Source of the DNA: Dermatophagoides farinae
Lineage: Eukaryota; Arthropoda; Arachnida; Sarcoptiformes; Pyroglyphidae
Direction: 5' to 3'
NCBI RefSeq assembly: GCF_024713945.1
Contig: NC_134682.1
Coordinates: 620,001-684,000, forward strand
Length of the DNA stretch: 64,000 bases
The notes beneath the pieces were generated by a model that made no database searches, was not told the origin of the DNA, and was given only the letters and a program-made list of their open reading frames with translations. Below are positions 1 through 64,000 of this stretch, piece after piece. The position numbers and the translations under genes are program-made. How positions within the stretch are numbered: position 1 is the stretch's first letter; each line of letters starts with the position of its first letter.

Positions 1-980
1 ATTTTGTTTTCTTTTTTTCTACATTACATTACACTCTTTCAGAAATTTTTGGACATTATTTACCGCTATTCATCTCTTTTTTTCTGTGTGTGTGTAGATA
101 GATAACTTTTAGGACTATCCGATCCACAAATTCAAAAAAAAACCGAAATCTCACTGATGATGATGATCTTATGAACCGAAAAATAAACGACGACGACGAC
201 GACGACGTACATTGCAAATGTCGAATGTTTTTTTTTTGTTTTTTGCCTGTGGACATTTCTTTATTTCTTTCTTCACATTTTAACGTTTAGAAATAAATGA
301 AGAACATGAATAAAATGAATGAATGAATGAAACAGTTACCTTCTGGCAGATATTTTTGACCGACCTCTTTTTTCAAATGTTGCTTTTTTTCGTTGTTTCT
401 TCGTTTCGTTTCGTTTTTTTTTTCGTTTCGTAGAGTTTGTTTTCAGCTAAAAGAAAAAAAAATGAAAAAAAACGGATTTTTTGAAGATACACTCCACACA
501 ATCAAATGAATAATAACTTGTAAGTAAATGACAGAATGAATGAGTGGCTGAAACAATTTTTCACTTGTTGAATGTCGATGATCATGATGATGATGATGAT
601 GAAACAAAAAAAAAATGAAGAGATAGCAATGTTTATTTAACGGTATCCACAACAACAACCATCAACACCACCACCGCCACCACCACCACCACCACCACCA
701 CTTAAGCAGCCATCATCTTTTTTGTAGAAAAAAAATCTCTTTTTCATCTTCATAGATTATTTTTTTTGTAGAAGAAAAAAAAACAAAAAATTTTTTTTTT
801 CGGGATCATTCGAAAAAAAATCGAAAATCATTCAAGATAGTGGTAGCCAAGTATTGAATAAACGGCTATCATCACATATTATTATTTTTTTTTTCTTCTT
901 CATCTTCTTCTTCTACATGTGTCCATCATCAAATAACAAATATCCATTTGATGGACGATGATGATGATCATGGCTATGAC

Positions 981-981
<1 letters not shown>

Positions 982-1019
<38 letters not shown>

Positions 1020-1045
1020 GATGATGATGATGATGAGGATGATGA
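982..1045. repeat. (GAT)n triplet microsatellite
   Basis: Nearly uninterrupted GAT/ATG triplets with two single-base interruptions. In one frame it reads as poly-Asp, but the flanks do not look coding. Similar shorter ATG/CAT triplet runs occur throughout the window in both coding and non-coding DNA. Confidence 0.85.
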
Positions 1046-2587
1046 CCACAAAAGAAAAAAATTTTATCATTTCATCAACATTTTTATTGTTAAATTAATC
1101 TTAATGTGTGATTCTTATTCGCTATATTATAATTTATCATCATCATCATAACCAAAATCACAATCAGTTTAATTCTTGAAATTCCATAAATTCTCAACAT
1201 CATTACCGCCATCATTCACATTCCGTATTCAACCAAGAGATCATTGAATGATCATTGACTCAACAAATAAAGAAGGTCAATTCCCTGTCGTTTTGTGTGT
1301 GCGCGCTTGTGATTCATTAGCCAAATCAGATTAATCTCATTAAAAAATTTGTTTTCATTTTCAAATATGCTACATTGATCTTCTTCTTCTTCTTCTTCTT
1401 TTTGTGTGTGTTTTTCTTCTTTTGTATCAAATTCATTCATAGTGAAAAATTATTATTGTCATCATTGTATTCAACTTTTTTAACTCTTCTATTTTCAAAA
1501 TTTCATTCGCACACACACACACACACCTGTTGCATTTATTATTATCACTGTTGTTGTTGTGTATAAATGATCCAAGAAGCAAAAAAAAAAAAATCTTGTA
1601 AATCTTTCCATTTTTGTCTTTATTATTATTATTATTGTTGTTGTTGTTGCTACCACTGCCAAATAATCGTTTTGAACAAAAAAAAAAAAAAAAAAAAATA
1701 AATAAACAAAATATAGTCATCACATGTTTTATATATATATATGGAGAAAATCTTCAGTTATTTTATAAATAAAATAGCTCTAAGCCACTGTGTGTGTGTG
1801 TGTGTGAATGTTTGTTCCAAGAAGATCCATAATGCCATAACAAGCAACTACTTAATAATGACGATGATGATGATGAAGCTATTCACATAGATGATATTTG
1901 TATTTTTGAAGATGTGAATTTTTTTTTACGAATATGTTTTAGTATTGCTTGTAGTCATCGTTGTGGTTGTTGTTTTTGGGAACTTTTGTTTTTGGACAAC
2001 ATAAAAAAAAACATTGCCGCTTGTGTTTCTAATAAGTGATTGTCCTCGACAATGCCATTGATCGACGACATCTTTATTCGGTTGCGCATTTTTTTTTTCA
2101 TTCATTCATTCGGAAGCCATTGGCTTTCATTCATGATAATTTTTGTACACAAGATTATCTCTCTCTCTCTCTCTGTTTTTTTTTCTGTACATCGATTGAA
2201 TCCAATCAAATCATCATCATCATCAAAATTGAAGGTGTTTTTATATTCTTTTGTTTTTGATGTGATCCATTACAACAACAACAACGATCAATGACTAACT
2301 TTGAAATTGTAAAAATTTTTTTTTTCTTGCACCGAAAATAAAAGGTCGAATTTTTTTTTTTTTTTTTAATTTCAAAAACCAATCATCATCGCCCATTATC
2401 AATGATAATCAATGTCATGATTATTGTTGAATAACGTTTATGAAAATAAAATTAAAAAAAAAAAATATTCTTTTGTCAATGGACATTGAACCGTATTTTG
2501 ATTATTGATCATCAATCGAAGAGAATTCAATTTTTCAATTTTACACAATAAAATACACACAAATACATAAAGCTGTCATTGAATAAC

Positions 2588-2590
<3 letters not shown>

Positions 2591-2619
<29 letters not shown>
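2591..2619. repeat. (GT)n dinucleotide microsatellite
   Basis: Uninterrupted GT dinucleotides, about 14 units, followed by a CACG step. One of many GT/CA tracts in the window. Confidence 0.9.
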
Positions 2620-2620
<1 letters not shown>

Positions 2621-4474
2621 ACGTTCAATCATTTCATTTCAATCATCTGTTGATTTTTTTTTTTTGCTAAATTTAAAGTTCACTACACATTGTTGTTACT
2701 TATATATTATTGATATTTATTATATTTTTGGCCATCATCAGTACATTTTCATCATCATCATCATCATCATCCATCATTGCCATTCATAATTTTTTTTTAC
2801 GTGTTTTGTTTTGTTTCATCGTTTTTCGCTCTTGGTGTGTGTGCGCGTGTGTGTGTGTGTGTGGGTGTAATATAAGATATTTTCCTCATTCATTCATCAT
2901 TTGTTTTCATTTCCAATTCATTTCCGTTTTTATTCAACTTGTTTGTTTGGTTGTCAATCACCAAGATGAAAAAAAATGAATATAAAAAATTGATAATTTG
3001 ATTAATAATTTCTCAAATTAATTTATCGATCATCATCATTAATCATTAATCATCATCATCATCGTCATTTATCGTCATGTCAATCAATATGTTCATTTTT
3101 ATGGAACTAGATCATTGATCCTGTTCATTATTTTATGTGCACAGCCAGGTGTGTGTGTGCTTGTTTGTTTATAAGTGGTGTGTGTGGGTGTGTATATCAA
3201 ATGTGTGTGTGTATGTGTTTGTTCCAGAATCAACGATAAAAAATAAAACAACAACGATGATGAAAATAGATCCAATTGCAAATTGCAACATCAAAGACGA
3301 CAACGAAATCATCAAAATCAAAATAAAGAAATCATCATAATCAACAAATAAAATTTAAAATTAAAAAAAAAATTTCGTTTCCTGTTGCAATTTTGTTCAT
3401 TTTCACACGTTTTTTTTTGTATAAATAATAATCGTTTGCCATCGTCGTAGCCCACCACCACCACATCGTTTTTGTGTGAGGTATGTTGTTATGTATCCTA
3501 TTACATGTTTTGGCAATTTTCGTTTTGTTTTTTTTTTCATTTCAATGAATATCCGATCCATCGATCCAACAATAAAAGACATGTTGATGATGTGAAAAGA
3601 ATTTCCTCTAAACAACAAGTGTGTAGTAGTAGTAGTAGTAGTAGTGTACCAAAAAGATCTCGCTGTGAGTTTTTTTTCTTCTTGTCGTTATTAAGCGATC
3701 ATAATCAAATAGAGTATGATCGACTGGTTTAATTATAGAAACATTACATTCATCATTTGTTTGATGGTCGATTTTTTGGTCGCAAAATCGATCGGTTTTT
3801 GTTCAGTTTGGAAGATATTCGGAAGGAATTCATTCATCGTCGGTTTGTTATTGTTTACTGTCGTACGAATAATTTTTTTGTTGAAAAAAAGTCGACAAAA
3901 AAAACGGCACCTACACGATGAAAAAAAAAACACAACTTTTTCTACATCACCAACACAAGACAAGCCCGATTATTTTGTTTCATGTTCCGTTTTTTTTTTG
4001 TTGTCGTTGTCGTGTATATTCGCTCTCGCTCTTTTTTTTCAAAATTTTACCTGGATTGCTCATACAAACAAACACACACACACACACGGATCTCTAATTG
4101 CTTAATCTGATGAATGTCTGAATAGAAAAAAAAGTACGAACAAATACGAGAAAACAGGTTGTCCGGTCGGGTATTTTTTGTGTGTTTATGTGGCAATCAT
4201 CATCATCATCATCATCTTTGAAAAGAAAACATCAACTGTTTTTTTTTTCTTTGATATTTTGCCCGGGACGGCCCGGATAATTTCAAGATATTTTGTTGTT
4301 ATTGTCGATATCATCATCATCATCATCATCATCGTCAAAAGCGTGGTCTGAGTTTCATGTTTGATGGTGTTATTTCTTCATAATTTCAACATTTTGGTTG
4401 ATCAATCAGTCAGTCAGTCAGTCAGTCAGTTAATCGGTCGGTCGACCAGGTTGGTCCATTTTGGATTGAGAGAA

Positions 4475-4476
<2 letters not shown>

Positions 4477-4515
<39 letters not shown>
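4477..4515. repeat. (GT)n dinucleotide microsatellite
   Basis: Uninterrupted GT dinucleotides, about 19 units, the longest GT tract I found in the window. It follows a short CAGT tetranucleotide tract near 4408-4430. Confidence 0.9.
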
Positions 4516-4516
<1 letters not shown>

Positions 4517-7500
4517 ATGTGGGGAAAAAAACCGAACCAATAATGATGATGAGAAACGAGAACGGGAAATATTTTCTTTTTTCATTTACTATGTATGGGA
4601 TGTGTGTGTGTGTGTGTTTAGATGTCCGGATATTTATCTCGTTGAATGAATGAATGAATGAATGAATGAAAGCATGAAGGGAAAAGAAAAATTTTCTTAC
4701 ATTTACTTATAATAACCATCATATAAACATACAAATAATCGAAACGAAACGAAACGAAAAATGTAAAGTAAAGTAAAATTAAAATTTTTTTTCTTCTCGC
4801 CATCATTTCCCCAGCTTTCATCATCATCATCATAATGAGATCAATAACGAGAGAGAGTGTGAGTGAGTGAGTGAACATGAATGAAATGATGATTTTACTG
4901 TGAAAAAAAAAGAGAGAAAAAAAATTATCAAAAAAAAACTAGTAATATCTAGCTTGTAATTAATTTAAAAAAAAAATTTTTTTCTCAAAATTCAAAAAAA
5001 AACAATCGATTTTCATTTCAAATCAAATTGATTAAATGTCATGGATTGATGATCAATGCCAAATAATAACAACAACAACAACAACAACAACAAAGACAAA
5101 AAATCTTACGTCATCGATGGCTTTCCTAGAGAAAATGAAAAAAAAAATTCCCATATCTTGCTCTCTTTCAATCATCATCATCATTGACTTTATTTTTCAT
5201 TTTGATTTCAATTTAGATTCAATTCAGTAATTGAAAACAAGAAAAAAAAACACACACATTTCACATTTCACGAATAAATCATATATTTATACAATGGATG
5301 AAATTTGAAAAAAAAAATTTATTTTTGTTGTTTTGTTTTGTTTTTTATTTTATTTTATTTTTTTACAATTTAGAACAGTTTTACATCAATTCGTATTTCG
5401 CATTTTTTTCTATTTTGTTTTTGTATATATATATCGATGTCGATAATGATGCCGTCGTCGTCGTTGATGATGATGATGATTATTAGCCATGGCGAAACAT
5501 AATAATAATAATGATGATGAGAAAAAAAAATGATGTGAAGGCCAGCAACGATGTGTGTTTTTTTTTTAACAGGCATGATTTGCGCGCCAAATTTTTTTTC
5601 AACATGAAATTTTTCAACACGCCCCTGATGATGATGATTATGATGATCTCAAGATTTTTTTTTCTGTTCCAAATTCATATTGAAAAGAGATTTAAATTTT
5701 TTTTTCTTTTTTGTTTTGCTTTACAAGAATCTGTTAGCAATAAATTTTTGATATTGGCAATAATCATGAATTTCAATGTTTTGATCCATAATTTACAATG
5801 ACATTGGAACAATTTCATTGTCATTCTTGTTCTATTTTGAATAATTTTTGTCATTGTTTTCTGCTCTCTCTCTCTCTCTCTCTCTCACTCTCTCTATTTA
5901 ACCGAAAACTTAATTTGATTGATTGCATCCAAGCCAATTTGTCTAAATGATGATGTGATTATTGATTAGCTGGTTGGCAATCACATCACTGATTGATTGA
6001 TTTCCTTTTTTTGCACTTGATTAATGATTATTTGATTATAATTTTTTTCGATTGGTTGTAATGAAATTTCAAATTTTTCAAATTTTCATTGTTTTTTATT
6101 TGGACAAACACACACGCACACAGTAAAAAAAAAATTTCCCGCTCATTATTTCAATATGTGAATATCTTTTGTTTTCCCTGGGAAATTTACCATTTGTAGT
6201 TTATTTGTATATTTGGTGATGACGGAAACTTTTCCCGAACACATAAACACATGTTTTTAGAAAATGAAAAATACTCAATTTATCAAAAAAATGGATTAAA
6301 TATGCCATACACATGATATGTTGATCCATGAAACCAAAACAAGAATCATCCATTGCTGTTTGGTGATCATCATCATCTGGTTCAATTCAAAAAAGGTATA
6401 TAGAAATTATGTTTGTTGTTTTACATTGAAATTCAAACATTTTTTTTTCATTTCAATTTATTGCATCATGTTGTGTTCAGATGTATCACATCCACATTTA
6501 TAAACCGAATATATTATATATAGACAACAATCTTTCGAATGGAATGTGGTAGAATCATCATCACCATCATCATCATTGTTGTTGTTGATTGATAATTGAA
6601 ACGAAACAAGAAAAAAAATATCATCCTGTACTATATACACACATTGTGTACATTACTGAGCAGAACAAGTCTGAAATTATTATTATATAGAAATTGTATT
6701 TATGTTTGCATCTAACGGTAATGCATGATATACAAGCAGATGTATTATTTGCTCGAATTTTTTCAATGTGCAATAAATGAATGATCCAGAATTCTCATTC
6801 GCAAGAATTTTCAATGGAACAACAACCGAAAAAAACAAACAAACTTGAAATTTCAAGAATTTTTTTTTCAATATTCTTTAATATTGAAGAATTGTGGCAA
6901 CATTTTAACATTCATCAATCAATCATCAACAAAATATAATTTTCATCCTATTTATTATCTCACTACTTTGATGCAGAACATGAACATGTGTGTGTGTGTG
7001 TATATGTTTTCTTTTTTTTTCTTCAAAATTCGTTGACCTTGGACTTTTTATTTGTCTTGTCTTGTCTTCATTATTTTGTGTATACACAAAACCACTGTGA
7101 TAATAATACAATAAACACATATACACATAACATTGAAAATCATCAGAACAACAAAAAAAAAATTTAGATTTTTGAACAAAAATTTTAAGTTTCATCTTAT
7201 TGTGTCTATCAAACAAACAAAGCTCTTCGTTGTGGCTAATTTAACCCAATAACGTTTGTTTTTTTTCTGTTTGTTTGTTGGATGATGATGACCTATTGTT
7301 GACCAATAAATAGAAAGATAATCGTCATCATAATCATCAGCAATTTTTTTTTTCGTTTCGTTTCGTTTTGTCACCAACACATTATTATATCTCTAGAAAA
7401 AAAAAATTACATTATTGACAACAAGTTGTGATTTTTTTCTTTCGTTCGTTCGTCTATTTTTGTACATTTTCATCATTTATTTATTTCTTTCTTTTTGGAT

Positions 7501-8137
7501 TTAAACATTTCATCATCATCAGCTATTTTGTGTTATTGAATTGCAACAAAATCCAAAATAATAATAAAAAAATTGCATTTTCATTTAAACACGAAACACA
7601 GCAACACAATTTGGGATTTTTTTTTTTGCAAATTGTTGAAACAACTTGTTGTTGTTGTTGTTGCAGATATAACGTTTGAAGATAAAATTATAATAAAAAA
7701 AAATATATCGAATACTTACACATGTGTTTTGTTTTCTATATGCCGAAAATCGAAAATCAACATTGAAATTGATGATGAATTTTTTCCTGGTGGTTTTATA
7801 ATCATAAACAAATCATCACATCATCATCATCATCGTTATAAACAATACACTGTCATATGAAGATTTTTTTTTTTGTTTCATATCTTGGAATCTTTTCAAT
7901 CAGCAGAAAAAAAGTGATAATTCTTTATACTTACCCGTCCACAAATTATGCATGTTGTGTATATTTGCATTCTGTAAATGAAGATTTATGAAGATTTGAT
8001 CATCAACAACAACAACAATTTACATCCATAAATAATGAAAACAAATATTGAAAATTGAAAACGAGAAATCATCATCTATATAAATTCAATAAAACTTACG
8101 TGTGCAACTTGTCAAAGTAAAAAAAATCGATAAAATT

Positions 8138-8472
8138 ATGTCCAATTTGAATAAAACGTCATCATCATCATCATTTTTATCATCATCACCATCATCATCA
8201 TTTCGACGAAATATTTCCATCAATAAAAGTAGATTATGGAAGAATTACGTTGACGATTCTTCATCATCAACAACAACAACAAAATCATTTAAATTATTAG
8301 TGGGGAAAAGAAAAAATGTAAATGAAAAAAAATTGAATCGATCACCATCATCATCATCATCATTATATTTATCATCATCAAATTGTTCACAATTTGAACA
8401 ACGTCGTGTACATTGGAATCCATTTCTAGTGCAATTATTACGATCATCATCATCGCCATTAAATAATCTCAG
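8138..8472 (+). CDS. Candidate Ser-rich first coding exon, possibly an N-terminal extension of HMG-CoA reductase
   Basis: An ATG at 8138 opens about 111 codons rich in Ser (mostly TCA) with non-repetitive islands such as RLWKNYVDD, KLLVGKRKN and RRVHWNPFLVQLL, so it looks more coding than the surrounding repeats. It ends at a possible donor (CTCAG|GTGTGT at 8472/8473) with two bases left over. The next plausible acceptor (AAATAG at 9590) lies just before the HMG-CoA reductase ATG, and joining 8472 to 9591 keeps the reading frame through to that ATG with no stop. This could be an alternative N-terminus, an exon of an unseen gene, or a chance open frame (about one in three for phase). I recognise no domain. 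Confidence 0.35.
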
Positions 8473-9606
8473 GTGTGTGCGTGTGTGTGTGTGTCCAAAA
8501 ACAAAAACAAAAACAAAATTTTCGTACATCATCATTTGATTATGTAGTTTAAATGTTAAAATTTTCTTTTTTTTGTCCAACTTTGATGACTAATAATAAT
8601 AATAATAATAATCCTCTTTATTATACCTGATAACATGGTTATATTGATCAAGAGAAAAAAAAATTAGCGGTTAAGGTTTACCGTTTCGTTTTCTTCATTC
8701 ATTCGTTCGCTTTTTGGTGTTGTTGTCATAATCTCTTGAAACTATAATATAATACATAGGGAAAAATGAAATGTACAAAAACGAGATAACGAGATTCTAA
8801 AGAATTGGAATTTAAATTGACTAATTATGAAATGTGTGAGAGAAAAAAAATTCTTACCACTTGAAACATGTGACGATTAACGAATCAATTTCATCAGAAT
8901 CATCATCATTTGATGTAATTCTGCACACCTACCACGCACATTAAAATGTTGTTCGTTTACTGTTGTCGTTGTCGTTGTTGTTGTTCATCGGTTGACAATC
9001 GAATGGGAAAAAAAAAGATTCAATCTTGATCTTTCACTTTTTTGTTTTGTATGATGAGTTTTGTAAGGTTTTTTTTTCCTTATTCAAATCGATCAATTTT
9101 TTTCTGGTTAAAAAATATTGATCAATCATACGTCATTTCGATTTTTTTTTTTTGAAAAAAAATCATTCATTTTTGTACCTTTTTTTTAACCTGCTAAATC
9201 CAGTATTGTTTAGGTTCGTTTTGAATGATTTTATTTTATCGATTTTAAATGTTGAATTTCAAGGGAGAAAAAACCTGTGTGCATCCTCTGTTGTTATTTT
9301 TTAAGAATCCAAAAAATGATGATCATCATTTGTCTGGTTGATCAGGATTTCTTTCTTGTAGTATTTAAGACGATAGCTTTGATCAACAAGTGGACCATTC
9401 TTGTCTTTGGTCGTTGTCGTCGTCGAATGTTTCGGACCAAAAAAAAAATTCCTTTCATCATAAGCACCAGCTGATTTGAAAAAAATTAAAATTTTTTTGT
9501 TACATCTTATTGATTATTGATCTCGATTTTTTTTTTAATTTATCAATCTGTTTTTTTTTGTGTGCATTTTTTGTGTTTACAACTAAATAGCATTCTTATC
9601 AAGCAA
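8473..9606 (+). other. Upstream region or first intron of HMG-CoA reductase
   Basis: AT-rich sequence with poly-T and triplet repeats and no supportable coding exon. If the Ser-rich ORF at 8138-8472 is an exon, then 8473-9590 is its intron; otherwise this holds the promoter and 5' UTR. A poly-T tract followed by TACAACTAAATAG just before 9591 resembles a 3' splice site, which suggests at least a spliced 5' leader. Confidence 0.45.
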
Positions 9607-12600
9607 ATGGCTAAATTATTCTATTCACACGGCAAATTTTGTGCCTCCCATCCATGGGAAGTGATGGTTATATTTTTATCATTGGCTATCTGTATTGGAA
9701 CGATGGGTCCTTTTGTGATGATTGAACAACAACAACAACATAACCATAATCACCATAATCAGCAGCACCAGCAGCAGCAACAACAATCGATATTAGATAA
9801 ATCAATGAGATATTATGGTCCACAACAACAACAATCAAGATGTCAACAACAACAACAACAACAGGAATCAACAACATTATTCCATAGACATTCAAAAAAA
9901 TTGGATGATAATGATTCATTTCAATTTGATGATTGTTCACATAATTCACATCATCATCAGGTAGATATATTTAATTTAATTTCAAAATTTTAAATATTTT
10001 TTTTTGTTTTTTAGTCAAAACCAACAACTGTAGAATATAATAGTAGACAGCAGCAGCAACAAAATTACCATCATTATCATCATCATCATAATCATAATCA
10101 TCATTCACAGCCGTCCAATAATGTAGATAGTACAGAAATATTGATATTAACAATATCCCGATGTTTGGCTTTATTATATGTTTATCATCAATTTCGTAAT
10201 TTATATAATCAATCCAAATATTTGGTTGGAATCGCCATGTTATTCACCGTATTTTCCAGTATAATGTTCATGTCTGGTGTTTTAAATTTTTTCGATGGTA
10301 ATTTTGCCGTTCTGAATAAAGCAATACCATTTTTTATATTATTATCGGATCTAAGTAAATCTTGTTCACTGGCAAGATTTGCTCTTTCATCATCGAATCG
10401 AGTAAGTTTTGTTTGTTTGTTTTTTTTTTGTTGTGATTATCGTGAATATGAAATCATAATCCAATCAAATGATAAAAATGATAAAATAGGAAGAGATACA
10501 AGAAAATATAGCTAGAGGAATGGCAACGCTTGGTCCTTCGCTTACATTGGACACATTGGTCGAAACATTGGCTATCGGTATGGGTACCATTTCAGGATTG
10601 CCTCGTCTTGCCGAAATTAGCTACATTGCCTGTTTAACTGTTATCGTTAATTATATCGTATTTATGACATTCTTTCCTGCCACATTATCTTTGGTCCTTG
10701 AAGTGAGTAATAAAATTGATTGTAATCATCATGGTGTTAATGTTTTTTTTTTTCGAATTTCAAGTTGGCTCATGATGGTGCAAATAAACCAGCCTGGCAG
10801 TTTAGCTCATTGGCCAAAGTTTTACAATTGGAAACCGAACACACACCTAATCCAGTGATTCAACGTGTCAAATTGATTATGTCAGCTGGTCTTATGATGG
10901 TTCATATGTTAAGCCGATGGCCATTGGTTAATGATGAAAATGATGGTGGTGTATTGGATTCATTCAAATCATCATCAGCTGTTTCATCAGCTAGTGATAA
11001 ATTAGCCGATGATGAAGTATTCAATTCATTTACAACTGGATTAATGAATGCTGTTGGTACTGAACAAATTCTTATGATTGGCCTTATGTTTGCTTTGACT
11101 ATAAAATATTTTTGGTTCGAAAATCTTGATATTCATTCTCGGTTATCATCATCTTCTTCCAATAATATTCACAATTCAAATGGCAGTTCGTTTGCTACTT
11201 CCAAAGATGTAGAAGAATTAAAATCATCATCATCTTATAAAAATTCCGAGCTTAAAGAAGATTGTAGCAGTGAAACAAGTTCAAATCTTAGTGAAAGCTG
11301 TAGTAATACAACATCTACCACTCCATCATCTACTAGACCAACAACGCCGACAACAATATCATCAACTGGTGATGAATCGGATAATTCTTTACAGCATTCA
11401 ACTAACAAATCGAATGGTTGTTCAACGACAAATTCATCGACCACAGAAAATTCTGATACTGAAAGTGTTCTAGGTCAATGCCGTCATAAATGTAAGTTTT
11501 TAATTTTAATTTCTGTAAAATTTATAAAACTCAATTTTTTTTCATTAATTTTTAGTATCGTTCTCTTCAAATGGAAGACGAACATCAGCCAAAAATATCT
11601 GTGTTGATGATCAACTTGCAACAAGTAGTGGTCATGGTACTGATAATGAAAATGAATCGACACAACAAATTTCACATGACAATAATAACAAATCAGATGC
11701 ACCGGCATTTTTTATTGGTGATGATTATTGTAATGATTCCTCGGATTGTTATTCATCCGATTCAAATGTTCCAGAATATATAGATTCTAGTACACAAACA
11801 GATACGATTCCAAATATTGTTGCCGATGATTCTTTAATCACAATTACCGATTCAACGGCGTGTAACGCAGCAGCAACAACAACAACGATTGATGATGATA
11901 CATTTAGAGATATGGATGAATTGTTATCGATACTTGGTCAAGAAGATGGTTATTCTAAGCTATCAAATCGAGAAATTGAATTTCTTGTTGCCAATAAAAA
12001 AGTTCCAGCCTATAAATTGGAATCTTTACTGAATAATCCTGAACGTGGAGTATCGATTCGAAGAAAAGTGATCGAAAATATGGCCAATACACAAGGCGTT
12101 TTAACTAATGTGCCTTATCATGGTTATAATTATAACCTTGTTTTAGGAGCTTGTTGTGAAAATGTTATCGGTTATATGCCGATTCCACTTGGAGTGGCAG
12201 GGCCATTATTGTTGAATGGTCGTCAATATTATGTACCAATGGCAACTACCGAAGGTTGTTTAGTTGCCAGTACTAATCGAGGCTGTAGTGCAATAGCAGC
12301 CGCTGGCGGCTGTCGTGCTAAAGTCTATTTCGATGGAATGACACGTGGTCCACTACTATATTTCCGTAGTGCTATGGATGCCGCCGCAGCTCAAGAATGG
12401 ATCAATAGAACGGAAAATTTTTATATTATCAAAAAAGCTTTTGATTCTACATCACGTTTTGCTCGTTTACAAAGCATCAAATGTTCATTGGCTGGCCGAT
12501 ATCTTTTTCTAAGATTCGTAGCATCCACTGGTGATGCTATGGGAATGAATATGTTATCAAAAGGCACAGAATTAGCATTGGAAGAATTAGCCAAACATGT

Positions 12601-13479
12601 AAATGGATTAGAATTAAAATGTTTGAGCGGTAATTTCTGTACCGATAAAAAACCATCAGCTGTAAATTGGATTGATGGCCGTGGTAAATCCGTAGTGTGT
12701 GAAGCAAGGATTCCTAAAAATGTTGTACAAAAAGTTCTCAAAATTGATGTGAAAAAAATCGCTCATCTGGGTAATTCTAAAAATTTGATTGGATCTGCAC
12801 TTGCTGGATCGATAGGTGGTAATAACGCTCAAGCGGCTAATATTGTTGCTGCTATTTACATTGCTACTGGACAGGTTAGTTATATTATTGAGAAAAATCA
12901 TTCTAAATTCTAAAATCGATTCATTTTATAGGATCCAGCTCAAGTTGTTGGAAGTGCCAATTGTATGACATTATTGGAAGTAGAAGATAATGGAGATTTG
13001 TACATATCTTGCACGATGCCTTCTATTGAAATTGGTACCATTGGTGGTGGTACGGTTCTTGGGCCACAAGGAGCATGTCTTGAGGTATGTAACTGATGAA
13101 TTTTTTATGCAATTTTAATTTTAATATTTTTTCTATACAGCTTCTTGGATTAAAAAATAAAAATCAAGCACCGGGTGAAAATACTAGAGAATTGGCACAA
13201 ATTGTTTGTGCCACTGTGTTGGCTGGTGAATTATCATTATTATCAGCGTTGGCTGCTGGCCATTTAGTTCGTTCACATATGAAACATAATCGTTCTACAA
13301 TCAATATACAAGCATCAGCTGCAGCGGCCACACTTGAAACATTGTGTCCAAGGTCATCGGTTCCATCATTCGTTGGTTCGAATGGTGGCAGTGGTGGTGG
13401 TGGAATATCATCATCATCATTATCCATAACAACACCTCCCAATAGTTATACGTTAACAGTGCCTAGGACAGGAATTTAA
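9607..13479 (+). CDS. HMGCR: 3-hydroxy-3-methylglutaryl-CoA reductase
   Basis: ER membrane enzyme that reduces HMG-CoA to mevalonate with NADPH, the committed step toward isoprenoids. Seven exons: 9607-9960, 10015-10401, 10490-10702, 10765-11491, 11556-12874, 12932-13084, 13141-13479. They join in frame to 1163 residues, longer than the 888 of the human enzyme. The N-terminus ([12 protein letters not shown]) and sterol-sensing membrane region (about 159-318) match the family. The catalytic part (about 690 on) shows [26 protein letters not shown] (Glu793), [15 protein letters not shown] (Lys925), Asp1001 after ATGQ, GTIGGGT and His1097 in SHMKHNRS. Two insertions lengthen it: a Gln/His-rich loop between the first two membrane spans (about 42-158) and a Ser/Thr/Asn-rich linker (about 440-680). 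A possible poly(A) signal AATAAA is at 13491. The start is the ATG before AKLFYSHGK; a spliced upstream extension remains possible. Confidence 0.96.
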
Positions 13480-13490
13480 AAATCCACTAA

Positions 13491-13496
13491 AATAAA
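13491..13496 (+). terminator. Candidate poly(A) signal of HMG-CoA reductase
   Basis: AATAAA 12 nt after the stop codon of the reductase; further AATAAA copies follow near 13519. It fits the gene orientation, but use of this copy is inferred. Confidence 0.4.
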
Positions 13497-14206
13497 ACAA
13501 ACAAAACGAAAAAAAAACAAATAAAAAACTGGTCCTGATGATATCATTTGTTGGTTTTTTCAATTTATTTTTTCTTAATTAATTATTATTATTATTATTA
13601 TTGATTGATTCGTTCTCGTCATCTTTATACAAATTTTTTTTCGGATTAAATCGATCAATGAATCATTATTATTATTATTATTTTTTATTATTATTATTGT
13701 TTAATCGATCGATTGATTGATTGATTGATCCGAGTCGATAAATCTCTCACTATCTCATCATCATCATCATCATTCATTCATTGCCATTTGATTGTTTATT
13801 ATTCTCATCATTGATCTTCACACATTAATCATTATCATCATCATCACCAGAATCGTTAGAATATCTTTTTTTTCATCTGAATCAATCGATAAAAACTCTT
13901 TTTTTCTTCCTCCTCACATTCATTTTTTTTTTGTTTATTTTCAAAACTTTTTGCACACAAATACACATCCGATAAACAAACAAACAAAATCTTATACAAA
14001 TGAATGAATGAATGAATGATAAACGATATTTTATGCCTTTATTATTTATGTTTTTTCTTCTATTATTTTCCTTATTATTAATGATGATGATGATGATGAT
14101 TTACAGGTTTTTAATATTCATTTCGATCGATTTTTTTTTGTAATAAAAAAAACAACCACAATGATAAACAGCAACAACAACAACAACAACACTCACTCAC
14201 ACACAC

Positions 14207-14238
<32 letters not shown>

Positions 14239-14570
14239 AATATAAATAAATATTGCAGCTTGTCATTTTTTTATTTTTTTTTACCATATAAAACTGGATG
14301 TGTCATCGATCGATCAATCAATCGATCGAATGTCATTTTTTCCTCATTTTTTTTCGTTCACTCTCAAATTGTTGATTTTTTTTTATATTAAATGAGTGAT
14401 GATGTTTTTCTTTTCTCTCTCTCTCTCCTTTTTCTTCCAAAATCTGTTTGTAAAATCAAGAACAACAACAACGAGATGATGTCATCTAAATATCACTGAT
14501 AGGCACTCTTTATTTTGAAATGAATAATAATAAAAAAACAACGATGGCTATTTCTCATTTCAAATTCATT
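13497..14570. other. Intergenic spacer between convergent HMGCR and ORC4
   Basis: The two genes point toward each other, so this holds both 3' UTRs. I see ATT and ATG triplet runs, a (CT)n tract at 14209-14235 and no coding exon. Confidence 0.7.
14209..14235. repeat. (CT)n dinucleotide microsatellite
   Basis: About 13 uninterrupted CT units following a short CA run. Confidence 0.9.
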
Positions 14571-14576
14571 TTTATT
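14571..14576 (-). terminator. Candidate poly(A) signal of ORC4
   Basis: TTTATT on the + strand (AATAAA on the minus strand) about 31 nt past the ORC4 stop codon, a suitable position for 3' end formation. A second copy lies near 14510. Confidence 0.5.
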
Positions 14577-14607
14577 GGATTATTTTATCACATTGAAAAA
14601 AATATGG

Positions 14608-16326
14608 TTACCACAATCTTTTAATTGCTTGTGGTAGAATATGTTCAAAATATTTGATAAATTGTTCCAAATGTTGTTCGGAAACATTTGGCACCAATTT
14701 GGTCCATTTATTAACACAGGCAATATTCTGTTTGACCGTTTTTCGTCGTGAATAACAATCACTTTCGAATATTATCATATCCGAATTGATCAGATTGTTT
14801 ATGGATTTTATAATCAATCCCATTCGTGTTTTACGTAATAGTGTACAGCCAATACTCCAATTGAATAGATCGGCACAGGTGAATATTTTAACATCTTCAT
14901 TACGTAAATGGCGTAATAGAATCATTAGAAATATGAGATCATTTTTTTTCAATCGAGATATAGCAATAATTTGTGGATCAGTAATCAATGATAAAAGTTT
15001 CGTCTTTTTGTTATTTTCTTTATTGTCCATTTCAAAGTTATTGTCATTACGGTCATCCGGTTCGTGATAAAATGAATATTCAAAAACAATACGATTGATT
15101 TCATTGAAATTTGGATTGATTGCAAACGATCTCACTAGTTCAGATTCAATCAGTGATTTATTGGCAATGAAATTGGTTTCCAATGTTGGATTCTCTTGAC
15201 AAAGACGCTGTATCCTGGACATGCAACAAGTTTTGTATAAATCATATTGTTTGAATGGCGATACTAAATGAACGACACGTTGTGTTAATCGTGATCTGAC
15301 CCGTTTTTCTAAAAGTTCAATATAATCAAGTCTTCGTGTGATGCCTATGACCAAAATCGATCGGCCATGTTGTGTTAAATCCAATAGATTGTAAAGCAGT
15401 GTCTGTTGTTTTCTACAGAACACATCAAAATTATCCAATACAATAATCGAACGAAAATTTTGATAATTTTCAGTCAAATTACGAAACTGAGACATAATCT
15501 TCGGTATAGAATTATTTACTCTTTCCGACAGTTCCAGATCATCAAACATCAAGTCTCTCTCATCATCTGTTAAATCAAGATCGTTGCTGTCTTGTTGTTG
15601 TTGATCGAGAAACCGATTTAAACATCGACCAATCAAACGTATTGTTGCTAAATCATCTTTGCCATGAATGGCGCCATCAAATTTGAACAATGCAACTTTA
15701 AGATGATTGAAATTGTTGACTTTAAAATTTGCATCATTATTTTTATGATGATTCAATGATGATGATGATGATGAAGATTTTGATAATGAGGACGATGACG
15801 ACAATACCGGAAACGATGTGAGACAAGTTTCAATTAATTTCGTTTTACCAACACCAGCATCACCACAAACAATCAACGAGTTAGCTTCCGATGTTTTCAA
15901 AAGATTTTCAATCATTTTGTTAATGTAAATGATTTCATCATTGTAAGAATTGAAAAGACCATTTTGACCACCATCATCAATACAACAATATGATGAATGC
16001 GTCTTTTCTGTCACATTGTCATTTACAAGATTTTTATCATCATTTGGTTTCTCAACATCAACAACAGCATTCAACGATAGTTTTTTCTTCTTCTTCTTAT
16101 TCATCTTCTGATTACAATTGCTGTTACAATTTTGAGTTTCATTTTTACTTTTTTTAGCAATTTTACTTTTACTAGATCTTTCATCTTTGTTGTTTTTCGT
16201 TTTCGTCATTTGTTGTTGTTGTTGTTGTTGTCGTCGTCGTCCATTGGTGGGTGTAGTCAATGTTTCGTCCGATGCTTCAAGTCCTTTTGTTAAAATACGA
16301 CAACTACGACGACGTGTTTCAATCAT
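14608..16326 (-). CDS. ORC4: Origin recognition complex subunit 4
   Basis: AAA+ subunit of the six-subunit ORC that marks replication origins and loads MCM2-7 in the nucleus. The single long coding exon gives 572 residues; human ORC4 is 436. The first ~140 residues are a Lys/Gln/Asn-rich low-complexity extension. The Walker A is GDAGVGKT (about 155-162) and the Walker B is IIVLDNFD (about 293-300). The stretch IELLEKRVRSRLTQR carries the arginines typical of ORC4. The C-terminal half resembles the ORC4 winged-helix region. Most metazoan ORC4 proteins have an acidic residue where this Walker B has Asn. A splice acceptor (TTTCATTCAG) ends at 16334, just 5' of the chosen ATG, so a non-coding or short coding 5' exon probably exists upstream. 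It is divergent from the LPMO gene. Confidence 0.93.
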   Translation of the reverse strand: MIETRRRSCRILTKGLEASDETLTTPTNGRRRQQQQQQQMTKTKNNKDERSSKSKIAKKSKNETQNCNSNCNQKMNKKKKKKLSLNAVVDVEKPNDDKNLVNDNVTEKTHSSYCCIDDGGQNGLFNSYNDEIIYINKMIENLLKTSEANSLIVCGDAGVGKTKLIETCLTSFPVLSSSSSLSKSSSSSSSLNHHKNNDANFKVNNFNHLKVALFKFDGAIHGKDDLATIRLIGRCLNRFLDQQQQDSNDLDLTDDERDLMFDDLELSERVNNSIPKIMSQFRNLTENYQNFRSIIVLDNFDVFCRKQQTLLYNLLDLTQHGRSILVIGITRRLDYIELLEKRVRSRLTQRVVHLVSPFKQYDLYKTCCMSRIQRLCQENPTLETNFIANKSLIESELVRSFAINPNFNEINRIVFEYSFYHEPDDRNDNNFEMDNKENNKKTKLLSLITDPQIIAISRLKKNDLIFLMILLRHLRNEDVKIFTCADLFNWSIGCTLLRKTRMGLIIKSINNLINSDMIIFESDCYSRRKTVKQNIACVNKWTKLVPNVSEQHLEQFIKYFEHILPQAIKRLW

Positions 16327-16892
16327 ATTGTCACTGAATGAAAAAAAAAGAAAAGAAAAAGTGTTAGCCAATTTGTTTAGGCAAAAAAAAAAATCTTGGC
16401 AAATATTAGATTGTGGTTGTTATTTTTTATTTTTATTTGAAATGGAAAACATTTCAAATGACAACTATCATCATCATCATCAGCATCAAAAATGACCACC
16501 ATACAACAGAGCCTCATCATCATCAACAAGTCCCATCATCAACTTGTTGATGATCTGATTGTTGATGCTGTTGTTGTCAATGGGAATGAAACCAGTCCTG
16601 AGAAAGTTCTTTGATCTTGCTACAATTTACGTGTGTAGGTATAATATGTTTTGAGTGCATACCACCCATAATCACCAGAAATTCATTAATAGAAAAAAAA
16701 GGGTTAAAAACCTATGATCAACCCGAAAAAAGTTTTTTTTTGCTCAACTAGACAATCTCGTTTTTTGAAAAAGTATCTTTTTTTCATCGTCGTTGTAATC
16801 AATTTCTTCAAAGTCATCATTCGTTTTTTGTATTGGCCATCAGAAAAGAATCATCTCATCTACTATAGGGAAATTCTTTCACAAATGTTAAA
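16327..16892. promoter_or_regulatory. Divergent intergenic region between ORC4 and the LPMO gene
   Basis: About 570 bp between two start codons that face away from each other. It must hold the 5' leader and promoter of the LPMO gene and at least an intron and leader of ORC4 (acceptor at 16334). It is less repetitive than most spacers here; no clear TATA box is seen for either gene. Shared control is possible but not shown. Confidence 0.5.
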
Positions 16893-18127
16893 ATGTGGAC
16901 TCCAATCACAACAGTGTTATTATTATTAGCCATAATTATTCATCGATCTCATCAACATGGCCGAATGTTGGAACCACCATCAAGAAATTCAATGTGGAGA
17001 GCTGGTTTCAATACTAAACCAGATTATGATGATAGTGAACTATTCTGTGGTGGAATAGTGGTATGAATGACTTTTTTTGAATTTTTCTTTTTTTTTGAGT
17101 TTTAAAATTATCATCACTAATGATTTGATGAATGATAATCATAGGATCAATGGAAACGAAATAAAGGCAAATGTGGTATATGTGGTGATTCATATTCAAT
17201 TCGGCCACCAAGACCATATGAAACGGGTGGAATTTATGCTAGTAATATTACCGTAAGAAATTATCGACCTGGTTCAGAAATCGATGTCATCATAGATTTG
17301 GTAGCAAATCATATGGGAACATTTGAATTTAGTATATGTCCACGAGATAATTTTGAACAACATGAAACTGAAGATTGTTTCATACCATTAAAAGTGAATG
17401 GATCAGATAGATATAAACTTCGTTCACATCGAAATGGAATATTCACCATGCCCGTCGCATTACCACGTGATATTAATTGTAAATATTGTATTTTTCGTTG
17501 GCATTGGAAAGCAGGTATGTATGTTGGATAATTATCAAAAAAAAAAGAAATCACTTACCACAGTCAATTTATTGATGAATTTCAAAAAAATTGTCAAAAA
17601 ACTTGATGATTTAAAAAAATCTAAAAAAAACACTCATTCCAATCGCGTTTGGTCCATTCATAGACAATGTTACTGAAATTTTTTTTTCAAAATTGAATTT
17701 CTCGCTTTTCTAATTTTTCTTTTCAATAATTATCAATTTCGAAACAGCTAATAATTGGGGAATATGCGCAAATGGCCGTCAAGCAATCGGCTGTGGACCA
17801 CAAGAAACTTATCGAAATTGTGCCGATATAGTTGTTGGTTATGAATCCGGTATTCGTGGTCTGAATTATGAGCCACCACCTTCAGTTGTAAATGGATTCG
17901 ATCGAATGATAATGAGTAATGAAATACCTAAAGATAATTTCATCACACATCATCGAATTCATTGGCCTGGAAATCAACGTCATAATCCTAATCACCACCA
18001 TCATCACCATCATCATGATCATCATCATTCTCATGATTTTGAATCAACAACAGCAGCAATGAATGATTCTGAATTTACAATTACAATGGCTACGACTGAA
18101 TTGCCAATCACATACATCGATCATTGA
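16893..18127 (+). CDS. AA15-family lytic polysaccharide monooxygenase (secreted copper enzyme)
   Basis: Predicted secreted mono-copper enzyme that oxidatively cleaves chitin or cellulose chains. Three exons, 16893-17060, 17145-17514 and 17748-18127, give 305 residues. A hydrophobic signal peptide (TVLLLLAIII) ends before His22. The mature protein would start HGRMLEPPSRNSMWR, the AA15 copper-binding N-terminal His. The likely second copper His is His112 in ANHMGTFEFSIC. Conserved Cys motifs are GKCGICGDSY, CIFRWHWKAG and NNWGICANG...CGPQETYRNCADI. The C-terminus carries a natural His tract (about 258-273) and a Thr-rich end, outside the catalytic domain. An upstream ATG at 16885 is in another frame. 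A candidate poly(A) signal ATTAAA lies at 18192. Family assignment is strong; the substrate is inferred. Confidence 0.92.
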
Positions 18128-18249
18128 ATTGTGAATCTTAGTTTTTTTTTTTGGATAAAATTTTTTAAATTTCATTTTTTTTATTTGGTTAATTAAAATC
18201 TAAAGAGAAAACATTAATATGTTTCTCTGTATGTATGAAATTCAAAACT

Positions 18250-18717
18250 TTAGAAACATGTACAAAGACAACAAAAGCAACAGGTACACCAACAGTGGCC
18301 ACGTCCGGCATCAGAATCATCATTTATTTCACGAATTACACTAAACAGTTGTCGTTGTTTTGGTATAAATATATGATGATAATTTTGTTCATTACGAAAT
18401 TTATGTGGTGGTCTATGTCGAACTAGGATATCTTTATTCAATTCAAACATTTGCCATTTTTGTTGTTGTTGTTGTTGTTGTTCATCTTGATTCTGTGTCA
18501 TGATTTTATTTGGATTATTCATATCGATCGTTTGTTGTTGTTGTTGTTGTTGATCAATTGTCCATGCTGTTGATGGTATAGCCTGTTTACAATCTTCAGT
18601 TTTTGCTTTACGAAATTTTTCCAAATGATAATAACGATGAATATTTGGTAATGGATTTGTTTTAAACATTGTAGTATTATTGGCTGGTGGAGAATTGACA
18701 TTTTTTTGATTGACCAT
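18250..18717 (-). CDS. Uncharacterised small protein with a Cys-rich C-terminal tail
   Basis: 155 codons with irregular, coding-like sequence (HRYYHLEKFRKAKTEDC, RHRPPHKFRNEQNYHHIF, QRQLFSVIREINDD) separated by two poly-Gln tracts. It ends in GHCWCTCCFCCLCTCF, eight Cys in the last 14 residues, directly before the stop. Such a tail suggests S-palmitoylation and membrane attachment, or metal binding; both are inference. The frame stays open upstream of the ATG to a likely splice acceptor (TTCTATAG ending near 18767), so a 5' exon may add residues or be a leader. I do not recognise the family. It is convergent with the LPMO gene and downstream of the stoned locus on the same strand. Confidence 0.6.
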   Translation of the reverse strand: MVNQKNVNSPPANNTTMFKTNPLPNIHRYYHLEKFRKAKTEDCKQAIPSTAWTIDQQQQQQQTIDMNNPNKIMTQNQDEQQQQQQQKWQMFELNKDILVRHRPPHKFRNEQNYHHIFIPKQRQLFSVIREINDDSDAGRGHCWCTCCFCCLCTCF

Positions 18718-18767
18718 TTTGTTCTCTTTGTTTTCAACATCCAGACTACTACTACTGCTACTACCAC

Positions 18768-19316
18768 TATAGAATCAACAAAATTCAACAAATTTAAATT
18801 CAAATTTTTTTTTTAAATTTTATTATATCGAACTCTTTTTTTCTGTTATTTTTATTTTCCATTCAATTATTTCGGAAAACAAGAATTCGAAATAAAAGGA
18901 ATATATAGAGAGAGAGAGAAAAAAAAAGATAAGTTCTATCAAAAGAAAAAAAAATTATACAATATTTATTCGGTTCTAGAGAATTTATTGAATTTATGTC
19001 AACAATTTTATTCTTGTGTGTGTCTGTATGTGTGTGTGTGTGTGTGTCTGCGTGTGTTGGTGGGTTGATGTGTGTATTATTACTTTTGAAAAGAGTTATA
19101 TTGCCCAAAAGGAAGATGAAACACAAAACACAACATTTATAAATAGAAAGAGTGAGATAGAGAGAAAGAGGTAAAATTGATGATTCGAATGAGATATGAT
19201 TGATGAATTGATGTGTGTGTGTGTGCATGTGTAGGTTTTGAATTAATTTTCTGTTTTAATAAATTTTTTTTTTGGGAAAAAAAAGATTAATAAATCTAAA
19301 ACACAAAAACATATTT

Positions 19317-19347
<31 letters not shown>

Positions 19348-19951
19348 GTTTAAAACATTATTGTAGAATATATACCAGTGTGTATCTAGAGAAATGAGAT
19401 CCAAAAATTTATGTGTTGTTTGTTTGTTTGTTTGTTTAAGCAACAGATTGTAAATGAGAATTTGAATGTCCAGATGAATTTTTCAAACAAATTAAAGACA
19501 ACCAGGAATCATAAAGATCTGATGATGATGATGATGATGATGATGATGTTTTTCGATGAAATGATGATGAGCTATTTTAGTCACATAACACACACACAAA
19601 TGAAACGTCATCTAGTATTTGATCAATTTTTGACTTTGGTATTTTTCTGATGATTATTAGTTTGGATTCATGATGATGATGATGATGAGGTTACACGAGG
19701 ATAATCCATATATATGAATGATGATTGATGACGGCCTATTGTTTCGTTAGTACATATTATTGTGGTTTATGTGATGATGATTATTATTGATAGAAAAATA
19801 AAACATTTCAAACTAAATAGGTAGGTGATGGATGAACAGACAGATGTTGGTGTTATATGGAATATGGTGCATGTGATTCTTGAATAATTGAAGTAGTACT
19901 TGAAGAGATCATTGTTAATTGATATCAACTAAAAACAAAAAAAAAATCAAA
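18768..19951. other. Spacer between stoned B and the Cys-tail gene
   Basis: Holds the 3' UTR of the stoned transcript and probably the 5' leader of the Cys-tail gene. It contains GT/CA tracts near 19015-19060 and 19317-19347, a (GAT)n run near 19520-19549 and no coding exon I can support. Confidence 0.6.
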
Positions 19952-22900
19952 TTACATATCAACATCTTGATCTGGTTCATCAGCAGCATGTGGTTGTTCA
20001 TCTTCACTACTATGTTCTTCTTCATCATGACTTGATGTTTTCAATGAACCATTATTCAATGTTGTTACACGTAGATATTCAGGTTCCGGTTTGTTCTCAT
20101 CATATGTTATATTCAAACCAATTTTATATTCATATTTAGCATTATAACGAACAAATTTATCCGGCGGTGTTTCACAATTAACAGAAATTGATCGTAATGT
20201 TGTATGCGATACGGTTGTCGAAGGCATTCGAAATTCAACATGAACAAAATCATAAAATGTTTCTGGTATTCGATCAAATGATGATAATGGTAAACGAACC
20301 AACATTAATTGTTGCGTATAAGCTCCTATCGTTCATCAGGATTTAATTAGTTTCCGATATAATCAACATTAATCGGGACTTACCTTGTCCGTCTTTGGGC
20401 AATTTTGGGATACGCCATACGATTGAATGATATGCATGTTCATATTTTGCTAAACCAGCTGTCACTTCAATCAATTGAGGTTCAGGATTTGCTGCAGTTC
20501 CCAGAATACGATCCAATCCCTATTTATGGTATGATATGATAAGAATGTGAATAAATTAAATTTCATCTACCATCATTTACCTTAAGTTTTCCAGAACGTC
20601 TATTAGTGGAATGAACAGCTCCATAGCGGAAATGTTTTTCTACCCTAAAAAAATATACCCAACATTCAGGTATATGAAAACGAATGGCAATATCTTCACA
20701 TGGTATTTGTCCGTGTTTTCTCGATATACATCCAGGTACCAGAATGTCACATTTGAGCTCCATTTTCGATGGTGTAATATTCATATAAGCGCTGACCTGT
20801 AATGGAAGTTCACGATTCTTTGGTGGACGGATGCGAAATCGCATCATTTCAAATTGACATGCATCCGGTGGTATCAAACGAATAACTTGTTCAGTTTCAA
20901 AATATTGATCTTGTACACAGGAATGAAATTCTTGTCGTTCAACACGAATCCATTCTTCAGTCACTACAGGTAAAATATCATGCCGTCCAACAACTTCTTT
21001 GCCTTGTCTTCTTAGATCATTTATACCAACTTCAATGACTGGCATTCCTGTAAATATTTTTCGACAGAAAAAAAGAGAAAATAACTTGATCAACTTCATT
21101 AGACAAAATAAGACTAACCATTTAAAAATGCAAGAAAAAATATCCGAACACGAGCCAATTGTTTTTCAACAATACCAATTTTGTTCTGTTCAACATAACA
21201 TTCATCTTGTACACAACATTGAATCTCTTCAGTACGATAAGTTAGTGCACGATCACGATGAACAGTCATACGAAACATTGATTCTTCAACAACCGTCAAT
21301 AGTTCTTTAATGTCATTATATTCAAGTGTACCCAATTTAAGTAATTCACTGATTTGTGGTGAATGTTCGACAGGCATTCCAAGTTTGGCAAAATCACCCA
21401 TAGATTGAATCTGACCTTGCATGACTTTGGCAATTTGTCCCGGTCGAACACCGACACGTTCACGATAAAATATGTATTGCACTTTGACAGTGAATATCTT
21501 CCCATATTGATCATATTGTTGTGGAGAAATTTCCGATAACGAATACGATGCTTGTAAGGGTAACTCCTGAAATGGTTGAGCATCACCTTTCTTATTAAAC
21601 AATTGTAATACACAAGTTTCAGGTATGAAACGGACAAATATTTTCTTCCAATAACGATTTGCTGTTAACTTTTTCTTGGCCGGATGTCGCAACATCATTT
21701 CCCATCCTTCACCCAGATATGGCGGTGGATAATCTTCGAGTGGCTGAGATGTATCCTCATCATAAAGAGGTGTTTGTGGTGATGCTGGTGAATCGGTTCC
21801 AGCAGCTGTACGTTGTTGTTTTGAAGCGGCTTCACCAAATGCAGTTGGCCATTCAGGTTCTTCTGTCGTAGCCGTATCGGCAGTTTCTGAACCTCGACGA
21901 TTTTCTGAACTGGCAAAAAATCTTTCAAATTCTTCATCGATAAAACTTTTTGCAGTCTTTTTTGGTTTTATTGCTGACGAACTACGATAACCGGTCAATA
22001 TTAAATCCTCTTCACATAATTCTCCTTCCTCTTGTTCGATATCTTTTTCAGATTGAGGAAGACGCTTTGGTGACTTTGGTGGAGGTGGTAATAACGGAAG
22101 TGCTACAAGAAACAAAGAAAAAATTGAAAAATCAAATTTTATTATTACATTGAATTATATATCATACCCAAATTTGAATTGGCTTCCGATTGATTTGTAT
22201 CATTGTTTTTAGCTCTAATAACAATTCGAAAACTTTCCTCTGGTTCATCATCATCATCACCATCATCATCGAATGAATCGGAATCTTCGAAAGAATCTCT
22301 TTTCTTTTTTGGTTTCTTGGCCACTTTATATGGTGTATTTTCAGGCTGTTTGGGCACGAATGGTTCGAACGTATCAAAACCTCCAATACCATCTTGATTA
22401 TTAGCATTAGATTTTGCCGTTTTATATGGTGATGCAAATGGATCATCTTCAATACGGACAATTTTTTCACTTTTATCAGTAGCTTCGAAACGAGATTCAA
22501 ATGCCTCAAAAGCCTTCGAATCGAATCCACTTGTATCGAATGGATCTTTCGATTCCAAGCTAGGCTCATCACCATCAGTTGTTTGTGCTTGATAATCCAA
22601 ATTGTTGTCAACTAATTCCCTTAATGAATTAGGTTGTAAATTTTCGATAGCAACTTCAGCAATATCGACCGATGACATTCGATCTGTTGCTCTTTCATCT
22701 ATGTCTTTTTTTGATTGTGATTCAGGATTATTATCTTGTTCATCGTTGAAAGCATCATTAATGATTCCTTGAGCATTAACATTTGGTTGGCCAACATAAT
22801 TCAAGTCAAGGCTATCATTTCTGCCTATGATATTATCAAGGCCAATAATCTTTGCATGATTTATCTGTAATAATTCATCATCAATAATATTAATGGCACT

Positions 22901-24170
22901 AATGCATAGATCATTAGTTTAACTTACTGCTTTGCTTTTATGCTGTGTTGTTTCTGCCATTGTCACTGATGTTGCTGAGTCTGGAACAATTTCATCATTG
23001 TTGTCACCATCTTCAAAATAAGAAGTGATTGGTGAATCAACAAAAACAGTAGTAAATGGATCAAAATGGGACGAACTACGTATAGCATGCTCATCTGTAT
23101 GGTGTTCACCTGTTTTTCTGATGATTACATCATCATCATCATCATCATCGTCATCAACATCTTGGCTTTGTCTGCCTGCGGTCTTCGATACTCGACGCAA
23201 TAAAATCTCAGACGATGTTATCGGTTCAAACTTTCCCTGTTCATCGTCTTCTTTTTTTTTATCATTGATTGCTATCAATTAAAAATATAACATAACATTA
23301 ACATTGTTTCAATTTTTTTTTTAAATTTCACTCACCTGTAAAAGCATCAAAGGCACTGCGAATATCATTCGCAACAATATTACTTGGTGATATATCGGAA
23401 AGATCGGATAGATCGGATGAATATGGTTCAATTTTTTGTGGAGCCATCAATAAATCGGTTGGACTTATCGGTGATGAATCTTCAGCATTTGTTGATACAG
23501 GTTGAACTTCAACACGATTGGCTGCAGCCAATAATTCAATTTCATTCATTGATGAATGAAATAATTCTTTGGCTTTTGATGAGGTTATTTTTCGAATATT
23601 TTCTTCATCATTTGTGGATGAAGATTTCCTTTGTTCGATTGAAGATCTTTTGGAAGAGAAATTTAGATCATCATCATTAATGGTTTGGAATGGATCGAAT
23701 ACAGTGGTGTCATTATTCGAATCAAAATTGGTTATTGTTTTCACTGTAGTTATTGTTGTTGTATTTACATGATCATCACTATCATGAATCACTTTATCAT
23801 CATTGATTTTGTTTTGTTCATCAGCGAAAACATCTTCATCAAAATTTGTTGACGTTTTATTGATACTTTCGAAGAAATCGGCTGACATATCGGCAATGGC
23901 ACTAGCAAAATTTTTCGCTGTATTTGATGTTTCATCATCATTGTTGTTGCCAAGGAATGTGGTAGTTTCATTTTCTGGTGATAGAATTTCAAACGGATTG
24001 GTTGAATTACGTCTTTTTGGTGTTCTGGCTCCGACTATTGTATAGAAAATATTAGAAATGGATGATGAAAATATCAAAAAAAAAAACATACCTGAATATG
24101 GTGTTTGTGTTCCGGACGCAGAGTATGGAGTATAACTTTCTTCAAGATCGGCTAAAAATGGATTGGACAT
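19952..24170 (-). CDS. stnB: Stonin / stoned B, endocytic adaptor (second ORF of the stoned locus)
   Basis: Cytosolic adaptor that binds synaptotagmin and AP-2 and recycles synaptic vesicle proteins. Eight exons on the minus strand: 24170-24092, 24034-23336, 23271-22928, 22864-22168, 22102-21119, 21047-20581, 20519-20384, 20325-19952. They join in frame to 1259 residues. The N-terminal half is acidic and disordered, with NPF motifs (MSNPF, STNPF; EH-domain ligands) and DPF motifs (DPFDTS, DPFASPY, DPFQT). The stonin homology domain starts near YLGEGWEMMLRHPAKKK and the mu-homology domain runs to the end. The hallmark LNGMPVIEVGINDLRRQGKE spans the exon 5/6 junction, followed by RPPKNRELPLQVSAYMNI. 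A short acidic tail ends in DQDVDM. The ATG lies 23 nt after the stop of a stoned A-like ORF on the same strand, with no room for a separate promoter, so one dicistronic mRNA is inferred. Confidence 0.93.
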
Positions 24171-24193
24171 TTTGTTGTTTTTGTTTATTTCAA
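24171..24193 (-). promoter_or_regulatory. 23-nt intercistronic spacer of the stoned locus
   Basis: Between the stoned A stop (TAA, 24196-24194) and the stoned B ATG (24170). On the sense strand it is an A-rich tract without an ATG and without a splice acceptor, ending AACAAA directly before the start codon, a good initiation context. It has no room for a promoter, so the second ORF must be read by reinitiation, leaky scanning or internal entry, unless alternative splicing removes the first ORF. Confidence 0.7.
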
Positions 24194-25239
24194 TTAATCT
24201 TTGATGGCCAAATCTTTTTGTATAGTCGATTCAATATAACTAGTATCAAATGGATCAATTTCATCGACATCAATGTCTTTGATTAATGTTGGTTTCAAAA
24301 TCGATTCACCACTTTTAATGGCTTCAACATCAATAAATGACGTATCGAATGGATCGATCGTCGGCTCTTCAATGGCAAATAATGATGTGTCTGTTTTTGT
24401 TTTTTCACCATCCACTAATGGTATTCCTGGTGCTGGATTGGTGAATCCAAAATCTTCAATTAATTCCCGTGCAATTCGTTTTGTTTCTTCGTCAATCACT
24501 GGCTTGGTTTTGTCCTTATCTATTGATTGCTGTTGTTCAGTCTCGTCTGTGTTTTAGAGAGAAAAACGAATCCAAATAATCCAGTCTCTTACACCTATTG
24601 CAAATATTCACACATACCTTGTTTAGGAAATTGAAATATTGGATCTGATGGATTATAATCGGCTGTTTCGTCGAATGCTGCCCAAGCACCGATATTTTTT
24701 GGTGCCGTTTCGTCAAATTGATCTGAAAAAGTGGGATCTTCAAATTTGCTGATTTCTTTAACAGCTGATTCGGTTTGTAATTTTTCCAACACAGTTTGTG
24801 TTTTCGATGTTACAGCATCAGCTTTGGCTGTTAATGATAGAAAAAATTTCCACTCTTCACAATCTTTTTTACTTTCTTCTTGTTGACGTAGTTTTTCTCG
24901 TTCCTCTTTTCTATATTCTTCTTCTTTAGCTTTTAATTCTTCAAGCGATAATTTTGGCTGCTCTTGTTGTTGTTGTTGTTCCTGTTCACCAAATGATAAA
25001 GGAAATGGTTCACCAACTGTTATATTATTGACTGAATCAAAATTAGCAAAATTTGTATTTGTTGAATCAAATTTAATTTTTAACTGATCATTAATATCTG
25101 TTGTTGTTGTTGTTGTTGTTGTTAATGTCGATGGATGTGGCGGTATTTCAGGCACATAATTATCGAAATCATCATCATCATCATTTTTACGTTTGGGATT
25201 CCCAACGACTTTGGTGATTTTTTTCTTCAAATAGTTCAT
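24194..25239 (-). CDS. stnA: Stoned A-like protein (first ORF of the dicistronic stoned locus)
   Basis: Two exons, 25239-24618 and 24546-24194, join in phase to 324 residues. Position directly 5' of stoned B, the Lys-rich start (MNYLKKKITKVVG), a charged coiled-coil stretch (SLEELKAKEEEYRKEER, about 100-130) and repeated acidic DPFDTS motifs near the C-terminus (TIDPFDTSFID, EIDPFDTSYIE) match what is known of stoned A, a presynaptic endocytic protein. DPF motifs typically bind the AP-2 appendage. Poly-Thr and poly-Gln tracts lie in the first third. After the initiator the protein has no methionine at all. I assign stoned A from synteny and motifs; sequence similarity to fly stoned A could not be measured. 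The start is the first in-frame ATG; a short leader intron may precede it. Confidence 0.8.
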
Positions 25240-28200
25240 ATCTCAACGGAACAGAAAAAAAACGACGACAACAACAACAATCTAATATTTGCTACTGATA
25301 TGATGATATTCATTCCTTTTTGGAGATGAATAAATTATATTCGAAAAAGTTTCTTATTGCTGATAATAAATTCGAATAAATGTCAAATGTAATGTCAATA
25401 ATAAGATGTGTTTATAACCAATGATGATGATGATTATTGTGGATAATCCACTTTTTTTTCGTTTAATTGTTTAATGATTCTTTCACATAGAACACACACA
25501 CGTACACACTAGTCACAAACAAAACTATAGTAGACATTAAAAAAAACGAGTCAGATAAATTTCAAGAAAAAAAAACAAATCATTCAAAATTCATCCATTA
25601 GATAAATATAACATGAATGTGAGTAACATGAACATTGTTGATGCTCAATTTTTTTTTTGCTTTACTTTACTTTAATCATTAATGACGATGTTTTTTTCCA
25701 TCATTTCTCTTGTTGTTGCTGTAGTAGTAGTAGTTTCACTACCATAGCAAAAAAGTTGTTCCAGAACTGTTCCAGAATCTGATGAGAAAATAACAACAAC
25801 AACAACAATAAAAAAGAATCCAAATGATTCGTGATGATAGTAGTAGCAGATTCATTTCTATATAGCCATGTTTTTGAGAATGTCATTCATTTTTTTTTTT
25901 TTTTTTTGATTGTTTGTTTGAAATTGCTGCCGGTTTTTTTCGTTTGATGGTCCAAAAAGAAAAAAATTTGGATTTTCCCCATACACTACTACTGCTTCTC
26001 CATACCCTTCATTTTTTATTTTATTTCAAATTAAGTCAAGGATGTCGACACAGTCAGACACACACAACAACAACAACAACATTGACGTCATTTGGTCGCC
26101 CAAAACTATCTTCTATATATAAAAAAAAACTTTTCAATTCCAGAAATTCTTCATATCTTGTGATTTCAAATTTTTCTTCTTCTTCTTCATCGTTCTATGC
26201 CTACTTCTTGTTGGCATTTCATCTATTCTATCTTTATATATAGATCGATAGAATTCTAATACCACCGGGTGATTTTCTAGTAATAATTCTGGATTCGTAG
26301 TGGTGGTGGTGGTGGTGGTAGATTCATTTTTATTATTATTATTATTTTTAGATTTCCAAATTTTTTCAGCTTACATGTGTGTGTCTGTGTGTGTCTATTA
26401 TTCAATTAAAGCAATCTATATTAATGTTTATATCATTTTTATTAACCATTAAAAAAAACCATAACGAAAACCGGATGAACAACGAAAAATAAAAAATTCA
26501 GTTCAATTATGCGCAATATCATAATCATCATTGATGATTAAAGTGATTCGATTCGATTATCGATTCGTTTACAGATAGAAAAAAAATATATAATACATCA
26601 ATCGATCAACCAGAATTGATTTGTTGCTGTTTTTTTTTAAAAAATTAAAATCCAAATAATAAAATGATTATGATGATTGAAGTGAGAAGAGATTCTATTT
26701 GAATGATTCAGATGTATTCGAAGATGTAAGAAAAAAACCACTTCCACTTCCTTTTTTCTACCACCGCTCCACTACACATCCTCACGTATTTTAATCCCGT
26801 TCGAATGGGAAAATTTTTATTTTCAACCAGAAAACAAAAACACACACAAAAAACAATTGTCTCGATTTTGTTTCTGTTAAATAATAATAATCTATGATGT
26901 CTGCATTCTTAGTCAGTGCATACACACACAGACGGGCACAGAATTTATTGAATGTGACAAGTTTGAATGTAAACCCAATATATATCCGGACCAATATGAG
27001 ACAAATAAATATCTTTTTCTTGGAACCACCAAATTTGAATCCAATGATGAAACAAAAAAGAATAGCACTTCTTCTATATATATATCGTTGGCTATTTTTT
27101 TTCGAACGATAAACGGAATCTTTACAGAATTGGATCTGTTTTTTTTTCATAGCAAAAAAAAAATGCAAGGAAAATGTTCTTTTGGTCTGTTCTAGTGGAA
27201 TATTTGTTTTTTCGACTGAAATTATTTCATCAATCGAAGAAAATGAATGTCAAAGTCGATAATCAAGATGATGATGATGATGATGTTAATTTTCAAGTTA
27301 ACAAGAAGCTCATCAATGTAGATCATTTCAATTTTTTTTTCTTTCTCAATTCACGGTCCAAAGTGGAATAAAATTAAAAAAAAATTTTCGTGCATTTAAT
27401 TAATTTCTCTCTCTCTCTCTTGATTTAATGGACCGATGATGGGCCACTGATGATGATGATGATGGCGATCTTCTTATATTGCCTGCCAACATGTTGAAAT
27501 GATGTGTGTGTGTGATTAATTTTCGTGAACAAAAAAATGGATCAATAAAAAAAATTTCATAATTTCATTATTTGAATTTCATAATTTAAAATTCCAACAA
27601 AAAAAAATTGATCCATTGATGATGAATGGATCAAAAAACGTTGAATGTCAACAATCATGTCATGTCCATAATGAATGTCAATGTGATTCAAAACCAATAA
27701 AATCAATGATGAACTATATGGAAAACATTTGTCATTCATTCCAATCCAATCCAATCTAATCTAATCTAATCTCATTTTTAATTTTTACACAAATTTATGG
27801 AACAAAAAAAAACAGCAAAGGAAATGACTAACGATGTAAACGTGATTTCTATTTATTCGGAAATGAAAAATATTTGCGCACACACACACACACAAGATAA
27901 AATCATGACTTTTTCATGGTGATGTTATCTTCAGCGAAGAAAAAAAAATCATCACCATCTTCATTATAAAACGGATTATTATTTAACAGAAGGAAAAAAA
28001 ATGTCAACAATTAACTCAACGATTTCTCTCTCTCTACACCGCAAAAAAAATTGAAATTAATGAAAATTGAAAAGCCCATCACATCTGAAAATCTAAATTT
28101 CATTGACAAGAAAATTGTGCCAGTGATACACCAAAAAAAAAAATCAATCAATCGATCAATTAACCTTTTTCGAATGACTTTATTTTTATTTGGTTTTTTT

Positions 28201-28520
28201 TTCATGATTACAAAACACATTGATCATGACAGACAAAAACAGGTAAAAGGGCATGGGCAAGATAAACTTATCGGATTCAATAATCTGAAGAAAAAAATTT
28301 TTTTTTTCTTCATAATTCACTTTCACAACAACAACAAAAAAATGCCGAGGCAGAACAAGTTTTGTGTGTGTGTGTGTGTGTATGTGATCCAGACAATCAC
28401 CGACGATGATGACGACGACGACGACGATGATGATGATTATCGATCCAATATGGATAATGAATGATGATGATGATGATGCTCAGATGACCTAATATCATTT
28501 TTTTTCTTTTCATTAATCAG
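25240..28520. other. Intergenic region, mostly repeats and poly-A/T
   Basis: Upstream of the stoned transcript, so its promoter should lie near 25240-25600. The rest holds GTG, CAA and CA runs. The longest frame (26791-27168, minus) has no recognisable features. I see no supportable gene in this stretch. Confidence 0.55.
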
Positions 28521-28777
28521 ATCAAATGTGATGATTATGAAAAAACAACCACGAAATGATGGTCATCAAATGTCACATGTATGTAATGGTTATAGTATTT
28601 TATCATCTTCGTTTGCTCAATTGGATCATATCTTGGATCAAGGTGTGTGTGTATCATTTGTTTTTTTTCTCATTCAATTTTTTTTCACTTTCCTCTCCAT
28701 AATTTTGATTATGGTTCGTTTGTTTTACACGTAATTTTAATTGAACGTTTCTTCAATTCTTCATAGGAAATTTGTAA
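28521..28777 (+). CDS. Candidate terminal exons of an unrecognised gene
   Basis: After a convincing acceptor (poly-T, CATTAATCAG ending at 28520) a frame runs through MKKQPRNDGHQMSHVCNGY and SILSSSFAQLDHILDQ to a possible donor at 28642/28643 (CAAG|GTGTGT). A second acceptor (TTCTTCATAG ending at 28766) continues the frame for three codons to TAA at 28775-28777. The non-repetitive residues argue for coding, but I find no upstream exon and do not recognise the product. It could be the 3' end of a gene to the left or a chance frame. The TATA box of the Gly-rich gene starts 25 bp further on. Confidence 0.25.
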
Positions 28778-28801
28778 TGTTTTGTGAGTTTCAGCATCGG
28801 A

Positions 28802-28810
28802 TATATAAAT
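28802..28810 (+). promoter_or_regulatory. TATA box of the Gly-rich protein gene
   Basis: TATATAAAT lies 119 nt upstream of the start codon at 28921. A start site about 30 bp downstream, near 28832, would give an 89-nt leader. This is the clearest core promoter in the window and fits a highly expressed structural gene. Confidence 0.6.
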
Positions 28811-28920
28811 AAGACATTTGGCATGATTAAACTTCAATCATTCGTTGGAGTTTCTATAAGTTATCTGTATATTTTTTTTCCCAACAAAATCAACATTTTA
28901 ATCATATATCATTTAGCATC

Positions 28921-29742
28921 ATGTATCGAAAAGTAAAGTTTTTTTTTTGTTGAAAATTTTTTTTTTTTGATCAAAAAATGTTTCCTTTCTAGGTTTGTAT
29001 AATGACAGCTTTGATGGCTGTAGCCGTTAATGCATATGGTGGCGGCGGTTATGGTGGTGGTGGTGGTGGCGGCGGCGGATATTCTAGTGGTGGCGGCGGT
29101 TATGGTGGTGGTGGTGGCTATGGCGGTGGTGGTGGTGGTTATGGCGGTGGTGGTGGTGGTTATGGCGGTGGTGGCCCAGTTTCAGCTTCATTGGCCGTTT
29201 ACAGTAACCATAATGTCAATTTCCGACCAGTATCAAGCCGTGGTTACGGTAAACCAACCAATGTCTATGTTGACAGCACAAGTTCTCCAGTCAATTTTGT
29301 TTTCCGATCTTCATCTGGTGCCGTCAATGTTCAACAACAACATCAATCAGGCGGTGGTTCATTCAAAGAAAACTCATCTGAAGATGCTCCACATCGATTG
29401 GTTCAAACTGTCAGAAAACCAATCATACAGGAAGTCCGAGAAATCATTACCCCAATGCGAATAATCAGACAGGAAATTCAACCAGTACAAGAAAACATCC
29501 AAACTTTGATTTCCCGCGATGATGGAGCTGGTGGTGGTGGTGGTGGTGGTGGTGCAGGAGGCGCTGGAGGATTTGGAGCAGGTGGTGGTGGTGGTTTCGG
29601 AATTGGTGGAGGCCGTGGTGGTGGTGGTGGTGGTGGTTGTGGTGGAGGTGGTATGGGCTGTGGTGGCGGTAGTGGTCTTAGCTACAGTGGTCCATACGGT
29701 AGTGGTAGCAGTTATGGTGGTGGCCAACGAGGTGGTTATTAA
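28921..29742 (+). CDS. Secreted glycine-rich structural protein
   Basis: Two exons: a 12-nt first coding exon, 28921-28932, and 28993-29742, giving 253 residues. Splicing builds a signal peptide, MYRKVCIMTALMAVAVNA, cleaved before YGGGG; neither exon alone has it. Then come GGGY/GGGGGY repeats (about 19-62). Next is a non-repetitive core (about 63-175) with SLAVYSNHNVNFRPV, VNFVFRS, APHRLVQTVRKP, and a heptad-like stretch, IIQEVREIITPMRIIRQE. A second Gly-rich block with scattered Cys follows to the C-terminus, GGGQRGGY. Gly-rich arthropod proteins of this kind usually serve cuticle or silk-like matrices; the exact role here is inferred. TATA box at 28802; poly(A) signals AATAAA at 30089 and 30093. 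Confidence 0.85.
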
Positions 29743-31517
29743 AAATCAGTTGAAAATTTTTCAACAACAACAAAAAAATCCACCTATCTGTCAAATGAAT
29801 AACCGGAACAAAACAACAACAAAAAAACTACCCAAAAAACCTGAAAAATAGACAAAGATAATGAATGAATGAATGAATGAAAAATCACCATCACCATCAC
29901 CATCAACATCATCATTATCAATGATTGTCAAAGTTTTTCATCACAATCATTGAACACATTCATATATTTTCATATATAAAAAACATCCACACATCCACAT
30001 ATTACATTACATTACATATATAAAATCATTCCACATGTAAAAAAAAATTATTAATAATGAATATTATATATTCACATTGTTAATTTGTAATAAATAAACC
30101 TTGAAAAAAAAATATTAGCCACGGTTATTCTTTTTTTTTCTGGTAACATTTGTTCATTCGGGTAGAATAATAATAACCAAAATAACCAATATTTTGGTGG
30201 TGAAAACATTATAATTCAAACACAGTCACGTGTGAATGAATCACGCACACACACATATGATGTGATCTTCATTGAAACAAACAAAATAGAAAATAGAAAA
30301 ATTCTCCTTTCAAGGTTTCAACACATAATTTAAAAGTTTTTTTTTCCAATTTAATAATGAGCGTTGAGATCGTGTGTATATATCAAAAGATCGAAAAGGA
30401 CAACGACAGATTAATGATAGAATGTTTTGTTTTGTTGTTTTTCTGTTATCTATCCAAAAATAAATGAATAAAATATGTGATCATCATAGATGTAAGTGTT
30501 GTTTTGTTGATTTAATTCAATAATAAATAATAATTTAATTTGATTTGAAATATGGCCAATACCAATCAATCGATGTGATGATGATGATGACCATTTATTT
30601 TTATATTTTTTTTATTTTCTTTACAAACACAACAAATGGAATGTTGTTGTATACGATACTTGGTAATGTAGTTATTCCATCAAAAAAAAAAAAAAAAAAT
30701 TTTTGTTGTTGTTGTTTTTCTGTTTGTAAATGATTGCCATGTTCTTCTCATCATCATCATTAGCACCATTTTTTTCATTCCACCATCACAATAACGTGTA
30801 AATATCATTCAACACACACACTATCCTTGGATTTTAAAATATTCGATGTTAGTCGTCGTCGTCGTTGTCGTTGTAGTATTTATGTTTGCCAAGCATTTTG
30901 GCTAGCTTTTTCAGCTCACGATTTTTTTTTTGGTTTATGAAAATAATAATAAATGATGATGATGATGACCACCACCACCACCACCACCACCTCCCATGAT
31001 GATAAGATCGCTATTCGTGTATCATATGAATACGAATACGTGTTTGGCAAATGGCATTCAATTCAATTTATTTTTTTCCATCAGGTAATCATCAAATGTT
31101 AGCTGTAAAAAAAAAATTGATGCGCAAATAAAAAAAAAACTATTATTCTTGACTTTCAATCCATCGAGAATTTTTTCCAACAACAACAACAACAACAACA
31201 ACAACGACGACGACGACGACAACAAAAACAAAACAAAAAACAATGTCTGTTCATTGATCAATCAATTTTGTTTTTGATTGTTATGAAAATAATCATTTGA
31301 CTAATAATTAATCAATTGATTGATTGATTGGTTGATTGTGAATGCAAAGAAATATTCAAAAAAATTTCCAATTTATTCTTAATGGAGAAATTCATTTTTT
31401 TTTATCATTTCATCAACAACAATCACAACGACAACAACAACAACAACAAACAACGATGATGTTATGTGTGTGAAATTTTCATAATTTAAATGGTCATCCT
31501 CATAATCATAATCACCA
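29743..31517. other. 3' UTR of the Gly-rich gene and spacer
   Basis: The first ~350 bp are the likely 3' UTR, ending near overlapping AATAAA signals at 30089-30098. The remainder holds ATG, CAC and CAA triplet runs and no coding exon. The promoter of the following membrane-protein gene should lie at its right end. Confidence 0.6.
30089..30098 (+). terminator. Poly(A) signal pair of the Gly-rich gene
   Basis: Two overlapping AATAAA hexamers about 350 nt after the stop codon, followed within 20 nt by an A-run and a T-rich stretch, as expected of a 3' end site. Confidence 0.55.
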
Positions 31518-32243
31518 ATGTTCTGTTTAACATATTGCCAAATGGATCTATTTGATTATAATAAAAGACAATTGAAAAAAACTAGATTTGTTATTCTGGT
31601 CATATTTACATCGTTCATTATCGATATCATCGAATTTGTTTCATCATCTCCAACAACGACAACTGCAGCAACAACGACGACGACATTGGCAATGCCTACA
31701 TTAATGATGAAAATGATAAATCATACAACATCATCAAATGATGAATGTGAAAATGATGATCAATGTAAACAATTGGATCAATATAAATTATGTGATCGAT
31801 CAACAAGACAATGTTATTGTAATAATAATTATTATGAAAATCCATTCAATAATAGTTGTCAGGAAAAATATCGCCATCTACCTACATATAAAAAACAGGA
31901 ACGTAAATATTTTAATAAATATCGTACAAACAATAATAATCGTCGTAATGGTGCTGCTGTTGATGATGATGATGATGATGATTTAGAAACAACATATCTT
32001 CAACATAGTTCAAATTTTCGACGTGATTTATTACAATACACTTTGTATGGATGTTTTGTCATTGGTCAAATCGTATTGACAAGTCATTATTTGATCCAAA
32101 AACGTATGAAAGTATTGAGGAGGCAGATTGAATTGGAAAAACAACAACAACAACAACAGCAGCAGCAACAGGAACAAAATGAAACGACTGATGAACGTGA
32201 TACCAAAACTAGTGATGATGATGTTATTGTGGAAATCTGTTGA
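31518..32243 (+). CDS. Predicted single-exon membrane protein with six-Cys (EB/EGF-like) ectodomain
   Basis: 241 residues. A hydrophobic segment (about 23-41, FVILVIFTSFIIDIIEF) acts as signal peptide or anchor; a second ATG at 31542 would give a shorter N-terminus. After a Thr-rich linker comes a Cys module (about 77-114; Cys 77, 83, 92, 99, 101, 114; ECENDDQCKQ, KLCDRSTRQCYC, NPFNNSC), spaced like EB or EGF-like modules. A basic/Asp-rich stalk follows, then a second membrane span (about 175-193, TLYGCFVIGQIVLTSHYLI), a basic stop-transfer (QKRMKVLRRQ) and a Gln-rich acidic cytoplasmic tail ending VEIC. I do not recognise an ortholog. A poly(A) signal AATAAA at 32289 supports the 3' end. No intron is needed. 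Confidence 0.72.
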   Translation: MFCLTYCQMDLFDYNKRQLKKTRFVILVIFTSFIIDIIEFVSSSPTTTTAATTTTTLAMPTLMMKMINHTTSSNDECENDDQCKQLDQYKLCDRSTRQCYCNNNYYENPFNNSCQEKYRHLPTYKKQERKYFNKYRTNNNNRRNGAAVDDDDDDDLETTYLQHSSNFRRDLLQYTLYGCFVIGQIVLTSHYLIQKRMKVLRRQIELEKQQQQQQQQQQEQNETTDERDTKTSDDDVIVEIC

Positions 32244-33449
32244 AACCCAGAAGAAACAAAAAAAAATCTGTCTGTCTGTCTGTCTTATAATAAAAATGGA
32301 TCTCTTTATATATTTGGAATTTGTTTTTTCACTTTTTTTCACTTTTTTTTTGAATTTCAAAATGAGAAATTGAAAAGCGCTGGCGAAAAATTTTCGAACA
32401 AAAAAAAATTCAAACCTTTATAATAGTTGCTGACATCTAGTGACCAAAATTCGAATGAATGTCATTCGATTTATACAAATACATTGTTTATGAATGGTTA
32501 TCGTATATGACAATATTGACAACAGCAACAAAAAAAAAAAAAAAATTGAGCCAAGATGGCGCTTCAAGGCGTGTGTGTTTCAAATCAACACATTCACATT
32601 AATAACCACTACCACAAACATACACAAACAAACATGACGTCGAATGCCCTCTATTGTTGAACGGCCAACTCCTCAACAGAAAAATAGTGCACAAACAATT
32701 TGATTGGACCAAAATAACTCACTCACTCATACACACACACACACACAATATATGTATATTTTGTGCGAGCGCTCTCTGTGTGTGATACAGGAATTACATT
32801 TCGTTTTTTTTTCATCATCATCATCATAAAAATTGCATTTTTCCCTGATTGCCACATTTTCCTATCCAGGTAATTTGTAAGTATTTTATTCAAATTTTTT
32901 TTTCTTGAATAATAAAATTTATTATTTGATCCAAGATGTTTGACACACATTTGTCAAACGAATATCGATGTGTGTGTGTGTGTGTTTGTGTGTGAGAATA
33001 TCAATGAATGTCTTGTGGATTTGTCGATAGTAATGGCCTCTGTTAGGTTATGTTCCGAGTTATTCTTTCATCGCTTGTCCGCTTTGTGGCGGTTGTGCCA
33101 TTTTTTTTTTTATTTTGTTTTGATTTAATAATTCCAAATGATGATTTTGATGATCATATTGCATAATTATGAAAATTTGTTAGCTTTTATAATTAAAAAA
33201 AAAAAATTTGTTAATGGATTGGATTTTCGATCAATGATTACAATGTTGCGTCTTATAGCACTCAAATGAGTTTTTTATTTTGTATGTCTGTGAGAGCCAG
33301 TTAAACAACAACAACAACTTTTTCATATTCGAATTTCTTTTTTTTCTCGTCATTCGATTTAGGTTGTTTTGTATTGCAAAAAAAAAAAAAAATATTCTTC
33401 CCTTTATTCGGATTTTGGAATCTTGAAAGCCCTTTGTTTCTGATACAAA
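32244..33449. promoter_or_regulatory. Spacer and 5' region of CTCF
   Basis: Holds the 3' UTR of the membrane-protein gene (AATAAA at 32289) and the CTCF promoter and leader. It contains two CTCF-like sequence matches (32432-32443 and 32554-32562) and a short, less AT-rich stretch at 33030-33112 with a possible upstream ATG at 33033. I find no clear TATA box and no coding exon. Confidence 0.5.
32551..32562 (+). promoter_or_regulatory. CTCF/YY1-like motif upstream of the CTCF gene
   Basis: CCAAGATGGCGC contains AGATGGCGC, which fits the core AGRKGGCGC of fly and vertebrate CTCF sites, and also AAGATGGCG, the YY1/Pho core. Only the core matches; the CCASY part of the CTCF consensus is absent. 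Function is inferred. Confidence 0.35.
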
Positions 33450-36203
33450 ATGACCGATGCTGTTGCTGCCGCCGAAACGGATTCCATTTCGGATATTCAG
33501 GATTATCTTCAAACATTTAATAAAGAAGTAGATGATGGTAGACAGACTACAACCGCTGCTACAACTGTCGCTGATGCTAATGATCAATCGAATTCAACAA
33601 ATCAATTAATTTATACGATAGATGGTAAAGAGATTGCCGGCAATATTGTTTTGGCAGATCAAGATGGTCAATCAGAACAATCGGGTAATTTTCAAACATT
33701 TATGGTTATGAATGATCAACAATATATGTTGATCATGGAACAAGAAACCGGAGCTGGTGATGAACAACAAGCATTGGTTGTCACTGCGACTGACGATGAA
33801 CAACAACAACAAACTAATGGTACAGATGATGAAACGGCCAATTCGAATCAACGACAAGAACCGGCATCAAATGTTTCGGAAACACCAGCAAAACGTACAC
33901 GTGGAATGTTTCGTAAAAATCAACGAATCAAAGAAGAATTAATGGATGATGATAGTCATAATGATATCTCTGTTTATGATTTTAATGATCAACCAAATCG
34001 AAATAATGCATCACATGGAACGACGGCTGGTAGTTCTTCGAAAAATCAATCAACAGTATCAGCAGATGATGATGATCCCGATTTTAAAACACCATCAAAA
34101 CGTGGACGACCGGTAAAATCTTCGGAATCATCATCACGTAAAACAAAATCTGGTTCCAGCTCATTGGTATTGAATACTTCAAGTGGCAGTAGTAGTTCAA
34201 ATGTTCATGTTTGCACATATTGTACTTATACTAGTACAAAACGTTATCTTTTATCACGTCATCTAAAATCACATAGTGAAGATCGACCACATAAATGTGG
34301 AATTTGTGAACGTGGTTTTAAGGTTTGAAAATTCTTAAATAGTTTTTAATAATATAATGAATGTATTCTTTTTTTTATGAAACAGACATTGGCTTCATTA
34401 CAGAATCATGTCAACACCCATACTGGTGTTCGTCCTCATCAATGTAAATTTTGCGATGCTGCATTCACCACATCCGGAGAATTAGTTCGTCATATTCGTT
34501 ATCGTCATACACATGAAAAACCTCATCGTTGTACTGAATGCGATTATGCATCAGTAGAATTATCCAAATTAAAACGTCATATGCGTTGTCATACAGGTGA
34601 AAGACCATATCAATGTCCACATTGTACATATGCATCGCCTGATACGTATAAATTGAAACGTCACCTTCGTATTCATACAGGTTGTTATAATAATAATAAT
34701 TAATTTGTAATTTTTTTTCATCAATTAATAAAAATTTGATAATCATAGGTGAGAAACCATATTTATGTGATGTTTGCCATCAACGATTCACTCAAAGTAA
34801 TTCATTGAAGGCTCATAAATTGATACATACAGGAAATAAGCCTATATTTAAAGTATGTTTTTATTGTCATTGTTTTGTTTATTTTGAAACATAATTTTCA
34901 ACATTTATTTGTTGTTTTATTAGTGTGAATTTTGTCCAACCACTTGTGGACGAAAGACCGATTTACGTATTCATGTTCAAAAACTTCACACTAGTGATAA
35001 GATGTTAACATGTAAGCGATGCGATCAATCATTCCCGGATCGTTATCAATTCAAAATGCATCTAAAAACACATGAAGGTGAAAAATGTTTCAAATGTGAC
35101 TTGTGCAGTTATGCATCGGTATCAGCACGTCATCTTGAATCACACATGTTGATTCATACAGACCAAAAACCTGTAAGTTTTGTTTTGTTTTTCATTTTTC
35201 GATTCAATATATGATATGAATTCATTTTTTTTAAATTTTATTTTTATCAATAGTACATCTGTGAGGTTTGTCAATTGTCATTCCGACAAAAACAATTATT
35301 AAAACGCCATAAAAATCTTTATCATAATCCAAGCTATGTACCACCGGTTCCGAAAGAAAAGACACATGAATGTGCACAATGTTCGAAAGCTTTCCGTCAT
35401 AAAGGAAATCTTATACGCCACATGAGCCTCCATGATCCTGATGCTAAAAACAATTTATCAAAAGATGCTGATTTGATGGGAAATTCCCAGCTAATCGATG
35501 ATGAATATTATGAAGATGAAGAAGATTATGAATTAGATGATCCTACACAAGTTTCAATTATAGCAGCTGATTCAAGTGGTAACATATTGGATTCATCGAC
35601 TGCCACCGATGGCCCCATACAGATTACATTAGATCAACAGCTTATTGATTCCAATAATGATCCAGTAATGTTGTTGTTGGTATCAGGGGATGGTGGTGAT
35701 ACATCTTCCAATGGGCAATCTACTACAGATACGGCTACAACTGCAACTGTTACAGCAGCAACAACTTCTACACCAAGAATCATTTCACGTTCCGCTCGTG
35801 TAACAAGAAGTTCGGCTAAAGCTAACGGTATGTTTTTTTTTTGTTGTGGCAATAATTTGAATTTTTATTTTTATTTTCACCACTATACTATTTTTAGATG
35901 TTCAAGTTATCTATGAGGAATCAAAATCCATGTTGAATAGTGGAAATGGCGATACTTCAGCTATTTCGGAACCAGCATCTCAAATATCGTTTGATAATAA
36001 CGATACAATAAACTATGAAGAACAATTACAAAAACAAAAAGATCTAGAAGCTTGTTTTGGTTTCAAGGTTTGTTTGTTTTTTTGGTTATAATATCCCATC
36101 AATTTTTTTTTAATTAAAAAAAACCGTTGCATTTTCTAATCTTTAGGATGAAGACGATGAAGATGAGATTATTTTGTCTATGCCTGCCGTTCATGGACAA
36201 TAA
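33450..36203 (+). CDS. CTCF: CTCF, 11-zinc-finger insulator protein
   Basis: Nuclear DNA-binding protein that sets chromatin loops and insulators. Seven exons: 33450-34322, 34386-34680, 34749-34852, 34924-35172, 35254-35827, 35898-36067, 36147-36203. They join in frame to 773 residues. The N-terminal ~250 residues are acidic and Gln/Ser/Thr-rich, with an AT-hook-like KRGRPVKS. Eleven C2H2 fingers run from about 253 to 567. Finger 3-5 signatures, [40 protein letters not shown] and [16 protein letters not shown], are those of CTCF rather than a generic zinc-finger protein. Finger 10 reads [11 protein letters not shown] and finger 11 uses a C2HH pattern ending RHMSLH. The C-terminal part is acidic and ends [18 protein letters not shown]. 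The ATG at 33450 is the first in frame. Confidence 0.95.
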
Positions 36204-38269
36204 ATATGATGAAAAATGATTATGATTATTCGATTTATATACAATTCATCATTATCATTTATATATCTTTTGGATTATAGAATATTTTTTTTCTTCTATC
36301 ATTTGAGAGAGAGAGAGAAAATGCATACATCTTCTAATTTTTTTTTGTCAAATATTGTAAAAGCTAATTCATTTATTTTATATAAATGAAATATATATAA
36401 AATATACATGTCAGTTTCACATATATATGCTTAAAAAAAAATTATAATTGTTTATCATTGTGTATCATCATTCATTGATGATACACCAAAACATCATTCA
36501 CCAAACGACAACAACAACAATGATTTGCTTCGTTTCAATTACACAAATGAATGATCCAAAATCATTTCAAATCATCAAAAAAAAAAAGAAAAAAAACCTC
36601 AATCACTTGATTATATTTCAAGCACACACATTCACATATACTCATTAAACTCATTATTGATAATCCAAAATCCATTATTCAAAGAAAAAAAAACAAATCA
36701 ATTCGAAATACAAGTTTTTTTTCATCTCATTATGGTTTCAAAAAAAAAATGAAATAAAAAATTTTTCGAAATTTTTTTTCTAGTTTTTTTTTCATCTGGT
36801 CGATGATGATGATGATGATGATGATGGTTTTGGATACGTATACGTTTATGAATGAAGAAAAACAACGAAATTTTTTTTTTGTATATATAGAAAATGGAAT
36901 TCATTCATAATGTGTCAATCATAATTATATAACACAAACCATTTGGTTCGAATCATCATTTGCTATGGAATCAACATTTTTTGTTTTGTTTTTCGTTGCT
37001 CGAACAGAGAAAATGTTTCAACTGTATAAATGATGATGATCTGACAGTTTTTTTTCTGTCGAATGAAGAGAATTGTTTCATATAAACATTTTATTTTTGC
37101 AAATGGATGCAAGTGGAAAATGGTGTAGGAAAAAAAATGTGATTAGATTATTCTGGCTTTTGTGGGTATCCATTAAACATTATATATGATGATCCGTATT
37201 ATGATTTTCAAAAAAAAAAAAAAAAAATCCAAATGGAATCTATTGATATGATTAAGCCTTGAGGCATAATCATAAACGAAATAATACTCATACATATATA
37301 TACACATTCACACACAATAGGATTCATTTTACCATGATACATGATGTGGAACAACAACAACAACAACAACAGCAGCAGAAAAAAACGTGCCTTTTGTTGT
37401 TAAATATAATAATTGTCGGGGTAAAGTGATAATAACTGATGACGATGATGACCAAAAAAAAAACCACAACATATATATCAATGATTAATGGGAAAATTAG
37501 GGATCATAGAATCTGTCAAAAATGTCATTTATCTATATCTATACACAAAGAATATTCTATGGTGTGACATATTTTTATAATATATAAATGAATATATGAC
37601 TGATATCTTAATTTCATAATAATAATAGCTGGCTTGTTGGCTGTTTTTCGCATCATTCAGTTTGACATATGAAAACCTGTTTCGATTGAAAACTAAAAAC
37701 ACATGACTATTGGGACTATGCCAAACAAACATTATCATATGGGTTGTGGGCTTTTACATTGACAAGTGACTTTCTTTCTTTCTTTCTTTCTATTTTTCTT
37801 CCATCATTGAAACAAAATCGTTTGACAGATTTTTTTTTTCTTATACCAAGAAAAGAAAAGAATCCAGAACGTTTATTTTTTGCACAATGAATATCATATG
37901 TTGTTGTTGTTGTTGTTGTTGTTGTTTTTTTCAAAGAAATTTTGAAATTTTTTTTTTGTGAAAATCAAAAATGTAATACACACACACACGTCACGATCCA
38001 ATTGGGAATTAAAAGTTCGTGCATCTATGACCATCACCACTATTTTATCCACTTTGAATTCTCGATTCTCTTTCATGATCATCATGATCATCATCATCGA
38101 CATCGTCGACATTTGTAAAAAAAAAAAATCTTTGAAAAAGAAATCAAAAGAAATTCTCCAATTCTTGCAAAGCATAAGTTTTTTTTGATTCTCATTTTTT
38201 TTTGTATTTATTATTCCAATGTATGAATCAATGGATTATGCTGCAGAGAAAAAGAATGGCAAGTTTACT

Positions 38270-38291
38270 TTACTATTCTACAGAATAGTAA
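38270..38291. repeat. Short perfect inverted repeat (10-bp arms, 2-nt spacer)
   Basis: TTACTATTCT, two bases AC, then AGAATAGTAA, its exact reverse complement. It lies alone in non-coding DNA. Confidence 0.8.
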
Positions 38292-39818
38292 CAACAAAAA
38301 AACAAATATCAACTGAATGAATCGAGATTTATATCCATGTTATGTTAGGTAATGTCAACTTTGTTATTTTTTTTTCATTCCCATTGATCATCCTTTCATT
38401 TCATTTGAATTGAATTGAAATTCATTTGTTTGTTTGTTTGTTTGTTTATTGTATGCAAAATCATCATATCGATGGGCGGAGAGAGAGAAAGTGTGTGTGT
38501 ACACATTACAGAATTTGATTTAGTTTTTTTTATTTGGCCATAAAAAAATGAGGCTTTCAAAAGCTTGATATGTGGATGGATTCTTTGTTTTCAATTTTCA
38601 ATATATCAAAAAGTCTGTCTATCTGTCTGTGTATTTTCGAACAATTCTTGTTCATACAAGGCGTCCATTAGTTTGTATCTCTATCTATATAATGGATACC
38701 CGAACCAATAGTACACAAGCTTTCACTGATAATAATGATGATGATGATGATGAAAAAAATCTGGTGAAGAAAAAAAGAAAAGAAAAATTCCCTTGGAACA
38801 ACAACGACAAATAAAACGGGCTGTTCTCTATTGGTTCTAGGTTCTTTTGTAGCTTCTATTTTTGAATGAATTTTCTCTCATATTTTATGTTCGATATAGT
38901 AGACTTTTCAAGATGAACAACAATTGAATGATGATGATGACGTTTCCCGAGAATAAAAATAGTAAAACCAATCGGAAATCGAATCTATAATGAATACAAC
39001 AGAATAAAAGAAACAGGAGAAAGAAAAAGAATAATGATGCTGGTGATGATGAAAATTCCAATGAATCATGTACATTGGATTAATGTTTTTCATTTTCATT
39101 TTTTTGTTTGTTTGTTTTTTTCTGGTCGTTTATCATTGGACCATGAAACGCACACACACACACAAATAGAAGATCATTGAATCGAAAGAAAAAATGGAAT
39201 CAAGAAATACATTACATTCAAGAATTTTTTTTCTTGTCCAAAAGAAATCTGTAAAGAATCTTGATGATAATAATAATAATAATAATAATACGCACGATTG
39301 AAGAATAAAAATTTGTGATCGAATTCAATTCAATCGAATCGAATCAAATCGTGAAAGAAAAACAAATCAAGCTTTACAATATTCTTGCCTGTGTGTGTAT
39401 TGAGAATTTCACAATAAATTCTCATTTCATCCAATTAAATGCAATATTCTCTATTCTGGGCGTTGTTATTGTTTTACTTTCATTTTGTGTTTCTACAAAA
39501 GAATCGTATTGTTTTACACACCAACACACACACACACACACATGCCAACTTTTATTATTCTTGATGATGATGATTGTGGTTGTGGGCATGTGTATATATT
39601 TTATGTAATTGGTTTTTTTTGTTATCGTTGTCGTTTTTTTCCAAGTTTTTTTTTTGTGTTTTGGTTGGTTTTCTATTGTAATATACAATAAATGTAGTTT
39701 TGGTTCACACCCATAGACACGGACAAATTTAACATACAGGATAGTTATTGAAGGCGGAACTATAATAATTTTTTTTTGTTTAGATTTTGCTTTTGTTATA
39801 TTTTTGTTATGCGCAAAT

Positions 39819-39822
<4 letters not shown>

Positions 39823-39850
<28 letters not shown>
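39823..39850. repeat. (AG)n dinucleotide microsatellite
   Basis: About 14 uninterrupted AG units. Confidence 0.9.
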
Positions 39851-39853
<3 letters not shown>

Positions 39854-41922
39854 GAACAAAAGCCACCCACAGATCTATTCAATGAAGAATCAACATTTTT
39901 TGTTGTTGTTGTTGTTGTTGTTGTGATGATGGGCTTTTACACAATTGCGCACAATGAGCTTTTCATTTTCATTTTCATTTGTTTGTTGTTTTGTTCATAT
40001 ATCTAGAATTTTGTTTGTTTCTGATAAACAGAATCATCAAAGAATTGCGTGAAAAGATTCTTCATATATCCCGAAACAAAAAAATGAAATGAAATTCATT
40101 TGGAATCTGAATCCTGTATAATGCTGACCAGAATTTGTTTTTTTATGTGTATGTGTGTGTGTATGTGGCCACCAGTCGATTTTGAATATTCCCGAATTAT
40201 ATAAAAAACTAACAAACACGGTATGTTGATGTTTTGCTATCTGTTTTTTTTAAATTACTACTACAAACACTAAATTAACGTTTTCATTGTGTGTGTGTGT
40301 GTGTTTTATCATCATGAATAATTAATAATCAAACAATGTAAATTTATCATTTTGATGAGAATTAACAAGATTTCAATTTCAATTTTGTTTTTCATCGTGA
40401 ATGAAATTAATCTCATTTTTTTACATGATATTCTTGTGTAGAAAATGTGAAAACAGAATGAATACAGAATGAATCGAATTGTATTATTCTCGATGATTAA
40501 TTTTTAATTATTCTTGATTCTCATTCTGTTCTTGGTTTTTTTGTTGTTGTTGTTGTTGTTGTTGTTGAAGAATTGTAATTAATTTACCTTTTACAATGCA
40601 GTAGTTAATTTGAAAAAAGCAAATTTTTTTTTTTCATTTTTACATGTTTTGTAATAGTTTGAGATTCTGTCTGATCGAATAATGGCAACAATGGTATATA
40701 AATACACAAAATCTGTCCATATGGATAAAAAAAACAACAGACTAGACGATTATTAATCGTTGTTATGTCTGTCTGGATTTTTTTTGTTTATCTTGAATTT
40801 CCGAATGGGTTAGAATCTGAATTTCAAACGAATCTTTTTGATCATGATGATGATAATGATCAACACAGATGGACCACATAAACAGATGCTGAACAAAGAG
40901 AAAAAAGTCAAAGAGCAAATTGGTTTGCATTTGTGGATGCTAAATTTTTAATATCATTATGTTATGTGATATTATAGTTGTTGTTTAGCTCAAACAAACA
41001 AACAAACAAAAAACAAAAACAACAGTAGTTACCAATTTAGATTGAAAATTGCGTATCGAATCATGTTGATTGATGATGATTGTTGTTGACGATGAAGGTC
41101 GATTTCTAACCAGAAAACAAAAATATGTAGAAAACACACACACAGAGAGAGAGTGAGAAATAAGAAAAATTGAAAATTTGAACCAATATAATCGAAGAAA
41201 ATGATTTTCTTTCCATTCTTCACTGTGTGTGTGTGTGTGTTGAAAAATTACCGATTGAAACAGCAACAAAAAAAATATCAAATAAATTGTCGAAAGAAGA
41301 AAAAAAAATGATTTTGAAAACACACACACACACACACACACAGAAAAATCATATCCTAGGCTATGATTACGCCTGACCAATTCGGGCCATATGACACACA
41401 CACACACATACACCAAACAAACCAAATCTAACCGAGTGTTCCACTTATGATGATTATGGTGATGGTGATGTTATTATCGGTTGCGGTATTGGTCTTTGGT
41501 CCATGATCCAAAAAAAAACAAAAAGTCTCAACAGCAGCAGCAACAACAACAACAACAACAAAAAACATTCAATTGAAACGAATTGTTTTTTTTTTCGTTA
41601 TTCGATTCAATGATCAATTTTTTTTAGTTTTTTTTTCTTTCGTTCAAAAGTTGCCCATTTCTTTTTTTTTGTTGTTTTGTGGATTTTCACTACATACACA
41701 CACACACACACACACCAATCTATTGATGGTGAAATGTTTTTCTGCAAATACACAGAAAAAAAATAATTACCATAAAATTATCATTAATAATCGATGGAAA
41801 TATATCATTTTCTTTTTTCTCTCGTTTTCTTTGTTGTTCATCAGTCATCAGTGTTTTTTTTCTAGTCTATAAATTGACATTGTCGATGAAATAAAAAAAC
41901 AACAACAACAACAACGAAGAAA

Positions 41923-44900
41923 ATGTCATCGAAGCGAAGAAAATCAGCACCACCAAATAAATTATGTTCACCATCATCATCAGTATCATCCGATACTACA
42001 ATGACAACATCATCTATGGATAATGTTGATAATGATGTTGATGTTGATGGTGGTAAACAACAACAGGAACAGGAAATCATTGGTCATGATATGAAATTAG
42101 ATAATCAATTTCATGATATGGATATGGATCATGAAAAAATTGTTGACTTTTGTTATGATGATGATCATGATGATCATGATGAAGAAGATCTTGAATATTT
42201 AGATCTTGAAGAAGAAGATGATGATGATGACGAAGAAAAAGCTACAACGACCACCACTCAATTCAATAAAGAATCATCTACTAGTAATTTAATGGGCACT
42301 AAAAAAAATACAACCAACTCAACAACAACAACAACAACACCATCATCAACAACAACCAAAGCATCATCGTCGTCATCATCACCATTTGTTAATCGTGTCA
42401 AAGTTTTTGAAGAATTAATTGAAAATTGTAAATTAAATTGTATAAAAGAATCATTAATACAATCAAATGAGATCAGTAGCAATGGACAAATGGACAAAAC
42501 AACCATATTGATGGCTGAAAAACGTTTGAATCAAATTATTGATCAATTATCACGTTTACGGCAACGTTTTATACAACGAAGTGAATCATCATCATCAACA
42601 TCAACAACATCGTCATCGTCAACGGATCATGAGGTATGGTTGTAGAGATTTTTCTTTTTTTCCATGATTATTGTTTGCATGTGGAAAAAAAAGTTGTACA
42701 CAACTTTGTGTGTGTGTGTCGGTGTGTGCATGTTTTTAAGAAATTGATTAATTAACACAATCAACAAACACCTAACACAGAACACAGACATAGACACCAA
42801 CTTTTCTGAAAACTTTTTCGCCTTTTGGTAGGTGACAAACTCACTTATTGTTTGTGTGAGTGTGAATGAAAAAGGAGAGCGACTTTGTAACTTTCTGAAT
42901 TCTGTCAACCAAAAAAAAGAGAAAAAAAATTCATCAATCATCAGCTACACAAGGGGTTGTTTTTAATTAGTCATTTTTCATTTGCTTAATTTATTCTAAG
43001 AATTTTTTTGTTGTTGCACACAGATAACATGCATAATAAGAAACTTGTGAAACAAAAAAAAAACAATCACCACCATTCTCGCTACATTTGCATTGTGGTC
43101 GTAACCGAAAACATCGATTGAATCACAATCATTTTTTTCGGGGGGGAGAGGGTTCCATAGATCAACAACCATTGAGATTTTCCCTCTGATTATAGTTTGA
43201 ATGTTGAATTGATAACTTGAAAAAAAATCAATGGAAATTGATGCACAATGAATTGGCATGCATAAAATAAAATAATGAAAAAAAAAAAGATTAATCACAC
43301 TCTCTCTCTATGGGTCTCTAGTCGTCATCCATCGGTTATATTGGATCACTGTATGTGACACGTGTGTGTCACACACGCATACACACACACAACAAGTTCA
43401 TATTTTTGTCGGTCCATACCCAAATAAAAAAAAAGACCGGAATCAAATTATTCTTTGATGAATATCTTCACCGTATTTTTTTTTGTTGTTCCATTATTCC
43501 ATTAAACAAAAAGCAAAAAAACAGCAGTGAATAAAGAAGAAAATAATAAACTTGAGTTTTAGAAATTAAGTTTTTTTTTCTGAGTGTTGCTGTTGATGGA
43601 CTTTTTTTCTGTTTTGTTTTGTTTCAATTTCAAACATTATTCGTCAATGAATGAATGAATGAATGATTGTACAAATTGGATTATTGTCACATAATCTCAA
43701 ATAGCAGCGACAAATATTGCCCATTTTTTTGGTATTGAAAAAAAAACTTTACAACGTTGTTCAAACAACATCATAGAATATATGCGTGTATGTCCCAAAT
43801 GTGATTGTGTTATTTTTTTCTTCTTGTTTTTCATCTGATAATAAACATATTCTGTAAATGAATGACGAAGAATCGAATAGAATAGGAGAGCAGAACAGAA
43901 TCTGCTCAAATGCAAATGAATTTGAAAAGATAATGTTTTTTTTTTGTTTTCACTTTCAACGATACATTAATTATTCTAGACTTTATTATTTGAATGAGAA
44001 GTAAAAAAAATTTTTTATTACAAAACAAGGGTGATGACAACGGTTGATATATCCAAAGCTAATTCATCATCATCATCATCATCATATTGATTCATTAGAT
44101 TTCAACAGAGAAAAAAAACCAGAATCTCTTGATTCTGGGCACCATTATTCATCCTCTGAAAAAAAACTGAAGAAAGAAATGGAAAAAAATGTGAAAAAAC
44201 CCTTTTAATTTAGAAAAATGTAACAGAGATTTTGATTTTGCAATTTTCTTTTCTTTTTCTTTTTTTTGATGATTCTGCTTGATTTGAAATGGATTCTATT
44301 CCATTTTTTTTTTGAGAAAGAAAAAAAGAAAAAAAAGAGTAAATGTAATTATCATGGAAATATCATCATCATCATCATCATCATTAGATGTTCATCGGAT
44401 CATCATCAATATTAAAAGCTCCAAATGAGGATCATGATGATTCAAAAAGAAAAAAAAACATTTCTCCATATTATTATCACGAGTAATAACGACAAAAAAA
44501 AATATTAAAAAGTTTTTTTTGTTGTCGTTGTTGTTCGGCTTGTTATTTCTGCCACGAACAACTGCTCTCTGCCGCTTTCTATATACATATTTGAACATCC
44601 GATTTGGTTGAAAACGTTCTGTTCATCAATCGGTAAACTAAAAATACAAAAAAAAATCGTAATAATAATGTGAATGTGACACGCGTTACCATTATCAAAT
44701 TACTCTATTCATATAAAACTACCAATGATGATGATGATGATGATTACCATTACCCGTAACGGGAATAATGATAATCATCATCATCATCATCATCATCATA
44801 ACAACGGTGTATTACGTTTGTTGTATAATGTATGTATGTGTATGTGTATGTGTTTTATTTTTCATAGAAAATAAATTGAATTATCCATATTTGAGTGTGT

Positions 44901-47255
44901 CCGTGTGTCAATTACGAATTGGATTTTTTTTTGTTGTTGTTGTTTTCGTTGTGTGTGTGTGTGTCGATCCATTCTCCATTCCATTCGGTTTTTTTTCCAT
45001 TTTTTTTTTGTTCGACCACAAACTTAATAGCTTAATTTATTAACATTAAAATGAGAGAAATAAAAACGTGTCCGATCTCTTTCGCATATGTTTTTTTAAT
45101 TTTTTTTAGATAATTTAAATTGTCTTTTTGGTTTGATTCTGTTTGTCTTTTTTTTTTTATTTTGGTTATAGTTTTCAAAAAATCTAGATGGCTCCGCTTC
45201 CGGAACTTCATCGTCGTCATCATTATCATCATCATCATTGTTTTTAGATCAGAGCATTATTCAATCACAACAGCAGCAACAAAATTCAGATTCATCATCA
45301 CCATCATCATCATCATTGCATCCAATACAATCGAATAATGCAATTTTTCATCCTTTGTTACCGCCACCATCATTGCCGCTAACATCGCAACCAGAATCTT
45401 TATTGGATTCTACAGCAGCAACAGCAACAACGTTGACCAATGAAACGGAAATTCTTCAACGTATCTATCGTCATTTAAATTTACAACAATATCGAAATCC
45501 AGATCCGAAAGACAAACAAACCAAAATCAAATCCATTTCACCATCAACTGATTTCAACAACAACAACAATGAAACAACAATGTTACAATTATGGGAAAAA
45601 TATCATCACAATCCACAATCGGATTTGATTTCAAATCCAGATGTTTTAAATTTAAAAGCCACAATTCAACAACAACATCTTCAGGATAACATTAACATTT
45701 TTGCTGCATCCAAAATTCATCATTTATCACAACAACAACAACAGCAACAACAACAACAACATTTGACAAACACTGGTTGTTCATTATATGAATCATTATC
45801 GGCCAATACAATTCAAACCCTTATGAATTCACGTAATAATCATCAAACGAATATTAATCGATCGACAGTGGAATCCGATAATAATCCTCATTTTCGAAAC
45901 AATTCGTTGCATAATAATCAAATTCATCATCATTCATCTCCTTCTTCTGTACACCAGTATTTATCACAAACCAATCTTTTACATCGAATAAGCACAGAAA
46001 ATCCATCGACATTTAATCTGGAAAATTATCTTCATGGTCGATCATCGAGTAATTTATTCTTGAACAATTTACTTCTTTCAACATCACATCAACATTTCCA
46101 TCATCAATCCACATCTGATTTACATCAGAATCAAATAAAATTAGCAACGGCTGCAGCGGCTGCAGCAGCAGCGATGGCTACAACAGCAAAAAATTCAACA
46201 GATTCATCAAATGGAATTGCTCCAATCAATATGGAAGCATTGGATATTGAAAAAATGTCAAATTCAATTCTGAATCATTATAATGCTGCTATGTTGATGC
46301 CAAATTTATTGAATAATTTTACGGAATTAAAATCCAATTCTAAAATGGAAACATCACTGAAGAACCATAATAATCATCACCAACAAGAATCATTTCATAT
46401 GGATCATCAACAAGAATCGACCAAAGAATCGTTGATTAATCAATTGCAACAAAAAACGGAAAAAATTCTAGATAAAACTATGAATAAAAAATCAAAATCA
46501 AGAGATTCATCATCATCATCAATTCTTTCATCGAATAACGGTCGATTTATTTCGAAAAATTCCCGTTCTTCTTCAGAGAAAAATGGTAACTGTTATCAAA
46601 TAAATTCCGGCACAATCTTAGAGGCAAATCAAATTGCACCAGAATCGATGATAATCACTCGAATGAATGGCAGTGGTGGTGGTAAAAATAGTCGATCATC
46701 GTCTAGTAAAAAATCTAGCCAAGAAAATCGAAACAACGTCCACAATGATAATATTCCATTTTTGTCAAGAAATCCACATGAACATGGACATATAAAACGG
46801 CCAATGAATGCATTTATGGTTTGGGCAAAAGATGAACGTCGTAAAATATTGAAAGCATGTCCTGATATGCATAATAGTAATATATCGAAAATATTGGGTG
46901 CACGTTGGAAAGCGATGACAACCATTGAGAAACAGCCATTCTATGAGGAACAATCACGTTTATCACGTGTTCATATGCAACAACATCCAGATTATAGATA
47001 TCGGCCACGGCCAAAACGTACTTGTATTGTTGATGGGAAAAAATTACGTATATCCGAATATAAACAATTAATGCGATCTAGACGGCAAGAAATGCGTGCA
47101 TTATGGTAAGTTTTATAATAAAATAAAATAAAATAAAATTTAGTTTTACATGCAAACAAAGAATGAGAAAAAAAAATCGAAAAACATCAAATCAAATAAA
47201 TTCAATAAATTGAAATTGATAACATAAAAACAAATCGATCAATAATGCATAGGTA

Positions 47256-47287
<32 letters not shown>

Positions 47288-47433
47288 GTATCGATATCGA
47301 TCAGAAAACCATAATGATCAATTCAAAAACAAATGATTCGGCCACAAATAATGGCAAAGATAAATTGACAAAAGAAACCAACATTATGACATCATCACCA
47401 AAAATTAGCAATAGTTCAATATATAATCATTAA
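41923..47433 (+). CDS. SoxD-family transcription factor (Sox5/6/13 group)
   Basis: Nuclear HMG-box factor. Three exons, 41923-42633, 45172-47105 and 47253-47433, join in frame to 941 residues; the 2.5-kb first intron shows no further exon. The N-terminus ([11 protein letters not shown]) and the leucine-zipper-like [19 protein letters not shown] (about 195-213) match SoxD. Exon 2 is Gln/Ser/Asn/His-rich with a short poly-Ala. The HMG box starts at about His777 ([34 protein letters not shown]). It is followed by the SoxD-specific [20 protein letters not shown] and [11 protein letters not shown]. Exon 3 supplies an acidic [14 protein letters not shown] tail like the acidic C-termini of vertebrate Sox5/6. 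If the last intron is retained, the protein stops right after RALW. Fly ortholog would be Sox102F. The C-terminal exon is the least certain part. Confidence 0.93.
42634..45171 (+). other. First intron of the SoxD gene
   Basis: Donor GAG|GTATGG and acceptor GGTTATAG bound a 2538-bp intron that keeps phase 0. It contains CA/GT and triplet runs, an isolated G-rich spot near 43139-43151 and an 8-bp-stem inverted repeat around a CACGTG at 43354-43373. No internal exon is seen. Confidence 0.75.
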
Positions 47434-47636
47434 TTTCAATCATTCAACAAAACATCATATGACATTAAAACGACGTAAAAAAAACATTATAAAAATCATC
47501 ATCAAACGATTTCTGATTCATCATCAATATCTACAGTAGCGACAAATTATGATTAAATCGCCGCAACAACATGATATAAACGATACCAGAAATGACTACT
47601 ACGACGATGATGATGATGATGATGAAGATTTAATCG

Positions 47637-47642
47637 AATAAA
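47637..47642 (+). terminator. Candidate poly(A) signal of SoxD
   Basis: AATAAA about 200 nt after the exon-3 stop codon, in the SoxD orientation and just before a CA repeat. Confidence 0.4.
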
Positions 47643-50600
47643 ACCACACACACACACACACACACAGGCATCGATTTATTACCCAAAGGTCCAAATAAAC
47701 AAATTTTACGTACACACACACACGAATCATAATCAATGATTGATTCATTTTTGATTTTTCTGTCAAATTTTTTTTTTGGCTGATGATCAATTTTGATTAT
47801 AAAAACCACACACACACACACACACAAGTATGAATCAATGTATCAAAAAAGAAAATTTCTGAAAATTAGATTAAAATTTTTTTTTTTGAAAAATTTTCTT
47901 TCCATTTAAATTTCTCTTGATAATCATCGTCATCATCAGCAACATTTGGGAGATGAAAAATTTTGTTTGTTTGCAATTTTTTTTCCACTCTTTTTTGTTT
48001 TTGTTTGTTTTACCATTTTCTCGCAATGTTTGTTAACAACAACAACAAAAAAAAATTTTCTTTCTTTCCATTTCATAGACACACACACATATATATACCT
48101 CATTATTATTATTAAATTGATCTGGAAACATCCATTAACATGCCCATTCAAAGGCTTTTGTCTTGTACATTTGTTTGCATGTGTGTGTTGTGTGTGTGTG
48201 TGTGGATGAAAAATCCGAGTTAAAAGGTTTTTTTTCCATGACTATCCGTTGTTCCACTGGATCAATTGTGTCATTGTTTGTCAACTGTATACAACAAAAT
48301 AGACACTTTTATCCCTTCCAATTTATTCTAAATGTTTGTAACAAACTGGCCAACACACACAAGCACACACAATATGAATATATACACGATACATTTTTAT
48401 CCACTAATGCCGATTATTATTATAAAACTACAATGGAAAACTATTTTTACTCTCACCACCATACAATAAAAAAACGAGAAATGGATCTGTCTCCAGAGAT
48501 CAAATGAGAGAGAGAGAGAGAGAGGGAGCAATAACCAATGGGAAAAGCAAAACGAAGAAACATAAAAATCATAAAAAAACACCGTTTCCAGCGCCCTCTT
48601 TATCCACAACAATCATCTTCATCATCATCATAATGATCATGATGATCATTTACAATGTGAAAAAAATCTATTAAATTGAATCATCATATATCAACTTTTA
48701 CTTTATTAATTTTTTTTTTTTAAGAAAAGATAATGGCCATCATCATCATCATCATCATGATTAAAACTAAATTATAATCTCTCTCTTTCCACACACACAA
48801 AAATAAATCAGCTACTAATAATAACCACACATACAGAATTCAAAGAATATTCTCATCAATTATTCAAACATTTTGAATCTTGTATACTCATCCTTCAATT
48901 CTTTTTACTCAAAATGAAATCTAAATTGATTTTTGTTTTCTCTTCCACTTTTTGTCTAAATGTTTGCTGTGTGCATCATTTTTTTTTCTCATCAAAATTT
49001 CTCTACCTTTACTATTCGTGTGTGTGTGTGTTTTTGAATCCAGAATCCAGAATCCAGAAAACAAAAAACTACTACCACTGCAAACAAATTGTTGTCATAT
49101 ATGAAAATTGACCATTTTTTTTTGTTCTTACAGTGTAATAAAAATGACCAGTTTTTTTTCCTGGAAAAAAACAAAACAAAACATAAAACTTTCAAATTTT
49201 GTGTGTGTGTAGATTTTCATTAAGTGTTTTGATGGTTGTGACAAAAATGCAACTGAAAACGTTGTGTAATTACAATGAATATATGAGATGATTGCGTGAT
49301 TGACCACCATATTGTTTTTGTTGTTGTTGTTGTTGTTGTTTTTCCTATTGACCACAACCACAATGTGAAATTTATGAGCTTAATGAGCTGATAAAAATTA
49401 CATTGAGTAAATAATGATGAAAAAAAAACTTTTATTTTCCTCTAATTTGACCATATAATGATTATTATCATCGTGGACTAACTCTTCTATTTTTTTTTTG
49501 CAATTCTAGTGATGATAACGATGTAATTTCTTAATTCTTAATTCTTAAAATGATGAGCTGAATTATTCTGTATGTTTAAAGTTGACTTTTGGGACTACGG
49601 TAATTTTGTCCAGTGTTTTTTTCTTTTTCTTCTTCTGGAATTATGTGATCATGCACGATAAATCCATTTTTTTTTTTTTTTGCTACGGCAAAGCGAAAAT
49701 TCATCGGAAGCCTGGGAATCCAAAAAAAAATTGAATTTTCCACTCTTCCGTATATTCAGTAAAATTCAGAGTACCACCATTATAATAAATAAATAAAAAA
49801 AAAAACAAAATTTCAACCGACCACTTACCTTGATGCATCCACATGAAAAAAAATTGTATATTCCATGATTTCAGGAATATTTGAAACTCTTTGAAAATTG
49901 GTTGTTTCTTTCTCTCTCACTCTCTCTCTCTCTCTTTCCATCGATATAAATAAATACAGAGATAGAGAAAAGTTTCAAGTTTCAAATCCATTATTGAAAC
50001 AAATAAAAAAAAAAATTTAAATTTAAAAAAAAATGCTGCTTGGCCATTGCATTACGTCGTATCTGTGTGTGTGTATCGGTGTGTATTTGCATATTGGAAT
50101 GGTCAGAAACAAACAAACAAACAAAAATTTACATTTTAAATCAAATCAAATTAAATTAAAGCAAAGATATGGTACTATCTTGCTATGATGGCACACGATC
50201 ATATATCGTGTTGTATATATACAAAAATATTTTTAAAAAAAAACCTAAAAAGCAGCCACAACAACAACAAATTGACGATTTGCATTTGCATGGAATATGT
50301 GGACATGATTTTTTTTTATTTGATTTGAAAAAAAAATGAAAACAAAAATCAAGAATTGGAATCATATATGTATGTAGTTGGTTGAAATGATAATAATAAA
50401 ATAAAATAAATAAATAATCAGCAAACCAGATTTTTTTATCTTTTTTTTTTGGTTATCGTTAAAACGAACGATTGTCTAAAACCATCGAATTATAACCGTG
50501 TTTTTGTTGTTGGCCATTAATCATCACAACACACATACACACAAAACATGTTCTCATCTGAAGAAAAAAATTTTTTTTTTTATGGTCAAAGTCATCATGA

Positions 50601-50862
50601 TCGAAATCATCATGAAGCGTCTATGCGTATCTATTATTTACCATCATCATCATCATCATCATTTGGGACAATTGAACTTTCCATCTTCTATTTTTTTTTT
50701 CTTTTAAATGACAACAACAACAACAACAACGAATGAAATCAAAGAATAATAATAACCACAAGATCTTAATTTTTTTTGTTTTGTTTTCTTTTTTTTTTGG
50801 TTTTTGGTTCATAAATAATGAATATAAATATTCCATTGGGGGTATATAATAAACATATATAT

Positions 50863-51747
50863 ATGACGATGATGACTCAACTCAACTGTGCTAATACTGG
50901 AATTTTCCAACAACAGTAAAAGAAAAAAAAATCATTCGATAATCGATTCAAATCAAATCAAATCAAATTGACCTTCTTGATTTCTTTTCTTTTCATATAT
51001 ACACATTGTGGATGTGAAATAATGGATCGATTCTTGTGTGTATCATGAAAACCGATATATGATAATGATTATTAAATAATAAATGATTATCTTCGTCTTT
51101 TTCATCTTTTTTTCTGTTTTGTTTTGTTTTGTTTTTTTTTCGAGAATATGAAAAAAAACCACATACAAGCAACAGCCAACAACAACAACAACAACAACAA
51201 AAAATCATGGATCCAAGCTGTGGATATATAAATAAATCATCATCATCAATTTTATTCTCTCTGTAGCCACCACCACCACCAACAACACAGACAAACAAAC
51301 AAAAAAAAATCGGTCTGGTCGGAAATCATTTTGTTATTCTTGCTATAGTGACCAAGTTGGATATATGATTTTTTTTTTGTCGTCGTCGTCGTCGTTGTTG
51401 TTGTTGTTGTTGTTTGTCATCATCATCATCATCATCTATACCAAAAACTAAATAATGATTTTTATGAAATGTAGAATTGCTTACTTCATTGAATATTCCA
51501 TTTTTTTTCTATATATATATCCGGCTAGTATTGAATTTGCTTTTTTTCTCTCTCTATCTCTCTGGTTTTCATATATTCTTATTATTTATTCTTTCATAAC
51601 TAAATAAGATTTGATTTGTTTTTCTCGTTCTCTTTCTCTCTATCCAGAAAATGTCCCATCGACAACAGCAATAAGCATATGGATAACGATGATCATGATG
51701 ATTCTAGTGGCCAAAAACAAAAATCACACCAAAATGCACTCATGTAA
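50863..51747 (+). CDS. Doubtful two-exon small ORF (about 50 residues)
   Basis: A possible exon 50863-50915 (MTMMTQLNCANTGIFQQ, weak donor ACA|GTAAAA) joins in phase to 51648-51747 after a good acceptor (TCTCTATCCAG), reading KCPIDNSNKHMDNDDHDD and ending QNALM before TAA. The second part has coding-like composition. A TATA-like TATATAATAAA sits only about 20 bp before the first ATG, which is too close for that ATG to be used from it. I recognise no product; it may be a chance frame. Confidence 0.15.
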
Positions 51748-52612
51748 TATACACACACACACACACAGTATCTGGTCATTATTATTTCGATTTTTGTTTT
51801 CATCATCAATTCGATATATATCCTTATGTGATTATAATTCATTTTTTTTCTTCGTTTCAGATATATTTTTTGTTATTGAACGAGAAAAAAAACAAACGAT
51901 AATCGATAACTGATATGTCGTCATCATCATCATCATCATCATTATTTAATTTTCATATTAAATGAATTGGACGATGGGATTTCGGTGTGAATCATGGAAT
52001 ATAAACAGAATATAAAATTCTGAATGTAATGCAATATAACAACAACAACAACGACAACGAAAAGAGAGAGAGATAATCTTGGATCATAAATCAATTTTTT
52101 TCTTTTCTTTATCAGATTCAACATTTAATAATAATAATAATAAACATTAATCCACGAGATGAGATAATAATAATTTGGATTGGATTTAGATAGATAAAAA
52201 CAAACAGTTCATCATCCTTAATCAATCGATGATATAATCCTATAAAATGAAGAGAAAAAAAATGAAACAAAACAAAACAAAAAAAAAACAATTGCTATAT
52301 AGAGTATACAAATGGAATTTCGTGTTGTTCTGATTTTTGACAAACACAATACAATTTGAATTGAATGACTATTTCTTTGAAAATATTTTTTAGGAGAGTC
52401 GCATAAATGGGGAGATTTTCGATTATCATCAATGAATGAGTGTGAGCAATAAGGAAATTCTGGTTAAGAAAAGAATCTTTTTTCTTCTTTGTTTCTTTAT
52501 CGATAAATGTTGTTGTTGTTGGACCATTGTTAATAAATGTTGCAAAAGTGTTGTTGTTATTGTTGAGGATATTTTTGGTATTATGATGATGATGAATTGT
52601 GAATTTTGGAAA

Positions 52613-55600
52613 TTATCTAATGAAAATTTGTTCATGATTACGTAATAGAAATTCTGTAAAACTATTTATTGCCGTAATAGAATCCAATGATGAATCCAAT
52701 GTTTGATTTGTCTTGTTTGACCACAAAAGATTTGGCCCAAATACAATGGCCAAATTTGATGCAGTCATTTTATTGAATTCTGAATGATCCATTACTTTGA
52801 CTAAAAATTCAATGATATATTTGAGTAGCTGTAACATAAATCAAATAGAATATAATCAATTAATCGGATATCAAAATTTAGAAATAAATGAATAACCTAC
52901 TTGATAATTTGGTTCTGGCAGACGATTGAGGACTAGATTCTTTGCAAATGATAATTTTTCTTGCCGCTGTTCAGGTGATGGTCCACCAGATATTTGTTGG
53001 AAATTAATCACATCTTCATACAATTGAAATGTTAAAAGTGGTTCAGGTAATTCGCGTAAAAATGATTTAACAATAACGGCAGCAACATGTACGGTTGATT
53101 CTAGCGACATCTCGTTGTTTGTAATCAAATTTTCGAAATTTACATTTTCACCCAAATTGAATGATTGTTGAACATTTTTTACGATATTAACTTTGGCTGA
53201 ACGTCGAAACACGCCTTCTACATCCAATGATGAATCTTGTTCCAAAAATTTAACACAAGTTTTAATTGTTCTTGGTATTGGATCACCACCATTCTGTTCA
53301 ATTAGACTTTTTATGTCAAATAACAAAAAAAAAACAAATCAATTAACATGGAACTTAATCATGAAAAAATGGTTCATCATCACTTACACATCAAGTGCTA
53401 CACGAAATTGTTGAGTATTTGGATACGCAGAACTGGAACGATTCAATGAATTATTACTGGCACTACTTTTAAATCGGCCAAATACACGAGATTTGAGCTG
53501 TTTTTTATCATGACTGTTTGAATGATCATCATCATAATTAGAAAAAAGAAAATAATGAAAAAAAAACCATTAGACTTACTCAAGAACTGATTGAGGAATA
53601 TGAATACGTTCTAAATGTAGATGAGCACGTAATTCATCAAGATGATTGATATAATGAAGTTTTCTACCAAATTTTGCCGATAAAAATGGCCGAAACAATT
53701 GCAAAACAATCCGTATGAAAGATGTAGAATGAACGATGAACAATTCTTTCAAATTTTTTTTATATTTACGATCAAAAGCACGATATGCTTGCCAAAGCCA
53801 ACCAAATGATGGTTTATTATCACTTGTTAATCCTTGATGAAAATAAACCAATGCATAATCATTTTCAACGTATCGATCCAGTGTACGTAAAAGATATCTG
53901 TGTAAAAAAAACAGAAAAACAATTCAGTCATAATCGACAAATGAAAAAAAAAATTTTCATAAAACTAAAAATATCATCAATTAATCAAATTGTTTACCAT
54001 AATTATCTTCATCATCATTATAATTATCGCTATAAAAAAAATTAAGTCTCTCTCTCACTCTCACACCATATTTCGATCTAAAAATCATCATCATCATCAT
54101 TAAATCATCAAATTGTGTGATCTCGTTAAAGAAAAAAACAAATGAATTGAATTTAAAACAGAAATAAAAATTCAGATGAAATCATTCAGGTGAAATCTGT
54201 GAATTGATTGAAAAGAAAAAAAAGTGAAATGTGACATCCAAATGATGATCATCATCGAAAAAAAGGGTTTTCGATTGTCATTGTGCGTGTGTTTATGGGC
54301 GCAATCTCATGTGTGTGTGTTTGGTATGTTTGAATTGTGCACGGGTCAATGAAGCGTTGAAAGTGGATCAAATTGCAAAAAAAAAAGACTTATAAACAAC
54401 AACAAAGAATGATCATCATAATCAGTAAAAAAAAGAAGAAGAAGAAGAAAGAAAGCAGAAAAAACAAGAAAAAGCAAAATTGTCAACAATTTCTAAACAT
54501 GAATATGTCTGCCTGTGTGTGTGTGTGTGTGTATGTAACGTTATACTCATCGGTAAACTAGGACAACATTTATTATGAACTTAGAGAAAAGATTCATTCA
54601 TTCATTTCATTTCATTTGTTCAAAAGTTTTGATGAACAAACGAAATGAATGATGAACGAATATAACGTTCATCTTCATTGGACATGATGATGATGATGAA
54701 AAAAAATCACCATCATCATCAACAACAACAACAACAACAGCAGAAAAAAATGTCATCTACAATTGGCTTTATCTTCATTTACGCCCCCTTTTTTTTATCT
54801 CAATCAAATCACATAATGAATAGTCAAGAAATTTTTTTTTCATTTTCAAAATTGTTGATATATCAACTACTACTACAAGCAACAAGATTATATATTTGAA
54901 GGTAAAATATTAAACCTAGACCTAAATGAGCACCTAAATTGGGATATAAAATGCAAAAAAAAAAAGAAAAAGAAAATCTCCCCCACAGAAAAAAAATACA
55001 AGTGAATTGAAAACAAAACAAAAAAAAATTCATATATTATGTATGTATGCATGTGTGGATCTGATCTGATTGTTGTTGTTGTTGTTGTCTAAAAATAAAC
55101 AGTTTGTTATTATTGTGATTTTGATGATGATGATGATGGGTGATCACCATCATCATCATCATAATAATCATGGTAATGGCAATAAAATTAGTCAATAAAG
55201 CACTCATACACACACATAGACATGATAATGCGACAATGTAACAATGAACCAAAAAAAAAAGAAAAAAAAATTGCTAACCTAGAATGATAATGATGATCAT
55301 CATTATATATATGGATATATATTTCACATTTCAAAAGATAATAGTAAACATTTACATTTTCAATCAAATGGTTAGTATATGAAACTATCAATGTCGATGA
55401 GTATATTTTCGGACAAAATTGCTCGAAAATAGTTTTTTTTTTTTAAAAAAAGATTGATTATTCCATCACCCAAAAAAAAAAAATTTTGACATGCAAAGAT
55501 CAATTTTTTTCAGTATAATTCTATTGTTTTTTGTTGTTGTTGTTGTTGTTGTTGCTACTGTTGTGGAAATGTTTTAGGCCAAGATATAATCTATAACAGA

Positions 55601-57634
55601 TCGATGATGATCATCATCATAATTAAGCTTCTTGATGATAGCCTCAAACAATCCATCATATTTCTTATAATAATTATATGTGAATGTGTGTCCATTTGAT
55701 TTTCTTTTATTCAGAGAAGAAGAAAAAAATTGAAAACCAACACACACACACACACACACAAAAATTTGTGTTAATTGAAAAATTTTTGAACAATAACTAA
55801 AAAGACGAAAAAAAAATCTGATGACTTTACTATCTTCATCATCATCAGATCATTCAAGTATTTTAAACGAAAAAAAAATAAAACTTCTGTGTGCCAAAAC
55901 TTTTTTGATTGTCCGACAAACACACACGCACACATAATCGATTTGATTTATGGAACATGTATGTATATACAATATATATTTGTAAATCTGATTGCAACGA
56001 AAATTGTATTGTCTCGTAATCGTTTTGATCATTTATCGATAGTATTGAAAGCACACACACACACACACACATAAATTCATCTTCACCATAATCATCACGA
56101 TGGATGATGATCATTGATCAAAATGAAAAATAACGAGGAAAAGACACATTTTTTTGGGATGATGATTATGAATGTACAGAAGACAAGAAGGAAAATTTTC
56201 GCTTTCAAATACGGCGGAAATTTTCAAACAAAAAACAAAATGAAAATGTTCGTGTATTATTATTATTTGTTGTGGTGTTTGTCAGTAAAATATATGAATA
56301 TATGAGACATACCTGAGAAATTTTCCATAGTTAAATGTCTTATTTGATGGTAAACGACAAGCATAAATGGTTATAATTTTTCTTGCAAATTTATCATCAC
56401 CAGCGACGCCAACAATACCATGTTTAGTAATGTCATCGAAATTTTCATCACAATCACCACCGGACAATGCTAAATCTAATGCTGGATCCAATGGTGGTAA
56501 TGATGTATATTGTTCACGTAATGCTTCCTCAAAATTTTCCTCCAATAATTCATCCGGTGAATGAAGATAGATTGATGAAACATCAATTGGTATGATTGGT
56601 GTTGATGACATTGGTGATGATGGATTTGTATTATGATTATTATTACTGTTTAAACATTGAAGATGTGTTGGTCTTGTTGCTTGTATGGTCGATTGATTTT
56701 GTATCGATTGGTCGCCATTATCAACTCCATTGTGGTAATTATTATTCTCATTCAATTGTTGTTGATGATGATCATCATTTATGTGATTGAGACCATTGAA
56801 ATCTATTGTTGTTTGTGATTTATTTTGTTTGAGGAAGCCATTTGAAATGGAAAATTGAGATTTATTATCACTATTATGATTCGAATCATCATCACGGATT
56901 TTATCACAATAAAGATGATTTTCTTCATCATCATCATCATCATCATCATCAAAATGAGTTGTTGAATCAATACTGAACAATGGATTATCATCTAATAATA
57001 TTAAAGATCCATCAACAACATCATCATCGTGTACAATATGATGATTTATACAGTTACCGGATGTTATTGTTGTTGATGATGATGATGATACAACAGGTGG
57101 TACCACACCTATACCATTAATATTCAATGGATCATTCATCTGGTTATTATTATTATTATTATGGTACATATAAAACGATGATTGCTGAGTTGCTGTTGTA
57201 GTTGTTGTTGTTGTTACTGTTGCTAATTCAATAGTTGCTTTAACTAATTCTGTATCATCAAATTCTAATGCTGGTTCATAATCGAGATCTTGGCCAGCTT
57301 CATTTCCTTGAAATGAATGTAGATTAGCTTCACTTTCATCATCAATTAAATCGATAACGCCACCACCAATACCATTGATTGTTGCAGATGATTGAAATTG
57401 GTGTACCACTGTTGATGATTGCACTATGTTTTTGTAAAAGAAAAACAAATAAAACAAACAGAAAAAAATGCAGGTATTAGACAAATGAAATAGGAAATAA
57501 CCATCATATGAGCTTGTAACTTTAGGGATTATCAATAAGATGATTATGATGATGATGATGATTGTTTCACAATTACAAAATGCCTTACCCTTTGGATCGA
57601 ATGTTGTTGGTGTGGCCCTTTCCATTGTTGTCAT
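52613..57634 (-). CDS. ARHGAP1: Rho GTPase-activating protein 1 (Cdc42GAP/p50RhoGAP; BCH/Sec14 plus RhoGAP)
   Basis: Cytosolic/endosomal GAP that stimulates GTP hydrolysis by Cdc42/Rho. Six exons on the minus strand: 57634-57589, 57423-56313, 53897-53580, 53513-53388, 53306-52901, 52828-52613. They join in frame to 740 residues; human ARHGAP1 has 439. The extra length is an acidic, Asn/Asp-rich N-terminal part (to about 335). The BCH/Sec14 domain (about 345-490) reads KHGIVGVAGDDKFARKIIT, YVENDYALVYFHQGLTSDNK, FDRKYKKNLKELFIVH. A basic Ser-rich linker ends NTQQFRVALD, where the human protein has a proline-rich SH3 ligand. The RhoGAP domain (about 535-738) has the arginine finger in DVEGVFRRSAKV (about Arg568), then SFLRELPEPLLTFQLYE and NKMTASNLAIVFGPNLLW. 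The first exon is very short and its start is the first in-frame ATG. Fly ortholog would be RhoGAP68F. Confidence 0.92.
53898..56312 (-). other. Long intron of ARHGAP1
   Basis: A 2415-bp intron between the exon ending CTCAG|GTATGT (56313) and the acceptor TTTTACACAG (before 53897). It splits the BCH/Sec14 domain after GKFLR. It contains CA/GT and triplet repeats and no recognisable exon. Confidence 0.8.
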
Positions 57635-60600
57635 TGTTGTTGTTATGGTTATTTCATCGGATTTCACAAATTACAATGTGGTTGTATTTATGATGATAAC
57701 AAAAAAAAGAGAAATTTTTTTTTCACTAATGTTTACCGATTGATTAAAGATGAGCCACACACACACACACACACCAAACAAAACAAAACCAATTTAAAGT
57801 GGCAAAAATCCGATTAAGGTGAATATATAGATTTCTATAATATCTGTTTTCTATTGTTATATAAGATTTTGTTTTTTTGGAACAAATGGAGATAAAATTT
57901 TCTTCTTCATTTATCTTTTCATTCTACCAAAAAAAAAAATTAACATATTGATATGGTGTCATAATATAACGTCATGATGATAATCGTCATCACTTGTTTG
58001 GATTTATACGAAGGATGTTTTTATTTTCTTGCATAAAATGAGATCAATTTGGACGCATTGAGGTGAATTTTTGATTTATAATAGAATTATATGATAAACA
58101 CACACACAAAGATGGATGGCTTAAATATATTCATATTTTGAAACAATTGATGATTTAAGCAAATTAGTTTCTATGATAACGATGAAAATCTTGAGCAATT
58201 CGATGTCAAACAAATTTGTCTTTACATTTAATGTTATTTAATACGATTTATATCGTATTAAATAAAAACACTTTTTTGGATTACTTATCATTCAATTGGA
58301 AAAAAAAATAAAAATTCATATCGGATATCAAAGCATTACGATTATGGATTGATGATGATGATGATGATGGTGGTGGTTTGAAATGCACGATACAAATGCA
58401 TAACCGAATGAATTTTAAGCTTATTTTCCTTTTGTATCTTCTTGTGGTTGATGATTATGATGATTATGATGATCATACGTTGACAAACACTAAAGATTGA
58501 AAGAAAAAAAGAAAGACAAAAAAACGAGATTAAAATTTGCAAATTTAAAAAAAAATTTTTTTATTCAAATCGATTTTCTTCAAGCAAACAATAACAAATG
58601 AAAGAATCTTTCACATCTTTCATGGTGTGTGTGATTCATGATGATCCAAAATCATGAAAATAAAAATTGAAAATTGAAAAGTTTTTAAAAAACAAAAATA
58701 CATTCGAATACAATTTTCTCGATGCCAATTGAAAATGGGTCGATATAGAAAAATTTTCTATTTCGAACTCAATAGCAATGTTGACCTATCATCATCAGCA
58801 GCAGCGTTTTTTGATTACTAAAAAAAACAATACATTGATGAGATCACATTCGATGTCATTATGCCATGAAAAGTTTGGTTTGATTGGAATTTGGAAACCA
58901 AAAAAAAAACAAAAGAAAAATCGATAATAACAAAGTTGATATTGATCATCATGGTTCATCATCATCATGTAAAATTCATCATGCATATATAAAAATAAAT
59001 CCATCACATTGAAGATTTTATTTGATCAAAAAAAAAAAATCGATTTTTTTCAACTTTAATCATCTATATATCGCGATTTGGCGATCATATATACATTTTT
59101 GAATGTTCCAACGACAACAACAACAACGACAACAAAAACATGTGACAACTGGCAATTTCTCGGCGCAATTTCATCAATCATCGAACCATGAATATATGAC
59201 CATATATGAAATGGATATTGTTTCCAATGTTTCCGCTGCTGTTGTTGTTGTTGTTGTTACTGTGTTTATTCAGTTTTGCTGTAAAATCAAGCTTTCGGCT
59301 TTTCTTTTTCATTGCTACTATGGTGACAATTTTTTTTCCTCTCATATTAAAATTGTGTTTTCCGTTGTAATGATCGCTGTTGTTGTTGTTGTTGTTGCCG
59401 TTGTCGCCAAGATGATTTTCAATAGAAAACCACCATCAGCAAATCATTATAACACAGGATAAAGATATAAAAAAAGTGGCCAATTGTGTCAATTAAACAT
59501 TAACGTATTGGGCGTTTGTATTTGTATCTTCTAACAACAACAACAACAACGAAAATGGCCAACCAACCAAACCATATACCAACCAATGGATATATACATG
59601 TAATCTTCGTCATTCTACATAATGATTATGTTGATGATGATGATGATTATGATGAACCAACCAACATCATTTGTTGGGAGCCATTGAAATGTGTGTGAGT
59701 GTGTGTGTGTGTATGTGTGCATAGAATTTGAAAATGAAAAATTCAATTCAATGGACATGTAAAAAAAATAAGAAATGGCCAAATAACTCAATGGCGTACA
59801 CATACATACGCACAACAGAGAGAAAGATGGAGAAATTGTCACCAAAAAAAAAAATCAAAACGATGATGATGAAAAACAGTTATTATTATTATATAAAAAG
59901 AATGAAAAATATGAATAAACCACAACAAGCAACAACTATACACTTCTACTAGCACATGTAATGTTGGTAATGATGGAATTTTTTTCGTTGTTGTTGTTGT
60001 TGTTGTTGTTGAAAAAAAAATAACTGAAACAAGATATATACGATAATGGTGATGATGATTACAATCACGATGTAAAATGCTGTCGCTGCTGCTGCTACTG
60101 CTACTGGTATGATGCAAATAATGAAATGTTTCAGCTACTGGTGACAATATTATAAAATATAAGGGCGATATAAAATGAAAATTTATCACACACACACACA
60201 CACACACATGCGAATATACACGAAGACAATATGTTGTCATTTCTTTTGGTGCTTGATGATGATGATGATCATCATCATTGTTAGATGGATTTTTTTTTTT
60301 TTTTTTTTGAATTTGAATCTGAATTGTGTGTTGAATTGAATATATATTGAAATATCGTTCTCTCCACCAAATGTTTAGCCATTCGTAAAAAAAAAAAATT
60401 TTTTTTTTCTTTTTCGAATGCTCAATGTATGTATATTCATAATAATCATCATCATCATCATTAGCAATCGACAACAACGACCATTGGATGATGATGATCA
60501 TTTGACAATTTTTTGTTGTTGTTGTTGTTGTAAAATGAAATTTTCTTTCCATTCATTCATTCGTCTATAGTAGCAACGATTAATGTAATCTTCGTGTGTG

Positions 60601-60982
60601 TGTGCGTGTATGTCAAAAATGATGACCGATATTTAAATTTGAATTTTTTTGAACTTTGATCTCTCGTGGTGATAACAAAAAAAAAACACAATAAACTGGA
60701 TTGATTGGATGAAATTCTAGCTAAAAATTATAGAAAAATGTCTCAATTCTCAATAATATCTACAGACAAACAGAGAGAAACAGACAAAATTTTTTTTTGT
60801 TTTCATGTTTTGTAATACAATTTTTTGCCATATTAAAGTCATCATCATTCATGATGATGAATTGAAAAATGTTTGGAGAAATAATAATAAAAAAAAACAA
60901 AACTAAATTGCCCATAAATAGTCATAATTTCAAGAAAACAAAACAAAATAAAAAAAATAACTTACTTTCAAATGGCCACTGT

Positions 60983-61013
<31 letters not shown>

Positions 61014-63041
61014 CGGTCAAATCATATTCGTCCAAAATGAAAACCTTGATGATGTTAATTTCCATAGATAGTGTGTGTGTGTGTGTTGCAACTTTGGGCG
61101 TCAAAATTATTTATGATGATGATGATGATTAATAATTGATCTCGAAATTGGTCCAACAACAACAACAACAACAACAACGATGATGATGATAATCTCGGAT
61201 CCAATTCGATGATGTCAATTTGGAACCAGAAACAAACCAAAAAAAAAAAAAAAAACAGCAACACCAAAATCATAACAAAACACAAACGTAAAATTAACTG
61301 CAAAACAGTCAACGCACAAACACACACACACACACACAGACACAAGAAAAGACCATAGAAAAAAAATGTGTGATAGAAGCATACGATGGAAACGCCGAAA
61401 ATGAAATATCAAAATGTGCCAAAATACACGAACCGTTTGTTGTTGTTGTTGTTGGACGACAACGACGACGACGACGATGAAATCCACACACAGAGAAAAA
61501 AAAAATTTGTACATACGAACAGACGATAATAAAAATATTTAGAGAGGAATTTTTTTGGAAAAAAAATGAGAAAGTTTATCATCATCATCACCAAGAAAAC
61601 TTTTGGAGAGCTTTCTGTGTATTTGTAACAAAAATGATGGTGGTGAAACAGAGTGAAACAGAAAAAAAAATAACAATCCAAAGAAATGCAGAGTGTGGGT
61701 GAAACACATAACGAAAAGAAAAAAAAAGAGCTTGAAACTTAGACAGATAGCTGTAGAGAGAGAAAGAGAGAAATATGACAATGAAACGAAATGAAACTTT
61801 TCAATATAATATCTATATAGCTAACCAGAAAATCAAAACGGAATCGGGCCATATAGCTAGGCACCAACAATGGTATCGGCATTTTTTTTTACGGTCCGTG
61901 TTGTTCTTGCATTTTGATATTTGGTATATATAGCCCGGTGTGTGTGTTCTGTTTGGATTGAATTTGGGCGTTCATTTGTTCGCTATAGCAATATATAGAT
62001 GAAATGCCGCGTGAATGAATCTGGGACAAACAAAAAAAAAAAAAAAAAATACAAATCGCTAATTAAGTATATCGAATGTTTTCGAGAAGCCAGATTTTCG
62101 TTTTAGTTTTGGCGGTAATTTTTTTTCAAATAGAAAAAAAATGGACCATGAACACAAATTGTTTGGCATCACATTGTGATCGATCGTAACAGGTGGTGAC
62201 AATTTTTGTTTTTTTGATGAAACAATGAAAAACAACAAATTAAATTTCGAACCAAAACCAAACACACGAACAAACGAAATTCAAACACAAATGATGATCA
62301 TATGGATGGATCGTAATTAAAGAAAAAAAAAATTTTTCGAGCCACTGAGAAAATTCGAATGAAAAAGACATCAGAAAAAAACCGTCAACCGTCACACAAT
62401 TGTTATTTATTTATTTATTTTTTTTTTGTTTGCTGCAACATCACATTTTCTCAGACACACACAATGAGAATAAAAGAAAGAAAGTGAAAAAAAGTGCGAA
62501 AAAAATGCGCGTTTTTTTCTATTGTCAACAGCAACAAAAACCAAAACCAAAAAAAAAAAAATGAAAATTGAAAAAGTGAAATTTTTTTTTTGCAGTAATG
62601 ATGATGCCAAACATCATCATCATCATTAATGGCATTTTGGCTGTTGTCAACCAAAACTTGTTCAATCATCACCATCATTCGATTTAATTCAAGAAAAAAA
62701 AAATATCCGTTAATGATAAACAGATGATGATGATGAATATATCGATGATAGATTTCCAACAACAACAACAACAACAACAAATCCTATTACGGAAATATCA
62801 TGGATCTATATCCGTTTTTCTTTTGTTCAAAATTAGAATGATGAATAGGTGTGTGTGTGTAAAAATGGAAAGTAAAATTTTAAAATTTGTGAAAATAAAA
62901 AAAAAAATACATGAAATGAAATGAAATGAAAAGAAATGTTGAATAATGATGATGACAATTGACATTTTTTTTTGTCCTATGATATCATCTTTCTGGCATT
63001 ATATATCGGAAAATTTTAAATTTCCATTCATCACAATGTGG
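57635..63041. other. Sparse region between ARHGAP1 and MCM2
   Basis: Left end should carry the ARHGAP1 leader and promoter, right end the MCM2 3' UTR. Frames here, including the long one at 59839-60552, translate CAT, TTG, GT and poly-T runs. A perfect hairpin lies at 58234-58265. A stretch at 61800-62040 is less repetitive than its surroundings but shows no coding exon. I see no supportable gene. Confidence 0.6.
58234..58265. repeat. Perfect 14-bp inverted repeat with 4-nt loop
   Basis: TTATTTAATACGAT, loop TTAT, then ATCGTATTAAATAA, its exact reverse complement. The arms are not simple repeats, so a chance origin is unlikely. It could be a small transposon remnant, a structured RNA element or a protein-binding palindrome; nothing nearby decides. 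Confidence 0.85.
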
Positions 63042-64000
63042 TTAGAATTTCTGCACAATTACTTTACGTGATGGATCATAATGATAATTTTGCATTGTAA
63101 ATGATCGACTTTCATAAAGATTTTTCAAATGATAAATTTCCAATTGTCGTGCCTTTAAATGAAAAAAAAAATTTTTTTTGTTTAAAAAATTCAAATTATT
63201 CACAAAAACAGCTTACCCTTTTAGCAAATTCTGGTTCACTAATTTCAACCTTTTCAATAAAATCATCATCATCGCCATCCATATTGTGATCATTACGATG
63301 TGATCGATTACGTCGTAAAACAATTTCTTCATGCATCATTTGTCGTAACAATGTGAATAATAATTCGGTATTTGAACGTGAAAAATAGCGGCTAAATGTC
63401 TAGAAATTATTGATTGTAAAGAACAAAAAAAAAATCAATTAATTTCAATGCTGAGAATTTCAAACACATACCTTCATCATTGTTTTTTGTACACTATATT
63501 TTTGTGTTTCAATAAAACTATCGATAATTGTTTGAATGGCAATATTGACATCATTTTCACCGACAGCATCACGTAGATGCATACGAGCATGAGCTTCGGC
63601 ACAACGAATTATACTTTCAATATGACGTACAGTAATAGGAATCGAACCGGTCAACATTGATTCACGACGTAATTCTGAATATAATCGTGTAATTTTATCT
63701 TTATCAATTTTAGCCAATCTTGGATGTATACGTTGTCTTGCATAGATAATATATTTACGTAATAAATCCTGTGGTATCAGTTCAAGATCCGATGATGTAA
63801 CTTCATTCATCTGTTCTTGGCTGGTCATTTGTTCTAAATTCTCTTCAAGATTTGCTATTTGATCTTGAAGATTAGCATCTTTGATTTTTTGTCTATCTTC
63901 TTCGGTTGCATGTGGATGATGACGAATATGTGATCGTACAACGAATTTTGCCAATTGTTCATCAGCATATGGATCAACAACATCACGTACGGGACAAATA
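63042..64000 (-). CDS. MCM2: DNA replication licensing factor MCM2, C-terminal part (5' end outside window)
   Basis: Subunit of the MCM2-7 replicative helicase. Three exons on the minus strand: 64000 (window edge)-63472, 63399-63217, 63152-63042, joined in phase. The first reads RDVVDPYADEQLAKFVV, then QDLLRKYIIYARQRIHPRL, RESMLTGSIPITVRHIESII and AEAHARMHLRDAVGENDVNI. These are the conserved arginine-finger/sensor-2 region after the AAA+ core; the Walker motifs lie outside the window. The later exons give SRYFSRSNTELLFTLLRQ and KRARQLEIYHLKNLYES and end VIVQKF, close to the human end MILQQF. A non-conserved loop with Gln/Glu (LEENLEQMTSQEQMNE) replaces the short linker of the human protein. 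The identification as MCM2 rather than another MCM rests on the C-terminal winged-helix part and the SIPITVRHIES wording. Confidence 0.95.

Follow-up and report, generated by a model that had tools for sequence, protein, structure and literature searches.

A probable dicistronic stoned A/stoned B locus of an astigmatid mite, with a first ORF devoid of internal in-frame AUGs

Stoned and other dicistronic loci

The closest described counterpart of the mite locus is stnA/stnB of Drosophila melanogaster, which likewise consists of two ORFs, stoned A followed by a stonin, stoned B; in the fly, both proteins act in synaptic-vesicle cycling. The pertinent passages of PMC3373503 describe stoned A as a protein with a lysine-rich N terminus, a coiled-coil domain and C-terminal DPF repeats, of which Drosophila has four. 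According to parts of PMC3372440 and PMC11892635, the Drosophila ORF1 is deficient in internal AUGs, and this lack is reported to permit translation of ORF2; the same sources cite Wall 2005 for the attenuation of ORF2 by in-frame AUGs placed within ORF1. The Drosophila Snapin dicistronic locus and the bicistronic loci of green algae encode different proteins but resemble the mite locus in having few internal AUGs in ORF1, and their ORF2 is thought, in the corresponding part of PMC11892635, to be reached by leaky scanning. In the algal loci, AUGs are depleted before ORF2, whereas the out-of-frame AUGs of the mite are not.

Compared with the fly locus, as far as it is covered in these sources, the mite ORF1 shares the lysine-rich N terminus, a predicted helix, DPF repeats and the absence of internal in-frame AUGs, and ORF2 shares the NPF motifs and the mu-homology domain. 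The mite ORF1 differs in its length of 324 aa, in having two DPF repeats rather than four and in a putative internal intron; the fly proteins enter this comparison by their printed descriptions and the mite locus by its DNA alone. Caenorhabditis elegans UNC-41 and the mammalian stonins are stonin proteins as well, and UNC-41 contains DPF motifs but is described, in the portion of PMC3393740 that deals with it, as lacking similarity to stoned A beyond these motifs. Stoned A itself is given in passages of two papers from 2012 (PMC3393740, PMC3373503) as confined to insects or as having no homology outside insects, in agreement with the statement of an earlier note on this DNA that vertebrates possess only the stonin part. 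Among the listed matches in the open-licence PMC literature, there was no report of stoned A outside insects.

Layout and coding frames of the mite locus

In the window (the whole 64,000-nt stretch of Dermatophagoides farinae DNA that was analyzed), the minus strand carries an ORF of 324 aa in two exons (25239-24618 and 24546-24194), followed by an ORF of 1259 aa in eight exons that starts at the ATG 24170-24168. An astigmatid mite as the likely host agrees with sequences elsewhere in this genome: of the seven PF00112 stretches (out of 38) that were compared with the PDB, two, each an exon, matched group-1 mite allergens best, one of them with 36 of 52 residues identical to Der f 1, four were cathepsins or other papain-like enzymes, and one had no match at the chosen threshold; the one stretch examined among seven with PF02221 was uninformative. 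The features of the locus, in the direction of transcription, are the following.

24618..25239, minus strand: stoned A-like ORF exon 1, aa 1-207, with lysine-rich N terminus and long helix at aa 99-164 (ATG-initiated open frame, codon usage, AlphaFold2)
24547..24617, minus strand: putative 71-nt GT-AG intron within stoned A, in phase 1 (from sequence)
24092..24546, minus strand: junction exon, 455 nt, with stoned A end, spacer and stoned B start (bounded by the stoned A intron acceptor and the first stoned B intron donor)
24194..24546, minus strand: second exon of the stoned A-like ORF, encoding the C terminus with DPFDTS at aa 272 and again at aa 305, up to the TAA stop (from sequence)
24171..24193, minus strand: intercistronic spacer, 23 nt, A-rich, free of AG, containing AATAAA, with little predicted structure and CAACAAA directly before the ATG (sequence, folding)
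24092..24170, minus strand: stoned B (stonin) coding exon 1, beginning MSNPF (gene model)
23336..24034, minus strand: stoned B coding exon 2, NPF and DPF motifs (gene model)
22928..23271, minus strand: stoned B coding exon 3, DPF motif (gene model)
22168..22864, minus strand: stoned B coding exon 4, DPF motifs including one DPFDTS (gene model)
21119..22102, minus strand: stoned B coding exon 5, ahead of and into the mu-homology domain (AP-2 mu match starts here; taken alone, no Pfam family)
20581..21047, minus strand: stoned B coding exon 6, mu-homology domain (PF00928, E 1.5e-19, on the ORF containing the exon; AP-2 mu chains, E 2e-10)
20384..20519, minus strand: stoned B coding exon 7 (gene model)
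19952..20325, minus strand: stoned B coding exon 8, end of the mu-homology domain and stop (PF00928, E 2.4e-4, 21 bits, below the curated cut-off of 31.6)

The earlier note had placed the ORF1 stop at 24194 and the ORF2 ATG at 24170, on the same strand and 23 nt apart, and this is borne out: the TAA occupies 24196-24194, the spacer 24193-24171, and the ATG follows immediately. An in-frame TGA lies two codons upstream of the ORF1 ATG. Read unspliced, ORF1 stops after 214 codons; removal of the single putative intron (24617-24547) would yield the full frame. ORF2 is predicted to contain seven GT-AG introns of 57-71 nt, and its spliced frame has no internal stop. A single exon of the gene model spans the 3' end of ORF1, the spacer and the 5' end of ORF2, and because this junction exon is common to both ORFs, both proteins would be encoded by a single spliced mRNA.

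The ORF1 frames are open to an extent beyond chance. Given a stop trinucleotide rate of 6.1% in a 200-kb genome sample, the probability of an open frame of 215 codons is about 1e-6 and that of 118 codons about 6e-4. In the sense direction, the expected frame of each exon alone has a positive codon usage score (0.244 and 0.200, respectively); on the antisense strand, one frame per exon is slightly positive too (0.077 and 0.102).

Identity of the two encoded proteins

Besides the mu-homology domain, which is matched by PF00928 in exon 6 and, under the cut-off, in exon 8, the ORF2 protein contains two NPF motifs (aa 3 and 39) and four DPF motifs. This combination of NPF motifs with a mu-homology domain points to a stonin rather than another mu-homology protein, an assignment made by architecture and not by alignment with stonins.

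The N terminus of the ORF1 protein contains 7 K/R among residues 1-20, the AlphaFold2 model places a helix at residues 99-164 (block pLDDT 88-93 across residues 101-140), and the two DPFDTS repeats are located at the C terminus. The heptad pattern is weak, with 35% hydrophobic a/d positions in the best register. A Pfam search of ORF1 produced no credible family, the one match being far below the cut-off; a search of the 62.4-Mb genome of the mite itself (E <= 0.001, 20 candidates scored) detected no second copy beyond the two exons in the window; and scans of the genome_contigs and viral_contigs collections yielded no relatives of stoned A or stoned B. The block EEWKFFLSLTAKADAVTSKTQ may resemble insect stoned A.

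From its position and its match to the printed architecture, rather than from alignment, we infer that ORF1 encodes a stoned A homolog. It is quite unlikely that ORF1 has no relation to stoned A and is an upstream coding ORF specific to mites: the sub-threshold Pfam match, and the fact that the likeness to stoned A is known from description, would be compatible with such an origin, but the position, order, strand, N-terminal lysines, long helix and C-terminal DPF repeats all fit the printed stoned A, and when the protein was shuffled 20000 times, at least two DPF motifs appeared in just 147 of the resulting sequences. In the dicistronic stoned A/stoned B locus that had been proposed earlier, the adjacency, order, strand and domain layout stand, whereas the identity of stoned A and the single mRNA are inferred.

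AUG distribution and access to the second ORF

The only Met among the 324 residues of the ORF1 protein is the initiator, that is, there is no internal in-frame AUG. Depending on the reference rate, the probability of such a Met-free sequence arising by chance is 0.0009 to 0.08, the latter value being obtained with the internal Met rate of stoned B aa 2-648. None of the 5025 sub-windows of 323 codons was free of Met in 23 sampled ORFs, which were defined stop-to-stop with at least 324 codons, are of unverified coding status and in part overlap. Stoned B contains its own Met-free run of 304 residues, and in a disordered protein a lack of Met like that of ORF1 is nothing exceptional. Because of this range of chance probabilities, the absence of in-frame AUGs is supportive of the dicistronic reading but not decisive. 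It also lends some support, on a point absent from the earlier note, to the suggestion made there that coupled translation of the two proteins matters.

The ORF1 region contains 12 out-of-frame AUGs that open short ORFs of 2-38 codons. Depletion of these AUGs was rejected by comparison with synonymous shuffles (+1 frame, 12 observed vs 13.2 expected, P 0.25; the other frame, 0 vs 1.2, P 0.10), so that strict scanning past every AUG is unsupported. The last out-of-frame ORFs stop only about 22 nt before stoned B. None of 1000 shuffles had an out-of-frame ORF overlapping stoned B, and 28% had none longer than 38 codons, so neither the shortness of these ORFs nor their closure ahead of stoned B is a sign of selection. 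In a start-context model built from a small set of 35 sampled, unverified starts, the stoned A AUG scores -0.02 (rank 15/35, average and not clearly weak) and the stoned B AUG 1.56 (rank 24/35). The first out-of-frame AUG has a good context (1.1), and the last seven of the 12 score -1.55 to -3.79, within the 7th to 32nd percentile of sample ATGs; the mean context of the out-of-frame AUGs is not clearly weaker than in synonymous shuffles (P 0.087).

We consider it probable that this is a dicistronic stoned locus with a single mRNA, from which stoned B is translated via leaky scanning, with tolerance of short out-of-frame ORFs. Under this scenario, cap-dependent ribosomes would initiate at the middling stoned A AUG, and part of them would scan beyond it without encountering an in-frame AUG, get past the short out-of-frame ORFs by bypassing them or recovering from them, and initiate at the stoned B AUG, which is preceded by the leader CAACAAAAUG. 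More harm would come from an in-frame AUG than from an out-of-frame one because the former commits the ribosome to a long ORF ending 23 nt before stoned B, and reinitiation at this distance after such an ORF should be poor.

The alternative that two tightly packed genes produce separate mRNAs appears unlikely. In this case, stoned A would be polyadenylated at the AATAAA of the spacer, and stoned B would start from a promoter or splice acceptor inside stoned A. At the genome-sample rate, AATAAA is expected in about 4% of 23-nt segments, but its presence is less surprising in an A-rich spacer. The earlier note had asserted that there is no room for an acceptor or a promoter; this holds for the spacer to the extent that it lacks AG, but the scanned part of ORF1 exon 2 contains 18 AG dinucleotides, for example, in CATTTGATACTAG, which lies 69 nt ahead of the ATG of stoned B, so ORF1 itself may harbor an acceptor or promoter. 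Many Drosophila dicistronic loci also yield monocistronic mRNAs, as stated in the relevant part of PMC4528330. Separate mRNAs would, however, require that both transcription units end or begin within one 455-nt coding exon, and would leave the absence of in-frame AUGs unexplained. The same absence is not accounted for by an internal ribosome entry site, nor by reinitiation right after the stoned A stop, and we regard initiation of stoned B by either of these routes instead of scanning as improbable. A 23-nt A-rich, weakly structured leader ahead of a good start context would suit them, and the 12 out-of-frame AUGs obstruct simple scanning. Nevertheless, folding of 100 nt revealed no structured element at the stoned B start (MFE -5.1 vs a shuffled mean of -8.45 kcal/mol), and reinitiation following a 324-codon ORF is generally expected to be poor. 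The Drosophila work, as presented in part of PMC11892635, favors scanning.

Whether stoned A and the dicistronic coupling descend from the common ancestor of mites and insects, with in-frame AUGs banned from the first cistron ever since and out-of-frame AUGs left free, is evenly balanced in our assessment. If so, the mite copy would date a naturally dicistronic animal gene back beyond the insects, towards the arthropod base, a divergence of more than 500 million years. The asymmetry between the two classes of AUGs would then reveal the way in which animal ribosomes arrive at a second cistron almost 1 kb downstream, surviving short ORFs in a shifted frame but not a long restart in frame, and the Drosophila in-frame AUG reporter result would become an evolutionary prediction for any chelicerate or crustacean genome.

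An additional fusion product, in which the junction exon is skipped and stoned A aa 1-207 are joined in frame with stoned B from aa 27 onward, is very unlikely. Both flanking introns are predicted to be in phase 1, and no stop interrupts the joined frame across the 440 codons tested, but phase agreement of two introns is expected by chance in one of three cases.

Gene structure across the stoned junction

The stoned A-like ORF (ORF1) and the stonin-like stoned B ORF (ORF2) are described by the following features.

Features of the stoned locus (window positions)
25239-24618, minus strand, ORF1 exon 1 (gene model)
24546-24194, minus strand, ORF1 exon 2 (gene model)
between the two ORF1 exons, 71 nt, minus strand, predicted ORF1 intron (GT-AG)
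24196-24194, minus strand, ORF1 stop codon TAA (sequence)
24170, minus strand, ORF2 start codon ATG (sequence)
24170 to 19952, minus strand, ORF2, eight coding exons (predicted gene model)

The earlier note placed the ORF1 stop and the ORF2 ATG on the same strand, 23 nt apart, and this spacing holds exactly (TAA at 24196-24194, a 23-nt spacer, ATG at 24170); in the gene model, both codons fall within one 455-nt exon, the acceptor of which serves ORF1 and the donor ORF2. The ORF1 exons, which are coding as judged by open length and codon usage, jointly encode 324 aa; an in-frame TGA lies two codons 5' of the start at 25239, and without splicing the frame closes after 214 codons. ORF2 is predicted to encode 1259 aa, with seven GT-AG introns of 57-71 nt each. 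The first stoned B intron (24091-24035, minus strand, 57 nt) contains no in-frame stop, so that keeping this intron in the mRNA would lengthen stoned B by 19 residues. A pyrimidine-rich, acceptor-like stretch at 25262-25240 (minus strand), with AG at 25243-25242, ends two bases 5' of the stoned A ATG, and a 5' leader exon may therefore exist further upstream.

Identity of the two products

The C terminus of the ORF2 product resembles the mu-homology domain of adaptors (PF00928 in Pfam; exon 6 matches with E = 1.5e-19, and exon 8, with E = 2.4e-4, is below the cut-off) and is matched by AP-2 mu chains (E = 2e-10). Two NPF motifs (aa 3 and 39) and four DPF motifs (aa 140, 330, 481 and 515) lie in the long N-terminal part. 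From this domain and these motifs, the product is taken to be a stonin.

No credible Pfam family was found for ORF1. PMC3373503 describes stoned A as a protein that begins with a lysine-rich stretch, has a coiled-coil region and carries four DPF repeats towards its C terminus. Of the first 20 residues of ORF1, 7 are K/R, and there are two such repeats, DPFDTSF and DPFDTSY. The single-sequence AlphaFold2 model of exon 1 contains one long helix (99-164; block pLDDT 88-93 over residues 101-140 and lower elsewhere, model mean 61.3), and the heptad pattern is weak. Set against this printed description, ORF1 encodes a putative stoned A. The locus appears to be a further example of the known dicistronic stoned arrangement, with a shared transcript predicted; no paper on stoned A outside insects was among the matches listed in a search of the literature.

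Possible routes to stoned B expression

Expression from separate mRNAs would call for a promoter or acceptor within ORF1 and for polyadenylation at the spacer. AATAAA is indeed present there, but an acceptor ending in AG inside the spacer is ruled out because its 23 nt contain no AG, which bears out, for the spacer itself, the earlier claim that the ORFs leave no room for an acceptor; we consider this alternative unlikely. Even less probable is a stoned A-stoned B fusion through skipping of the junction exon (24092-24546): joining 24618 to 24034 (minus strand) puts stoned A aa 1-207 in frame with stoned B from aa 27 onward, but such agreement is a one-in-three coincidence. A search for a structured element around the start of ORF2 found none.

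For the favored dicistronic transcript, the reference is Drosophila stoned and Snapin, where, according to Wall 2005 as relayed in PMC3372440 and PMC11892635, ORF2 is reached by leaky scanning, ORF1s are poor in internal AUGs, and in-frame AUGs in ORF1 attenuate ORF2. The mite ORF1 is similar in this respect, its sole methionine being the initiator. The chance of an ORF1 without internal Met is 0.0009 at 2.15% Met, the rate in a genome sample of 50 stop-to-stop ORFs, each 200 codons or longer (unverified, some overlapping). With the internal Met rate of stoned B as the reference, it is 0.006 for the whole protein and 0.08 for the first 648 residues. Because stoned B itself contains a 304-residue run without Met, the lack of in-frame AUGs is supportive, not decisive.

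ORF1 further contains 12 out-of-frame AUGs, all in one frame, which open ORFs of 2-38 codons, all closed before the ORF2 start. These AUGs are not depleted, given that synonymous shuffles yield 13.2 expected in that frame, and the closure is no sign of selection because an out-of-frame ORF overlapped ORF2 in 0 of 1000 shuffles. Under a small 35-start model, start contexts score -0.02 for stoned A and 1.56 for stoned B; the first out-of-frame AUG has a good context (1.1) and the last seven have poor ones (-1.55 to -3.79, 7th to 32nd percentile of sampled ATGs), with no clear weakening of the mean relative to the shuffles (P = 0.087). We therefore propose that ribosomes would leak past the stoned A AUG by scanning, and that the short out-of-frame ORFs could be bypassed or survived through reinitiation.

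Other genes in the window and the genome

Additional features of the window
11912-12913, plus strand, HMG-CoA reductase exon (PF00368, E = 2.6e-97)
14608-16371, minus strand, AAA ATPase ORF (PF00004), which may encode an origin recognition complex subunit
45238-47109, plus strand, HMG-box protein (PF00505, E = 6.6e-24) that also has extended tracts rich in Q, N and S, perhaps Sox-type

The assembly (62.4 Mb, 22 contigs; 29.6% GC in a 200-kb sample) contains 38 papain-family stretches, 7 of which were compared with PDB. One of these, L050, is far more similar to the mite allergens Der f 1 and Der p 1 (E = 4e-21 to 4e-20) than to any non-mite chain (5e-11), and shares its residue with Der f 1 in 36 of the 52 columns of the alignment. 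Another, L055, has matches at E = 1e-12 or better only to these two allergens. The host is therefore probably an astigmatid mite. The other five give no pointer to mites, and none of the 7 of 38 compared is nearly identical to Der f 1 or Der p 1. A papain-family gene cluster, comprising the stretch L041 and its neighbours, is located at G000:C6:4883586-4889723; the L041 sequence reads SCAVFS in place of the SCWAFS of its PDB match, and these are perhaps altered proteases.
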